NCBI GenBank assembly: GCA_034439475.1
Contig: JAWXAN010000040.1
Location: 1-44,052, forward strand
Length of the DNA: 44,052 bases
Direction: 5' to 3'
Origin: Candidatus Zixiibacteriota bacterium
Lineage (GTDB): Bacteria > Zixibacteria > MSB-5A5 > GN15 > FEB-12
The notes under the pieces are model-generated. The model did not search any database and had not been told where the DNA came from. It worked only from the letters and a program-made list of their open reading frames with translations. Below, one piece after another: positions 1 to 44,052 of this stretch; position 1 is the first letter of the stretch; each line of letters opens with the position of its first letter. Made by a program: the position numbers and the translations under genes.

Positions 1-54
1 AGCCTCTCGAAGCTTGGCGATGATCTGTTCCGGGCGCAACCGCTTCTTGTTCAT
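1..54 (-). CDS. IS3-family transposase OrfA, N-terminal fragment cut by window edge
   Basis: Only the first 18 codons are visible. They read MNKKRLRPEQIIAKLREA, the characteristic beginning of the small helix-turn-helix OrfA of IS3-family elements, which binds the inverted repeats and is fused to OrfB by programmed frameshifting. An AAGGAGG ribosome binding site lies just upstream of the ATG at 54. The gene continues beyond base 1, so its integrity cannot be judged. Confidence 0.8.
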   Translation of the reverse strand, partial: MNKKRLRPEQIIAKLREA

Positions 55-122
55 ACCGGCCTCCTTCAAAATCCAGATTTACTAACATAACAGCTGGACT
101 CGTTTTTGGGGGCTAGGTCACA
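1..122 (-). mobile_element. IS3-family insertion sequence, 5' end only
   Basis: The window opens inside an IS3-family element transcribed leftward. Read on the minus strand from base 122, the sequence begins TGTGACCTAGCCCCCAAAAA, which resembles the terminal inverted repeat of IS3-type elements (TG start, CCCCCAAAAA core). It is followed about 70 bp later by a ribosome binding site and the start of a transposase OrfA. The boundary at about 122 is inferred from the TG terminus. The other end, the flanking duplication and orfB lie outside the window, so whether the element is complete cannot be told. Confidence 0.7.
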
Positions 123-222
123 AGTAATCGACTATAATGTATTTGTCTCTCCATATTTGTGAAAAATAATCAATCTTTTTTAGGGGCAAAGAGTACTGAT
201 TTTCGCAATCTCTGTCAACCTC

Positions 223-1152
223 TCAGACCTCAGCAGTAATGACACCGGCCAGTACAACTCCCGCCCCAATCAGGAATGACAGTCCAACCGTCTCTCCAAT
301 CATGAAATAAGCGGCGATTGTCGCGATAACCGGCTGAATATTGCTGAATACTGCAAGGCGCGAGGCATCCATTTGTTTCAACACCCAATACCATGCCACA
401 TATGCAATAATCGACATGGCAATCGCCATGTAGAGCACCGCAAGCCATCCCATAGTTGTGACAGACGAATAATCAAATTCTACTGCACGGTATACGCCGA
501 AAGGGAAATAGAGAAGCGAGCCGGATATAAGAGCATAGGCAGTCATCCGCAACGCGCCGTATTTCTGCGCGAGCGGCTTGCCGAGTATTGTGTAATAGGC
601 CCAGGCCAGCACCGCGATAAAGATTATAATATCTCCTACAAGATACTCCATTCCAATATGCAGCACACCTCCGGACATAATCACAAGTACGCCAGCAACA
701 GCGATGCCTATTCCTAAGCCTCGTCTCCAAAACATTTTCTCGCCAAGATGGAAATGCGCAAAAAGAAATACCCATATCGGCGTTGTCGCATAGAGAATTG
801 AGCCGTGCCCCGCTCCGGTCATCGACTGCCCCCAAAGATAGCCGAGCTGGTTGAGAAGAACCATGAGTATGCCAAGACCAATTATCTTTGGCCAGTCTTT
901 ACGCTCTATCGACGTTTCTTCTTTACGAACAAGTACAATTGCAAACATGAGCAGACTTGCGATTACAAAACGAAAAAACGCAAATGTGAATGGCTCAATT
1001 TCGGTCACCCCATATTTGGTGATGGGAAATCCGAGTGCGCCAATTACCTGTTGAAGTAATATTACCGGCATCAGCGCCGCAAGAGTTCTCACAGCATGAG
1101 AATTAGTCTCGGGATGTTTTTTTAGTCCGTCAAGGCGAGGAAGTGATTTCAT
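223..1152 (-). CDS. EamA/DMT-family transporter
   Basis: This 309-residue integral membrane protein of the drug/metabolite transporter superfamily has about ten predicted hydrophobic segments. They are arranged as two EamA repeats at roughly residues 30-160 and 175-305, the usual length and architecture. Features include an early 'GFPITKYGV' segment, 'AFFRF' in the second helix and a glycine-rich final helix. The substrate cannot be assigned; relatives export amino acids, metabolites or drugs. The ATG lies only 3 bp after the stop of the upstream SDR gene and has no clear ribosome binding site, suggesting translational coupling. It is the last gene of the dipeptidase-SDR-EamA operon. Confidence 0.88.
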   Translation of the reverse strand: MKSLPRLDGLKKHPETNSHAVRTLAALMPVILLQQVIGALGFPITKYGVTEIEPFTFAFFRFVIASLLMFAIVLVRKEETSIERKDWPKIIGLGILMVLLNQLGYLWGQSMTGAGHGSILYATTPIWVFLFAHFHLGEKMFWRRGLGIGIAVAGVLVIMSGGVLHIGMEYLVGDIIIFIAVLAWAYYTILGKPLAQKYGALRMTAYALISGSLLYFPFGVYRAVEFDYSSVTTMGWLAVLYMAIAMSIIAYVAWYWVLKQMDASRLAVFSNIQPVIATIAAYFMIGETVGLSFLIGAGVVLAGVITAEV

Positions 1153-1155
1153 TTA

Positions 1156-1953
1156 TTAGATGAGCGCGCCGTTGCGTCCGCCATCGACAGGTATCGAAGT
1201 ACCTGTAATAAATCCGGCTCGTTCAGACGCCAGATAGGTGATGAGCGACGCCAACTCATCAGGCTGTCCGATTCGTCCTGCAGGTGAGAGCGTAGTGAAT
1301 TTCTCAAGTTCCTCCTCCACTGAACATCCGCTTTTTTCGGAGCGTGATTTTGCAAGACTCTGCAATCGTTCTGTTGCCGTGTACCCCGGACAAACACAAT
1401 TGACCGTAATTCCATGTTTGGCATAATTATTAGAGATTGTTTTTGCGAATGCCGTAACTCCAGCGCGGAACGTATTAGAAAGTATAAGTTCGTTAACTGG
1501 CTGGAGGACACTGGCCGAAGTAATGAAGATGAGCCTTCCCCATTTCCTTTCCACCATTCCGTCAAGTAGCGCACGAGTCAGACGTATGGCCGGTTGGAGC
1601 ACAAGATTATAAGATTCGGTCCATCGATCATTGGCGTGATCCCGCACATCCCCCGGCGGCGGACCGCCCCCATTGATAACCACTATATCAACTGGCACTT
1701 TAGATGATTCCCGCAACACCTTATCTATCAACATTCTCAATTGACTCTCACTTGACAAGTCAGCAGGCAGGAGAACCGGACAATGGCGGGTCTCGCTTTC
1801 TATTTTTTGAGCAGAATGTTTGAGCTTCTCCTCGTTTCGGGAGTTCAATATCAACTGAACTCCTTCGCGGGCCAAAGCAAGTGCCGCGGCGGCTCCGAGA
1901 CCGGACGACGCACCAGTGACAAGAGCCCTTCGTCCTTTCAGTCCAAGATCCAT
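1156..1953 (-). CDS. Atypical short-chain dehydrogenase/reductase (BKR-like)
   Basis: A 265-residue Rossmann-fold SDR. The N-terminal TGASSGLG (about residues 13-20) is the nucleotide-binding glycine motif. NGGGPPPG near residue 95 replaces the usual NNAG, and the C-terminal 'GTSIPVDGG' is typical of the family. The usual Tyr-x-x-x-Lys pair is absent: after the catalytic Ser region ('FITSAS') the expected segment reads LSNTFRAGV, putting Ser and Arg where Tyr and Lys normally sit. This fits a BKR-like SDR subgroup known to lack the full catalytic tetrad, so FabG-type reductase activity should not be assumed. The ATG overlaps the upstream dipeptidase stop as TGATG, indicating coupled translation. 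Confidence 0.85.
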   Translation of the reverse strand: MDLGLKGRRALVTGASSGLGAAAALALAREGVQLILNSRNEEKLKHSAQKIESETRHCPVLLPADLSSESQLRMLIDKVLRESSKVPVDIVVINGGGPPPGDVRDHANDRWTESYNLVLQPAIRLTRALLDGMVERKWGRLIFITSASVLQPVNELILSNTFRAGVTAFAKTISNNYAKHGITVNCVCPGYTATERLQSLAKSRSEKSGCSVEEELEKFTTLSPAGRIGQPDELASLITYLASERAGFITGTSIPVDGGRNGALI

Positions 1954-3320
1954 CAGCGCTTTACTTTCGCAAGCTCTTCCGGAAGCATCGCCGCTGTGCG
2001 ACAGCCACGCTCGAAATCCACGAGTCGAAAACGCTCGTCCGGTGAATGGATATTGTCGTCACTCTGGGCGAAACCAATGAGCAAGGTATCTATTCCAAGC
2101 GTTTTCTTGAAATCACTCACTACCGGAATAGATCCTCCCTCTTTCATGAAGACAGGCGCTTTCCCGAATCCCGCTTTGATCGCCCGCGCTGCTGCATCAA
2201 GCCATGGTCCGGTTGTCGGCACAACCACACCCGGGGCGCCGCCATGTTTGTTGACTTTTATCCGCACCGATGTCGGAGCGAGCTTCTTAAGATATCTCTC
2301 GAGCTTGTTACATATATCCAGCGGTTTCTGATTCGGCACTAAACGCATTGTGATTTTGCATGATGCCATGGCCGGAATAATTGTCTTAGCCCCCTCGCCC
2401 TGATATCCGCCGGTAATACCATTTATTTCGCAAGTTGGCCTGTCCCATGTTCTTTCGAAAGTCGTGTATCCCTTTTCACCGTGCAGAGCAGAAATCGAGA
2501 GCGCTTTCCTGTATGCGCCTTCCTTGTAGGGGAGCTTTTTGTACTGGGATTTTTCGAATTTGGTGACTGGTTTGACATCTTTATAGAAACCGGGAATGGC
2601 GACTTTGTTGTTTTTATCATGAAATTGCGCCACAAGCTGGCAGAGCACAGTTATAGGATTGGCAATCGCCCCTCCAAAGGTACCTGAATGGACATCGCGG
2701 TTCGGGCCATAGACAAAGACCTCGCATGAAGCAATCCCGCGAAGGCCATAGGTTATCGCTGGAAGGGTTTTGTTGAATTGAGCCGTATCGGAAATTACGA
2801 CGATATCTGCTCTGAGACGATTTTTGTTGTCTTTGAGGAATTCCGGCAGATTCACTGAATGGACTTCCTCTTCCCCCTCAATCAGAAACTTGACATTGAT
2901 CGGAAGTTTGCCCGATGTTTTAATCAGAGCCTCCATTCCCTTGATGTGTGTGAACGTCTGCCCTTTGTCATCGGCAGAACCTCGCGCGTAAAGATAACCA
3001 TCTCGGACTTCGGCTTGGAACGGCGGAGTCGTCCAGAGACTAAGCGGTTCAGGCGGCTGAACATCGTAGTGCCCATAATAGAGCACAGTTGGGGCTTTTG
3101 GATCGGCCATGTATTCGGCGTAGACTACCGGGTTTCCCTGAGTGGCCGACAACTCGGCCGTAAAACCTATTGCTGACATATGGTTTTTGAGCCACTCGGC
3201 ACAATCGGCAACATCCTGTTTATGTTCCGATTTTGCTGACACAGAAGGGAATGAAAGAAATTGCTTCAGTTCATCCAGTCGCTTCTGTTTGGTCTCTTCG
3301 AGATATTCAAATGGGGTCAC
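1953..3320 (-). CDS. M20-family dipeptidase (carnosinase-like metallopeptidase)
   Basis: A 455-residue M20 zinc peptidase of the dipeptidase/CNDP-like group, expected to be cytoplasmic because no signal peptide is visible. Metal and catalytic motifs are in order: GHYDVQPPEP (His84, Asp86), RGSADDKGQ (bridging Asp near 117), and EGEEEVHS (catalytic and metal Glu near 151-152). A dimerisation or lid domain follows around residues 200-370. The chosen start is GTG at 3320, preceded by AAGGAG at good spacing. It heads a three-gene operon with the SDR and EamA transporter, perhaps linking peptide hydrolysis with metabolite export, but that link is inference. The exact substrate is unknown. Confidence 0.9.
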   Translation of the reverse strand: MTPFEYLEETKQKRLDELKQFLSFPSVSAKSEHKQDVADCAEWLKNHMSAIGFTAELSATQGNPVVYAEYMADPKAPTVLYYGHYDVQPPEPLSLWTTPPFQAEVRDGYLYARGSADDKGQTFTHIKGMEALIKTSGKLPINVKFLIEGEEEVHSVNLPEFLKDNKNRLRADIVVISDTAQFNKTLPAITYGLRGIASCEVFVYGPNRDVHSGTFGGAIANPITVLCQLVAQFHDKNNKVAIPGFYKDVKPVTKFEKSQYKKLPYKEGAYRKALSISALHGEKGYTTFERTWDRPTCEINGITGGYQGEGAKTIIPAMASCKITMRLVPNQKPLDICNKLERYLKKLAPTSVRIKVNKHGGAPGVVVPTTGPWLDAAARAIKAGFGKAPVFMKEGGSIPVVSDFKKTLGIDTLLIGFAQSDDNIHSPDERFRLVDFERGCRTAAMLPEELAKVKR

Positions 3321-3500
3321 GATTCCAGCTCCTTATTGTGTGGTCTATTATTGTCGGAGAATATATAGAGTAGAATAAATCGACTGTAAAGTCAGATTTA
3401 GCGAATGACAATGCGAGCTGGGTGGACGATAGAGGGTAGCAGAACGATATTTCGCGGTCAAAAATCGAAAGATTTTAACTGCGCAATGGTCGAAACCCCC

Positions 3501-4016
3501 CTATCGCTCTTTGAACCATCCGGCCGGGTCATCGGCAAATTTCATGCAGGAGTGGATGAGCTTCGAGTGCATCTCCTCCTCCTGAATCAGCCAGCGATAG
3601 AAGCGTTTGATATTCGGGTCATCTGATTCGTTCATGAACTTTTCGTAAAACTCTTCAGCGCCGTTTTCAAACTTAAGCGCGTACTGGTAGGCTTCGACAT
3701 CGGACGCGCTTGGCTTTATCTCATCACGCAACTCAGCCAGACGGTCGTTGAACTCGGCCAAGCGGAGATGCGCAGTTGATTCCTCTATTTTCAAAAGTCC
3801 GGTCTGTCCTGATGATTCAATGGAATGATAAAACTCTTCTATTCGTTTGATATGCTTGTCTTCTTCAGCGGCAAGAAACTCGAAGGTTCGCCGGGCCAAC
3901 CGGCTTTTGAATTTGGTCGCGGACTCAAGGAAAAATTTCTTCCCTTCCTGTTCGAGTTTCAAAGCCACTCTCAACGGCTCAAGCGGGTCTTGCTGTTCTT
4001 TTTTAGTCTCGTTCAT
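3501..4016 (-). CDS. Ferritin-like diiron protein (rubrerythrin-type, no rubredoxin domain)
   Basis: About 171 residues from the ATG at 4016; a TTG nine bases further up is possible. The protein is a four-helix bundle with two similar halves. Each half carries a rubrerythrin-type ligand set: a Glu in 'KLEQEGKKFF' plus 'AEEDKH', then a Glu in 'KFENGAEEFY' plus 'QEEEMH'. These E/ExxH signatures are those of diiron ferritin-like proteins used in peroxide reduction or iron handling. The C-terminal rubredoxin domain of classical rubrerythrin is missing, so the electron donor is unknown. No strong ribosome binding site is visible. It is downstream of, and probably separate from, the ABC exporter genes. 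Confidence 0.85.
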   Translation of the reverse strand: MNETKKEQQDPLEPLRVALKLEQEGKKFFLESATKFKSRLARRTFEFLAAEEDKHIKRIEEFYHSIESSGQTGLLKIEESTAHLRLAEFNDRLAELRDEIKPSASDVEAYQYALKFENGAEEFYEKFMNESDDPNIKRFYRWLIQEEEMHSKLIHSCMKFADDPAGWFKER

Positions 4017-4061
4017 GGTGGACAAAGATAAATACCCAACTTGGTCTCGGCAAGCTTGGAT

Positions 4062-4859
4062 TTAGTAGTTTTTTCGCTGGAAAATTACAAACGATGCGAG
4101 CATCAGAATCGCCGCAAATCCAAGGGTTGTCACCAACGGCATCCACATTTCATACGGCAGTCCCGTTGCCATCAATATAGCCTGGTCCGACAACTGCGAC
4201 GTTTTCGGAAAGACGTAATAGAGGAAATTGACAATTGTACCCATCCACTCACTTGGGAGATTATCCGCAATTGCCTCGTGGGCGCTCAGTATGGACTGAA
4301 AAACCCAAATAATAAAAGCGGACATTATCGCGAATGCCTGCGATCCCGTGACAACTGCGGCGGTGCTTGTTATCGTAATCCAGACAAAAAACACTATCAG
4401 TTGTGCCGCGAAGACAATGAGTATTCTCTGATCAAACGCGCCATGAATCGCCGCCGCAACGCTATAAATGAGAATTGAGGAAACAATAATGACAACTCCA
4501 TAGCTCAGCCAGATTCCGGCCATCTTATTGAGGAGTATGCTTCCCCGAGAAACCGGCTTGGACAGATAGAAGTCCACCCTTCCCTTCTCAAGCATTCGTG
4601 GCAGTACGCTCGCGCTCGCCATGACTGCCAAAAACACAAGAAAGCCTGTGCTCGTCTCGACAACTTTTATGAGAATCGAAGCTCTAGTAGAACTCCCGCC
4701 GTTATCCGATCCTGTTCCTGTGTCATCATTCGGAAAAGGGAAATCTATCGATGGCGAGCCGAACGCAAGCAACAACCCCAACACCGTAAATGCCCCAAAG
4801 AGAAATATAGTCTTTGAGCGAAATAGTTCAAGAAAACTGTCGCGCACGAAGCCTCTCAT
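4062..4859 (-). CDS. ABC-2 type transporter permease
   Basis: A 265-residue membrane protein with about six hydrophobic segments. It begins with a short cytoplasmic helix (MRGFVRDSFLELFRSK), as in NosY/ABC-2 permeases, and has a first transmembrane helix around residues 17-33. A roughly 35-residue Gly/Ser/Asp-rich extracytoplasmic loop follows, then 'GRVDFYLSKPVSRGSILLNK', a motif typical of ABC-2 permeases coupled to CcmA/NosF-like ATPases. Its ATG overlaps the stop of the upstream ATPase by four bases (ATGA), so the two form one transporter. The substrate is not evident. Confidence 0.87.
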   Translation of the reverse strand: MRGFVRDSFLELFRSKTIFLFGAFTVLGLLLAFGSPSIDFPFPNDDTGTGSDNGGSSTRASILIKVVETSTGFLVFLAVMASASVLPRMLEKGRVDFYLSKPVSRGSILLNKMAGIWLSYGVVIIVSSILIYSVAAAIHGAFDQRILIVFAAQLIVFFVWITITSTAAVVTGSQAFAIMSAFIIWVFQSILSAHEAIADNLPSEWMGTIVNFLYYVFPKTSQLSDQAILMATGLPYEMWMPLVTTLGFAAILMLASFVIFQRKNY

Positions 4860-5788
4860 ACACTTTGCTCCTGAGGCACTGTCAGCGTGTCCATAAATGT
4901 TTGCTCCAAAGTTACCTTTACCGGAGTAATTGTCTTGATGGCAATTTTGCGAATTCGGAGATGGTCAATGATGTAATTTATGTCATCAATATCATTCAGT
5001 TCGACGACCATATCAGTTGAAGTAATTGATACTCGTCGTCCCATCTCGGTCGGAACATCAAACTGTTGTTCCCCAAGTGCGGCCTCGATTCGATATTGAT
5101 TTTTGTGGTTGGTCAGCTCGGAAACGGTACCGAGCCTCATAAGTTTCCCCTTTGAAAGAATGGCCACTCTGTCGGCAACTGATTCGACTTCGGATAATAG
5201 GTGCGAATTGAGCAGAATTGTCTTTCCTTGGTTTCTGAGCCGTTCCAGAATATGCCGGAACTCAACCCGTCCGATCGGATCGATTCCGTCAGTGGGTTCA
5301 TCGAGGATAATAAGGTCTGGATCAGAAAGCATTGCCTGGGCAAGTCCAACTCGCTGGGTCATTCCCTTGGAGTATCTGCTGATTTTAGTGTTCGACCATC
5401 TTTCCATACCAACGCTCAAGAGCAATTGCTGGGCGGTGCCCTCGGTTTGGCTCTCAGGGAGGCCGTGGAGGCGGCCAGCGAACATAAGTAGTTCGAGACC
5501 TGTCAGATGAAGCGGAAATCGGTAATTCTCGCCCAGAAAGCCGATTTTTTCTCTCGAAAGCGGATCTGATGGCGGTAATCCGTTTATTCTGATTGTACCT
5601 GAGGTCGGCGAGCAAATCCCCAGCAGATTCTTGACCAATGTCGTTTTCCCTGAGCCATTTGGGCCGAGCAAACCGAAAACCTCGCCTTGATGTATGTCAA
5701 GGCTGACAGTATCAAGGGCAACTACATTCCCCTTCATCAGGCGGGTGTGAAAGATTTTCGTTAAATCACAGATTTCTATAATATTCAT
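4856..5788 (-). CDS. ABC-2 transporter ATP-binding protein
   Basis: A 310-residue CcmA/NosF-type ATPase. It shows Walker A GPNGSGKTT (about residues 41-49), the signature YSKGMTQRVGLAQA, Walker B LIILDEPTDGIDP, and the switch histidine in 'LLNSHLLSEVE'. The 80-residue C-terminal extension is typical of ATPases paired with ABC-2 permeases. It supplies ATP hydrolysis to the permease encoded immediately downstream. The gene faces away from the DUF1573 array across a 145 bp divergent intergenic region. No substrate-binding protein is present, consistent with an exporter. Confidence 0.92.
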   Translation of the reverse strand: MNIIEICDLTKIFHTRLMKGNVVALDTVSLDIHQGEVFGLLGPNGSGKTTLVKNLLGICSPTSGTIRINGLPPSDPLSREKIGFLGENYRFPLHLTGLELLMFAGRLHGLPESQTEGTAQQLLLSVGMERWSNTKISRYSKGMTQRVGLAQAMLSDPDLIILDEPTDGIDPIGRVEFRHILERLRNQGKTILLNSHLLSEVESVADRVAILSKGKLMRLGTVSELTNHKNQYRIEAALGEQQFDVPTEMGRRVSITSTDMVVELNDIDDINYIIDHLRIRKIAIKTITPVKVTLEQTFMDTLTVPQEQSV

Positions 5789-5863
5789 AAGCGAAACCTA
5801 ATACCAGTGCCCAAGTTATATATCGGAAGGTCGAAAAACAACAATTAAAGAAAAGTAATAATC

Positions 5864-5896
5864 TTGACAAATCTATTTGCTCCAATAGCTTATATA
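5864..5896 (+). promoter_or_regulatory. Possible promoter for the DUF1573 array
   Basis: A perfect TTGACA at 5864-5869 is followed by TATATA at 5891-5896, upstream of the first DUF1573 gene. The 21 bp spacing is longer than ideal for a sigma-70 type promoter, so this is only a candidate. Confidence 0.3.
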
Positions 5897-5933
5897 GTGG
5901 AACTATATTGCAAAACGGTGTTATAATACCTCG

Positions 5934-6662
5934 ATGATAGGTAAACTTGCTTTTACTTTACTCATACTTGGAGCCTCGGCGGGATTCTGTGTAGACCAGT
6001 CCGCTGTAAGTCTGAGCCACAGTTCGTTTGATTTTGGTATGATACCGGACGGATCCACACTCGCGCACACCGTCTGGATAAAATCCACGGCCAAAGATTC
6101 AGTTGAAATATCTGATATCAAGTCTGGTTGTGGATGCATATTAATACCCGCTTCCGTTTCGACTTTGTTGCCGTCAGACAGTCTACCCATTACCTTCGTG
6201 TGGGATGTGTCAGAGTCAACAGGCACCACGACACGCCAGCCCTATATCTTCACGAATGCCTCAATCGAGCCCTTGAAGTTTGCTCTGAAAGCCTTTGTAA
6301 CCTCACCAGCAGATAGTCTCGTCCAGGTTCGCGCATTGCCACAACAAATTGATCTTTCATCCAAATCCGGTCAGAAATCCGCTCGGGCCAGTTTTTCCAT
6401 TTTCAATCAAACAAATCAAACTTTGACTGCCAAAATAATTTCTCTCAGCAATGCTGATTTACTTGCTAAACTCCCCAATTCTATCAAGGCAAATGACCGT
6501 GTTGTCGGCTCACTGGCCTATGAGAGAATCGAAACTGTTACCGCTGACCCTTTGCACTATAGAAAGTCGGCTTCACTAACAATTGAAGTTACGAATCCTG
6601 CGGGTAAAAAAACTCGTCTGACGATCCCGATTATATTGGAAACAACACGCACGAGAATATAG
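5934..6662 (+). CDS. Exported DUF1573 protein, paralogue 1
   Basis: A 242-residue protein with an N-terminal signal peptide (MIGKLAFTLLILGASAGFC) and then a DUF1573 immunoglobulin-like domain. The conserved beginning 'FDFGMIPDGSTLAHTVW' and the C-G-C signature in 'IKSGCGCILIPA' are both present. A second beta-rich segment from about residue 125 is less conserved. It is the most divergent of four tandem paralogues and probably acts in the periplasm or at the cell surface. The family has no established biochemical role; its fold resembles ASH/HYDIN-type beta-sandwich domains. It is the first gene of the plus-strand array. Confidence 0.85.
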   Translation: MIGKLAFTLLILGASAGFCVDQSAVSLSHSSFDFGMIPDGSTLAHTVWIKSTAKDSVEISDIKSGCGCILIPASVSTLLPSDSLPITFVWDVSESTGTTTRQPYIFTNASIEPLKFALKAFVTSPADSLVQVRALPQQIDLSSKSGQKSARASFSIFNQTNQTLTAKIISLSNADLLAKLPNSIKANDRVVGSLAYERIETVTADPLHYRKSASLTIEVTNPAGKKTRLTIPIILETTRTRI

Positions 6663-6710
6663 TAAGCCAAGGATAGGCGATTTAACAATGCGAGATGAAG
6701 GAAGACATAC

Positions 6711-7487
6711 ATGAGAACACGGAACATGAAACAGATCACTCAATTCCTGCTCGCGACGGCATTACTGTCATCAACGTCCTCTGCAGCGCCACGACTTGAA
6801 ATATCAGAGCCTGAATTCAATTTTGGGTTTGTGCCGCAGCATGCCGATTTGAGCCATGACTTCTGGCTCTATTCGACGGGCGACGATTCCCTGAAAATAA
6901 CCAGAATCGTTCCCGGTTGTAGTTGCACTAAAACCCCGCTGGAGAAGGAAAACATGGCCGCAGGTGACAGCACACTTTTGCATATCATGCTCGACACAAA
7001 GACATTCACCAGGAAAATAACGAAGGGGCCGCGGATCTGGACCAACGAGAATAAACCTGAATCAGACGCCATGACGCCTGATACATTCATTATGGTACAT
7101 GCCGATGTCATGATTGATCCCTTGGCGACGACCCCGATCACCATTAAGCCATTCAAACTTGATCTAACACCTGTGGGCAAACTCGTGCGGGACAAAATGA
7201 CTTTTACCCTCACCAACACATCAGCCACGCCGCTAAAACCAACTCTTGTCGTCGCCCCGACTCGTTTCATGGAGGTAACCCTCCCAGAAACTATTCCGGC
7301 AGGAGGTTCGGCGACTGGCACTATCGAGCTTAAAAAGGAGTATCTCAATACTTCAATTGCGTGCTCTTTTACATTTCAGCTCGATGACGCCTTACAAACA
7401 CGATTTACTGTGCCGGTCAAACGAACAGTCGTTTCGCCGGCGAATACCGCAACCGATATTGCAAGCAATGCTACTGGCAAAAAATAA
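6711..7487 (+). CDS. Exported DUF1573 protein, paralogue 2
   Basis: A 258-residue protein with a signal peptide ending near 'SSTSSAAP', followed by the DUF1573 domain: 'EFNFGFVPQHADLSHDFWLY', 'STGDDSLKI', and a C-S-C version of the cysteine motif in 'VPGCSCTKTPL'. The C-terminal half contains 'PFKLDLTPVGKLVRD' and 'FTLTNTS', repeated in paralogues 3 and 4. The start at 6711 is supported by AAGGAA eight bases upstream; a second ATG at 6726 is possible. It lies 48 bp after paralogue 1 and is probably co-transcribed. Confidence 0.87.
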   Translation: MRTRNMKQITQFLLATALLSSTSSAAPRLEISEPEFNFGFVPQHADLSHDFWLYSTGDDSLKITRIVPGCSCTKTPLEKENMAAGDSTLLHIMLDTKTFTRKITKGPRIWTNENKPESDAMTPDTFIMVHADVMIDPLATTPITIKPFKLDLTPVGKLVRDKMTFTLTNTSATPLKPTLVVAPTRFMEVTLPETIPAGGSATGTIELKKEYLNTSIACSFTFQLDDALQTRFTVPVKRTVVSPANTATDIASNATGKK

Positions 7488-7525
7488 CTTCTGATAGCCG
7501 AACCTCTAAACTTATGGACATCACA

Positions 7526-8278
7526 ATGAAAAAATTTCGTACCCTGATATTGGCCGCTTTGGTGCTCATCATTTCTTCAGCGGATCTATTTTCTGCTCCA
7601 AAGCTGACCATGCCTGAGACCGAATTTGATTTCGGATATGTACCGCAAAACTCCAAGATCAGCCATGTCTTCTGGCTCCATTCAACTGGCGATGATAGCC
7701 TTAAGATTACCAAAGTTATGCCAGGTTGCGGCTGTACGCAGGCTCCGCTCGACAAAGATATCCTGGCGGCCGGTGACAGTACTCGTTTGAATATTATCTT
7801 TGATACAAGGACATATACCAATGCCGTTGTGAAGCGTCCGCAAATCGAAACAAACGAAGGTACGCCGAACACATTTGTACAGATTTCTTCTACTGTCCTG
7901 AGCAACCCTGACTCAACCTTCCCGGTCATCATTAAGCCTTACAAGCTGGATATCTCGCAATCAGGCGAGAAGGTACGTGACCAAATAACTTTTAAGATCA
8001 CAAATGCCTCAAAGAATAATCTTGAACTGACGCTTGTCTCGGGACTTGAGGATATCGCGCAAGTGACCCTTCCCAAGAGTGTCGCTGCTGGGCAGTCCGC
8101 GGAAGGTGTTGTCAAGTTGAACACCGGTACTTTGGATGATTCTTTTGAGCGCTCTCTGACCTTTCAGGTAAATGACGAGCAGAAAAGCCGATTCACGATT
8201 CCTATAAAGCGGACTCTCCGAGTCCCGGGACAGGCCACGGACTCACCAGCTTCGCCCAAAGAGATCGGCAGCCGTTAA
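7526..8278 (+). CDS. Exported DUF1573 protein, paralogue 3
   Basis: A protein of 250 residues from the ATG at 7526, which gives a clean signal peptide (MKKFRTLILAALVLIISSAD) and has a GGA upstream; an in-frame ATG at 7514 would add four residues. The domain shows 'PETEFDFGYVPQNSKISHVF', 'HSTGDDSLKI' and the intact C-G-C-T motif in 'MPGCGCTQAPLDKD'. The second half carries 'IIKPYKLDISQSGEKVRDQI' and ends '...SRFTIPIKRT'. It is the closest relative of paralogue 4, with conservation along the whole length, and serves as the reference for interpreting that gene's internal TGA. Confidence 0.88.
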   Translation: MKKFRTLILAALVLIISSADLFSAPKLTMPETEFDFGYVPQNSKISHVFWLHSTGDDSLKITKVMPGCGCTQAPLDKDILAAGDSTRLNIIFDTRTYTNAVVKRPQIETNEGTPNTFVQISSTVLSNPDSTFPVIIKPYKLDISQSGEKVRDQITFKITNASKNNLELTLVSGLEDIAQVTLPKSVAAGQSAEGVVKLNTGTLDDSFERSLTFQVNDEQKSRFTIPIKRTLRVPGQATDSPASPKEIGSR

Positions 8279-8335
8279 ATTAAATGTTTGGTTTATATCA
8301 CCGGTCCAAATGGCCGATATAGGTAAACTAAGCGC

Positions 8336-8365
8336 TTGTTCGTGATGCCAGAAAATCGTGATAAT
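8336..8365 (+). promoter_or_regulatory. Candidate promoter for the fourth DUF1573 gene
   Basis: TTGTTC at 8336-8341 and GATAAT at 8360-8365 are separated by 18 bp within the 128 bp gap that sets paralogue 4 apart from paralogue 3. The match is moderate. The gap is longer than the other spacings in the array, suggesting separate control. Confidence 0.35.
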
Positions 8366-8406
8366 ATTCTGATGATATTGGGAAATTCTGTGTATATTAG
8401 GAAATA

Positions 8407-9171
8407 ATGAGTATGAACAATATGTCAACCTTCGTTAAGACTGTCTCCCTTGTATCTCTGCTGATGCTGGGTGGCACATCGTTGATTGCAGCGCCACGGC
8501 TCACCATGCCTGAGACGGAGTTCAACTTTGGCTTTGTGCCGCAAAACTCTCGAATAAGTCATTACTTTTGGCTCTATTCTACTGGTGATGATAGCCTCAA
8601 GATTCTTAAAGTCGTACCTGGCTGAGGATGCACACAGGCTCCTCTTGAGAAGGACCTGATTGCTGTCGGCGACAGCACCCGTTTAGAAATTATATTCGAT
8701 ACGAAGACTGTCAATGGGATAGTATCAAAACGTCCCAAGATTGAGACAAACGAAGGAAAACCTGACAAGTTTGTGCAGATAACCTCTTCGGTAGTCAGGC
8801 GCCCGGACTCTACTTTTCCTCTGATTATAAGACCCTACAAACTTGATCTGTCTCAGTTCGCTGAAAGAGTACGTGACCAGATTAAATTCAAAATCACAAA
8901 CGTCTCTGACAGCACTATTGATTTGTCTTTGATTGCCCAGCCCAGCGAGCTTATGGACGTTACCCTACCGAAAACCATTGCCCCCGGTCAAACGGCTGAG
9001 GGACTAGCTAAGCTTAAGAAAGGCGCTGTGTCTAAAACGTTTAGCACGTCGTTCACACTGGAAGCCAACGATGCCTCTAAGAGTCGTTTTACTATCCCTA
9101 TCAAACGGGAAATACGACTTCCTGGACAAGCGGCTGACACGGCGGCTGGGACGCAGATCGGCAGTCATTAG
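8407..9171 (+). CDS. DUF1573 paralogue 4 with in-frame TGA at the conserved Cys: candidate selenoprotein
   Basis: The reading frame runs 254 codons with one interruption, a TGA at 8623-8625 (codon 73). It begins with a signal peptide (about residues 1-27) and aligns end to end with paralogue 3. The TGA falls exactly on the first Cys of the C-G-C-T motif, so the protein would read 'VPG-U-GCTQAPLEKD'. The 181 codons after it have no frameshift or other stop, and differences from paralogue 3 are mostly conservative, ending '...SRFTIPIKRE'. A stem-loop at 8635-8658 has SECIS-like position. Either TGA is decoded as selenocysteine, or this is a very recent nonsense mutation or base-call error. The Sec machinery is not in the window. 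TGA is an ordinary stop elsewhere here, so code reassignment is excluded. Start may be 8407 or 8413. Confidence 0.6.
8635..8658 (+). promoter_or_regulatory. SECIS-like stem-loop downstream of in-frame TGA
   Basis: Nine bases after the TGA, CAGG (8635-8638) pairs with CCUG (8655-8658). A single C bulges at 8639, then UCCU (8640-8643) pairs with AGGA (8651-8654), closing a seven-base loop CUUGAGA. The loop G at 8647 is 22 nt from the TGA. Bacterial SECIS elements lie within the coding region just after the UGA and typically have a short apical stem, a bulged base and a loop G. The equivalent region of paralogue 3 cannot form the upper stem. The loop sequence is not identical to the E. coli fdhF element, so function is inferred. 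Confidence 0.4.
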
Positions 9172-9210
9172 ACAAAATATCGACGCTCGATTAACGACTT
9201 TAAAATTACA

Positions 9211-9236
9211 AAGCCGCCCAGTTGGCGGCTTTTTTT
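9211..9236 (+). terminator. Rho-independent terminator of the DUF1573 array
   Basis: AAGCCGCC (9211-9218) pairs perfectly with GGCGGCTT (9224-9231) around a CAGTT loop and is followed by a run of T. The opposite strand is also T-rich beyond the stem, so it may stop the convergent GWxTD transcript as well. Confidence 0.92.
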
Positions 9237-9320
9237 ATTATTCGGAATAATGACTGTGAAATGTATCCGGGTAGTCAGCTTAGAAAAACTGCATCTCGCT
9301 TCAATTAATATCGAAGCTAC

Positions 9321-10781
9321 TCAGCGAAATTCTTCCGATATTCTGGCCTTCCAGACTACATCAAACTTTTCGCCATTTGCGTTTGAGTGCACAAGAGTAT
9401 AATCCTGAAATCCCTGCTTATCCTCAAAAACGAACAAAATGCCTTCCTCTTGTGATCTATAATACCAGATTTCGAACGGCCGTTCGTCTTCGGGGCTTGG
9501 AATGTCTTTTCGTTCTTCCCATTGCCCATAAGTGATATAAATCCTCCCGCGATCACTTGCCCATCCATCGATGCGCAAGCGTGTGGAAAACAGAAGGTTA
9601 GCAGTCTCGTACCGGTGAATAAGTTCGATTCTATCCTCATTGATGTCGGTCTCAACACGGATATCTCGTTCCTTCCAAAATTGTTTCAAAAAATTAATCT
9701 TGCCGCTGTCGCTGAGACGATCGACAGTAATTTTCTGTTCCGGAGTAAGAAAATAACTGGAAAGATTAAGCTTTACCTGATAGCTCAGCGTATCGTAGGG
9801 ATCGAACGATGCCGTCAGGGTTGAAGCGCGGAGGATATCGTTTTTCGATGCAAGGCGAAAGCGAAGCAGGGCTGTATCGGCAGAGATGTGGGACTGGTCT
9901 GCGGCAATCATCCGCACTGTATAAAGCCCCGGTGCACAGCCGATAAGACTGAAGGACTGTGTTTCAACGGCCGAGGTCCCAGTCTGCTTGCGAGTTTTGA
10001 ATCCATAGCTTTGCGCTATTGCGCCTGTATCATCAAGGATGTCATAGGAGACGGTGTAGGTAGAGCTCTGTGTTTTGTCATAGAACAGATTGTACAGCTC
10101 TCCATAGACATAAATAATTGTGTCGGTCGGTCCAAAAATGGCGAGTGGGTTAAAGAGGACATCAAACCCATTCTTTGTTGTTGGAGATGGAGCATGGGAG
10201 GTATCCTCAGCAACATAAGTGATTTTATATGCCAGACATTCGCCACCGATGGCAATGCGTTCGGTCCGGGAAGCCGGTACCGGCACTTTGGGAAAGTAAA
10301 TCTCCCCCCTTCTCTTATTCACAGCATCGATAACTACAAGACGCGCGGAATATATTCCCGGCATCGATTCGAGAACCAAACGATTGAAGAGTCGAATACC
10401 AAGACGTGCGCCCTCACTTGCCGTAACGACCGGGACAGTAAAATAGGTGGTCGTTGAGTCGATACCAGTCCCTTGTTCGTCATAGAGGGTTACTTGGGCA
10501 AATATCCTGGCATACCACAATGGGTCAAGCGAATCGGGCTTAAAAAAAGTAAATTCGTTTCGATACAACGTAAAGGGAAACTCAACGACCGTATGTGGAG
10601 CGAATGCAGGGTTATCCAAATAATTCGGCGCTGAAAAAACCGTCAATGACTGAGTCGAGGAGGTTATTTGCGCTGAACCGTCTGATATGCAGAAAAATAC
10701 AGCAAGGATTAGGGTTACCAGGCCGGCCCACATGCGGGAAATCAATCGTAGTCTAAAAATCTGGTCGCTGATTACGTCCAT
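9321..10781 (-). CDS. Secreted GWxTD-domain protein (second copy)
   Basis: About 486 residues from the ATG at 10781, which gives a signal peptide 'MWAGLVTLILAVFFCISDG' preceded by a basic n-region. The open frame extends to 10910, but that would overlap the upstream gene by 158 bp; TTG at 10745 and ATG at 10733 are further options, and none has a clear ribosome binding site. The middle is rich in beta strands describing bearing and strain-like repeats. The C-terminal quarter carries the family signature as 'GWASDRGRIYITYGQWEE', preceded by 'FWKERD'. GWxTD proteins are found in several FCB and Acidobacteria-type lineages and have no established function. It is paired with a second copy just upstream. 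Confidence 0.8.
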   Translation of the reverse strand: MDVISDQIFRLRLISRMWAGLVTLILAVFFCISDGSAQITSSTQSLTVFSAPNYLDNPAFAPHTVVEFPFTLYRNEFTFFKPDSLDPLWYARIFAQVTLYDEQGTGIDSTTTYFTVPVVTASEGARLGIRLFNRLVLESMPGIYSARLVVIDAVNKRRGEIYFPKVPVPASRTERIAIGGECLAYKITYVAEDTSHAPSPTTKNGFDVLFNPLAIFGPTDTIIYVYGELYNLFYDKTQSSTYTVSYDILDDTGAIAQSYGFKTRKQTGTSAVETQSFSLIGCAPGLYTVRMIAADQSHISADTALLRFRLASKNDILRASTLTASFDPYDTLSYQVKLNLSSYFLTPEQKITVDRLSDSGKINFLKQFWKERDIRVETDINEDRIELIHRYETANLLFSTRLRIDGWASDRGRIYITYGQWEERKDIPSPEDERPFEIWYYRSQEEGILFVFEDKQGFQDYTLVHSNANGEKFDVVWKARISEEFR

Positions 10782-12102
10782 CGTACGGATATTGCAGGCG
10801 ATAATCGCCATCCTCATTTTCATCGACAAAAGTGAATCGCAGGTATTGACCGCTATAATAATAGTGCCAAATCTGATACGGCACTTCGCTTGGCGAAAAG
10901 GGCTGGTCATCTATACGGTCGGGCTCGCCGTGAACAATGTACACGCGTCCTCGGTCAGATTTCCATCCTTCTCGATGGCCGGAAGTAAAGCGTTCATTGG
11001 TATAGTTTACTCGTCGGTAAAACTCTCGTTTGGTCTCATTTTCGGGGGTGCCCAAGGTAGGATCGCGGCTTTCCCAAAATTGGTCGAAGGCGCTCTTTCG
11101 CTCTTCCAGAGTTGTTACATTTTTGACCTTATCGATTTCCTCCGATGTCGCAATATACTGAATCTGATTCATCACTGTTTTCCAGTCATTTCGTATCAGA
11201 CCATACTGGCTCCAGAGCAGCGTCAGTTCCTGTTTTTGCTCATCGAGTTTCTTGTTACGCCGGCCTCGCAAATAAATTTCCATCTCATAGTTGCCCGGTT
11301 CAAGATCGGTAATCGATATCTCCCTCAGCTGGCGTATAACCGGCTTGTCAAGCTTCACATGAAGAGTATCACGATAGAGCATACCTTTGGCGTAATGTCT
11401 TAAAATGGTCTCGACAACGACATCACTCTCTGAATCCTGCCCCGGGTACAATTCAAAATAATATAATAGTGTCGACTCATCGTCTCCTCCAAAGGCTCTC
11501 GTCACCGAAGGAATAACCTTGAGTACGCCTTTGTTAAACAAACCATTTTCTTCCTCGGTCTGTTGGGCAACATGGGCAAACTCAACAGCCGACATGAGCG
11601 GTTCATCGCGGCCATAATCTTCAAGTTTCATCTTGATTTCTTTGTTCGTGACCAGTCTGGTCTTGCGGTCCCTCAGAGAAAATTCAACAGTGTATTTACC
11701 CGGGTCAAGATCAAAATTTAGTTGGCTTGTGCGAAAATCGAAACGCGACCGGATCCGCTCGGAATTTGAAAGTACGACTGTCTTGTCTTTGCTCTCTGCT
11801 GCTGCCTGCTTGCCGTCGTCGTCGCGAATAACTGCGGAAACCTCATATTCTGCAACATACAGGCTGTCTTTTTTATCAAATTGAAGTCCAAAATTATAGA
11901 GCTGATAATATACTTCCAGCCTGACTTTACCAGGTGTGTCCGACTTAAAATCGGCGTGATCGATATAAAGTAGCGGACCGGGTTTGGTCTCGTGGTCCTC
12001 TTTCCTATTCTGCTGAGCGAGGAGCGTGTCTATAACTATCACGGCGGAGCCAGCAAAGAGAACTAATTTGAGTGAAAGTTTTAGTAAATTGACTGCTTTC
12101 AT
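10753..12102 (-). CDS. Secreted GWxTD-domain protein (first copy)
   Basis: A 449-residue protein with an N-terminal signal peptide (hydrophobic residues about 7-27, ending near 'TLLAQQ'). A beta-rich region of roughly 290 residues follows, then a C-terminal GWxTD domain: 'FDQFWESRDPT', 'RRVNYTNERF', and the signature 'GWKSDRGRVYIVHGEPDRID'. The threonine of the canonical motif is Ser here, as in the next gene. The final residues 'PYQIWHYYYSGQYLRF' are typical of the domain. It overlaps the downstream copy and is probably translated with it. Localisation in the periplasm or outer membrane is inferred from the signal peptide. Confidence 0.85.
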   Translation of the reverse strand: MKAVNLLKLSLKLVLFAGSAVIVIDTLLAQQNRKEDHETKPGPLLYIDHADFKSDTPGKVRLEVYYQLYNFGLQFDKKDSLYVAEYEVSAVIRDDDGKQAAAESKDKTVVLSNSERIRSRFDFRTSQLNFDLDPGKYTVEFSLRDRKTRLVTNKEIKMKLEDYGRDEPLMSAVEFAHVAQQTEEENGLFNKGVLKVIPSVTRAFGGDDESTLLYYFELYPGQDSESDVVVETILRHYAKGMLYRDTLHVKLDKPVIRQLREISITDLEPGNYEMEIYLRGRRNKKLDEQKQELTLLWSQYGLIRNDWKTVMNQIQYIATSEEIDKVKNVTTLEERKSAFDQFWESRDPTLGTPENETKREFYRRVNYTNERFTSGHREGWKSDRGRVYIVHGEPDRIDDQPFSPSEVPYQIWHYYYSGQYLRFTFVDENEDGDYRLQYPYDGRNQRPDF

Positions 12103-12243
12103 ATAGCTCTTATACGATACTTTCAGAGTAATCCATAATTATTTGCAATCTATGGTGGGGTAAAGGCTTATGCAAGGAGAATTCTGACTGGAGAAGTGTC
12201 AACCAAAGGGTCAAAAGAGTCAAAGCTGATTTATTAATTCAGG

Positions 12244-12258
12244 CCCAAGTGGCTTGGG
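12244..12258 (-). terminator. Small hairpin after the efflux permease gene
   Basis: CCCAAG and CTTGGG form a perfect six-base stem with a three-base loop, 16 bp past the permease stop. There is no T run, so it is at best a weak terminator or an RNA-stabilising hairpin. Confidence 0.3.
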
Positions 12259-12273
12259 AAAGAGCGACGAAAT

Positions 12274-13485
12274 CTATTCGTACCTTAGGGACTCTATCGG
12301 ATCCAATCGGGAGGCCTTAATTGCCGGATAAATGCCGGAAACAAGACCAACCGATACGGCCACGGTGAATCCGGTAAATATCCAAAAGACAGAAATCGAG
12401 AGCGGGAAATTTATGGCTGCATTGATACCCAGCCCAAGCAGGATTCCACCGAATACACCAATAATTCCACCCATCCCTGAAAGCGTCATGGCTTCGGTTA
12501 AAAACTGTACAATGATATTTGCCCGTTTCGCCCCGATCGCTTTACGCACGCCTATTTCGCGAGTGCGTTCGGTCACTGAGACAAGCATAATGTTCATCAC
12601 CCCGATTCCTCCGACCATGAGACCAACTGAGGTCACCAGAATGCCTATTAGATAGACCATATCAGTTACCTTGCCTATCTCTTCGCGAAGGTTATCCTGC
12701 GTGGAGAGAGCAAAATTGTCGTCTTTGTTGAAGGGCACCCTCCGGAATTGACGCAAAACACTGGTGACTTCTTCTTTTGCCGCCGCGATCTCATTATAAC
12801 TGCGGGCGCGAGCCATCAGGCTTAGCTCCTCTTCCCACGGATAGAGTTTCTCGAATACAGAAAGCGGTATTGCGACTGCATTGTTGTCTTCGTCACTGCC
12901 AAAATTTGACTTAGTCTCTTCGAGCACCCCGACTATAGTAAACTTGTTTCCGTTGACACGAATTTCTCTGCCGACTGGCTCATCTGAAGGAAAAAGTACG
13001 TCTGCGATCTGAAAGCCAATAACGCAGACCATTGCCTTATACTGTTGATCCAGTTCCGTCAGATAACGCCCACTTGAGACATTTTTGTCGCGCACCTTGG
13101 GATAATCAGGCCATGTCCCATACAATCTGGGCTGGCTCGCTTTATTTGCGCCATATTTGACTTCATTCCCGCCCGGCTTGAAATAAAAGTTCTGCGGACA
13201 GACCCCGTCAATGAGATCACAGTTCTTGATTATTGCCGCAGCCTCGCCGGACGTTATCGCTTTCCTATTGCGTTCCTCGTCGCTAAGGTTATCCCAGTCG
13301 GTACTTGGAGAGAACTTTGTGATATAAATGACGTTTGAACCGATGTTGTTCACTTCGTTCTGAAGGGCCAGATCAAATCCGTCGAGCACAGAGGCCATCG
13401 CGATGACCGAACCAACTCCGACCATGACACCGAGTATTGTCAGCCCCGACCTCAGTTTGTTAGACCTAAGCGAGCCAAGGGCCAT
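12274..13485 (-). CDS. MacB-type ABC permease (FtsX/MacB_PCD), second copy
   Basis: About 403 residues from the ATG at 13485, chosen because AAGGAA precedes it and the length then matches the sister permease. The frame is open to 13563 but would overlap that gene. Architecture is that of MacB-like permeases without a fused ATPase: one N-terminal transmembrane helix ('RSGLTILGVMVGVGSVIAM'), a periplasmic MacB_PCD domain of about 220 residues, then three C-terminal helices including 'GVMNIMLVSVTERTREIG'. It should pair with the neighbouring permease and with the ATPase at 14801-15493 to move substrates from periplasm or inner membrane outward. Confidence 0.88.
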   Translation of the reverse strand: MALGSLRSNKLRSGLTILGVMVGVGSVIAMASVLDGFDLALQNEVNNIGSNVIYITKFSPSTDWDNLSDEERNRKAITSGEAAAIIKNCDLIDGVCPQNFYFKPGGNEVKYGANKASQPRLYGTWPDYPKVRDKNVSSGRYLTELDQQYKAMVCVIGFQIADVLFPSDEPVGREIRVNGNKFTIVGVLEETKSNFGSDEDNNAVAIPLSVFEKLYPWEEELSLMARARSYNEIAAAKEEVTSVLRQFRRVPFNKDDNFALSTQDNLREEIGKVTDMVYLIGILVTSVGLMVGGIGVMNIMLVSVTERTREIGVRKAIGAKRANIIVQFLTEAMTLSGMGGIIGVFGGILLGLGINAAINFPLSISVFWIFTGFTVAVSVGLVSGIYPAIKASRLDPIESLRYE

Positions 13486-13531
13486 CAAGACTGCTTCCTT
13501 CAATTCTACTGCGCTTAGTATCAATTGATAA

Positions 13532-14752
13532 TTACTCGTAGCTGAGCGCCTTAATGGGGTCAAGTCTGGCGGCCTTCATAGCCGGGTAAATACCGAATAT
13601 GAGACCGATGCCTCCCGAAATTGAGAGACCGGCCATGATTGCAATAAACGACGGAGAAATTTCCATCCCCATCATGGCGACCAAGGCCTCTGCTATGAGG
13701 AATCCCAAGACAATTCCCACAATGCCTCCGCCAAGAGTCAGCATCAGGCTCTCGAAAAGAAACTGGAGAAGAATATGGTTCTGCTTAGCGCCAAGAGATT
13801 TGCGAATCCCAATCTCTCTCGTCCGCTCAGTAACGGAAACCATCATAATGTTCATTACTACTATTCCGCCCACAACAAGGGATATTGACGGGATAATAAT
13901 CAAAACCATCCGAGCGATTGCGGTAATCGCATTGAAAGTCGAGAGAATACTTTCGGCAGTGAGCAAATCGAAATCATCTTCGTCCTTAAACGGAACATTT
14001 CTCTCTGATCTGAGGATAAGACGAACTTGATCCATGGCTGCCGGCACCGCCTCTACCGACGATGCCTTAATTGTCATTGAGAATTGCCTTTTCGGTATGC
14101 CGAACTGCTTTGTCCAGGCGGAAAAAGGAATGCTCACAAAATTGTCCTGGCTCTCGCCAAAGATCGAGCCCTGTTTTTCCGCCACTCCTATGACCGAATA
14201 CTTTTCACCGGCTATTCGCAATTCTTTACCAATAGGATCCAATCCCTCGAAAAACTCGGTTCGAATATCTTCGCCGATGAACGCCACCCGCCGGGCATGC
14301 AGATCGTCTTCATGTGAATGGAAACGACCCAGCTGTACATTGAGGTCCACTATGTCGATATGCGAAGCGCTGGTGCCGGATATTTCAACGTCCCTAAGAT
14401 TTTTCCCTCCGTAGCTAACACGCCGCCCGGTTCTCACAGTAGGGGATATTTTCTCGCAATCGCTGCAACCGTTGCGGATGGCATCGACATAACTGACCTT
14501 AAATGGTTTGCGTTTGATTTTCTCCCACCACATTTCATCGGAGGTTACAATTCCCACACGCGTTACCACAAAGGTCGAAGAGCCGAGCTTGCTGAACTGC
14601 TTAGCTATATTGTCGGTCATCCCCTCAAGCGCCGAAATTATTGTCATGACCGAAGTGACCCCGATGATAATGCCAAGCAAGGTTAGGCCGGAGCGAAGTT
14701 TATTCGCTCTCAGAGCGTCGAATGCGATGGCAAAAATAGACCCGGTAATCAT
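13532..14752 (-). CDS. MacB-type ABC permease (FtsX/MacB_PCD), first copy
   Basis: A 406-residue permease with the same layout as the next gene: an N-terminal helix containing 'LRSGLTLLGIIIGVTSVMTI', a periplasmic domain including a CxxC-like 'CSDCEK' near residue 95, and three C-terminal helices with 'VVMNIMMVSVTERTREIG'. It differs throughout from its neighbour, so the pair may form a heterodimer. It lies 48 bp after the ATPase gene. Substrate is unknown; relatives export macrolides, peptides, or act on lipoproteins. Confidence 0.9.
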   Translation of the reverse strand: MITGSIFAIAFDALRANKLRSGLTLLGIIIGVTSVMTIISALEGMTDNIAKQFSKLGSSTFVVTRVGIVTSDEMWWEKIKRKPFKVSYVDAIRNGCSDCEKISPTVRTGRRVSYGGKNLRDVEISGTSASHIDIVDLNVQLGRFHSHEDDLHARRVAFIGEDIRTEFFEGLDPIGKELRIAGEKYSVIGVAEKQGSIFGESQDNFVSIPFSAWTKQFGIPKRQFSMTIKASSVEAVPAAMDQVRLILRSERNVPFKDEDDFDLLTAESILSTFNAITAIARMVLIIIPSISLVVGGIVVMNIMMVSVTERTREIGIRKSLGAKQNHILLQFLFESLMLTLGGGIVGIVLGFLIAEALVAMMGMEISPSFIAIMAGLSISGGIGLIFGIYPAMKAARLDPIKALSYE

Positions 14753-14800
14753 TGAAATATTCTTTCTGGTATAGTGAACGCAATGGTTCGCTTTAGCGCA

Positions 14801-15493
14801 TTAGCTGGCAATGGCGGTTTTTTCATCGCCTGCTATAAGACCATCACGAATAGACAAGATGCGGTGCGCATGTTTGGCAATATCGCGTTCATGAGTGACA
14901 GTAATAATCGTGTTCCCCTGCCGATGAAGTTCATCAAAGAGACGCATAATTTCTTCTGAGGTTTTGCTGTCCAGATTTCCGGTTGGCTCATCAGCGAGTA
15001 TTAGCGAAGGGTCATTCACCAAGGCCCGGGCAATCGCAACACGCTGGCGCTGACCGCCGGAAAGTTCATTCGGTTTGTGGTTCATCCTGTCACTCAGATG
15101 AACTTTGCCAAGAGCAACTTTGGCCTTCTCAGACCTTTCCTTTGAAGACGTTCCATTATAAATAAGCGGCAGTTCTACATTGTGGAGCGCGCTTGCTCGA
15201 GGGAGAAGATTGAACGTTTGAAACACGAATCCGATCTCGCGGTTGCGAATTGTCGCAAGTTCGTCATCCCCCATATTGCTGACCTGTTTTCCATTGAGCG
15301 TGTATTCCCCCTGCGAAGGCGTATCGAGACAGCCAATGAGGTTCATAAGGGTCGATTTGCCCGAACCTGATGGCCCCATGATGGCAACGTACTCCCCTTT
15401 TTCTATGTCAATGGAGACCCCGCTAAGCGCGTGAACTTCCTCAGCCCCCATAATGTACGTTCTCCATAAATTCTCAGTGTGGATTAAATTCAT
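14801..15493 (-). CDS. ABC ATPase, MacB/LolD type
   Basis: A 230-residue stand-alone ATPase with Walker [10 protein letters not shown] (about residues 40-48), signature [15 protein letters not shown], Walker [14 protein letters not shown] and the switch His in 'TVTHERD'. The sequence '[20 protein letters not shown]' and '[16 protein letters not shown]' are typical of the MacB/LolD group driving mechanotransmission permeases. Its ATG overlaps the adaptor gene's stop by four bases. It powers the two permeases encoded downstream. Confidence 0.93.
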
Positions 15494-16806
15494 TCTTCGC
15501 TCTTCCCATTCTCTTCATCGTCTTTTTCTGGCTCGACTTTGTCGCCGTCTTTAAGCGTTCTCAACACACTGTACGGACCCGAGACGACAGAATCGCCTAC
15601 TTGGACGCCGGATGAGACCTCAATATTTTTGGAGTCAGAAATGCCGGTCTCGATTTCAGTAAATCGCGCGACTCCATCCTTGATAACGAAGACGCCTTTC
15701 AATTCTTTCCGTTTGATGTCTTTGCCCGATTTTCCGGCCTTGTCACCTTTGGTGGTCTCGGCGGCATGCACGGCATTGACCACGCCGTCCTCTTTAGTAG
15801 AGGCGCGGGCGGCCAAAAGTGAATCCATATCAAAAGACCTGACAACAACAGAGCTAAATGGCAAGGCCAAAGCCATATCGCGTTTCTTGGTCGTGATATC
15901 AACCGTGGCTGACATACCCGGACGGATAGCGACATCGCTATCATTAAAAATAACTTTTACCTTGAAATTTGTCGAGAGGTCTTGAGTGCCCTGACCTTGA
16001 ACAACGGCCGTGTTTCCGATTTCTATGACCGACCCGGGAAATGTCGTATCAGGAAATGCATCGACTTCAATTCTCGCCGACTGACCGACCGAGACCTTAT
16101 TGACTTCTGTTTCATCGACCTCCACCTCAACTTCGAAAACATTGAGATTAGAGATAGTCATAAGCGTCTTGCCCTGTGTGAAGGCAGTCTGTGCGGCTGC
16201 AATCTCTCCTTCTTCGACATCAACAAAGGTCACAATTCCATTCATCGGAGCAACAATTTTCGCTTTGCTGAAATTCTCAACTTGCTTCTCGAAGGCCGAG
16301 TTCATCTGTCTTGACTGCGCAAGCATGGCATCGTAGGACGATTTCATGCTCAGAAATTGATATTTCGCATCTTTGTATTGTGTCTCAGACGTTAGATTCT
16401 GGTCACGCATTTTTTGTTGGCGGTCAAATTCCTCCTGAGCCTGGTCAAGCGAAGTTTTGGAGCCCTCTAAACGTGCGTTAATCTCACTAACCGCAAACCG
16501 GGCCTGATCGACATCGGAGCGAAGTCTCACTGTATCAAGCACAATGAGCAAATCACCTTGTCTGACTTCCTGGCCTTCCCGGACAAGCAATTTGACAATT
16601 TCGCCGTTCACCTCCGAGGTGATATTCACTTTGCTCTGAGGCTGGATTCTGCCCGAAGCCGAGACAATTTCAATAATATCAGTTTCAGAGGCGGCAGTGG
16701 CATTGACTGTGGTAGTATTTCCCGCATCCGATCTGAGATTGAGAAAGACAAATACGGCTATAACCACAACGGCCAGCGATAAAAAAATGATTTTCTTTTT
16801 GCTCAT
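15490..16806 (-). CDS. Periplasmic adaptor (MacA-like membrane fusion protein)
   Basis: A 438-residue HlyD/RND-type adaptor. An N-terminal membrane anchor (about residues 4-22) precedes the first half of the barrel-sandwich hybrid ('[20 protein letters not shown]'). A coiled-coil hairpin covers about residues 100-185, then comes the second lipoyl half ('[17 protein letters not shown]') and beta-barrel and membrane-proximal domains. The tail contains a low-complexity Lys/Gly/Glu-rich insertion near residue 350 and ends '[14 protein letters not shown]'. It bridges the ATPase/permeases to TolC. Gene order TolC, adaptor, ATPase, permeases supports a complete tripartite exporter. Confidence 0.92.
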
Positions 16807-16833
16807 CTGCGTTCCACACCTCTTCTATACTAA

Positions 16834-18165
16834 TTACATTTTACCCATTGCGTTTTCAAGCGTCGAGATCGCCAAATTCAAGTCGAAATCAATCTGGATA
16901 AGCGACACCTGCGCCCGCTTGAGCGAAACCTGCGTGCTCAGCAAATCAAGAATTGTCGCCGCGCCCAGATTATATTTTTCCTGTGTTATTTTCAAATCTT
17001 CGGTTGCCGCCTCTACATTTTCCTCGGAAACGCTCTTCTGTTCTCGGAGAAGTTCGATATTAAGATAGGCAGTCTTAATATCCGTTACTGTGGAATTGCG
17101 CGTATCGGCCAAGAACGCCTCTGCGTTATTCTTGGTCACTCTTGAGGCAGTTATGTTTCTTTCTCTGAAAAACCCATCGAAGATGTTCCAAGAGGCCGTA
17201 AACCCATATTCTCGTGTGTCTGAGGAGCGGTCCGTAAGCGTTGCAAAACCTGAACTACCCGAGAACTTCGAATAAGATGCAAAGCCATCAAGCTTGGGCA
17301 AATACTCAGCCCGTGAAGCGCTCACTGATTTCGAAGCGGACTTTAGGTTTAGCTCATCAGCGAGCAAGGCCGGGCGATGAGTCAGACCAAATTCAATGGC
17401 ATCGTTGAGTGTACCATCGTATTCCCGCACAGTATATTGAGTAGAAAATTCCCAATCCTGACGAGGATCGACACCAATCGTGAAGGCCAGATCAGATTCA
17501 GTGGTTGTCACGGCATTCCGTGCGCGAAGCAATTCTAATCTATCGGTGCCGTATAGCACCTTTTGCTTTAGTACATCAGAAAGCGATGCCGAACCCAAAT
17601 CAAAGCGAGACTGAATCAGTTTTAACTGCTCCTCTGCGCGCTTCACCGCATCTTCCTGAACAGCGACATTTTCGACTGCTGCGAGGAAGGCATAAAACGA
17701 CAATTTTACAGAAAATATTAGGTCCTGCTCTGAGGCGATAACATCAAGGTTTGCGCGAGCAACATCCGCCGAGGATGCGGAATAGTTATAGAAATTAGCC
17801 AGATCGAAGATTGAGATACTTGCATCAACGGAAAATATTTTGTTTGTTCCTTCGGCGTCGTCTATCGACACATCTTTCGTTACGTTTCCGAGAGTGTCTT
17901 TAATATCCACTTTTTGATTAGTCTGCTTTGATTTTCCATACGTGTAAGATGTCCTCAAGCGGGGCAAAAAGCTACCGAGAGCAGCTCTTCGACCAGCGCG
18001 GGCAAGTTCCTCTGCCCCTTGGGTCTGGATTATGACAACGCGGTTACGCAGGGCCAATGTGATGGCATCGTCGAGTGTCAACGGCGCCGCTGTCGCCGTC
18101 GAAGGCATTCCTGATACAAAAACAGTCAAAACAAGTGCAAGAGTAATTCCGAGAGCAATCCGCAT
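16834..18165 (-). CDS. TolC-family outer membrane channel
   Basis: A 443-residue outer membrane efflux protein. It has a signal peptide (about residues 1-27, ending 'STATAA') and two OEP repeats, each starting with long amphipathic helices: 'LTLDDAITLALRNR' in the first half and 'LNDAIEFGLTHRPALLADEL' in the second. The late 'QEKYNLGAATILDLLSTQV' is characteristic. AAGGAG lies just upstream of the ATG. It provides the outer-membrane conduit for the adaptor and ABC genes that follow at 28 bp spacing. Confidence 0.93.
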   Translation of the reverse strand: MRIALGITLALVLTVFVSGMPSTATAAPLTLDDAITLALRNRVVIIQTQGAEELARAGRRAALGSFLPRLRTSYTYGKSKQTNQKVDIKDTLGNVTKDVSIDDAEGTNKIFSVDASISIFDLANFYNYSASSADVARANLDVIASEQDLIFSVKLSFYAFLAAVENVAVQEDAVKRAEEQLKLIQSRFDLGSASLSDVLKQKVLYGTDRLELLRARNAVTTTESDLAFTIGVDPRQDWEFSTQYTVREYDGTLNDAIEFGLTHRPALLADELNLKSASKSVSASRAEYLPKLDGFASYSKFSGSSGFATLTDRSSDTREYGFTASWNIFDGFFRERNITASRVTKNNAEAFLADTRNSTVTDIKTAYLNIELLREQKSVSEENVEAATEDLKITQEKYNLGAATILDLLSTQVSLKRAQVSLIQIDFDLNLAISTLENAMGKM

Positions 18166-18175
18166 TTCTTCTCCT

Positions 18176-18892
18176 TTAAGTGAACAGCTTCCCTATGGCT
18201 GTGGTAATGACATGCAACAGCGCTATCAATCCCATCGATAAGACCGACAACAGGTATCCCTTGTTGCGGCTTACCAAATAAATTTTCTGACAACCTATCG
18301 CAATAATGATAAATTCGAGAATATGAAAAACACTAAGCTTTGAAAGGGCCAACCACAGAGGATTTGTGATATCCTGATCAGAGAGCAAAATAGCCGGCGA
18401 AAGCGATACTGCCATGCTCCCTTTGGCGATTATGAGCGGTATCACCACAAGCGATGCAACAAAGAAGGCGTACTCCCCATAAACAGCGACAGAGAATATT
18501 TGTTTGAATGTCGCCTTCCCTGCCATCACAAAGTTACCCCAAAACATTGCCAATGCGGTGATAATAAGCGGAGAGAGAATAATTACTGGTGCAGAAAAAA
18601 TCCAGATATACATTTTCATACTGTCCACAGTCGGAATCTGGTCAGCTGGCATATTCGGTTTCTGCCGCATCTCCGCAATTTGTGTTTGAGCGATTATATC
18701 GGCGGTGAAATACAGGAAAAAAGAAAACGTCACAGCAATCGCAATTAGAGGCACAAGCACTTTAGGGTTCTGCCGAATTTCATCAAAAAAGCATGTGGGT
18801 GAAGTGAACACTTCCCACAGTCCGCGCACCGAAAGTGGCGGCCCCTCTTTTTCAACGCTCGTTTTTTCGGGCGTTAGTGTCTGCTCAACCAT
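18176..18892 (-). CDS. YIP1-family membrane protein
   Basis: About 238 residues from the ATG at 18892, selected over the upstream frame start at 18943 because a strong AGGAGAGG sits directly before it. After a polar N-terminus of about 25 residues the sequence 'VRGLWEVFTSPTCFFDEIRQ' opens a YIP1 domain, followed by about five hydrophobic helices. Bacterial YIP1 proteins have no settled function. Its stop is 10 bp before the TolC start, so it is probably the first gene of the efflux operon. Confidence 0.82.
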   Translation of the reverse strand: MVEQTLTPEKTSVEKEGPPLSVRGLWEVFTSPTCFFDEIRQNPKVLVPLIAIAVTFSFFLYFTADIIAQTQIAEMRQKPNMPADQIPTVDSMKMYIWIFSAPVIILSPLIITALAMFWGNFVMAGKATFKQIFSVAVYGEYAFFVASLVVIPLIIAKGSMAVSLSPAILLSDQDITNPLWLALSKLSVFHILEFIIIAIGCQKIYLVSRNKGYLLSVLSMGLIALLHVITTAIGKLFT

Positions 18893-19010
18893 TTTCCTCT
18901 CCTTATTCCTCACACTAACGGACGTATCCACCAATTGTTTCAACCCGTTGTCTTATTTGAGTGTGGACTAAATATTACATCGACGATCTATCGTAAAGCT
19001 CACCTATGAT

Positions 19011-19964
19011 CTATACACGCAGAGCGTGTTTATCCTCAAGCTCTTCAATATATTTTTCCGCCGCTACTGCGGCTGTCGTGCCATCCCCGACGGCGTTTGT
19101 GACCTGACGAACCAATTGCGATCGGACATCACCGCAAGCATAAATCCCTTTAATCGAGGTCTCCATTCGGTCATTCGTTATAATGTACCCGCCTTGGTCT
19201 TTTCGAATGGCTTCTCGAACCAAATTCGAATTCGGGTGGAAACCAATATAAGGGAAAATCGCGCCGACTTCAAGCTTCGTCCTCGCCCCGGTTTTGTGGT
19301 TTTTCAGCGACAACGATGAGACTTTCTTCTCGTTTCCGTGTATTTCCTCGACCGATGTATCCCAAATGAATTCAACTTTGGTATTTGCAAAAGCGCGTTG
19401 CTGAATGATTTTTTGCGCTCTGAGCTTGTCGCGCCGATGAATAATATAAACCTTCGTGCCAAACTTAGTAAGGAAAGTCCCTTCCTCTACAGCGGCATCA
19501 CCCCCGCCGACGACAGCGATAACCTGGTCGCGAAAAAAAGCCCCGTCGCAGATTGCGCAATATGAGACGCCTTTCCCGCTGTATTCCTGTTCGCCCGGAA
19601 CGCCGAGATAGACCGGCGAGCCGCCAGTCGATAAGATAATCACTTTGCCACGATAAAGATTTCCCGATGCGCATCGCGCGACACGATCCTCGCCATCGAC
19701 ATAGACCTCGACAACTTCCTCGAGTTTAATTTCAAGGCCGAATTTTTTGGCATGCTCGGTAAATTTCATCGCGAGCTCCGCTCCGCTGATATGTTCAAAA
19801 CCGAGATAGTCTTCGACTTCGCCCGTCACTGCGATCTGGCCGCCCGGCAGAAACTTTTCGAGACAGACCGTTTTCCGTCGCGCTCGGGCCGCATACATTC
19901 CGGCGCATAATCCTCCTGGTCCACCACCAACAATTACAATTTCATATCTTTTGTCTTCGATCAT
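19011..19964 (-). CDS. trxB: Thioredoxin reductase
   Basis: A 317-residue flavoprotein of usual length, reducing thioredoxin with NADPH through FAD in the cytoplasm. FAD-binding GGGPGGLCAGMYAAR is near the N-terminus, the redox-active disulfide is C-A-I-C in 'SYCAICDGAFF', the NADPH-binding motif is 'VVGGGDAAVEEG', and the C-terminal FAD motif is 'GIYACGDVR'. The basic 'HRRDKLRA' following the second dinucleotide motif favours NADPH. A good ribosome binding site (AAGGTGAG) precedes the ATG. It stands alone, about 100 bp from cobO. Confidence 0.95.
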   Translation of the reverse strand: MIEDKRYEIVIVGGGPGGLCAGMYAARARRKTVCLEKFLPGGQIAVTGEVEDYLGFEHISGAELAMKFTEHAKKFGLEIKLEEVVEVYVDGEDRVARCASGNLYRGKVIILSTGGSPVYLGVPGEQEYSGKGVSYCAICDGAFFRDQVIAVVGGGDAAVEEGTFLTKFGTKVYIIHRRDKLRAQKIIQQRAFANTKVEFIWDTSVEEIHGNEKKVSSLSLKNHKTGARTKLEVGAIFPYIGFHPNSNLVREAIRKDQGGYIITNDRMETSIKGIYACGDVRSQLVRQVTNAVGDGTTAAVAAEKYIEELEDKHALRV

Positions 19965-20066
19965 CTTCTCACCTTACTTAAAACAGCTTACTTTTCATTG
20001 AAAGGCTAAACCGGCGTCAGTTCCAATTGGTTCACTCTCAAAGCGAGAATTCTCACTTTTTCCAGC

Positions 20067-20609
20067 CTACCAGTCAATTCCTTTTTGAGCGAGAATACCT
20101 TTTTGATACGGATGCTTTATCTCGCGCATTTCAGTGACAAGGTCTGCTTTTTCTTTCAGCCAATCCGAGGCTCCGCGGCCAGTAATTACGAGATTTTGCT
20201 CAGCTGTTCGGGAAGCGACTATTCGTTCAAGCTCTTCCTGAGTTACGAGTCCCAAATCAGATGCGACATTGAGTTCATCGAGGATGACGAGCTGATAATT
20301 CCCAGATTTTATTTTTTCGATGGCAAGCTCGACACCCCGTTTGGCGGCTTCGCGATGGACCTCGAAATCTTTTGTGTCATCGACGATCCCAACAAAGCCT
20401 TCACCTATGACATGTAGCTCGACATTCGGTTCAAGTCGTTTGAGACCCTTTAGCTCGCCGTATTTCCAGCTACCTTTGACAAATTGGATAAGGCAGATTT
20501 TCCAGTCATAGCCAACTGCACGCACGCACATTCCGAGCGCGGCGGTGGTCTTCCCCTTGCCATCGCCGGTATAGACAATCAGCAGGCCGAATTTTTCCTT
20601 GGCGGTCAT
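20067..20609 (-). CDS. cobO: Cob(I)yrinic acid a,c-diamide adenosyltransferase
   Basis: A 180-residue CobA/CobO/BtuR-type ATP:corrinoid adenosyltransferase, which attaches the adenosyl group to cobalt in B12 synthesis or salvage. The near N-terminal P-loop GDGKGKTTAALG, 'IQFVKGSWKYGEL', the acidic 'ILDELNVA' and 'LVITGRGASDWL' are all diagnostic. The C-terminus 'HPYQKGILAQKGIDW' is typical. No other cobalamin genes are in the window, so it may serve salvage. It is transcribed divergently from the dCTP deaminase homologue. Confidence 0.94.
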   Translation of the reverse strand: MTAKEKFGLLIVYTGDGKGKTTAALGMCVRAVGYDWKICLIQFVKGSWKYGELKGLKRLEPNVELHVIGEGFVGIVDDTKDFEVHREAAKRGVELAIEKIKSGNYQLVILDELNVASDLGLVTQEELERIVASRTAEQNLVITGRGASDWLKEKADLVTEMREIKHPYQKGILAQKGIDW

Positions 20610-20681
20610 AAACTAATCCGTTTCAAGTGGCTAAATGTAGGCTCTTTGCGACCAAAAGCAAAGCAGATTTTTGTCTGTTTC

Positions 20682-20706
20682 ACTCCTATATCCTAAAATT
20701 AGGAGT
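20682..20706. promoter_or_regulatory. Inverted repeat in the cobO-dcd divergent region
   Basis: ACTCCTA (20682-20688) and TAGGAGT (20700-20706) form a perfect seven-base inverted repeat with an 11-base spacer, between two divergently transcribed genes. It could be an operator or a hairpin; no regulator can be named. Confidence 0.3.
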
Positions 20707-20861
20707 TTGCATGTTAATGTCTTAGAGCAATTTATATTTTCATGGAGACTATTATTAGAGAATGCATACAATCGCGGCCATTTTGGCCATTTACAACCAT
20801 CAATGCAAGGCGTACTATGAGCCGCATAAGTTAAACTGCTTCGCCTATCGAAAGGAATCGA

Positions 20862-21419
20862 ATGCCTATAAAATCTGACCGCTGGATAATTGATATGTCA
20901 CGACTTCACCAAATGATAGCGCCGTTCACGGAGACCCAGGTTCGACAGGGAATCAGCTTTGGCGTGTCATCGTATGGCTATGACATCAGCCTCGCCGACG
21001 AATTCAAAATATTTCGCAGTGACAACCCATCCGAGCTTGATCCGAAAAAGGACAACAGCGACAGATTTGCTAGTGTTAAATCAGACTCGATCGTCATTCC
21101 CGCAAACTCATTCGCGCTCGGCAGGTCTCATGAGTATTTCAACATCCCACGCGATATTCTCACAGTCTGTTTTGGAAAATCAACCTATGCCCGCTCTGGC
21201 GTCGTTGTCAATGTGACACCATTTGAGCCGGAATGGGAAGGATATGCAACACTGTCGCTTTCAAACACATCCCCTGCCCCGGTTCGGATTTATGCTTTTC
21301 AAGGTATCGCCCAACTGATATTTCTGCAGTCAGATGAAGAATGCCTGACATCGTATGCCGACAAAAAGGGAAAGTACCAGAGCCAGCAGACTATCACCCA
21401 CTCGAAAGGTGACAAATAA
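20862..21419 (+). CDS. dcd: dCTP deaminase homologue lacking the catalytic Glu
   Basis: A 185-residue trimeric dUTPase-fold protein of the dCTP deaminase family, which converts dCTP to dUTP for thymidylate synthesis. It matches through 'KSDRWI', '[18 protein letters not shown]', '[16 protein letters not shown]', 'GKSTYARSG' and 'TPFEPEWEG'. Family members continue with V-T-L-E-x-S-N, where the Glu (E138 in E. coli) is the general base. Here it reads A-T-L-S-L-S-N, placing Ser132 (codon 21255-21257) in that position. The usual insertion after 'RQV' is also shortened. Deamination may therefore be lost. AAGGAA precedes the ATG. Family membership is certain; activity is doubtful. Confidence 0.88.
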
Positions 21420-21420
21420 A

Positions 21421-21453
21421 ATCGGGGCTGCTGCTTCTTGCAACAACCCCGAT
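21421..21453 (-). terminator. Terminator of the repeat-protein gene
   Basis: On the minus strand ATCGGGGTTGTTGC pairs with GCAGCAGCCCCGAT around an AAGAA loop (14 pairs including G-U) and is followed by TTTTATTT. The plus-strand version would have A-C mismatches and lacks a T run, so it serves the leftward gene. Confidence 0.85.
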
Positions 21454-21491
21454 CTCTAGCTCGGAACGATTGGAATTTATTATTTAAACGT

Positions 21492-23231
21492 CTACTTTCC
21501 AGCAAGACTTACCGTGATTCCCCAATTACGGTAATCCCTCGGACGCGAAGCATTCCATTCGTTAAACGAGTGTGAACCGTCTGATTCATAGAACACTTTG
21601 TATGTGCCCGGCTCGAGTTCTATCTCGCCGTCATACACGCGATTCTTGACTGCCCCTCCGGCATTGCGGCTGTTGCGCCAAGTCATCTCCCACACCACAT
21701 CGCCGGTCTCCTCACTTTCAATCCAGCCATAGTCTGACATATCCCCGCCGGTTCCCTCACCAAGAGCGTACACGCGGACTGTAGCTGGTTTGTCGAGGGT
21801 AAATGTGCCGCGACGGTGCTCATCGTCTTTGACACGAGTCAAATTCACCAGCATATTTTCTCCAGCTTTGACCTCAGTGAGAGCAATTTGTTTGAAATCA
21901 GATGCATTGGAGCCGCTTGTGGGATAGATTGCCAACCCCCATGCTTTGGGATCAAACGGTTTGTCCGAATTCCAGCTTCGGTAGGCATGGGAGTCATCAC
22001 ACGAGAAGTATGCGATATAATCACCAGCCGGAAGCGTGATCGTCCCATCAAACATACGGTTCTTTTCCGCTCCGCCGGCATGCTCGGTGTTGCGATCCGT
22101 CATCTCCCACACGGTTTTGCCAGTTGTCGCATTTTGTATCCAGCCGTAATCGGCAAACTCATCTCCGCCATTTGAAAATTCTCCGACGGCGAGAATATAG
22201 AGTTTCGCCTCTTTTGTAAGGGTAAACGCCTGCTCAGAATTATCATTGTCGCGGGCGCGAGTGAAATCAATAAGAGGCTTTCCTTTTTCAGGCGGGGTGT
22301 ATGTGTGTAGCGCAGAATTATCAAATCCTGCGCCCGGAAGAACCGTTATTCCCCAGTTAAAGGGATCTACCGGAGGGTTGGCGTTGAACTCTTCAAACGA
22401 ATGCGAGTCATCGGTGACAAAGTGAAGAACATAGTTTCCTTTTTCGAGTCGGATTTCGTCGTCAAACCGACGGTTTTTCTTTCCTCCGCCGGCTCGCTCG
22501 GTATCCCAGCGGTCAAGTACCCAAACTTTTTCGCGGGTATCGGCATTGACAATCCAGCCGCCGTCGACAGGCGAACGATAATTATCCGGCTGTTCCAAGA
22601 TGGCATAGATGCGAAGATTTGACGGCTTATCTAATGTAAATCCCCACTGGGCATGCTCTGAATCGCGGAGTCTATTTGCCTTAAACAAAGCGCCCGGCAT
22701 ATCTCCGGTCACTTCGAATTGTTTGACATCTGAACCACCCATTGTGGCCGATGAGATTTTGACATAGCAATCGTCGATATACCGCTCGATTTTGTCATCT
22801 TTACCAAAAAAGACATTGCCGATTATCTGCCCTACATTGTTGCCACCGAAATCACCCATACCAAACCAGTAATTTGGGCCAGAATAGAGGTAGGCCTCGT
22901 AACGTCCGGCTTCGAGCATAAGTGTCTTCTCGGCTTTGCGAAGCGATCTGCTGCCTGCGGCTCTATCTGTTCCTTGCTCTCGCATCACCCAAACGGCCTC
23001 CCGAGTACCGGCATCAATAATCCAGGCATAGACAAGCATATTGTCATCGTTTTGCGAACGAAGCCCGACCGCTTCAATCTGGATTTCGCCAGCTTTGGAC
23101 AATTCGAAACCGGTCGCATGAATTTCCCCCAGCTTCGGATTTACTATTTCGGTGATGGCTGCCCCATTCCCAGTTCCATAGAAGATGAGCAGGGCAATCG
23201 CTGCAAGACCTGATTGTATCGGCTTACGCAT
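21492..23231 (-). CDS. Secreted protein with about four ~130-residue repeats, function unknown
   Basis: A protein of 579 residues from the ATG at 23231, which has a strong GGAGGAAAG and a signal peptide (about residues 1-25, ending 'GTGNGAA'); an open extension to 23276 is unlikely. The mature protein consists of one divergent unit (to about 160) and three clear repeats. Each has a 'FTLDKPAxxRxYA' strand, 'YGWI.NA.T...VWEM', 'AGGA.KNR.FDG.I.L..G.Y', 'D.SHSF..WN' and 'P.D...WGI'. Invariant Trp, Gly, Asp and His residues suggest a beta-sandwich, possibly ligand- or metal-binding. I do not recognise the family. The gene is monocistronic with its own terminator. Confidence 0.8.
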   Translation of the reverse strand: MRKPIQSGLAAIALLIFYGTGNGAAITEIVNPKLGEIHATGFELSKAGEIQIEAVGLRSQNDDNMLVYAWIIDAGTREAVWVMREQGTDRAAGSRSLRKAEKTLMLEAGRYEAYLYSGPNYWFGMGDFGGNNVGQIIGNVFFGKDDKIERYIDDCYVKISSATMGGSDVKQFEVTGDMPGALFKANRLRDSEHAQWGFTLDKPSNLRIYAILEQPDNYRSPVDGGWIVNADTREKVWVLDRWDTERAGGGKKNRRFDDEIRLEKGNYVLHFVTDDSHSFEEFNANPPVDPFNWGITVLPGAGFDNSALHTYTPPEKGKPLIDFTRARDNDNSEQAFTLTKEAKLYILAVGEFSNGGDEFADYGWIQNATTGKTVWEMTDRNTEHAGGAEKNRMFDGTITLPAGDYIAYFSCDDSHAYRSWNSDKPFDPKAWGLAIYPTSGSNASDFKQIALTEVKAGENMLVNLTRVKDDEHRRGTFTLDKPATVRVYALGEGTGGDMSDYGWIESEETGDVVWEMTWRNSRNAGGAVKNRVYDGEIELEPGTYKVFYESDGSHSFNEWNASRPRDYRNWGITVSLAGK

Positions 23232-23246
23232 TAAATCTTTCCTCCC

Positions 23247-23263
23247 ACAACAGCTCGTGTTGT
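23247..23263 (-). promoter_or_regulatory. Hairpin in the leader of the repeat-protein gene
   Basis: ACAACA and TGTTGT form a six-base stem with a GCTCG loop, ending immediately upstream of the GGAGG ribosome binding site. It might affect ribosome access, but it could be chance. Confidence 0.25.
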
Positions 23264-23400
23264 CTGTTCTTTTCAAATACTTATTGGTCCTTTACGGAAA
23301 TCCAGGGAATAGGTTGCAGACAGAAAGCGGATTATTTGAATCGAGTTTCTCTTTTGGGCTGCAGATTAGGAGTAATTGGACTGATAAACCGTGATAAAAA

Positions 23401-23473
23401 TGGAGCCAGCGAGGATCGAACTCGCGACCTCTTGACTGCCAGTCAAGCGCTCTCCCAGCTGAGCTATGGCCCC
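23401..23473 (-). tRNA. tRNA-Ala(GGC)
   Basis: The minus strand folds as a complete 73-nt cloverleaf: acceptor GGGGCCA/TGGCTCC with one G-U pair, D arm GCTCAGCTGGGAGAGC, anticodon stem CTTGA/TCAAG with loop CTGGCAG, and T arm GCGAG-TTCGATC-CTCGC. The anticodon GGC reads alanine GCC codons. CCA is not encoded; TTTTTAT follows directly and probably ends transcription. Confidence 0.96.
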
Positions 23474-23512
23474 GTTATAGGCCTGCAACAATATAGTATC
23501 AGCCGATATATG

Positions 23513-24919
23513 TCAATGCTTTTGTTCTCTCAAGGGACTTGACCGCAAAATACAAAAGATAATACCAATCCCTACAAAAATCATGGAGCTGTATAAAACT
23601 GGCTGATACGCTGCCGCAAACAAGAGCTTCTTATCGACAATTGCTCCCTGCACTTTTTGAAAATGCGAAAAGAGCGAGGTCGCCAATGCCACCCCAACTG
23701 CCATTCCGATATTCCGATTGGTCGCCAAAATCCCCGATGTTATCGCCCTTTCCTTTTCAGTAACTGAGCCCATCAAGGCCGACGAGTTTGGCGTGCTAAA
23801 TATCCCGACTCCGGCACCCAGGAGAGCGAGACTGGTAAATATGAATGGATCGGTTGTAGTCAGGGTAAAGTTTGAGATCATAAGCAAACCAAGTCCGATT
23901 ACGACCAAGCCGAAAGTTGTGAGCAGGCGAAAGCCGATCTTGTCTGACAATCGTCCTGAAAGCGGCGCAAAGACAAACATCATAATTGGCAGGATGAAAA
24001 GCCGCAACCCGACATCTTTTGGCGCATATTCAAGTACTTCCTCGAAATAAAAAGGGAGCAAAACAATTGCTCCTGACGTTGCGAGAAATTGCATTGTCTG
24101 AGCGGAGATGGACAAGGTGAAAAGCCGGTTTTTGAAAATGCCCAATCCAATTAACGCGGTCTCTGCTTTCGATTCATTGAAAATGAAAATAACAAATGAC
24201 ATCACTGAGAGAGCAACAAGACCCAAGACAAGAGGATCGCTGACTGCGCGATTATCAAGAAGCGATAGGGCGTAAGTAAATGTTACCAAAGTCAGTGATA
24301 CAGCGATCCCACCTCTCAAAGGAAACGGCCCCTTTTTCTCCGGCTTCGGAAGGCGGCCAAAATAGGCATAGACAAACCAAAGCCCGACCGCGCCTATGGG
24401 CAGATTCACAATAAAAAGGGAATGCCATGTCCATATCCCAAGCATCACCCCTCCGAGTGGAAAGCCGATCATGAAGCCTGCCGAGACCATCATAATCATC
24501 AGCCCAATCCCTTTCCCTCGCTCTTCTTTGGGAAAGACGGTTGTAACTAACCCAGGCCCGATAGCAGCAAACATGGCAGTTCCCACGGCCTGCACCACGC
24601 GCCCGAAAAGAAGCATCTCAATGTTTGTCGCAAGCGAGCAGAGAATTGAACCAAGTATGAAAAAGATGTAACCGAACTGGTAACCAAAAAAATAACCTCG
24701 ACGGTCAACCCAAGCCCCGAAAATGAGCATCAGTGAAATAAGTGTGAGACTGTATGACAGCACAACCCAGGCCACGAGATCAATCGGGGCATTCAGGTCC
24801 CGTGAAATTGTCGGAAGGGCGACATTCAGGATCGAGCCATCCAGAGTCGCCATGAATGTCCCGATTGCGCCAACCGTAAAGTATTTATACTTGCCGGGTA
24901 ATGACGGATTTTCAGCCAT
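23513..24919 (-). CDS. MFS exporter, DHA2 (EmrB/QacA) family
   Basis: A 468-residue major facilitator protein with about 14 transmembrane helices, as in drug:H+ antiporters of the DHA2 family. Helix 1 carries 'MATLDGSILNVALPTI', the hallmark motif D1; motif A appears as 'GAWVDRRGYF' with a second copy 'SGRLSDKIGFRLL'; motif C-like glycine-rich 'MVSAGFMIGFPLGGVMLG' is present. It probably exports hydrophobic drugs or metabolites by proton exchange; the substrate is unknown. Its 3' end lies 40 bp from the tRNA on the same strand. Confidence 0.92.
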   Translation of the reverse strand: MAENPSLPGKYKYFTVGAIGTFMATLDGSILNVALPTISRDLNAPIDLVAWVVLSYSLTLISLMLIFGAWVDRRGYFFGYQFGYIFFILGSILCSLATNIEMLLFGRVVQAVGTAMFAAIGPGLVTTVFPKEERGKGIGLMIMMVSAGFMIGFPLGGVMLGIWTWHSLFIVNLPIGAVGLWFVYAYFGRLPKPEKKGPFPLRGGIAVSLTLVTFTYALSLLDNRAVSDPLVLGLVALSVMSFVIFIFNESKAETALIGLGIFKNRLFTLSISAQTMQFLATSGAIVLLPFYFEEVLEYAPKDVGLRLFILPIMMFVFAPLSGRLSDKIGFRLLTTFGLVVIGLGLLMISNFTLTTTDPFIFTSLALLGAGVGIFSTPNSSALMGSVTEKERAITSGILATNRNIGMAVGVALATSLFSHFQKVQGAIVDKKLLFAAAYQPVLYSSMIFVGIGIIFCILRSSPLREQKH

Positions 24920-24963
24920 GACCGATAATTCCCTCTAAGTCGTTGTCCAAATAAACATTGACA

Positions 24964-24993
24964 AGTATACATTATTGCTCAATCTTTGAACAA
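24964..24993 (-). promoter_or_regulatory. Candidate promoter of the MFS exporter
   Basis: On the minus strand TTGTTC (24988-24993) and TATACT (24964-24969) are 18 bp apart and about 45 bp upstream of the MFS start. The match is moderate. Confidence 0.4.
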
Positions 24994-25078
24994 ATAGCAA
25001 GCAGTATGAATTTAGAGATTAAACAGCTAAACCACTTGTGCGTCTATATATCAACAGCAGAGGTCAGACAACTGGGGA

Positions 25079-25654
25079 ATGACAAATGATATACCCGAAC
25101 TGGTTCAGAGATTTGTAGAGGGAGATTCTGCCGCTTTTACGGAGTTGGTAACTCGATATCGGAAAAAAATTTACCAAGTGGCCTTTCAGATTGTCAGGAA
25201 TCACTTGGACGCCGATGAAGTTGTACAGGAAACATTTGTCCGGGTATACAAGAAAAAGAAGGAGTTGCTGAATGTAAACACGTTTACCTCGTTCTTGGTA
25301 CGTATCGCTACCAATTATGCCATAGATATGCTGCGGAGACGCAAAGGACACATCCAGATTTCCGACGAGTTAATCGGTCTGCCGTCCGACTCCCAGCTTG
25401 ACTTGGCGAGATCGGTGAGAACACCGCGAGACGATTTCGAGGACAGGGTAATCATGACGGAGATAAATCGGGCCCTTGCCACCCTCCCTCCAAAGCAGCG
25501 GATTACAGTCGTTCTTCACGACATTGAAGGCCATACCAAGGCCGAAGTAGCTGTGATTCTCAACTGTCCGGAGGCCACCGTTCGATCAAATCTCCACATT
25601 GCGCGATCTAAATTGAAGAACATCTTAAAGAAGCGACTTGCGAAAGAGGAGTAA
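25079..25654 (+). CDS. ECF-type RNA polymerase sigma factor
   Basis: A 191-residue sigma-70 family factor with only regions 2 and 4. Region 2 (about residues 10-80) has 'FTELVTRYRKKIYQVAFQI', 'DADEVVQETFVRVYK' and 'FLVRIATNYAIDMLRRRKG'. Region 4 (about 125-185) has 'LATLPPKQRITVVLHDIEGH' and the helix-turn-helix 'EVAVILNCPEATVRSNLHIA'. It directs RNA polymerase to a dedicated promoter set in response to a signal gated by the anti-sigma encoded 2 bp downstream. The gene faces away from the MFS exporter. Confidence 0.93.
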   Translation: MTNDIPELVQRFVEGDSAAFTELVTRYRKKIYQVAFQIVRNHLDADEVVQETFVRVYKKKKELLNVNTFTSFLVRIATNYAIDMLRRRKGHIQISDELIGLPSDSQLDLARSVRTPRDDFEDRVIMTEINRALATLPPKQRITVVLHDIEGHTKAEVAVILNCPEATVRSNLHIARSKLKNILKKRLAKEE

Positions 25655-25656
25655 AT

Positions 25657-26223
25657 ATGACGTGCCACCATGCGATGTCGCTCCTTGACGACTATATAGA
25701 CCGTGAACTCGAAACTGCCCAGACCCAACAGGTTCAATTACACCTTGAATCCTGCACAGAATGCAGCAACGAGTACAATGCCTTAGCTCGTCTGAGGAGT
25801 TTATTGAGCGCCCAAACAGCGCCCGAACCCGGTCAGGAGTACTGGGACGAAACCATACAACTTATATTAGCCAAAACTGTCAATTCCGAAACTCCCCGCG
25901 TTATTCCGGTCTACTCCGAGGCGGAGCGCCAAAATCAGCGTCGGGGCCTTCTCCGTGCACTTTTATCGGTAGCCGCCTCACTGGCAATTTTCTTCACCGC
26001 CGTTACCCTCGGAACAAAGTATCAACAGCGGTCTAACCCTTTACACATGGCAGTCTCACAGACGACGACCGTCGGATCAATGGGCTGGCTTGTTGACCAC
26101 GATAATAGCTCCATTAACAGCCAAGCCGAACAGTTCTATATCACCAAGGGAATGTTGATGATGTCCCCCCCCGGTCTGCTTGGAAGGGTAGAGATGCTTC
26201 CCGACCTGCTTGCGACTCGATAA
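25657..26223 (+). CDS. Membrane-anchored zinc-finger anti-sigma factor
   Basis: A 188-residue partner of the preceding sigma factor. The N-terminus has a zf-HC2 ZAS domain with Cys3 and the 'HLESCTEC' H-x3-C-x2-C motif (about residues 29-36). A single transmembrane helix follows at about 104-124 ('LLSVAASLAIFFTAVTLG'), then an extracytoplasmic tail of about 60 residues. It would bind and inactivate the sigma factor until released by stress. GAGGAG precedes the ATG two bases after the sigma stop, so the pair is co-translated. Confidence 0.88.
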   Translation: MTCHHAMSLLDDYIDRELETAQTQQVQLHLESCTECSNEYNALARLRSLLSAQTAPEPGQEYWDETIQLILAKTVNSETPRVIPVYSEAERQNQRRGLLRALLSVAASLAIFFTAVTLGTKYQQRSNPLHMAVSQTTTVGSMGWLVDHDNSSINSQAEQFYITKGMLMMSPPGLLGRVEMLPDLLATR

Positions 26224-26267
26224 ATGAGAGAAAAACAATTCAGACATATTCCACAGAAAGCCTCACT

Positions 26268-27119
26268 TTGAAACCAACAACCGCCATCTTTTCACTCTCA
26301 CTCCTTGCCGCGCTCTGTATTTCCTGTTCAACAGGCGAGAAGGCAGTCACGCTTCGGTTAAAGAGCGAACCCGGGACGAAGACTTACTTCACGACAACCT
26401 TCAAGGGAAGCGCCAAAGGTATCGAAGGGGATTCTATCACATTCGACAGGTCAAACGAGCTGACCATTTTAACCGAGGAAACGACGCGGAGAATTGTAGA
26501 TGACTCTGTGGCTGAAATCTTACAGACAAATTTTTATAAACAGAGAACGGTAAATCACAAAGACTCTTCAGTTATCGATACCAGCTTCCAAGGGGAAGAG
26601 CTTATCATTTCTCTTTCCCCACGCGGCAAATTGATCGACATTGAATATGCCTCTCCCGAAGAGAAAGGCGACCTGACATATATGAAAAATTTTATTGACC
26701 AGGCCTGGCCGGTCTTCCCCGCAGAGGAAGTAACAGTCGGCCAGACCTGGACACAAACGAGCAAGATTGTCCATGAAGATATTCCGTTGCAAACATCGAC
26801 AATGTATCGTGTCACGGCTTTTGTTCGTGAGCAAGGATACGACTGCGTCGTTATTGAATACGAAGGCCGACTTGTTATTCCAATCCAGCCCGATCCGGCT
26901 AAAAAGGACTTTATTTCAGGCGTGAACCGAATTACACTCACAGGAGTGTGCTATCATTCCTACACCGAAGGGGTTTTTGTCCTCCAACGCGAAAAGCGAG
27001 TTATCGATGGTGACCGACGAATGTATCGAGACGGTATAGCCGTCTCATCCAAAACAAAAGCCGAGTACGACGTCGAGTTGGTTCTGACCAAGCGAGAGAA
27101 AAGCGTGACTTCTACCTAA
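26268..27119 (+). CDS. Putative lipoprotein, beta-rich (DUF6263-like)
   Basis: A 283-residue protein beginning with TTG at 26268; the signal peptide runs to a Cys at about residue 20 ('LLAALCISC'), suggesting lipoprotein processing although the lipobox is imperfect. The mature part is beta-rich: 'VTLRLKSEPGTKTYFTTTFK', 'ISLSPRGKLIDIEY' and 'VGQTWTQTSKI'. This pattern recalls DUF6263-type envelope proteins, but the assignment is tentative. It lies 44 bp after the anti-sigma gene and may be part of that regulon. The ribosome binding site is weak. Confidence 0.75.
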   Translation: MKPTTAIFSLSLLAALCISCSTGEKAVTLRLKSEPGTKTYFTTTFKGSAKGIEGDSITFDRSNELTILTEETTRRIVDDSVAEILQTNFYKQRTVNHKDSSVIDTSFQGEELIISLSPRGKLIDIEYASPEEKGDLTYMKNFIDQAWPVFPAEEVTVGQTWTQTSKIVHEDIPLQTSTMYRVTAFVREQGYDCVVIEYEGRLVIPIQPDPAKKDFISGVNRITLTGVCYHSYTEGVFVLQREKRVIDGDRRMYRDGIAVSSKTKAEYDVELVLTKREKSVTST

Positions 27120-27167
27120 AGACACTTTTCATGCTTCTCATTAGGCAGGAGCGGGAAAAATCTCAGC

Positions 27168-27203
27168 ATAACAAAGGTGATACCAGACCCGCCTTTGTTA
27201 TTT
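27168..27203 (+). terminator. Terminator after the lipoprotein gene
   Basis: ATAACAAAGG (27168-27177) pairs with CCTTTGTTAT (27192-27201) around a 14-base loop, followed by a short T run. It separates the sigma operon from deoB. Confidence 0.65.
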
Positions 27204-27234
27204 ACACCTCAATTTTTATTTTCTACCTTTTTTC

Positions 27235-28416
27235 ATGTCTTTCAACCGGGTAATTCTCATCGTGATCGATGCCTGCGGAGTTGGCGAACTTCCTGATGCC
27301 GCCCAATATGGCGATACAGGTTCGGCGACATTGCCAAACCTGGCACAATCTATCGGGGGATTGAATATGCCCGTCTGTCAAAGTCTGGGGCTGGGGAATA
27401 TCACGCCGATTGAAGGTATCCCTGCGCACAACTCGCCTATAGGCTGTTATGGAAAAATGGCGGAGAAGTCCGCTGGGAAAGATTCGACCACGGGACACTG
27501 GGAAATGGCCGGGGTTATTCTCGATGAGCCTTTTCCTGTTTTCCCAAATGGGTTTCCCGATGAACTTGTCCGAACATTTGAAAAATCAGCTCATGTCAAG
27601 ATAATTGGAAACGTTGCTGCGAGTGGAACAGAGATAATTGACAAACTTGGAGAGGAGCACCTAAAAACCGGCGCAGTCATTATCTACACCTCGGCTGATT
27701 CAGTGTTTCAGATTGCCGCCCATGAAGATCTTTTCCCAATTCCGGATTTGTACAGAATTTGCCGTTCTGCCCGGAATGTCTGCGTCGACAAATATAATGT
27801 CGGACGGGTTATTGCCCGGCCTTTTGTCGGTAAACCCGGAGCCTTTGTCAGAACTGGAAACCGGAAAGATTTCTCGCGTCTCCCCCCGACTGATACCATT
27901 CTTGATCTGCTCATCAAAAGAAACTGCGATACCTTGGCGATCGGAAAGATCTATGACCTCTTCGCAGGCCGGGGAATCACGGAATCAATAAAGACGTCGA
28001 ACAATCAGGAAGTCATGTCTGCGATTCAAAATGCAGTAGAACATGACAATCGAAACCATCTCATATTCGCAAACTGCGTGGATTTCGATCAAATCTGGGG
28101 GCACAGAAATGATGAGGAAGGATTCAAACGAGGCTTGGAGGAGTTCGATAAACGGCTTGGTGACCTTCTCCCTCTCCTTCGAGAACACGATTTGCTTATA
28201 ATAACCGCTGATCATGGCTGTGATCCGACTATTAAAACATCGACCGACCATTCCAGAGAGTATGTACCGTTGCTTATATATGGCAAACATGTCAGAGCAG
28301 GAATCAACCTCGGAACCCGGGGAACCTTTGCTGATATCGCCGCAACTTTGGCTGATATTTTCTTCATTGAATATTCCGGGTATGGTCTGTCATTTCGCAA
28401 ATCTATCTTCTCATAA
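27235..28416 (+). CDS. deoB: Phosphopentomutase
   Basis: A 393-residue alkaline-phosphatase-superfamily enzyme interconverting ribose/deoxyribose 1- and 5-phosphates with two Mn ions. Metal and active-site motifs are intact: 'IVIDACGVGELPDA', the phospho-Thr site in 'KDSTTGHWEMAG', 'NCVDFDQIWGHRND' and 'TADHGCDPTIKTSTDHSREY'. Length is typical. It feeds deoxyribose 5-phosphate to DeoC encoded 12 bp downstream, making a nucleoside catabolism pair. Phosphorylases such as deoA/deoD are not in the window. Confidence 0.95.
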   Translation: MSFNRVILIVIDACGVGELPDAAQYGDTGSATLPNLAQSIGGLNMPVCQSLGLGNITPIEGIPAHNSPIGCYGKMAEKSAGKDSTTGHWEMAGVILDEPFPVFPNGFPDELVRTFEKSAHVKIIGNVAASGTEIIDKLGEEHLKTGAVIIYTSADSVFQIAAHEDLFPIPDLYRICRSARNVCVDKYNVGRVIARPFVGKPGAFVRTGNRKDFSRLPPTDTILDLLIKRNCDTLAIGKIYDLFAGRGITESIKTSNNQEVMSAIQNAVEHDNRNHLIFANCVDFDQIWGHRNDEEGFKRGLEEFDKRLGDLLPLLREHDLLIITADHGCDPTIKTSTDHSREYVPLLIYGKHVRAGINLGTRGTFADIAATLADIFFIEYSGYGLSFRKSIFS

Positions 28417-28428
28417 ATAAATTGTCCG

Positions 28429-29103
28429 ATGATAATAAAGCCATTTCTGGAAAGACTGCCCTCTCTCATAGACCATTCCGCTCTTAGACCCGATGTGACT
28501 GAATCGGGAGTTCGGCAATTGTGTCAGGAGGCTGCCTCTCTCTCACTTTATGCAGTGTGCGTCAATCCTGTCTGGGTTGGCCATGCAAAGCAGTTTCTTA
28601 AAGAAACCTCAGTGAAAATCGTTTCTGTTGTCGGTTTTCCGCTCGGAGCCCAACGTACCGACGTAAAAGTATATGAAGCCGAGATAGCAGTTGAAGATGG
28701 GGCCGATGAAATAGACATGGTCGCCAATATCGGTCAGCTTGTTTCAGGAAATTTCATCGAAGCTGGCAGCGAGATGAAACGTATCCGCGAACTCTTGCCC
28801 GAGAGGATTATTTTTAAAGTGATAATCGAATGTCCTTTACTGACGGAAAATCAGCAGGTCGGAGCAACGCGAGCGGTTATCGACGCAGGCGCTCAGTTTG
28901 TTAAAACGGGGACCGGATTTTTCGGAGAGGTCTCGCCTCATCATATTGCGTTGCTATTCAGGGCAGCAGATGGCAAGATTCATGTGAAGGCATCAGGCGG
29001 CATACGGACGGTGGAACAATGTGAACACTTTGTGACTTTAGGAGCCTCCCGACTGGGATGTTCACAAACTGTTAGATTGTTAACCGGCAGGGATAATTTG
29101 TGA
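28429..29103 (+). CDS. deoC: Deoxyribose-phosphate aldolase
   Basis: A 224-residue class I aldolase splitting 2-deoxyribose 5-phosphate into acetaldehyde and glyceraldehyde 3-phosphate. The TIM-barrel landmarks are 'IDHSALRPD', 'VCVNPVWV', 'VVGFPLGAQ', 'ADEIDMVANIG', the Schiff-base lysine in 'FVKTGTGF' and the second lysine in 'HVKASGGIRT'. It sits 12 bp after deoB and is surely co-transcribed with it. Confidence 0.96.
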   Translation: MIIKPFLERLPSLIDHSALRPDVTESGVRQLCQEAASLSLYAVCVNPVWVGHAKQFLKETSVKIVSVVGFPLGAQRTDVKVYEAEIAVEDGADEIDMVANIGQLVSGNFIEAGSEMKRIRELLPERIIFKVIIECPLLTENQQVGATRAVIDAGAQFVKTGTGFFGEVSPHHIALLFRAADGKIHVKASGGIRTVEQCEHFVTLGASRLGCSQTVRLLTGRDNL

Positions 29104-29291
29104 TACATCAGGCAATAAATACAAAAATAAAATGAACTCGCAGATACTTTTTGTAATATTTGAGCGGCAAAGCTGTATATTTCCCTTGTGGAAAAGTCAG
29201 CAACTCAGAAGGACCGAATTCATCAGGGCAGAGATGGATCGGACGGATTTGGTGCGATTCGTGAAGAGACGATAATTTACGGCTGATTGTT

Positions 29292-29855
29292 ATGGCGCCA
29301 GTAGTTGGAGTTTCACTTCTAAAGTCAAAAATTGTAGTCGTCCCGATGGGCGATGTTGATTTTATGATGGTCAATAAACTGGCATCCAATGTCGGACCAA
29401 TTTTCAATCGCTCGGTCGATATCCTTAAAGGGATGAAGATGCCGCCAGAGGCCTTTAATGTCGTCCGCAATCAATACTACGCCCAGGTTATTCTTTCCAA
29501 AATCGAACGAAGCAAAGCTAACAGCCGCGAGAAGGTCATCGCGGTTTGCGAAGAAGATCTTTATTTGCCCGAAGACAATCATATAATGAGTTGTGTGGAC
29601 AGGCTTTCCGGCACTGCAATTATTTCTCTGTACAATATCCGTCAGGAGTTTTATGGACTGCCCGAGGACGAGACCCGCATTTACCCGCGCCTCTATAAAG
29701 AGTCGGTACATATGCTGGCTCATATGTATGAGCTTATTGCCTGCCGCAATCCGAGATGTGTAAATTATTTTAGTAAGGTAATGCTGGATATAGATAGCAA
29801 GTCAGAGAAGTTCTGTGATATTTGCCGCCGGAACCTGACCAATATTACAATATAG
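29292..29855 (+). CDS. Archaemetzincin-like protein lacking catalytic residues
   Basis: A 187-residue protein matching the archaemetzincin family over its whole length: 'PPEAFNVVRNQYYAQVIL', 'VCEEDLYLPEDN', 'IISLYNIRQEFYG', 'RLYKESVH'. Active members have HExxHxxGxxHC-x4-C and a later C-x2-C. Here the first part reads HMLAHMYELIAC (residues 140-151): the catalytic Glu is Met141, the Gly is Glu147 and the third zinc His is Ala150. The structural-zinc cysteines C151, C156, C175 and C178 are all kept. It is therefore probably a folded pseudoprotease. It lies 188 bp after deoC and directly before the helicase gene. Confidence 0.82.
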   Translation: MAPVVGVSLLKSKIVVVPMGDVDFMMVNKLASNVGPIFNRSVDILKGMKMPPEAFNVVRNQYYAQVILSKIERSKANSREKVIAVCEEDLYLPEDNHIMSCVDRLSGTAIISLYNIRQEFYGLPEDETRIYPRLYKESVHMLAHMYELIACRNPRCVNYFSKVMLDIDSKSEKFCDICRRNLTNITI

Positions 29856-29875
29856 TTTATTTCCGTTCTCGCTCC

Positions 29876-32155
29876 ATGAACCTTGAACAGATAATTGATT
29901 CTCTGAAAAGGGATAAAGATTTAGCCGGAAATATCACCCATTGGAAAACATACCCCGCCCGCGATGCTCGGTGTGTTGATTTCCCTTCGGAAATCGACCA
30001 GCGTCTGGTGGACTCGCTCAAAACGCGCGGTATCGAACAACTCTATACTCATCAGGCCGATGCCTTCAGAGCAGTCTCAGATGACAAGGACGTGGTTGTG
30101 GTTACGCCCACCGCCTCAGGAAAAACGGTCTGTTACAACCTCCCTGTGCTCAATCATATTCTCAGACATCCGGATTCTCGAGCGCTGTATCTCTTTCCAA
30201 CCAAGGCCCTCTCACAGGATCAGCTTGCTGAGCTATACTCTCTTATCCAGCAGCTGGAAGTCGACATCAAGACCTACACCTTTGACGGCGACACACCAAA
30301 TGATGCCCGTCGCGCGATTCGTTCCGCGGGACATATAGTCGTAACTAACCCGGATATGCTTCATGCCGGTATTCTGCCGCATCACACAAAATGGATAAAA
30401 CTCTTTGAGAATCTGCGCTTTGTCGTCATCGACGAAGTTCACCACTATCGCGGCGTCTTTGGTTCGCATTTGGCCAATGTTATTAAGCGGCTTCATCGCA
30501 TATGCCAATTCTACGGTTCGAATCCGACATTTATTTGCTGCTCCGCGACTATTGCAAATCCGAGAGAACTCTCAAGCCGCATAATCGGCCGGCCTGTCAT
30601 GCTGATAGACAACAATGGCGCTCCATCAGGCGAAAAGCACTTTGCCATCTATAACCCGCCGGTCATCAATAAACAGCTCGGTATCCGAAAATCATCGATT
30701 AATGAGGCCTCTCGTTTAGCCTCGTTATTCTTGAAGCAGAATATTCAAACAATAGTCTTCGCCCATTTCAGACTCTATGTCGAGGTCATCCTGACCTATC
30801 TGCAAAAGGAACTGCAAGGCTCGTTTGGCGAGGGTATTTCGATAGCTGGTTATCGAGGCGGCTATCTCCCCAATGAACGTCGGCGAATCGAGCAAGGTCT
30901 CCGCTCCGGATCCATAACCGGAGTTGTTTCTACAAACGCCCTCGAACTTGGCGTGGATATTGGCTCATTGGATGTCTCGATTATTGTCGGTTACCCCGGC
31001 TCAATCGCCTCCCTTCGTCAACAAGCCGGACGCGCAGGCCGTCGATCTGGTATGTCGTTGACAATCATGGTCGCCAATTCTTCGGCCATAAATCAGTTTC
31101 TCTGCGCGGAACCCAAGTATATTTTTGAGAAAACAGCTGAAAATGGAATTATTGATCCTGACAACCTGATAATCCGAACGAATCATATCAAATGCGCTGC
31201 TTTCGAATTGCCGTTCACTATCCAGGAATATACCGGCGATCTCGCGGTTGGCAAGATTCTCGATTTTCTTGCATCAGAAAAACTGGTGCGCCGCAGCGGA
31301 AATCGATATCACTGGTCGTCCGAGATTTACCCGGCACAGCAGGTCTCGCTCAGATCAGCTTCACCAGATAATTTCGTCATTTTGAATGAATCAAAGAACT
31401 CGGCTGTTATCGGAGAAGTCGATTGGTTCTCCGCTCCCCTTTTTTTACATCCCGAGGCTATTTATCTGCACGGAGCCGAGCAGTATCAGGTGACAAAATT
31501 GGATTGGGATGGAAAGAAGGCCTATGTAAAGGAAGTATCTGTCAACTACTATACCGACGCCGAAACGAAGACGACGCTCAAGGTGCTCGAGGTTAATAGC
31601 GAAACCATCTCTCTTGATGATGCTCGCATTCAATGCGGTGATGTATCGGTCACAAGTGTCACGGTTCTCTTCAAAAAGATTAAGTTTCATACCCATGAAA
31701 ATGTCGGTTCAGGACATCTCACCATGCCCGAGCTTGAAATGCACACCAGCGCATTTTGGTATTCTTTTCCTGCTGACATTACATTCAAACTTGGAATAAG
31801 CAATTCGGAATTTGCCGGCGCGCTTCGTGGCCTGGCCAATATCCTCGGCAAAATGGCGCCGCTCTGGGTAATGTGCGACAGCCGGGACCTGCGCTCTATT
31901 TCACAGGTACGAGCGCCGTTTACCGAGCGTCCGACCGTCTACATTTATGAAAATATTCCAGGTGGTGTCGGTCTTGCAGAAAAATTGTATGCCGAAAATG
32001 ATAAACTTTTTGAGGCCGCCTATGAACATGTAAAAGTGTGTCAGTGCGTAGAAGGCTGTCCCACATGCGTGGGGCCGGCTCTTGAAGTTGGCAATGTCGG
32101 CAAAGAAAGCGTAATGAAATTGCTTGAATATATGCTGGCAGTCGAAGTCGTCTGA
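29876..32155 (+). CDS. DEAD/DEAH-box helicase with C-terminal Cys cluster (MrfA/YprA/Hrq1-type)
   Basis: About 759 residues from the ATG at 29876, 20 bp after the previous stop; the frame is open from a TTG at 29822. Superfamily 2 motifs are in order: Walker A 'TPTASGKTVCYN', 'TNPDMLH', the DEVH box 'VIDEVHHYRG', 'CSATIANP', then motif V/VI 'STNALELGVDIG' and 'QQAGRAGRRSG'. The C-terminal DUF1998-like region carries four Cys, 'CQCVEGCPTCVG'. This is the layout of B. subtilis MrfA and the Hrq1 family, which unwind DNA in 3'-5' direction for repair of crosslinks and mitomycin adducts. Function here is by homology. Confidence 0.9.
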   Translation: MNLEQIIDSLKRDKDLAGNITHWKTYPARDARCVDFPSEIDQRLVDSLKTRGIEQLYTHQADAFRAVSDDKDVVVVTPTASGKTVCYNLPVLNHILRHPDSRALYLFPTKALSQDQLAELYSLIQQLEVDIKTYTFDGDTPNDARRAIRSAGHIVVTNPDMLHAGILPHHTKWIKLFENLRFVVIDEVHHYRGVFGSHLANVIKRLHRICQFYGSNPTFICCSATIANPRELSSRIIGRPVMLIDNNGAPSGEKHFAIYNPPVINKQLGIRKSSINEASRLASLFLKQNIQTIVFAHFRLYVEVILTYLQKELQGSFGEGISIAGYRGGYLPNERRRIEQGLRSGSITGVVSTNALELGVDIGSLDVSIIVGYPGSIASLRQQAGRAGRRSGMSLTIMVANSSAINQFLCAEPKYIFEKTAENGIIDPDNLIIRTNHIKCAAFELPFTIQEYTGDLAVGKILDFLASEKLVRRSGNRYHWSSEIYPAQQVSLRSASPDNFVILNESKNSAVIGEVDWFSAPLFLHPEAIYLHGAEQYQVTKLDWDGKKAYVKEVSVNYYTDAETKTTLKVLEVNSETISLDDARIQCGDVSVTSVTVLFKKIKFHTHENVGSGHLTMPELEMHTSAFWYSFPADITFKLGISNSEFAGALRGLANILGKMAPLWVMCDSRDLRSISQVRAPFTERPTVYIYENIPGGVGLAEKLYAENDKLFEAAYEHVKVCQCVEGCPTCVGPALEVGNVGKESVMKLLEYMLAVEVV

Positions 32156-32170
32156 TTGCGCTGTGCTTCT

Positions 32171-33106
32171 CTAAAACACAGAGACCTTAAAATACTTGCG
32201 TGGGTTTTGCTCTATATCCGCCACAAGATTATTGATCCTCACCACAAGGTTAACCACCTCTTTGTACATTCCCGTATCGCTCACCAACAGTCCCAACGTT
32301 CCCTCTGAAGCATGTATCCTGGCGACCACACTATTAAGACGGGCGGTCGTCGAGTTCAGGTTATCATAGAGCTTCGGGTCATTTAACAACTGTCCGAGCG
32401 TGCCGCTTTTGTTCTGAATCTGATTGCTCAATGATGCGACTGAAGAGGACATTGAGCCGATTGATGTACTCAACTTGTCTTGGGTAATTTGGAGCGAGGA
32501 GGTCAGCTTTGTGAGATTTCTAATCAGTTGCACCATTTCGATATGCAAACTGCTGTCTGTTGCAAGTTTGCCCAGCGTCCCTTCTCCGTTGTTGATATTC
32601 GAGAGCAAAGTGTCAAGGTTATTGACCACCGCACCCGCACTTAAAAGAGCCTTTTCTCCTGCCTTCAACATTGATGAAGCATCGCCGACATCTCGAGTTG
32701 GTAGTGTCGCCCCCTCAGCAACAGATCCTTTGCCTACCGGTCCGGGAATAATTTCAACGTATTTATCGCCAAGGAAGCCAATAGTGCCAATCTGCACTTC
32801 TGTCCCGGGCGTAAGCATTGGCCAAAGATCCTCTTTTACCCTGGCAATTACTTTTACTTGGCGAAGAGAATCCAAATTGACAAACTCGACCTTTTTGACG
32901 TTGCCGACTTCGACACCGGACATCCAAACCGGCGAGCCGTTCAAGAGCCCATTGACGTTCCTGAAATACGCCACAAAATGCTGTTTCTTGTCAAAAATGG
33001 ATGTCCCGCCCCCGCCGAGTGAAGCCCACATGAGAGCGGCTATGGCAAACATGATAAGAAGACCAACCCGCAATTGACCCCAGCCAATATTTATAGAACG
33101 TTTCAT
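32171..33106 (-). CDS. MCE/MlaD-domain lipid-transport protein
   Basis: A 311-residue protein anchored by an N-terminal helix (about residues 13-30), then one MCE domain (about 40-120: 'FVAYFRNVNGLLNGSPVWMSGV', 'GTEVQIGTIGFLGDKYVEI'). The long C-terminal half is helical with repeated 'GTLGxLxxD' motifs, three clear copies, typical of MCE proteins in diderms. It binds phospholipid in the periplasm and works with the ATPase and permease encoded upstream. No MlaB or MlaC gene is adjacent. The gene ends 15 bp from the convergent helicase gene. Confidence 0.9.
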   Translation of the reverse strand: MKRSINIGWGQLRVGLLIMFAIAALMWASLGGGGTSIFDKKQHFVAYFRNVNGLLNGSPVWMSGVEVGNVKKVEFVNLDSLRQVKVIARVKEDLWPMLTPGTEVQIGTIGFLGDKYVEIIPGPVGKGSVAEGATLPTRDVGDASSMLKAGEKALLSAGAVVNNLDTLLSNINNGEGTLGKLATDSSLHIEMVQLIRNLTKLTSSLQITQDKLSTSIGSMSSSVASLSNQIQNKSGTLGQLLNDPKLYDNLNSTTARLNSVVARIHASEGTLGLLVSDTGMYKEVVNLVVRINNLVADIEQNPRKYFKVSVF

Positions 33107-33166
33107 TTTATTTACCCGATCGATTCTGGTTGAACTTCAAACGTCCGAAAAATAGACACTTCATTA

Positions 33167-33946
33167 TTAGTCGCCATTTACAAATCCTTTATTAACTACC
33201 AGCGAGTGCGAAGCACGAAAGGGTTCCAGAAATTCAAGCACCCTCTCATCGCCGCTGGCGCGGAGCTTTTCCAAATTTCCATCGAACACCAGCATACCAT
33301 CATATATAATCATAAAGCGGTCGGCAAGTGTGAAGGCGTCTGCAATCTGGTGAGTGACAACAATAGTAGAAATCGATTTTTCTCGTGTGAGCTTGTTCAT
33401 AAGCCCCAAAACCTTTTGAGTGGCCTGTGGATCAAGGCCTGTGGTTGGTTCATCGTAGAGCATTATCGTTGGGCTCGTTGAAAGTAGTGCGCGCCCAATA
33501 GCGACTCTCCGTTGCATTCCCCCCGAAAGCTGCTCCGGCAGTTTGTCGATGACTTCCTCGGATTCAAGATCAACAAAGCCAAGCATTTCAACTACTCGCT
33601 GCTCGATTTCATGCAGGGGCAGGCTGGTGTGCTCAAATAAATAATAGCCCACATTTTCGCCGACAGTTAAAGAATCAAATAACCCGCCATCCTGAAATAC
33701 CATTCCGATATGTTTCCGGACTTCACGACGTTCTTTCTCCTTCATAAAGCGAAGACTCTCGTTGTTGATAAGTATTTCCCCTTGCTGAGGAAACTCAAGA
33801 CCAAGAATAAGCCGCAGTATTGTCGATTTGCCTGATCCGGATGGCCCCATAATTATGACCGATTCTGAGTTGTTGAGATTGAATGTTACATCCTGAAGAA
33901 TAGGGCGCTCTCCATAGGAGAAGTGTACATGTTTGAACTCGATCAT
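33167..33946 (-). CDS. MlaF-type ABC ATPase for lipid transport
   Basis: A 259-residue ATPase with Walker [10 protein letters not shown] (about residues 33-41), 'VFQDGGLFDSLTVGENVGYYL' typical of MlaF, signature LSGGMQRRVAIGRAL, Walker B IMLYDEPTTGLDP and the switch His in 'VVTHQIADA'. It energises the adjacent MlaE-type permease to move phospholipids between inner and outer membranes. Its ATG overlaps the permease stop by four bases. Confidence 0.93.
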   Translation of the reverse strand: MIEFKHVHFSYGERPILQDVTFNLNNSESVIIMGPSGSGKSTILRLILGLEFPQQGEILINNESLRFMKEKERREVRKHIGMVFQDGGLFDSLTVGENVGYYLFEHTSLPLHEIEQRVVEMLGFVDLESEEVIDKLPEQLSGGMQRRVAIGRALLSTSPTIMLYDEPTTGLDPQATQKVLGLMNKLTREKSISTIVVTHQIADAFTLADRFMIIYDGMLVFDGNLEKLRASGDERVLEFLEPFRASHSLVVNKGFVNGD

Positions 33947-34743
33947 AAATACCCTTTGATATAAGTAAATATGACCTTGGTGATAAAGAAGTTCACAATG
34001 AGAATTGTAATCGATGCCAGCACCACCGAATTAGTGGTTGCCTGCCCTACCCCTTTAGTCCCGCCTTCTGATGTAAATCCTTTATAACAAGAAATAAAGG
34101 CAATCACAAATGAGAACACGAATGGTTTGAATATTCCAATAAATAGATTCCCAAAAACAAGTCGTTCTTTCACACTCGCCCAGTACAATGTTGACGATAC
34201 ATGTGATATGAGCACGGCAACAACCCATCCACCGAAGATAGCGATGACGTCCATCAGAATCGTCAGTACCGGGACCATAATAAAAAGCGCAATAAGCCGC
34301 GGTGCGGCAATCTTCCTGATGGGATCAATGCCGAAGGCGGTCATGGCATCGAGCTGATTCGATGACTTCATAGCGCCAATCTCGGCGGTAATCCCTGCGG
34401 CAACCCGCGAGGCGACCATCAGGCCCGTCAAGGTCGGTCCGAGTTCTCGAATAATAGCAATGGCCATTATTCGTCCGAGATAGTCTTTTGCCCCAAAATC
34501 AGCCAATTCCTGCGAGAAGGCCAGAGCAAAGCCTTGTCCGGCAAATATTCCAGTCAGTACGACCAGATAGAGCGAACCCACTCCGATAAGATACATTTGC
34601 TCAAGTGTCTCAGTAAAATAGAATGGCCGGCCGAAAACCGAAAGCGTCATCTTGAATGAAAAGAAAACGAGGCGCTGAGATTCAAACGCAAAATTTTTGA
34701 GCCAGTTATTAAAGGCAGTTAGAATAGTGTAGTCCTCTCCCAA
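33943..34743 (-). CDS. MlaE-type ABC permease
   Basis: A permease with five or six helices: 'QMYLIGVGSLYLVVLTGIFAG', the conserved 'RELGPTLTGLMVASRVAAG' followed by 'AEIGAMKSSNQLDAMTAFGID', and 'PRLIALFIMVPVLTILMD'. MlaE proteins are about 260 residues, so the frame open to 34944 is about 70 residues too long. No ATG fits. TTG at 34743 gives 266 residues; ATT at 34725 gives 260 and has an ideal GGGAGAGGA seven bases upstream; the ATG at 34650 would delete part of the first helix. It heads the E-F-D operon. Confidence 0.87.
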   Translation of the reverse strand: MGEDYTILTAFNNWLKNFAFESQRLVFFSFKMTLSVFGRPFYFTETLEQMYLIGVGSLYLVVLTGIFAGQGFALAFSQELADFGAKDYLGRIMAIAIIRELGPTLTGLMVASRVAAGITAEIGAMKSSNQLDAMTAFGIDPIRKIAAPRLIALFIMVPVLTILMDVIAIFGGWVVAVLISHVSSTLYWASVKERLVFGNLFIGIFKPFVFSFVIAFISCYKGFTSEGGTKGVGQATTNSVVLASITILIVNFFITKVIFTYIKGYL

Positions 34744-35160
34744 GTTCCGGCCATGGTAGAAGCTTGGGCGTCCTAAGTCAAGGGAAAAGAGCGGACAGCC
34801 TTGCTGTGTACAGACAGGATAGTGCGAATAAGACCTCGAGATGACTCGGAGTCCTTTTTTTCTCACATGCCAGTGAAACGCATTATCAACGGTATAACCG
34901 CCAAGAAAGACCGACAATAATCTCGAACACGAACGTACACTCACATATACGGCTCTGGTAAGTTGACCGAATTCACTGGTAGGCTGTACATATACAAAAA
35001 CTGTGCCATATTGTCCCTGTGGCTCACACTGTCTCCTAATCGACTTCTATTCAATGACTTTTGAGGCACGAGAACATGTCAGAGGGGGGCCTATAGCGCA
35101 ATTACGCAATAGCTACTATGATAGGGGTACTTTTGAGAGCAGAATGTGCGAGGAAAAATG
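34744..35160. other. Intergenic region between the Mla operon and the sorted protein
   Basis: About 400 bp without a convincing gene. The minus frame is open through part of it (to 34944), but the translation does not resemble MlaE or any family I know. It should contain the Mla promoter; I see no clear -35/-10 pair. Confidence 0.5.
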
Positions 35161-35197
35161 AAAAAAGGCCTCTTGCGTGACTAGCGCAAAAGGCCTT
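35155..35197 (-). terminator. Terminator of the sorted-protein gene
   Basis: On the minus strand AAGGCCT and AGGCCTT enclose a second stem TTGCG/CGCAA with one internal mismatch, followed by TTTTTTCATTTTT. It lies about 50 bp past the stop at 35245. Confidence 0.85.
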
Positions 35198-35244
35198 CGA
35201 CACTTTATTGAACGCGTAATATAACTAACTAAGTAAGAATATCC

Positions 35245-36075
35245 TTACTTTAACATCATCATCTTGCGGGTCTGGATATTCGATCCGGCAACGATGCGAT
35301 AGAAATAGACACCGCTTGACACGGAGCTTCCACTCGCATTTCGGCCGTCCCAGGTTACCGTGTGATTCCCCGCTGGCATGTCACCGTCGACAACAGTGTT
35401 GACCTTCTGGCCAAGCACATTGAAGATTGACAATTCGACCTTTGAAGCGGTTGGCAAAGCAAACGCGATTTGGGTCGACGGGTTAAACGGATTAGGATAG
35501 TTCTGGTTCAGACTGAATTCTTTCGGCATTCCATCCGGGGTGATGCCTGAAAGAGAGACTGTAACATTCTCGAACTTGGGCTCGACACGGGTGTGTACGG
35601 AGCCGTTTGCGCCATCTTCGCGATAGATGAAGAGTAGCGAGTGGTGCGGAGATTCAAGCTTCACCGCTTCCAAAGTCACTTCTGTAATCGCAGGATTATC
35701 AATGGTAAACACAAGGTTTGCAACGGCACCTTCGCCAGCAGTGAGCTCCGGCTTGCGTTCACCGGACGCTTGGCTGATCATACCGATAACGACAGTGTTT
35801 TTCTCGTTATTGATGTTAGACAACTTCAGATCAAAGTATTCCGTACGTGTGTTTTCGAAGGTAACCTCTTTGAGAGTTACGCCTTCAGAAAACTTTAACG
35901 GAATGTCCATAGCCATTAGACCATCCAAGTTGGAAATTTCCAAAGGAATAGTGATTGTGTTGTCCGTTCCTGCTGTTGCCTTGGAAGGAGCTAAGCGGTT
36001 CCCCGCGGCAAGAATCAGAGCCGGAGCCATAAGTACAGCAACGACTACTGTCATGGTTTTAAAACGTTTGAACAA
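35245..36075 (-). CDS. Secreted cohesin-like protein with FlgD-like C-terminal sorting domain
   Basis: A 276-residue protein starting at TTG 36075, preceded by AGGGGTGA, with a signal peptide ending near 'APALILAAG'. Residues about 30-165 form a cohesin-like beta domain ('ITIPLEISNLDGLMAMDIPL', 'AVANLVFTID'). The last 90 residues are the FlgD-Ig-like/T9SS-type sorting module: 'SLNQNYPNPFNPSTQI', 'VELSIFNVLGQKV', 'TWDGRNASGSSVSSGVYFYR' and the terminal 'TRKMMMLK'. Such modules direct export or surface attachment in FCB-group bacteria. Its role beyond being a surface protein is unknown. It has a strong promoter, a long leader and its own terminator. Confidence 0.87.
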   Translation of the reverse strand: MFKRFKTMTVVVAVLMAPALILAAGNRLAPSKATAGTDNTITIPLEISNLDGLMAMDIPLKFSEGVTLKEVTFENTRTEYFDLKLSNINNEKNTVVIGMISQASGERKPELTAGEGAVANLVFTIDNPAITEVTLEAVKLESPHHSLLFIYREDGANGSVHTRVEPKFENVTVSLSGITPDGMPKEFSLNQNYPNPFNPSTQIAFALPTASKVELSIFNVLGQKVNTVVDGDMPAGNHTVTWDGRNASGSSVSSGVYFYRIVAGSNIQTRKMMMLK

Positions 36076-36248
36076 GGTTCACCCCTCAGGGCTAAACTGG
36101 TTGATGATAAGGCTGACAAGGCTTCAGAACAATCCCTCGTTCCCAGCAGCCGCTTCCTATTCCACAATACGATTTGTGTGCCTGTATGAATGACCAAAAC
36201 TCGTTTGCAATCGGATTAGTCAGTATCGGCGTTAGATTACCTACAGGC

Positions 36249-36277
36249 ATATTACACTTCTCTGCTATCGTTGTCAA
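36249..36277 (-). promoter_or_regulatory. Strong sigma-70-like promoter for the sorted protein
   Basis: On the minus strand TTGACA (36272-36277) and TAATAT (36249-36254) are separated by exactly 17 bp. Transcription would start near 36242, giving a leader of about 165 nt before the TTG start. Confidence 0.7.
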
Positions 36278-36636
36278 GGTTTTTTGCGCTCAATCTTGTT
36301 ATAAATGCGAATAAAAAAAGAAGATTCTTCCTCTTTTGCCTGTCTGAGAGTTGAACACGCCATTATGATAACAGTTTCATAAAATCGCGTCAAAACAAAA
36401 ACTTAGGCAATTATGCAAATTTTCAAGGTCAACAAAGTCTACCTCTCTGGGCAGACACAGATTCTGCGTCGGCCATGGCTTCTCCAAAGATTATTAAGCA
36501 AACACACTGCCACTTCTGAGAGCCCTTCCGCAAAGAGGCGGTCTGGGCTTGCGATATACACTAAATCCTTGACATTCCACAACTTTGATGCTTTTTTAGC
36601 TAAAAATCATCAGTTGATACAGGCCGAGGAGGTGTC
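36278..36636. other. Intergenic region upstream of the OPT transporter
   Basis: About 360 bp without a credible gene. A TTGACA occurs at 36569-36574, but no good -10 follows at proper distance. An open plus frame from 36413 runs into the OPT gene in another phase and shows no coding character. The ribosome binding site GAGGAGGTG of the OPT gene closes the region. Confidence 0.5.
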
Positions 36637-38622
36637 ATGCAGGTTGCAGACTCAGCAAAAAAAGAGAAACCTAAAGTCTTCAAATCATTCATTGCCGACA
36701 CCGAAACTGTGCCGGAAGTAACATGGAGAGCTGTAATTCTTGGCGCTATAATAGCAGTCGTCTTTGGGATCGCCAATGCCTATCTCGGACTAAAATTCGG
36801 CCTAACCGTATCGGCCTCGATTCCAGCGGCCGTTATATCCATGGCTGTTTTTAAGCTATTATTCAGAAAAAACAAAGGAACAGTTCTCGAGAATAATATA
36901 GTCCAAACAATCGGTTCCAGCGGAGAATCGCTTGCCGCGGGGATTATTTTCACAATACCTGCTTTTTTCATCTGGTCGGCCAACGAACAGCTTGTAGCCG
37001 CAGGCTACCAACATACTGTGTCAAAGCTCGATATTTTTCTCCTCGCGATGCTTGGCGGAAGCTTGGGAATCCTCCTTATGATTCCTCTGCGCAAATACCT
37101 TGTGGAGAAAGAGCATGGCAAACTTGCCTTTCCCGAAGGGACAGCATGCGCTGAGATTATTATGGCGGGCGATGAAGGCGGCGGCAAAGCCCGACTCGTT
37201 TTCACCGGAATTGGAATTGGGGCGGCGTATAAAATTTGCTACAACATGTTTAAAGTTTGGCCAGAATCTGTCAACTATGAATTCAGAGGACTACTCAAAG
37301 GCGGGACAGTCGGCATTGATGCCACTCCTGCGTTAATGGGCGTCGGCTATATTATCGGCCCACGGATCGCCGCCCTCATGTTCAGCGGCGCGGTTTTGGG
37401 ATATTTGGGAATCGGCCCGTTGCTTTCATTTATAGGCGGCTATATCCCTGATGCTATTATTCCTCCGGGGACAATTCCGCTTAATGACATGACAGCATCG
37501 CAGCTTCGCGGATCGTACATAAAATATTTAGGCGTTGGCGCTGTTGCTGTGGGTGGGTTCGTGTCACTCATCAAGGCTTTTCCGGTGATTATTTCGTCCT
37601 TCGGTCACGGCTTAAAGGAACTGACAGGAAAGAAGGTAGATTCGAACACTGTTCCGCGTACAACTCGTGATCTCTCCATGAAATGGGTGGTGATTGGTGT
37701 TTTGGTAATCGTCGTCATAATGACTTTTCTACCCGGAAGCCAGCTTGGTTTTCTGGGCGCGTCGATAGCAACGCTATTCGGATTCTTCTTCGTCGTAGTA
37801 GCCGCGCGAATTGTCGGGCTTGTCGGTTCTTCGTCATCGCCGGTTTCAGGAATGACTATCGCGACCCTTTTGGTCACTTGTCTCCTGCTCATTCAATTTG
37901 GAGTCTCGGGCATCCCCGGAATGATTACGGCCATGTCTATCGGAACAATTGTCTGCATCGCCGTGTGCATGTCAGGCGACATCGCGCAGGATCTCAAAAC
38001 CGGATACCTTCTGGGTGCAACTCCGTGGAAGCAGCAGCTCACTGAATTTATCGGACTTGTCTTTCCCGCTCTGGCGATGGGTTTCACACTGTACTATCTG
38101 AATGACGCCTTCGGCTTTGTCGCCGGTGACACAACCCGAACTCCGTTGCTCGCACCTCAGGCCAATGTCATGGCGACGCTGGTCGAAGGAGTAATGAATT
38201 CCAATCTCCCCTGGACTCCGATTTTTGTGGGTGGAATGCTGGCGCTCTCAATCGAACTATTGGGCATCGGCTCACTCCCCTTTGCCATCGGACTCTATCT
38301 GCCGCTCTCACTTTCATCCCCCATACTGCTTGGCGGATTAGTTGCTATGGCCGTTGACAAATTTTCGCCTGAAAGTAAAAAGACTCAGCGAAGTTTCAGA
38401 GGTATTCTATTCTGCTCCGGCATGGTCGCTGGTGATGCCCTGATTGGTGTGCTAGTGGCCTTCCTGATCGGAGCCTCGGTTACATTTGCCGGATACTATG
38501 ACGCCCATGAGGGGATGCTGGGAAGCCTCGGCGGAGCTTTTGGACCTTGGCTCGCCCTGCTGATGTTCTCCTGTGTGGCAGGATTACTGGCCTATTTCTC
38601 TTTTAAGGATTCGAAAGACTGA
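36637..38622 (+). CDS. OPT-family oligopeptide transporter
   Basis: A 661-residue membrane protein with about 15 hydrophobic helices, in the usual range for bacterial OPT/YSL-type symporters. It opens with 'VTWRAVILGAIIAVVFGIANAYLGLKFG', the family's N-terminal signature, followed by 'NNIVQTIGSSGESLAAGIIFTIPA', 'FPEGTACAEII' and 'VSGMTIATLLVT'. These proteins import oligopeptides or metal chelates with protons. An excellent GAGGAGGTG lies before the ATG. The gene converges with the GGDEF-like gene 8 bp downstream. Confidence 0.94.
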   Translation: MQVADSAKKEKPKVFKSFIADTETVPEVTWRAVILGAIIAVVFGIANAYLGLKFGLTVSASIPAAVISMAVFKLLFRKNKGTVLENNIVQTIGSSGESLAAGIIFTIPAFFIWSANEQLVAAGYQHTVSKLDIFLLAMLGGSLGILLMIPLRKYLVEKEHGKLAFPEGTACAEIIMAGDEGGGKARLVFTGIGIGAAYKICYNMFKVWPESVNYEFRGLLKGGTVGIDATPALMGVGYIIGPRIAALMFSGAVLGYLGIGPLLSFIGGYIPDAIIPPGTIPLNDMTASQLRGSYIKYLGVGAVAVGGFVSLIKAFPVIISSFGHGLKELTGKKVDSNTVPRTTRDLSMKWVVIGVLVIVVIMTFLPGSQLGFLGASIATLFGFFFVVVAARIVGLVGSSSSPVSGMTIATLLVTCLLLIQFGVSGIPGMITAMSIGTIVCIAVCMSGDIAQDLKTGYLLGATPWKQQLTEFIGLVFPALAMGFTLYYLNDAFGFVAGDTTRTPLLAPQANVMATLVEGVMNSNLPWTPIFVGGMLALSIELLGIGSLPFAIGLYLPLSLSSPILLGGLVAMAVDKFSPESKKTQRSFRGILFCSGMVAGDALIGVLVAFLIGASVTFAGYYDAHEGMLGSLGGAFGPWLALLMFSCVAGLLAYFSFKDSKD

Positions 38623-38630
38623 GGCTGGCG

Positions 38631-39629
38631 CTAATGGTCTTTTCTTCGATCGACCATATAATTTGAGCCGGGGAGCTGCTTCGTGGCTCTCTTTAGCTCC
38701 GCCAGTATTTTTGACAATTCGCCCATATGACCGAATTGTCGTGTTGAGTTCGAAACAACCGCAATTGAGATCGACAGTATCGGAAAGCTCTCAATTATCC
38801 CTTTGCGATTTTCAATTGTTATAAATCCCCTTTCGATGTCTTCGCTCTCATAGTAATTGGGGGCAAAGGCATCGAAACACTTAATTATCCAGCCGCATAC
38901 ATTTGAAATCAAATCATCCGGTATGATAAAGATGAAGTCATCTCCGGCAATATGGCCGACAAATCCCTCGCGACAGGTATCGAAAACCGTGTCACGGATA
39001 ATCCGTCCCGTAAGTTTGATGAGTTTATCGCCGAAAGAGTAGCCGTAATAGTCATTGAAGGCCTTAAAATTATCAAGGTCGGCGTAACAGACAGCAAAGG
39101 TTGCCTTCATTGCAAGTTGTCTGTTTATCTCCTCTTCAATCATTGCCGGACCCGGCAAACGGGTTGAGGGATTAACCGATAGATCGCGTATACTTCTTGC
39201 AATGACCCGCTGGATGCGAACTTCAACAAGTTTCTCTATCCACTCGCCATGAATGAAGTCTTCCGCCCCGTTTTCGTACGCCGCGATGATCGTCTCGTTG
39301 CTCGGCTCAGGATGATACAGGATTACCGGAATAATTGAGAGAAATACGTTCTGCTTTATCGCCTGAATCAACTCAAGCTCTTTAAAAAAATCAGATTTCC
39401 CGCCGACGAGGATGACATTGATCTGGTGCCTCTGACAGATTGTCACCAGCTTTTCGAAATCGTCGAAAAAATGAAAGGAGAGTTCTTTCCCTTTGAAAAA
39501 TTGCTTGAGATGAAAGTCGAGGCTAACGCCGTTTTGTTTTATCGCAAAATGATAAACAAGGCCGTGACCAAATGATGTCTCATTTGAAGCCCGCAAGTTC
39601 TCGAGGGTGATACTTTCGATGTTCGGCAA
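38631..39629 (-). CDS. Degenerate receiver-GGDEF protein
   Basis: A 332-residue cytoplasmic protein starting at TTG 39629 inside the end of the Xer gene (50 bp overlap). Residues about 50-145 resemble a receiver domain, but the phospho-acceptor strand reads 'INVILVGGKSDF' without the expected Asp. Residues about 155-320 resemble a diguanylate cyclase: 'PGPAMIEEEINRQL', 'FAVCYADLDNFKAFNDYYGY' keeps the metal Asp and the N-D pair, while the GGDEF loop is A-G-D-D-F in 'GHIAGDDFIFIIP'. No RxxD inhibitory site is seen. It may bind GTP or c-di-GMP rather than make it. TTG is the only reasonable start. Confidence 0.78.
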   Translation of the reverse strand: MPNIESITLENLRASNETSFGHGLVYHFAIKQNGVSLDFHLKQFFKGKELSFHFFDDFEKLVTICQRHQINVILVGGKSDFFKELELIQAIKQNVFLSIIPVILYHPEPSNETIIAAYENGAEDFIHGEWIEKLVEVRIQRVIARSIRDLSVNPSTRLPGPAMIEEEINRQLAMKATFAVCYADLDNFKAFNDYYGYSFGDKLIKLTGRIIRDTVFDTCREGFVGHIAGDDFIFIIPDDLISNVCGWIIKCFDAFAPNYYESEDIERGFITIENRKGIIESFPILSISIAVVSNSTRQFGHMGELSKILAELKRATKQLPGSNYMVDRRKDH

Positions 39630-40512
39630 TGATATAGTCCCGGTCTATTCTGGTGTAAATCTCCGTAGTAGATATATCGGCATGCCCAAGCATTTCTTGT
39701 ACTGTCCGCAGGTCCGCTCCTCCCTCAAGCAAATGCGTTGCAAAAGAATGCCTGAAAGTATGGGGGGTGACCTTTTTGGTTATCCCGGCTTGATGAACCA
39801 ACTCTTTGATGATTTTCCACATCCCGACCCGTGAATAGGGTTTACCGAGCCGACTGACAAAAATGGCTGAATTGCCGAAAGTTGGGTTGTTTGGTGATTG
39901 ATGATGTATGTACGCAACCAACGCCTCTTTGGCAAATCCTCCAAGCGGCACAATACGCTGCTTGTTTCCTTTGCCGGTCACTCGTATGAAACCGGCTTCA
40001 AATTCCACATTGCTCAAGCCGAGTCCAATCAATTCTGAAAGTCTAAGCCCGCTCCCGTAGAGAATCTCAAGGATCGCGCGATCACGAAACTTCTCTTTTG
40101 AAAGGGTTTCGACCGACGCGATAATTGATTCAATCTCCTTGACAGAAAGATAATCGGGGTGATAACGGGATATCTTGGGCGCAGAGTATGCAACGCTTGG
40201 ATTTGTCGAAACGATTCCAAGCGACTGAAGCCTCTCAAAGAAGAGCGAAAGGGAGGAAATCTTTCTTGCCAGGGTCGATGGTTTTTGTCCCTTTTTGCTC
40301 AAGCCGCTGAAATAATCATTTACGTTCCTGGGCGTGATATCTTTGGGTGCTTTTATTAATGCGCCGGAAAAGAATGAAAAAAGGTCGCTTCGATAGGAGT
40401 CAACTGTGTTCTTAGACAACCCCCGCTCAAGGCGAAGATGGTGTAGGAAATCCTCCACATACATCTCGGCTGACCCGCCAGTTGCGGTTTTCATCGATAC
40501 CCCTTCTTTCAT
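39580..40512 (-). CDS. Tyrosine site-specific recombinase, XerC/XerD type
   Basis: A 310-residue recombinase with an N-terminal SAM-like core-binding domain (about residues 15-100) and catalytic domain. All active residues are present: Arg157 ('SGLRLSEL'), Lys181 ('TGKGNKQR'), His251 and Arg254 ('HTFRHSF'), His277 ('GHADIS') and nucleophile Tyr286 ('EIYTRI'). Size and motifs match Xer proteins resolving chromosome dimers at dif rather than phage integrases. The ATG at 40512 overlaps the ComF stop by four bases; an ATG at 40494 with AAGGGG upstream is equally possible. I cannot separate XerC from XerD by eye. Confidence 0.9.
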   Translation of the reverse strand: MKEGVSMKTATGGSAEMYVEDFLHHLRLERGLSKNTVDSYRSDLFSFFSGALIKAPKDITPRNVNDYFSGLSKKGQKPSTLARKISSLSLFFERLQSLGIVSTNPSVAYSAPKISRYHPDYLSVKEIESIIASVETLSKEKFRDRAILEILYGSGLRLSELIGLGLSNVEFEAGFIRVTGKGNKQRIVPLGGFAKEALVAYIHHQSPNNPTFGNSAIFVSRLGKPYSRVGMWKIIKELVHQAGITKKVTPHTFRHSFATHLLEGGADLRTVQEMLGHADISTTEIYTRIDRDYIIAEHRKYHPRELAGFK

Positions 40513-41231
40513 ACCCCATGCGCCATTGCCATCACGCCCACAACAAAATGTCCATTCTGCTCAAGGATTTTTTTTGCCTCTTTGACAGTTTCACCGCTGG
40601 TGATGACATCATCGACCAGAATAATTCTCAACCCGGACTGGTTGTCATCCGCTGGTTCCGCATATTCAAACACGTTTTTAATATTTTCGATGCGATCCTC
40701 AAAGCGAAGTTTCGCCTGTTCCTTCTTTTTTACATTTCGAAACAGTAAGTCCGTATTCACAGACATGGAGCACTGACCGTTTATCGCTTGCGCAAAGAGT
40801 TCGGCTTGGTTATAACCTCTATGGTATTCCCTGCCTGAATAGAGCGGAATGGGGACAAGAGTATCGGCTGTTAACGGCTCGATAAGGTCAGCGAACTGGG
40901 CATGAAGTCTCCCGGCTATTGAGTTGACAGGTGTCGTCACACCATGAAATTTCAACTGACGAATTATTTCTTTGAGGGGACCGGAATAGTCGCCATAGGC
41001 AAACAGCGGAGTCATCACTTCTTTGCAATGCGGACATTTCTTTTCAATATCGGCCTGTGTGAGGCAGGCCAAACAAAACGGCTTTGAAAATGTTTGGATT
41101 TGTTTATTGCAGAGTTCACAGAGACCGCTTCTGTTTTCGCAATAGCTACCGCAACCAGCGCACAAGGCAGGGAAAATAAAGTCTATTAAATCCGCAATGA
41201 GTCCAGCAGAGAAGAGTTTGTGTGCCATCAT
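40509..41231 (-). CDS. ComF-family phosphoribosyltransferase-like protein
   Basis: A 240-residue protein with an N-terminal double zinc ribbon: CxxC pairs in 'CAGCGSYC', 'CELCNKQ', 'CLACLTQ' and 'CPHCKEV'. It is followed by 'YGDYSGPLKEIIRQLKFHG' and a PRTase fold with 'PIPLYSGREYHRGYNQAE' and the PRPP loop 'IILVDDVITSGETVKEA'. ComF proteins take part in DNA uptake and single-strand handling in competent bacteria, though many genomes keep comF without transformation. GAGG precedes the ATG. It is the first gene of a set overlapping Xer. Confidence 0.92.
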   Translation of the reverse strand: MMAHKLFSAGLIADLIDFIFPALCAGCGSYCENRSGLCELCNKQIQTFSKPFCLACLTQADIEKKCPHCKEVMTPLFAYGDYSGPLKEIIRQLKFHGVTTPVNSIAGRLHAQFADLIEPLTADTLVPIPLYSGREYHRGYNQAELFAQAINGQCSMSVNTDLLFRNVKKKEQAKLRFEDRIENIKNVFEYAEPADDNQSGLRIILVDDVITSGETVKEAKKILEQNGHFVVGVMAMAHGV

Positions 41232-41294
41232 TACCTCGTACTATAATAAGTCAAACAAACACAAACGGCACTATCAAACTCTCGATTGATAAAA

Positions 41295-41855
41295 CTATGG
41301 TTTCGTCTCCTGAAGTAAATTTCTTACCGACTGGGCGGCCGGTCCATTGGGGTCGAGATTTAAATACTCCTGCCAATGCGCTCTCGCAGAATCCATAGCG
41401 TTCTTCGCCTGAAAAACAATCCCTAAATTAAAATGGGCCACCATGTGGCTCGGATTGATTACAAGAACTCTGCGAAACTCATCGATAGCCCTGTCGGGAA
41501 GGCCCATACCATTCAGGCATGTAGCATAATCAGTCCGAAGATCCAAAGAACTGCTGTCGATGGCTAGCGCCCGGGCATAAACCTCGGCGGCCATCGGATA
41601 ATTAGCAGAGTCCATAAAACTGTGCCCCAGACTTACCAGAGAACCGAAATCCTGCGGCAGTTGGCTCAACAAGGAGGAATTCATACCCGGACGGGAATCC
41701 GTCTGGCCGTGAGTTGTCGGCGATGCGGGAATTTGCCGCTCAAAAAACAACAAATATGCTATAATAGCCACCAAGAGTATGACGGCGACGACCAACAAAT
41801 CCGGGATATTCCCAAATGCGTTCTTGTTCTTCGTGATTTTGATGTCGTCAGGCAA
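41295..41855 (-). CDS. Membrane-anchored TPR protein
   Basis: A 186-residue protein from TTG 41855, with AAGGA six bases upstream. One transmembrane helix lies at about residues 18-37 ('LLVVAVILLVAIIAYLLFF'), followed by a Pro/Ser-rich linker and about three tetratricopeptide repeats (about 68-180) with 'AAEVYARALAIDSSS', 'AIDEFRRVLVINPSH' and 'ARAHWQEYLNLDPNG'. The TPR region should face the periplasm and mediate protein contacts. Partner unknown; it is 63 bp upstream of comF. Confidence 0.85.
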   Translation of the reverse strand: MPDDIKITKNKNAFGNIPDLLVVAVILLVAIIAYLLFFERQIPASPTTHGQTDSRPGMNSSLLSQLPQDFGSLVSLGHSFMDSANYPMAAEVYARALAIDSSSLDLRTDYATCLNGMGLPDRAIDEFRRVLVINPSHMVAHFNLGIVFQAKNAMDSARAHWQEYLNLDPNGPAAQSVRNLLQETKP

Positions 41856-42005
41856 ACTCGATCCTTGCTTTCTTCATCCGAATTTTCTCTTTCAATCGCA
41901 ATATAGTAATCTTTTGCCAATGGGCAAACTATTCAGAGTTAAAAATCTACATGACTCGACGTCAATACTTCTCTATATTGCTCCCAGTTAAAGAGAATAT
42001 TCACA

Positions 42006-43724
42006 ATGAAAGGGTTCTTGATGCTCAAAGCATATTTTTACATCATCGGGCTTTCACTGGCTTTGGCCGCAGACACAAGAAGCTCCGGCTATACTATCTC
42101 AACCGACTCCATATTTAAACATATTAGTATCCTTGCCTCGGATTCAATGGAAGGACGCGAGGTCGGCGAGCCGGGTGAATTAAAAGCCGCCCAGTATATT
42201 GCGTCGATATTCATGGCCTCAGGCCTGACACCCAAAGGTGACAATAACAGTTGGTTCCAGTATTTCGAATTCACCAAAGGTACCGAGTATGGTCAAGGAA
42301 ACACGCTACTTATCAACGGCAAATTGCTTCGCCTCCATGAGGAATATGTGCCATTGCTTCAATCATCGAGCGGCGTCTTTGTTCTCAACGAGGTTATGGA
42401 TCTCGGCTACGGCATCAATAGTGGCGATGGCCAGTACAACGACTACGACGGCAAATCTGTCGAAGGCAAACCTGTGCTTATCCGTCGCTATGCTCCATCG
42501 GCAGATTCTTTCCCGCATGTTGATTTCGACAAATTCAGTTCTTTGACCGACAAAATCGCGACGGCAATCGACAATAAAGTGAGCGCAATCTTTTTTGTTA
42601 CCCCGTTGAATCAGGATGACACCATCCCGTCGATGGCAGCCACACGTATTGCGGTGAAAGAAATCCCGATAATTTGGCTTAAACGCGCGGGGCTTAAAAA
42701 ACTCGGATTGGACTTGCAAAAGCCCAAAATTACCCGTGTGTCGGGAAACACTGATCTTGTAAGGGTCAAAGACACTGGAATGAATGTCATTGGATTTATT
42801 CAAGGCAAAAGTGACAGCACAGTCATCGTAGGCGGTCACTACGACCATCTCGGCTGGGGTAACGCGGCTTCGCGTTATACCGGGACCGAACACCTGATAC
42901 ATTATGGTGCCGATGACAACGCTTCGGGGACTGCTGGAGTGCTTGAACTGTCCCGATATTTTATTCAACAGCCCGAACCATCAAACTACTCGCTTCTTTT
43001 TATAGCCTTTTCAGGCGAAGAGACCGGCATTCTTGGCTCAAATCATTTTGCAAAGAATATGACAGTCGCGCCAGACAAGATCCGTATGATGCTCAATATG
43101 GACATGATTGGCCGCCTGAAAGTTGAAGACAGCGGATTGGGCATTTTCGGAACCGGAACGGCAGAGGCATTCAAGACTTACTTCGCCACCTATTCCCGGT
43201 CGGATATGAAAATGACATTCAAAGAGACCGGCACCGGCCCTTCCGATCATACGGCCTTTTACAACGCAAGCATTCCGGTCCTTTTCTTCTTCACTGGCCA
43301 GCACGAGGACTATCATAAACCCTCAGATATTGCCTCCAAAATAAACCTCGAAGGGACCCGCAGAGTGCTTGGCGTTGTCACAGAGATTATATCCCATTTT
43401 GACAGCACCCAGACCACTCTCGCTTTTCAGAAAACCAAAGACGAAACCGGACAAATGGCACGCTCCTTCTCTGTGACGCTTGGAATAATGCCCGACTACA
43501 TCGCCGAGGTTGTGGGATTGCGGGTCGATGGCGTGTCCGCGAACAGGCCAGCCGAGCGGGCAGGCATTCTTCGGGGTGATGTCATTATCAAGCTCGGTGA
43601 TTATAAAATTGATGACATCAACGCCTATATGTCGGCACTTGGAAAATTCCGCAAAGGACAAAGCACACAGGCGCTTGTCATTCGGGAAAATGATACGCTC
43701 AATCTCAAAGTGGAATTCAAGTAG
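42006..43724 (+). CDS. Secreted M28 aminopeptidase with PDZ domain
   Basis: A 572-residue zinc exopeptidase with a signal peptide (about residues 1-21, ending 'LALAAD'). A PA-like insert lies around residues 130-240. The catalytic domain has all ligands: 'GGHYDHLGWG' (His), 'GADDNASGTAG' (bridging Asp), 'FSGEETGILGS' (Glu pair), 'MLNMDMIGR' (Asp) and 'HEDYHKPSD' (His). The last 90 residues form a PDZ domain ('VDGVSANRPAERAGILRGDVI'). M28 enzymes with C-terminal PDZ are frequent in FCB bacteria and cut N-terminal residues from peptides outside the cytoplasm. Start supported by the signal peptide; the ribosome binding site is weak. Confidence 0.92.
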   Translation: MKGFLMLKAYFYIIGLSLALAADTRSSGYTISTDSIFKHISILASDSMEGREVGEPGELKAAQYIASIFMASGLTPKGDNNSWFQYFEFTKGTEYGQGNTLLINGKLLRLHEEYVPLLQSSSGVFVLNEVMDLGYGINSGDGQYNDYDGKSVEGKPVLIRRYAPSADSFPHVDFDKFSSLTDKIATAIDNKVSAIFFVTPLNQDDTIPSMAATRIAVKEIPIIWLKRAGLKKLGLDLQKPKITRVSGNTDLVRVKDTGMNVIGFIQGKSDSTVIVGGHYDHLGWGNAASRYTGTEHLIHYGADDNASGTAGVLELSRYFIQQPEPSNYSLLFIAFSGEETGILGSNHFAKNMTVAPDKIRMMLNMDMIGRLKVEDSGLGIFGTGTAEAFKTYFATYSRSDMKMTFKETGTGPSDHTAFYNASIPVLFFFTGQHEDYHKPSDIASKINLEGTRRVLGVVTEIISHFDSTQTTLAFQKTKDETGQMARSFSVTLGIMPDYIAEVVGLRVDGVSANRPAERAGILRGDVIIKLGDYKIDDINAYMSALGKFRKGQSTQALVIRENDTLNLKVEFK

Positions 43725-43780
43725 AGATTAAAGACCAAATCGAGGACAAAGAGTCTTCGCAACGACTCAAGCGTTCTGTG

Positions 43781-43940
43781 GTGTCGGGCGCCCCGCCTGA
43801 CACGTTAATATCTCTTCGCGCGGGACGTCCCTGTCGCGCGCCAACATTAAGATCACACCGCAAGCGGTGTGCTACAAGAAATCAAAGCAGACATTTCCAG
43901 TACGTCGTTGCGAGGAGTTCCGTATCAAACGGGACGACGC
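43781..43940. repeat. Cluster of inverted repeats (REP-like mosaic)
   Basis: The 328 bp after the M28 gene hold no credible gene but several close palindromes. 43781-43803 is a ten-pair stem GTGTCGGGCG/CGCCTGACAC with a CCC loop. 43817-43840 is CGCGC...GCGCG around GGGACGTCCC. 43854-43871 is CACACCGC-AA-GCGGTGTG. CGTCGT at 43903-43908 can pair with ACGACG at 43934-43939. The density suggests dispersed repetitive elements inserted in a mosaic. No second copy is in this window. Confidence 0.6.
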
Positions 43941-44052
43941 TGCAATCTCAGTTCATCCCGTCCTAACAATAATCTGCCTTGACTTATCCCTGAAAACCGC
44001 TATTCTATCTAAGTGTAGAAGTACACTTGTTCTCTTAAATCTTTAGGACTGG

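Follow-up and report, generated by a model that had tools for sequence, protein, structure and literature searches.

A selenocysteine-containing DUF1573 subgroup in Candidatus Zixiibacteriota with two predicted coding hairpins downstream of the UGA codon

The locus and its in-frame UGA codon

We analyzed a 44,052-nucleotide stretch of a Candidatus Zixiibacteriota genome (contig accession no. JAWXAN010000040.1; hereafter, the window). On its plus strand lies a tandem cluster of DUF1573 genes. The first (5934 to 6662) encodes a more distant Cys paralogue with the motif S-G-C-G-C-I and is followed by the Cys paralogues P-G-C-S-C-T (6711 to 7487) and P-G-C-G-C-T (7514 to 8278). Next comes a frame at 8407 to 9171 that ends in TAG and whose 254 codons are open except for one TGA at codon 73 (8623 to 8625). 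Read through, the frame encodes a DUF1573 protein of 254 amino acids in which U73, the U of P-G-U-G-C-T, and C75 are the sole Sec or Cys residues. The start may be at 8407 or at the conserved Met at 8422 (Met6 is nearly invariant in the alignment).

The core of the product aligns without gaps to the paralogue at 7514 to 8278, with identities of 41/71 before the TGA and 108/182 after it. The part downstream of the TGA is thus as conserved as the upstream part. Translation and alignment bear out the initial annotation, which had described a 254-codon frame with the TGA as its only defect and an ungapped core relative to the neighboring paralogue. They also agree with its placement of the TGA at the first Cys of a C-G-C-T signature, which reads CGC, CSC, and CGC in the copies at 5934, 6711, and 7514, respectively. 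TGA is the terminal stop in 12 of the 31 window open reading frames of at least 200 amino acids, indicating that the code is not generally changed. A terminator-like stem with a T tail lies directly 3' of the full-length stop (9210 to 9232, plus strand); we take it as supportive only, as the terminator scan overall gave no clear excess over shuffles.

The protein matches PF07610 in two stretches (76 bits against a gathering cutoff of 26.1). A putative N-terminal hydrophobic signal sequence (...LMLGGTSLIAAP), without a lipobox Cys, is encoded at 8422 to 8494 and corresponds to a helix at residues 5 to 22 of the structural model. The AlphaFold model (pLDDT of 92) contains two beta domains plus this N-terminal helix. 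Its nearest solved folds, at low TM-scores, are ciliary central-apparatus (HYDIN-type) domains, CEP192 SPD-2, and other Ig-like domains, and a profile search of solved structures returned no sequence relative. In the model, the fold class is clear; the fold gives no function.

In 11 loci, the neighborhood of the Sec gene is kept: the gene sits beside other DUF1573 genes and faces, in convergent orientation, a pair of genes from one family and a MacB-like transporter set (names from sequence reading). In the window, the minus strand at 9321 to 18165 carries two GWxTD-type genes, two MacB-like permeases, an ATPase, a membrane fusion protein, and a TolC-like gene. This set is convergent to the Sec gene across families; its names come from reading the sequence and not from a scan.

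The initial annotation had called for a check for selA, selB, selC (tRNA-Sec), and selD in the same genome, and all four are present in the assembly that holds the window (2.66 Mb; 98.7% complete). The tRNA-Sec scored above the Rfam cutoff and was called by ARAGORN with a TCA anticodon, and adjacent selB and selA genes lie on the contig that carries this tRNA. The genome's selD carries an in-frame TGA itself. This gene (contig C4, 17635 to 18561, minus strand) is a selenoprotein gene with the TGA in a TCAGUASK motif, and its hairpin is of the ordinary kind, with the loop (GUU) 20 nt after the UGA. Among 98 relatives, 95 had a selB-model match at an E value of ≤1e-40 and 85 were over the cutoff; co-occurrence of selB and Sec copies in this set adds no information.

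Sec and Cys copies across Candidatus Zixiibacteriota

With the read-through protein as the query, most of the 98 related genomes yielded homologues containing a single internal TGA. After cleaning, 75 Sec copies remained, all with the TGA at the first Cys of P-G-U-G-C-T/A (one variant reads P-P-U-G-C-T), an agreement far greater than chance would give. A pattern search described below added 11 Sec copies, and other families of the class added 28. In total, 101 of the 132 Candidatus Zixiibacteriota genomes examined carry 114 Sec copies, all with the TGA at this column, which answers the suggestion of the initial annotation that DUF1573 genes of related genomes be searched for such a TGA. Where the ratio could be computed, dN/dS downstream of the UGA was 0.03 to 0.23 (dS was saturated in several pairs), and the codons after the UGA are evidently under purifying selection. 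Together with the downstream identity of 108/182, these values agree with the earlier argument against an old pseudogene.

The Sec copies show some variety. In one family of the class, two or three Sec DUF1573 genes lie in tandem (two on G084:C100, two on G106:C35, and three on G107:C194; L240 and L313, L308 and L309, and L305, L310, and L314, respectively). In family f16 (L303, L306, L307, and L311), the Pro-Gly before U is replaced (TPUGCT or VAUGCT), and Ile stands in place of Val under the second hairpin described below. We searched for a Sec copy in five relatives of the same family or order (G001, G005, G016, G061, and G066) and found none; some of these assemblies are incomplete, but the listed completeness of G016 is 99%.

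In the tree, Sec copies are intermixed with close Cys copies, and the Sec label changes 19 times; supported branches force at least 12 of these changes. The Cys copy at 7514 is the sister of the Sec copy at 8407 (SH-aLRT of 95). It most likely arose by duplication of the Sec gene and then lost Sec, a direction that we infer. For the family as a whole, the simplest reading is that Sec gave way to Cys repeatedly and that the hairpins then decayed, the direction again being the one suggested by the sequences.

Two hairpins in the coding RNA after the UGA

Codons +4 to +12 (8635 to 8661, plus strand) form the region of a first predicted coding hairpin, helix 1, with its loop approximately 20 nt after the UGA. 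Its mean energy was −9.7 kcal/mol, compared to −3.1 kcal/mol for synonymous shuffles (75/75 Sec copies), and the same comparison in the Cys groups gave no clear difference. Helix 1 shows compensatory changes (e.g., U-A to A-U and G-C at columns 33 to 50), and its covariation score of 0.164 exceeded those of all 500 shuffles and all slid versions. The loop lies 20 to 21 nt after the UGA in 71 of 86 copies. In 72 of 86, one of the first two loop positions is a G, a count weakened by a Glu codon that partly sets it. Helix 1 thus has the features used in the bacterial SECIS test (at least 4 bp, a loop at 16 to 37 nt, and a loop G), except that the best loop of the window copy starts with CTTG, without a G in the first two positions. 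RNAalifold on a 73-sequence alignment recovered the second hairpin and not helix 1, which slides by a few bases between copies and was missed for this reason.

The second hairpin, helix 2 (GCTGTC-GGC-GACAGC; 8662 to 8676, plus strand), follows directly, has its loop 42 nt after the UGA, and is nearly invariant. Its consensus across Sec copies is GCUGUC-GGY-GACAGC, and the GGY loop lies at 42 nt in all 72 copies (of 73) in which the hairpin formed. Codons +13 to +17 of the Sec copies are frozen at the synonymous level (GCT, 100%; GTC, 100%; GGT, 81%; GAC, 99%; and AGC, 93%). The same codons vary in the Cys copies, mostly with Pro, Ala, or Ser at the position of the Val of the Sec copies. At the exact site of helix 2, the best stem reached at least 6 bp in 97% of Sec copies and in 5% of synonymous shuffles. 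Helix 2 was intact in 73/75 Sec copies, compared to 2/28 close and 0/46 distant Cys copies. Of the two Cys copies in this first set that keep helix 2, one is a duplicate of very recent origin (G072) and the other is a lone copy (G029); one more Cys copy with an intact helix 2 was found later (G103). In the 7514 paralogue of the window, the hairpins have decayed.

We also searched the 98 genomes with the helix 2 15-mer alone. The search recovered 11 further Sec DUF1573 genes that the protein search had not found or recognized, each with an in-frame TGA exactly 39 nt upstream of the 15-mer; nine other new matches had no TGA at that position. In the minimum-energy fold of a 60-nt stretch, helix 2 was included in only 48 of 86 copies, and its loop at 42 nt is outside the 16- to 37-nt range of the bacterial SECIS test. 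An Rfam scan of 8550 to 8800 gave no match. A pairing of the helix 2 loop with an upstream CACC was considered and dropped, since the column varies.

One divergent Sec copy, L106 (G072:C7, 44205 to 44849), has a broken helix 2 (CTTCCCGGCGATAGC) and a strong helix 1 with a GGA loop; it offers a natural test of the need for helix 2. Helix 2 was not seen in the genome's own selD. With its ordinary 20-nt hairpin, that gene makes helix 2 look specific to the DUF1573 family and not like a general SelB site of the lineage.

Decoding of the UGA and comparison with known systems

The product of 8407 to 9171 is very probably a genuine selenoprotein, with the UGA decoded as Sec through a structure in the coding RNA and the product probably exported as a putative Sec73/Cys75 redox protein. 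The initial annotation had proposed the selenoprotein reading, and the Sec machinery, the 114 same-column TGAs, the purifying selection, and the Sec-specific SECIS-like hairpins all agree with it. On these comparative grounds, the case for Sec decoding at 8623 is very strong. The SelA/SelB/tRNA-Sec/SelD system of the genome itself would decode the UGA, guided by structure in the coding RNA immediately 3' of it, namely, helix 1 with help from helix 2. The product is probably an exported two-domain Ig-like protein (DUF1573, HYDIN/ASH type). Sec73 and Cys75 most likely form a Sec-Gly-Cys selenenylsulfide pair, which could serve in thiol/disulfide or peroxide reactions of the cell envelope; this redox role is deduced from a single feature, the Sec-x-Cys motif.

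The alternatives named in the initial annotation, a recent nonsense mutation or a consensus error, are ruled out by the TGA at the same column in 101 genomes. The gene could be a pseudogene created by a nonsense mutation in a redundant paralogue whose loss would be tolerable given the three adjoining intact Cys paralogues, but the shared TGA, the purifying selection on both sides of it, and the synteny conserved in 11 loci make this exceedingly improbable. A sequencing or consensus error at 8623 to 8625 might be suspected of a window taken from one contig of an 82-contig assembly; with the same codon present in independent assemblies from many studies, we give this explanation practically no weight. 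The same negligible probability attaches to a reassignment of UGA throughout the genome (as in code 4 or 25) in place of Sec insertion: it would account for one UGA being read through, but it conflicts with the TGA stops of 12 of the 31 window frames, the full Sec machinery, and the limitation of the hairpins to UGA copies.

The weightier alternatives concern the division of labor between the hairpins and not Sec decoding. SelB binding can be assigned only from geometry: helix 1 fits the published arrangement, and helix 2 does not. Helix 1 could therefore be a single ordinary SECIS element downstream of a real Sec codon, with helix 2 doing another job, such as protein binding or pausing. The position of the helix 1 loop (20 to 21 nt in 71/86 copies) and its G (72/86) resemble the 20-nt hairpin of the genome's own selD, and the Sec copy L106 lacks an intact helix 2; however, nearly all copies in which the UGA has turned into a Cys codon have lost helix 2, which suggests that the job of helix 2 is tied to Sec decoding. 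We regard this single-element reading as close to evenly balanced, tilting slightly against it. A more tentative proposal, which we hold to be possible but rather doubtful, is that Zixibacteria have a new class of SECIS with stacked hairpins, in which helix 2 is the real site for SelB or an accessory factor. Helix 1 would then shorten the effective distance to helix 2 from 42 nt by 26 nt, leaving 16 nt. Under our preferred reading of helix 1 aided by helix 2, as under these two, the UGA encodes Sec.

In this family, Sec appears to have been lost repeatedly once genes had duplicated; the hairpins would have decayed later, and the Ala-Val encoded by helix 2 would have changed when no longer constrained. 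The 114 Sec copies and many Cys revertants allow the signal to be read one column at a time and to be examined with reporters. Such a large natural set bears on the distinct SECIS classes suggested in a 2026 review (PMC13188914).

The initial annotation had raised the possibility of a new selenoprotein family, which does not hold. DUF1573 proteins with a UGC or UxC motif (OS_HP2) have been listed as selenoproteins in 2008 (PMC2398784), 2022 (PMC9312934), and 2026 (PMC13188914), with OS_HP2 credited to a 2007 paper on an Olavius symbiont. An NCBIfam model for the OS_HP2 (seleno)protein exists (NF041425). It matches all 34 aligned relatives tested (best E value, 6.7e-24), and the window protein scores 63.9 bits against its curated cutoff of 100. 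To judge from their E values, the 34 relatives would also fall below the cutoff, and automatic annotation would for this reason probably truncate the Sec genes. The window protein and OS_HP2 share the DUF1573 domain, Sec at the first Cys of UGC/UxC, and Cys homologues, whereas the window protein differs in its score below the NF041425 cutoff and in its two DUF1573-like domains. Judged by sequence, the zixibacterial Sec DUF1573 clade forms a new subgroup within an established selenoprotein family. The clade is absent from the 2026 review (PMC13188914), and we found no paper linking Zixibacteria with Sec DUF1573 in the open-access literature, although earlier reports elsewhere are possible. A plasmid search gave only distant Bacteroidota DUF1573 matches.

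What is new, and very well supported by the comparison of copies, is the predicted pair of adjacent coding hairpins after the UGA, limited to the Sec copies. In a standard bacterial SECIS, the loop lies 16 to 37 nt after the UGA (PMC13188914, Fig. 2A), and some bacterial elements break this model (PMC13188914). Helix 1, with its loop at approximately 20 nt, resembles the standard element (PMC13188914), whereas the zixibacterial signal as a whole differs from it by a second, sequence-invariant hairpin with a loop at 42 nt. The Cys neighbors at 5934, 6711, and 7514 are like the Sec protein in fold, signal sequence, and CxC site; unlike the Sec copies, the Cys-containing DUF1573 proteins have no UGA and no conserved hairpins. 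In eukaryotes, the selenocysteine redefinition element adds a further stem-loop close to the UGA, which may promote the insertion of Sec. The zixibacterial hairpins resemble it in having an extra stem-loop, but the machinery is different, and the likeness is an analogy only.
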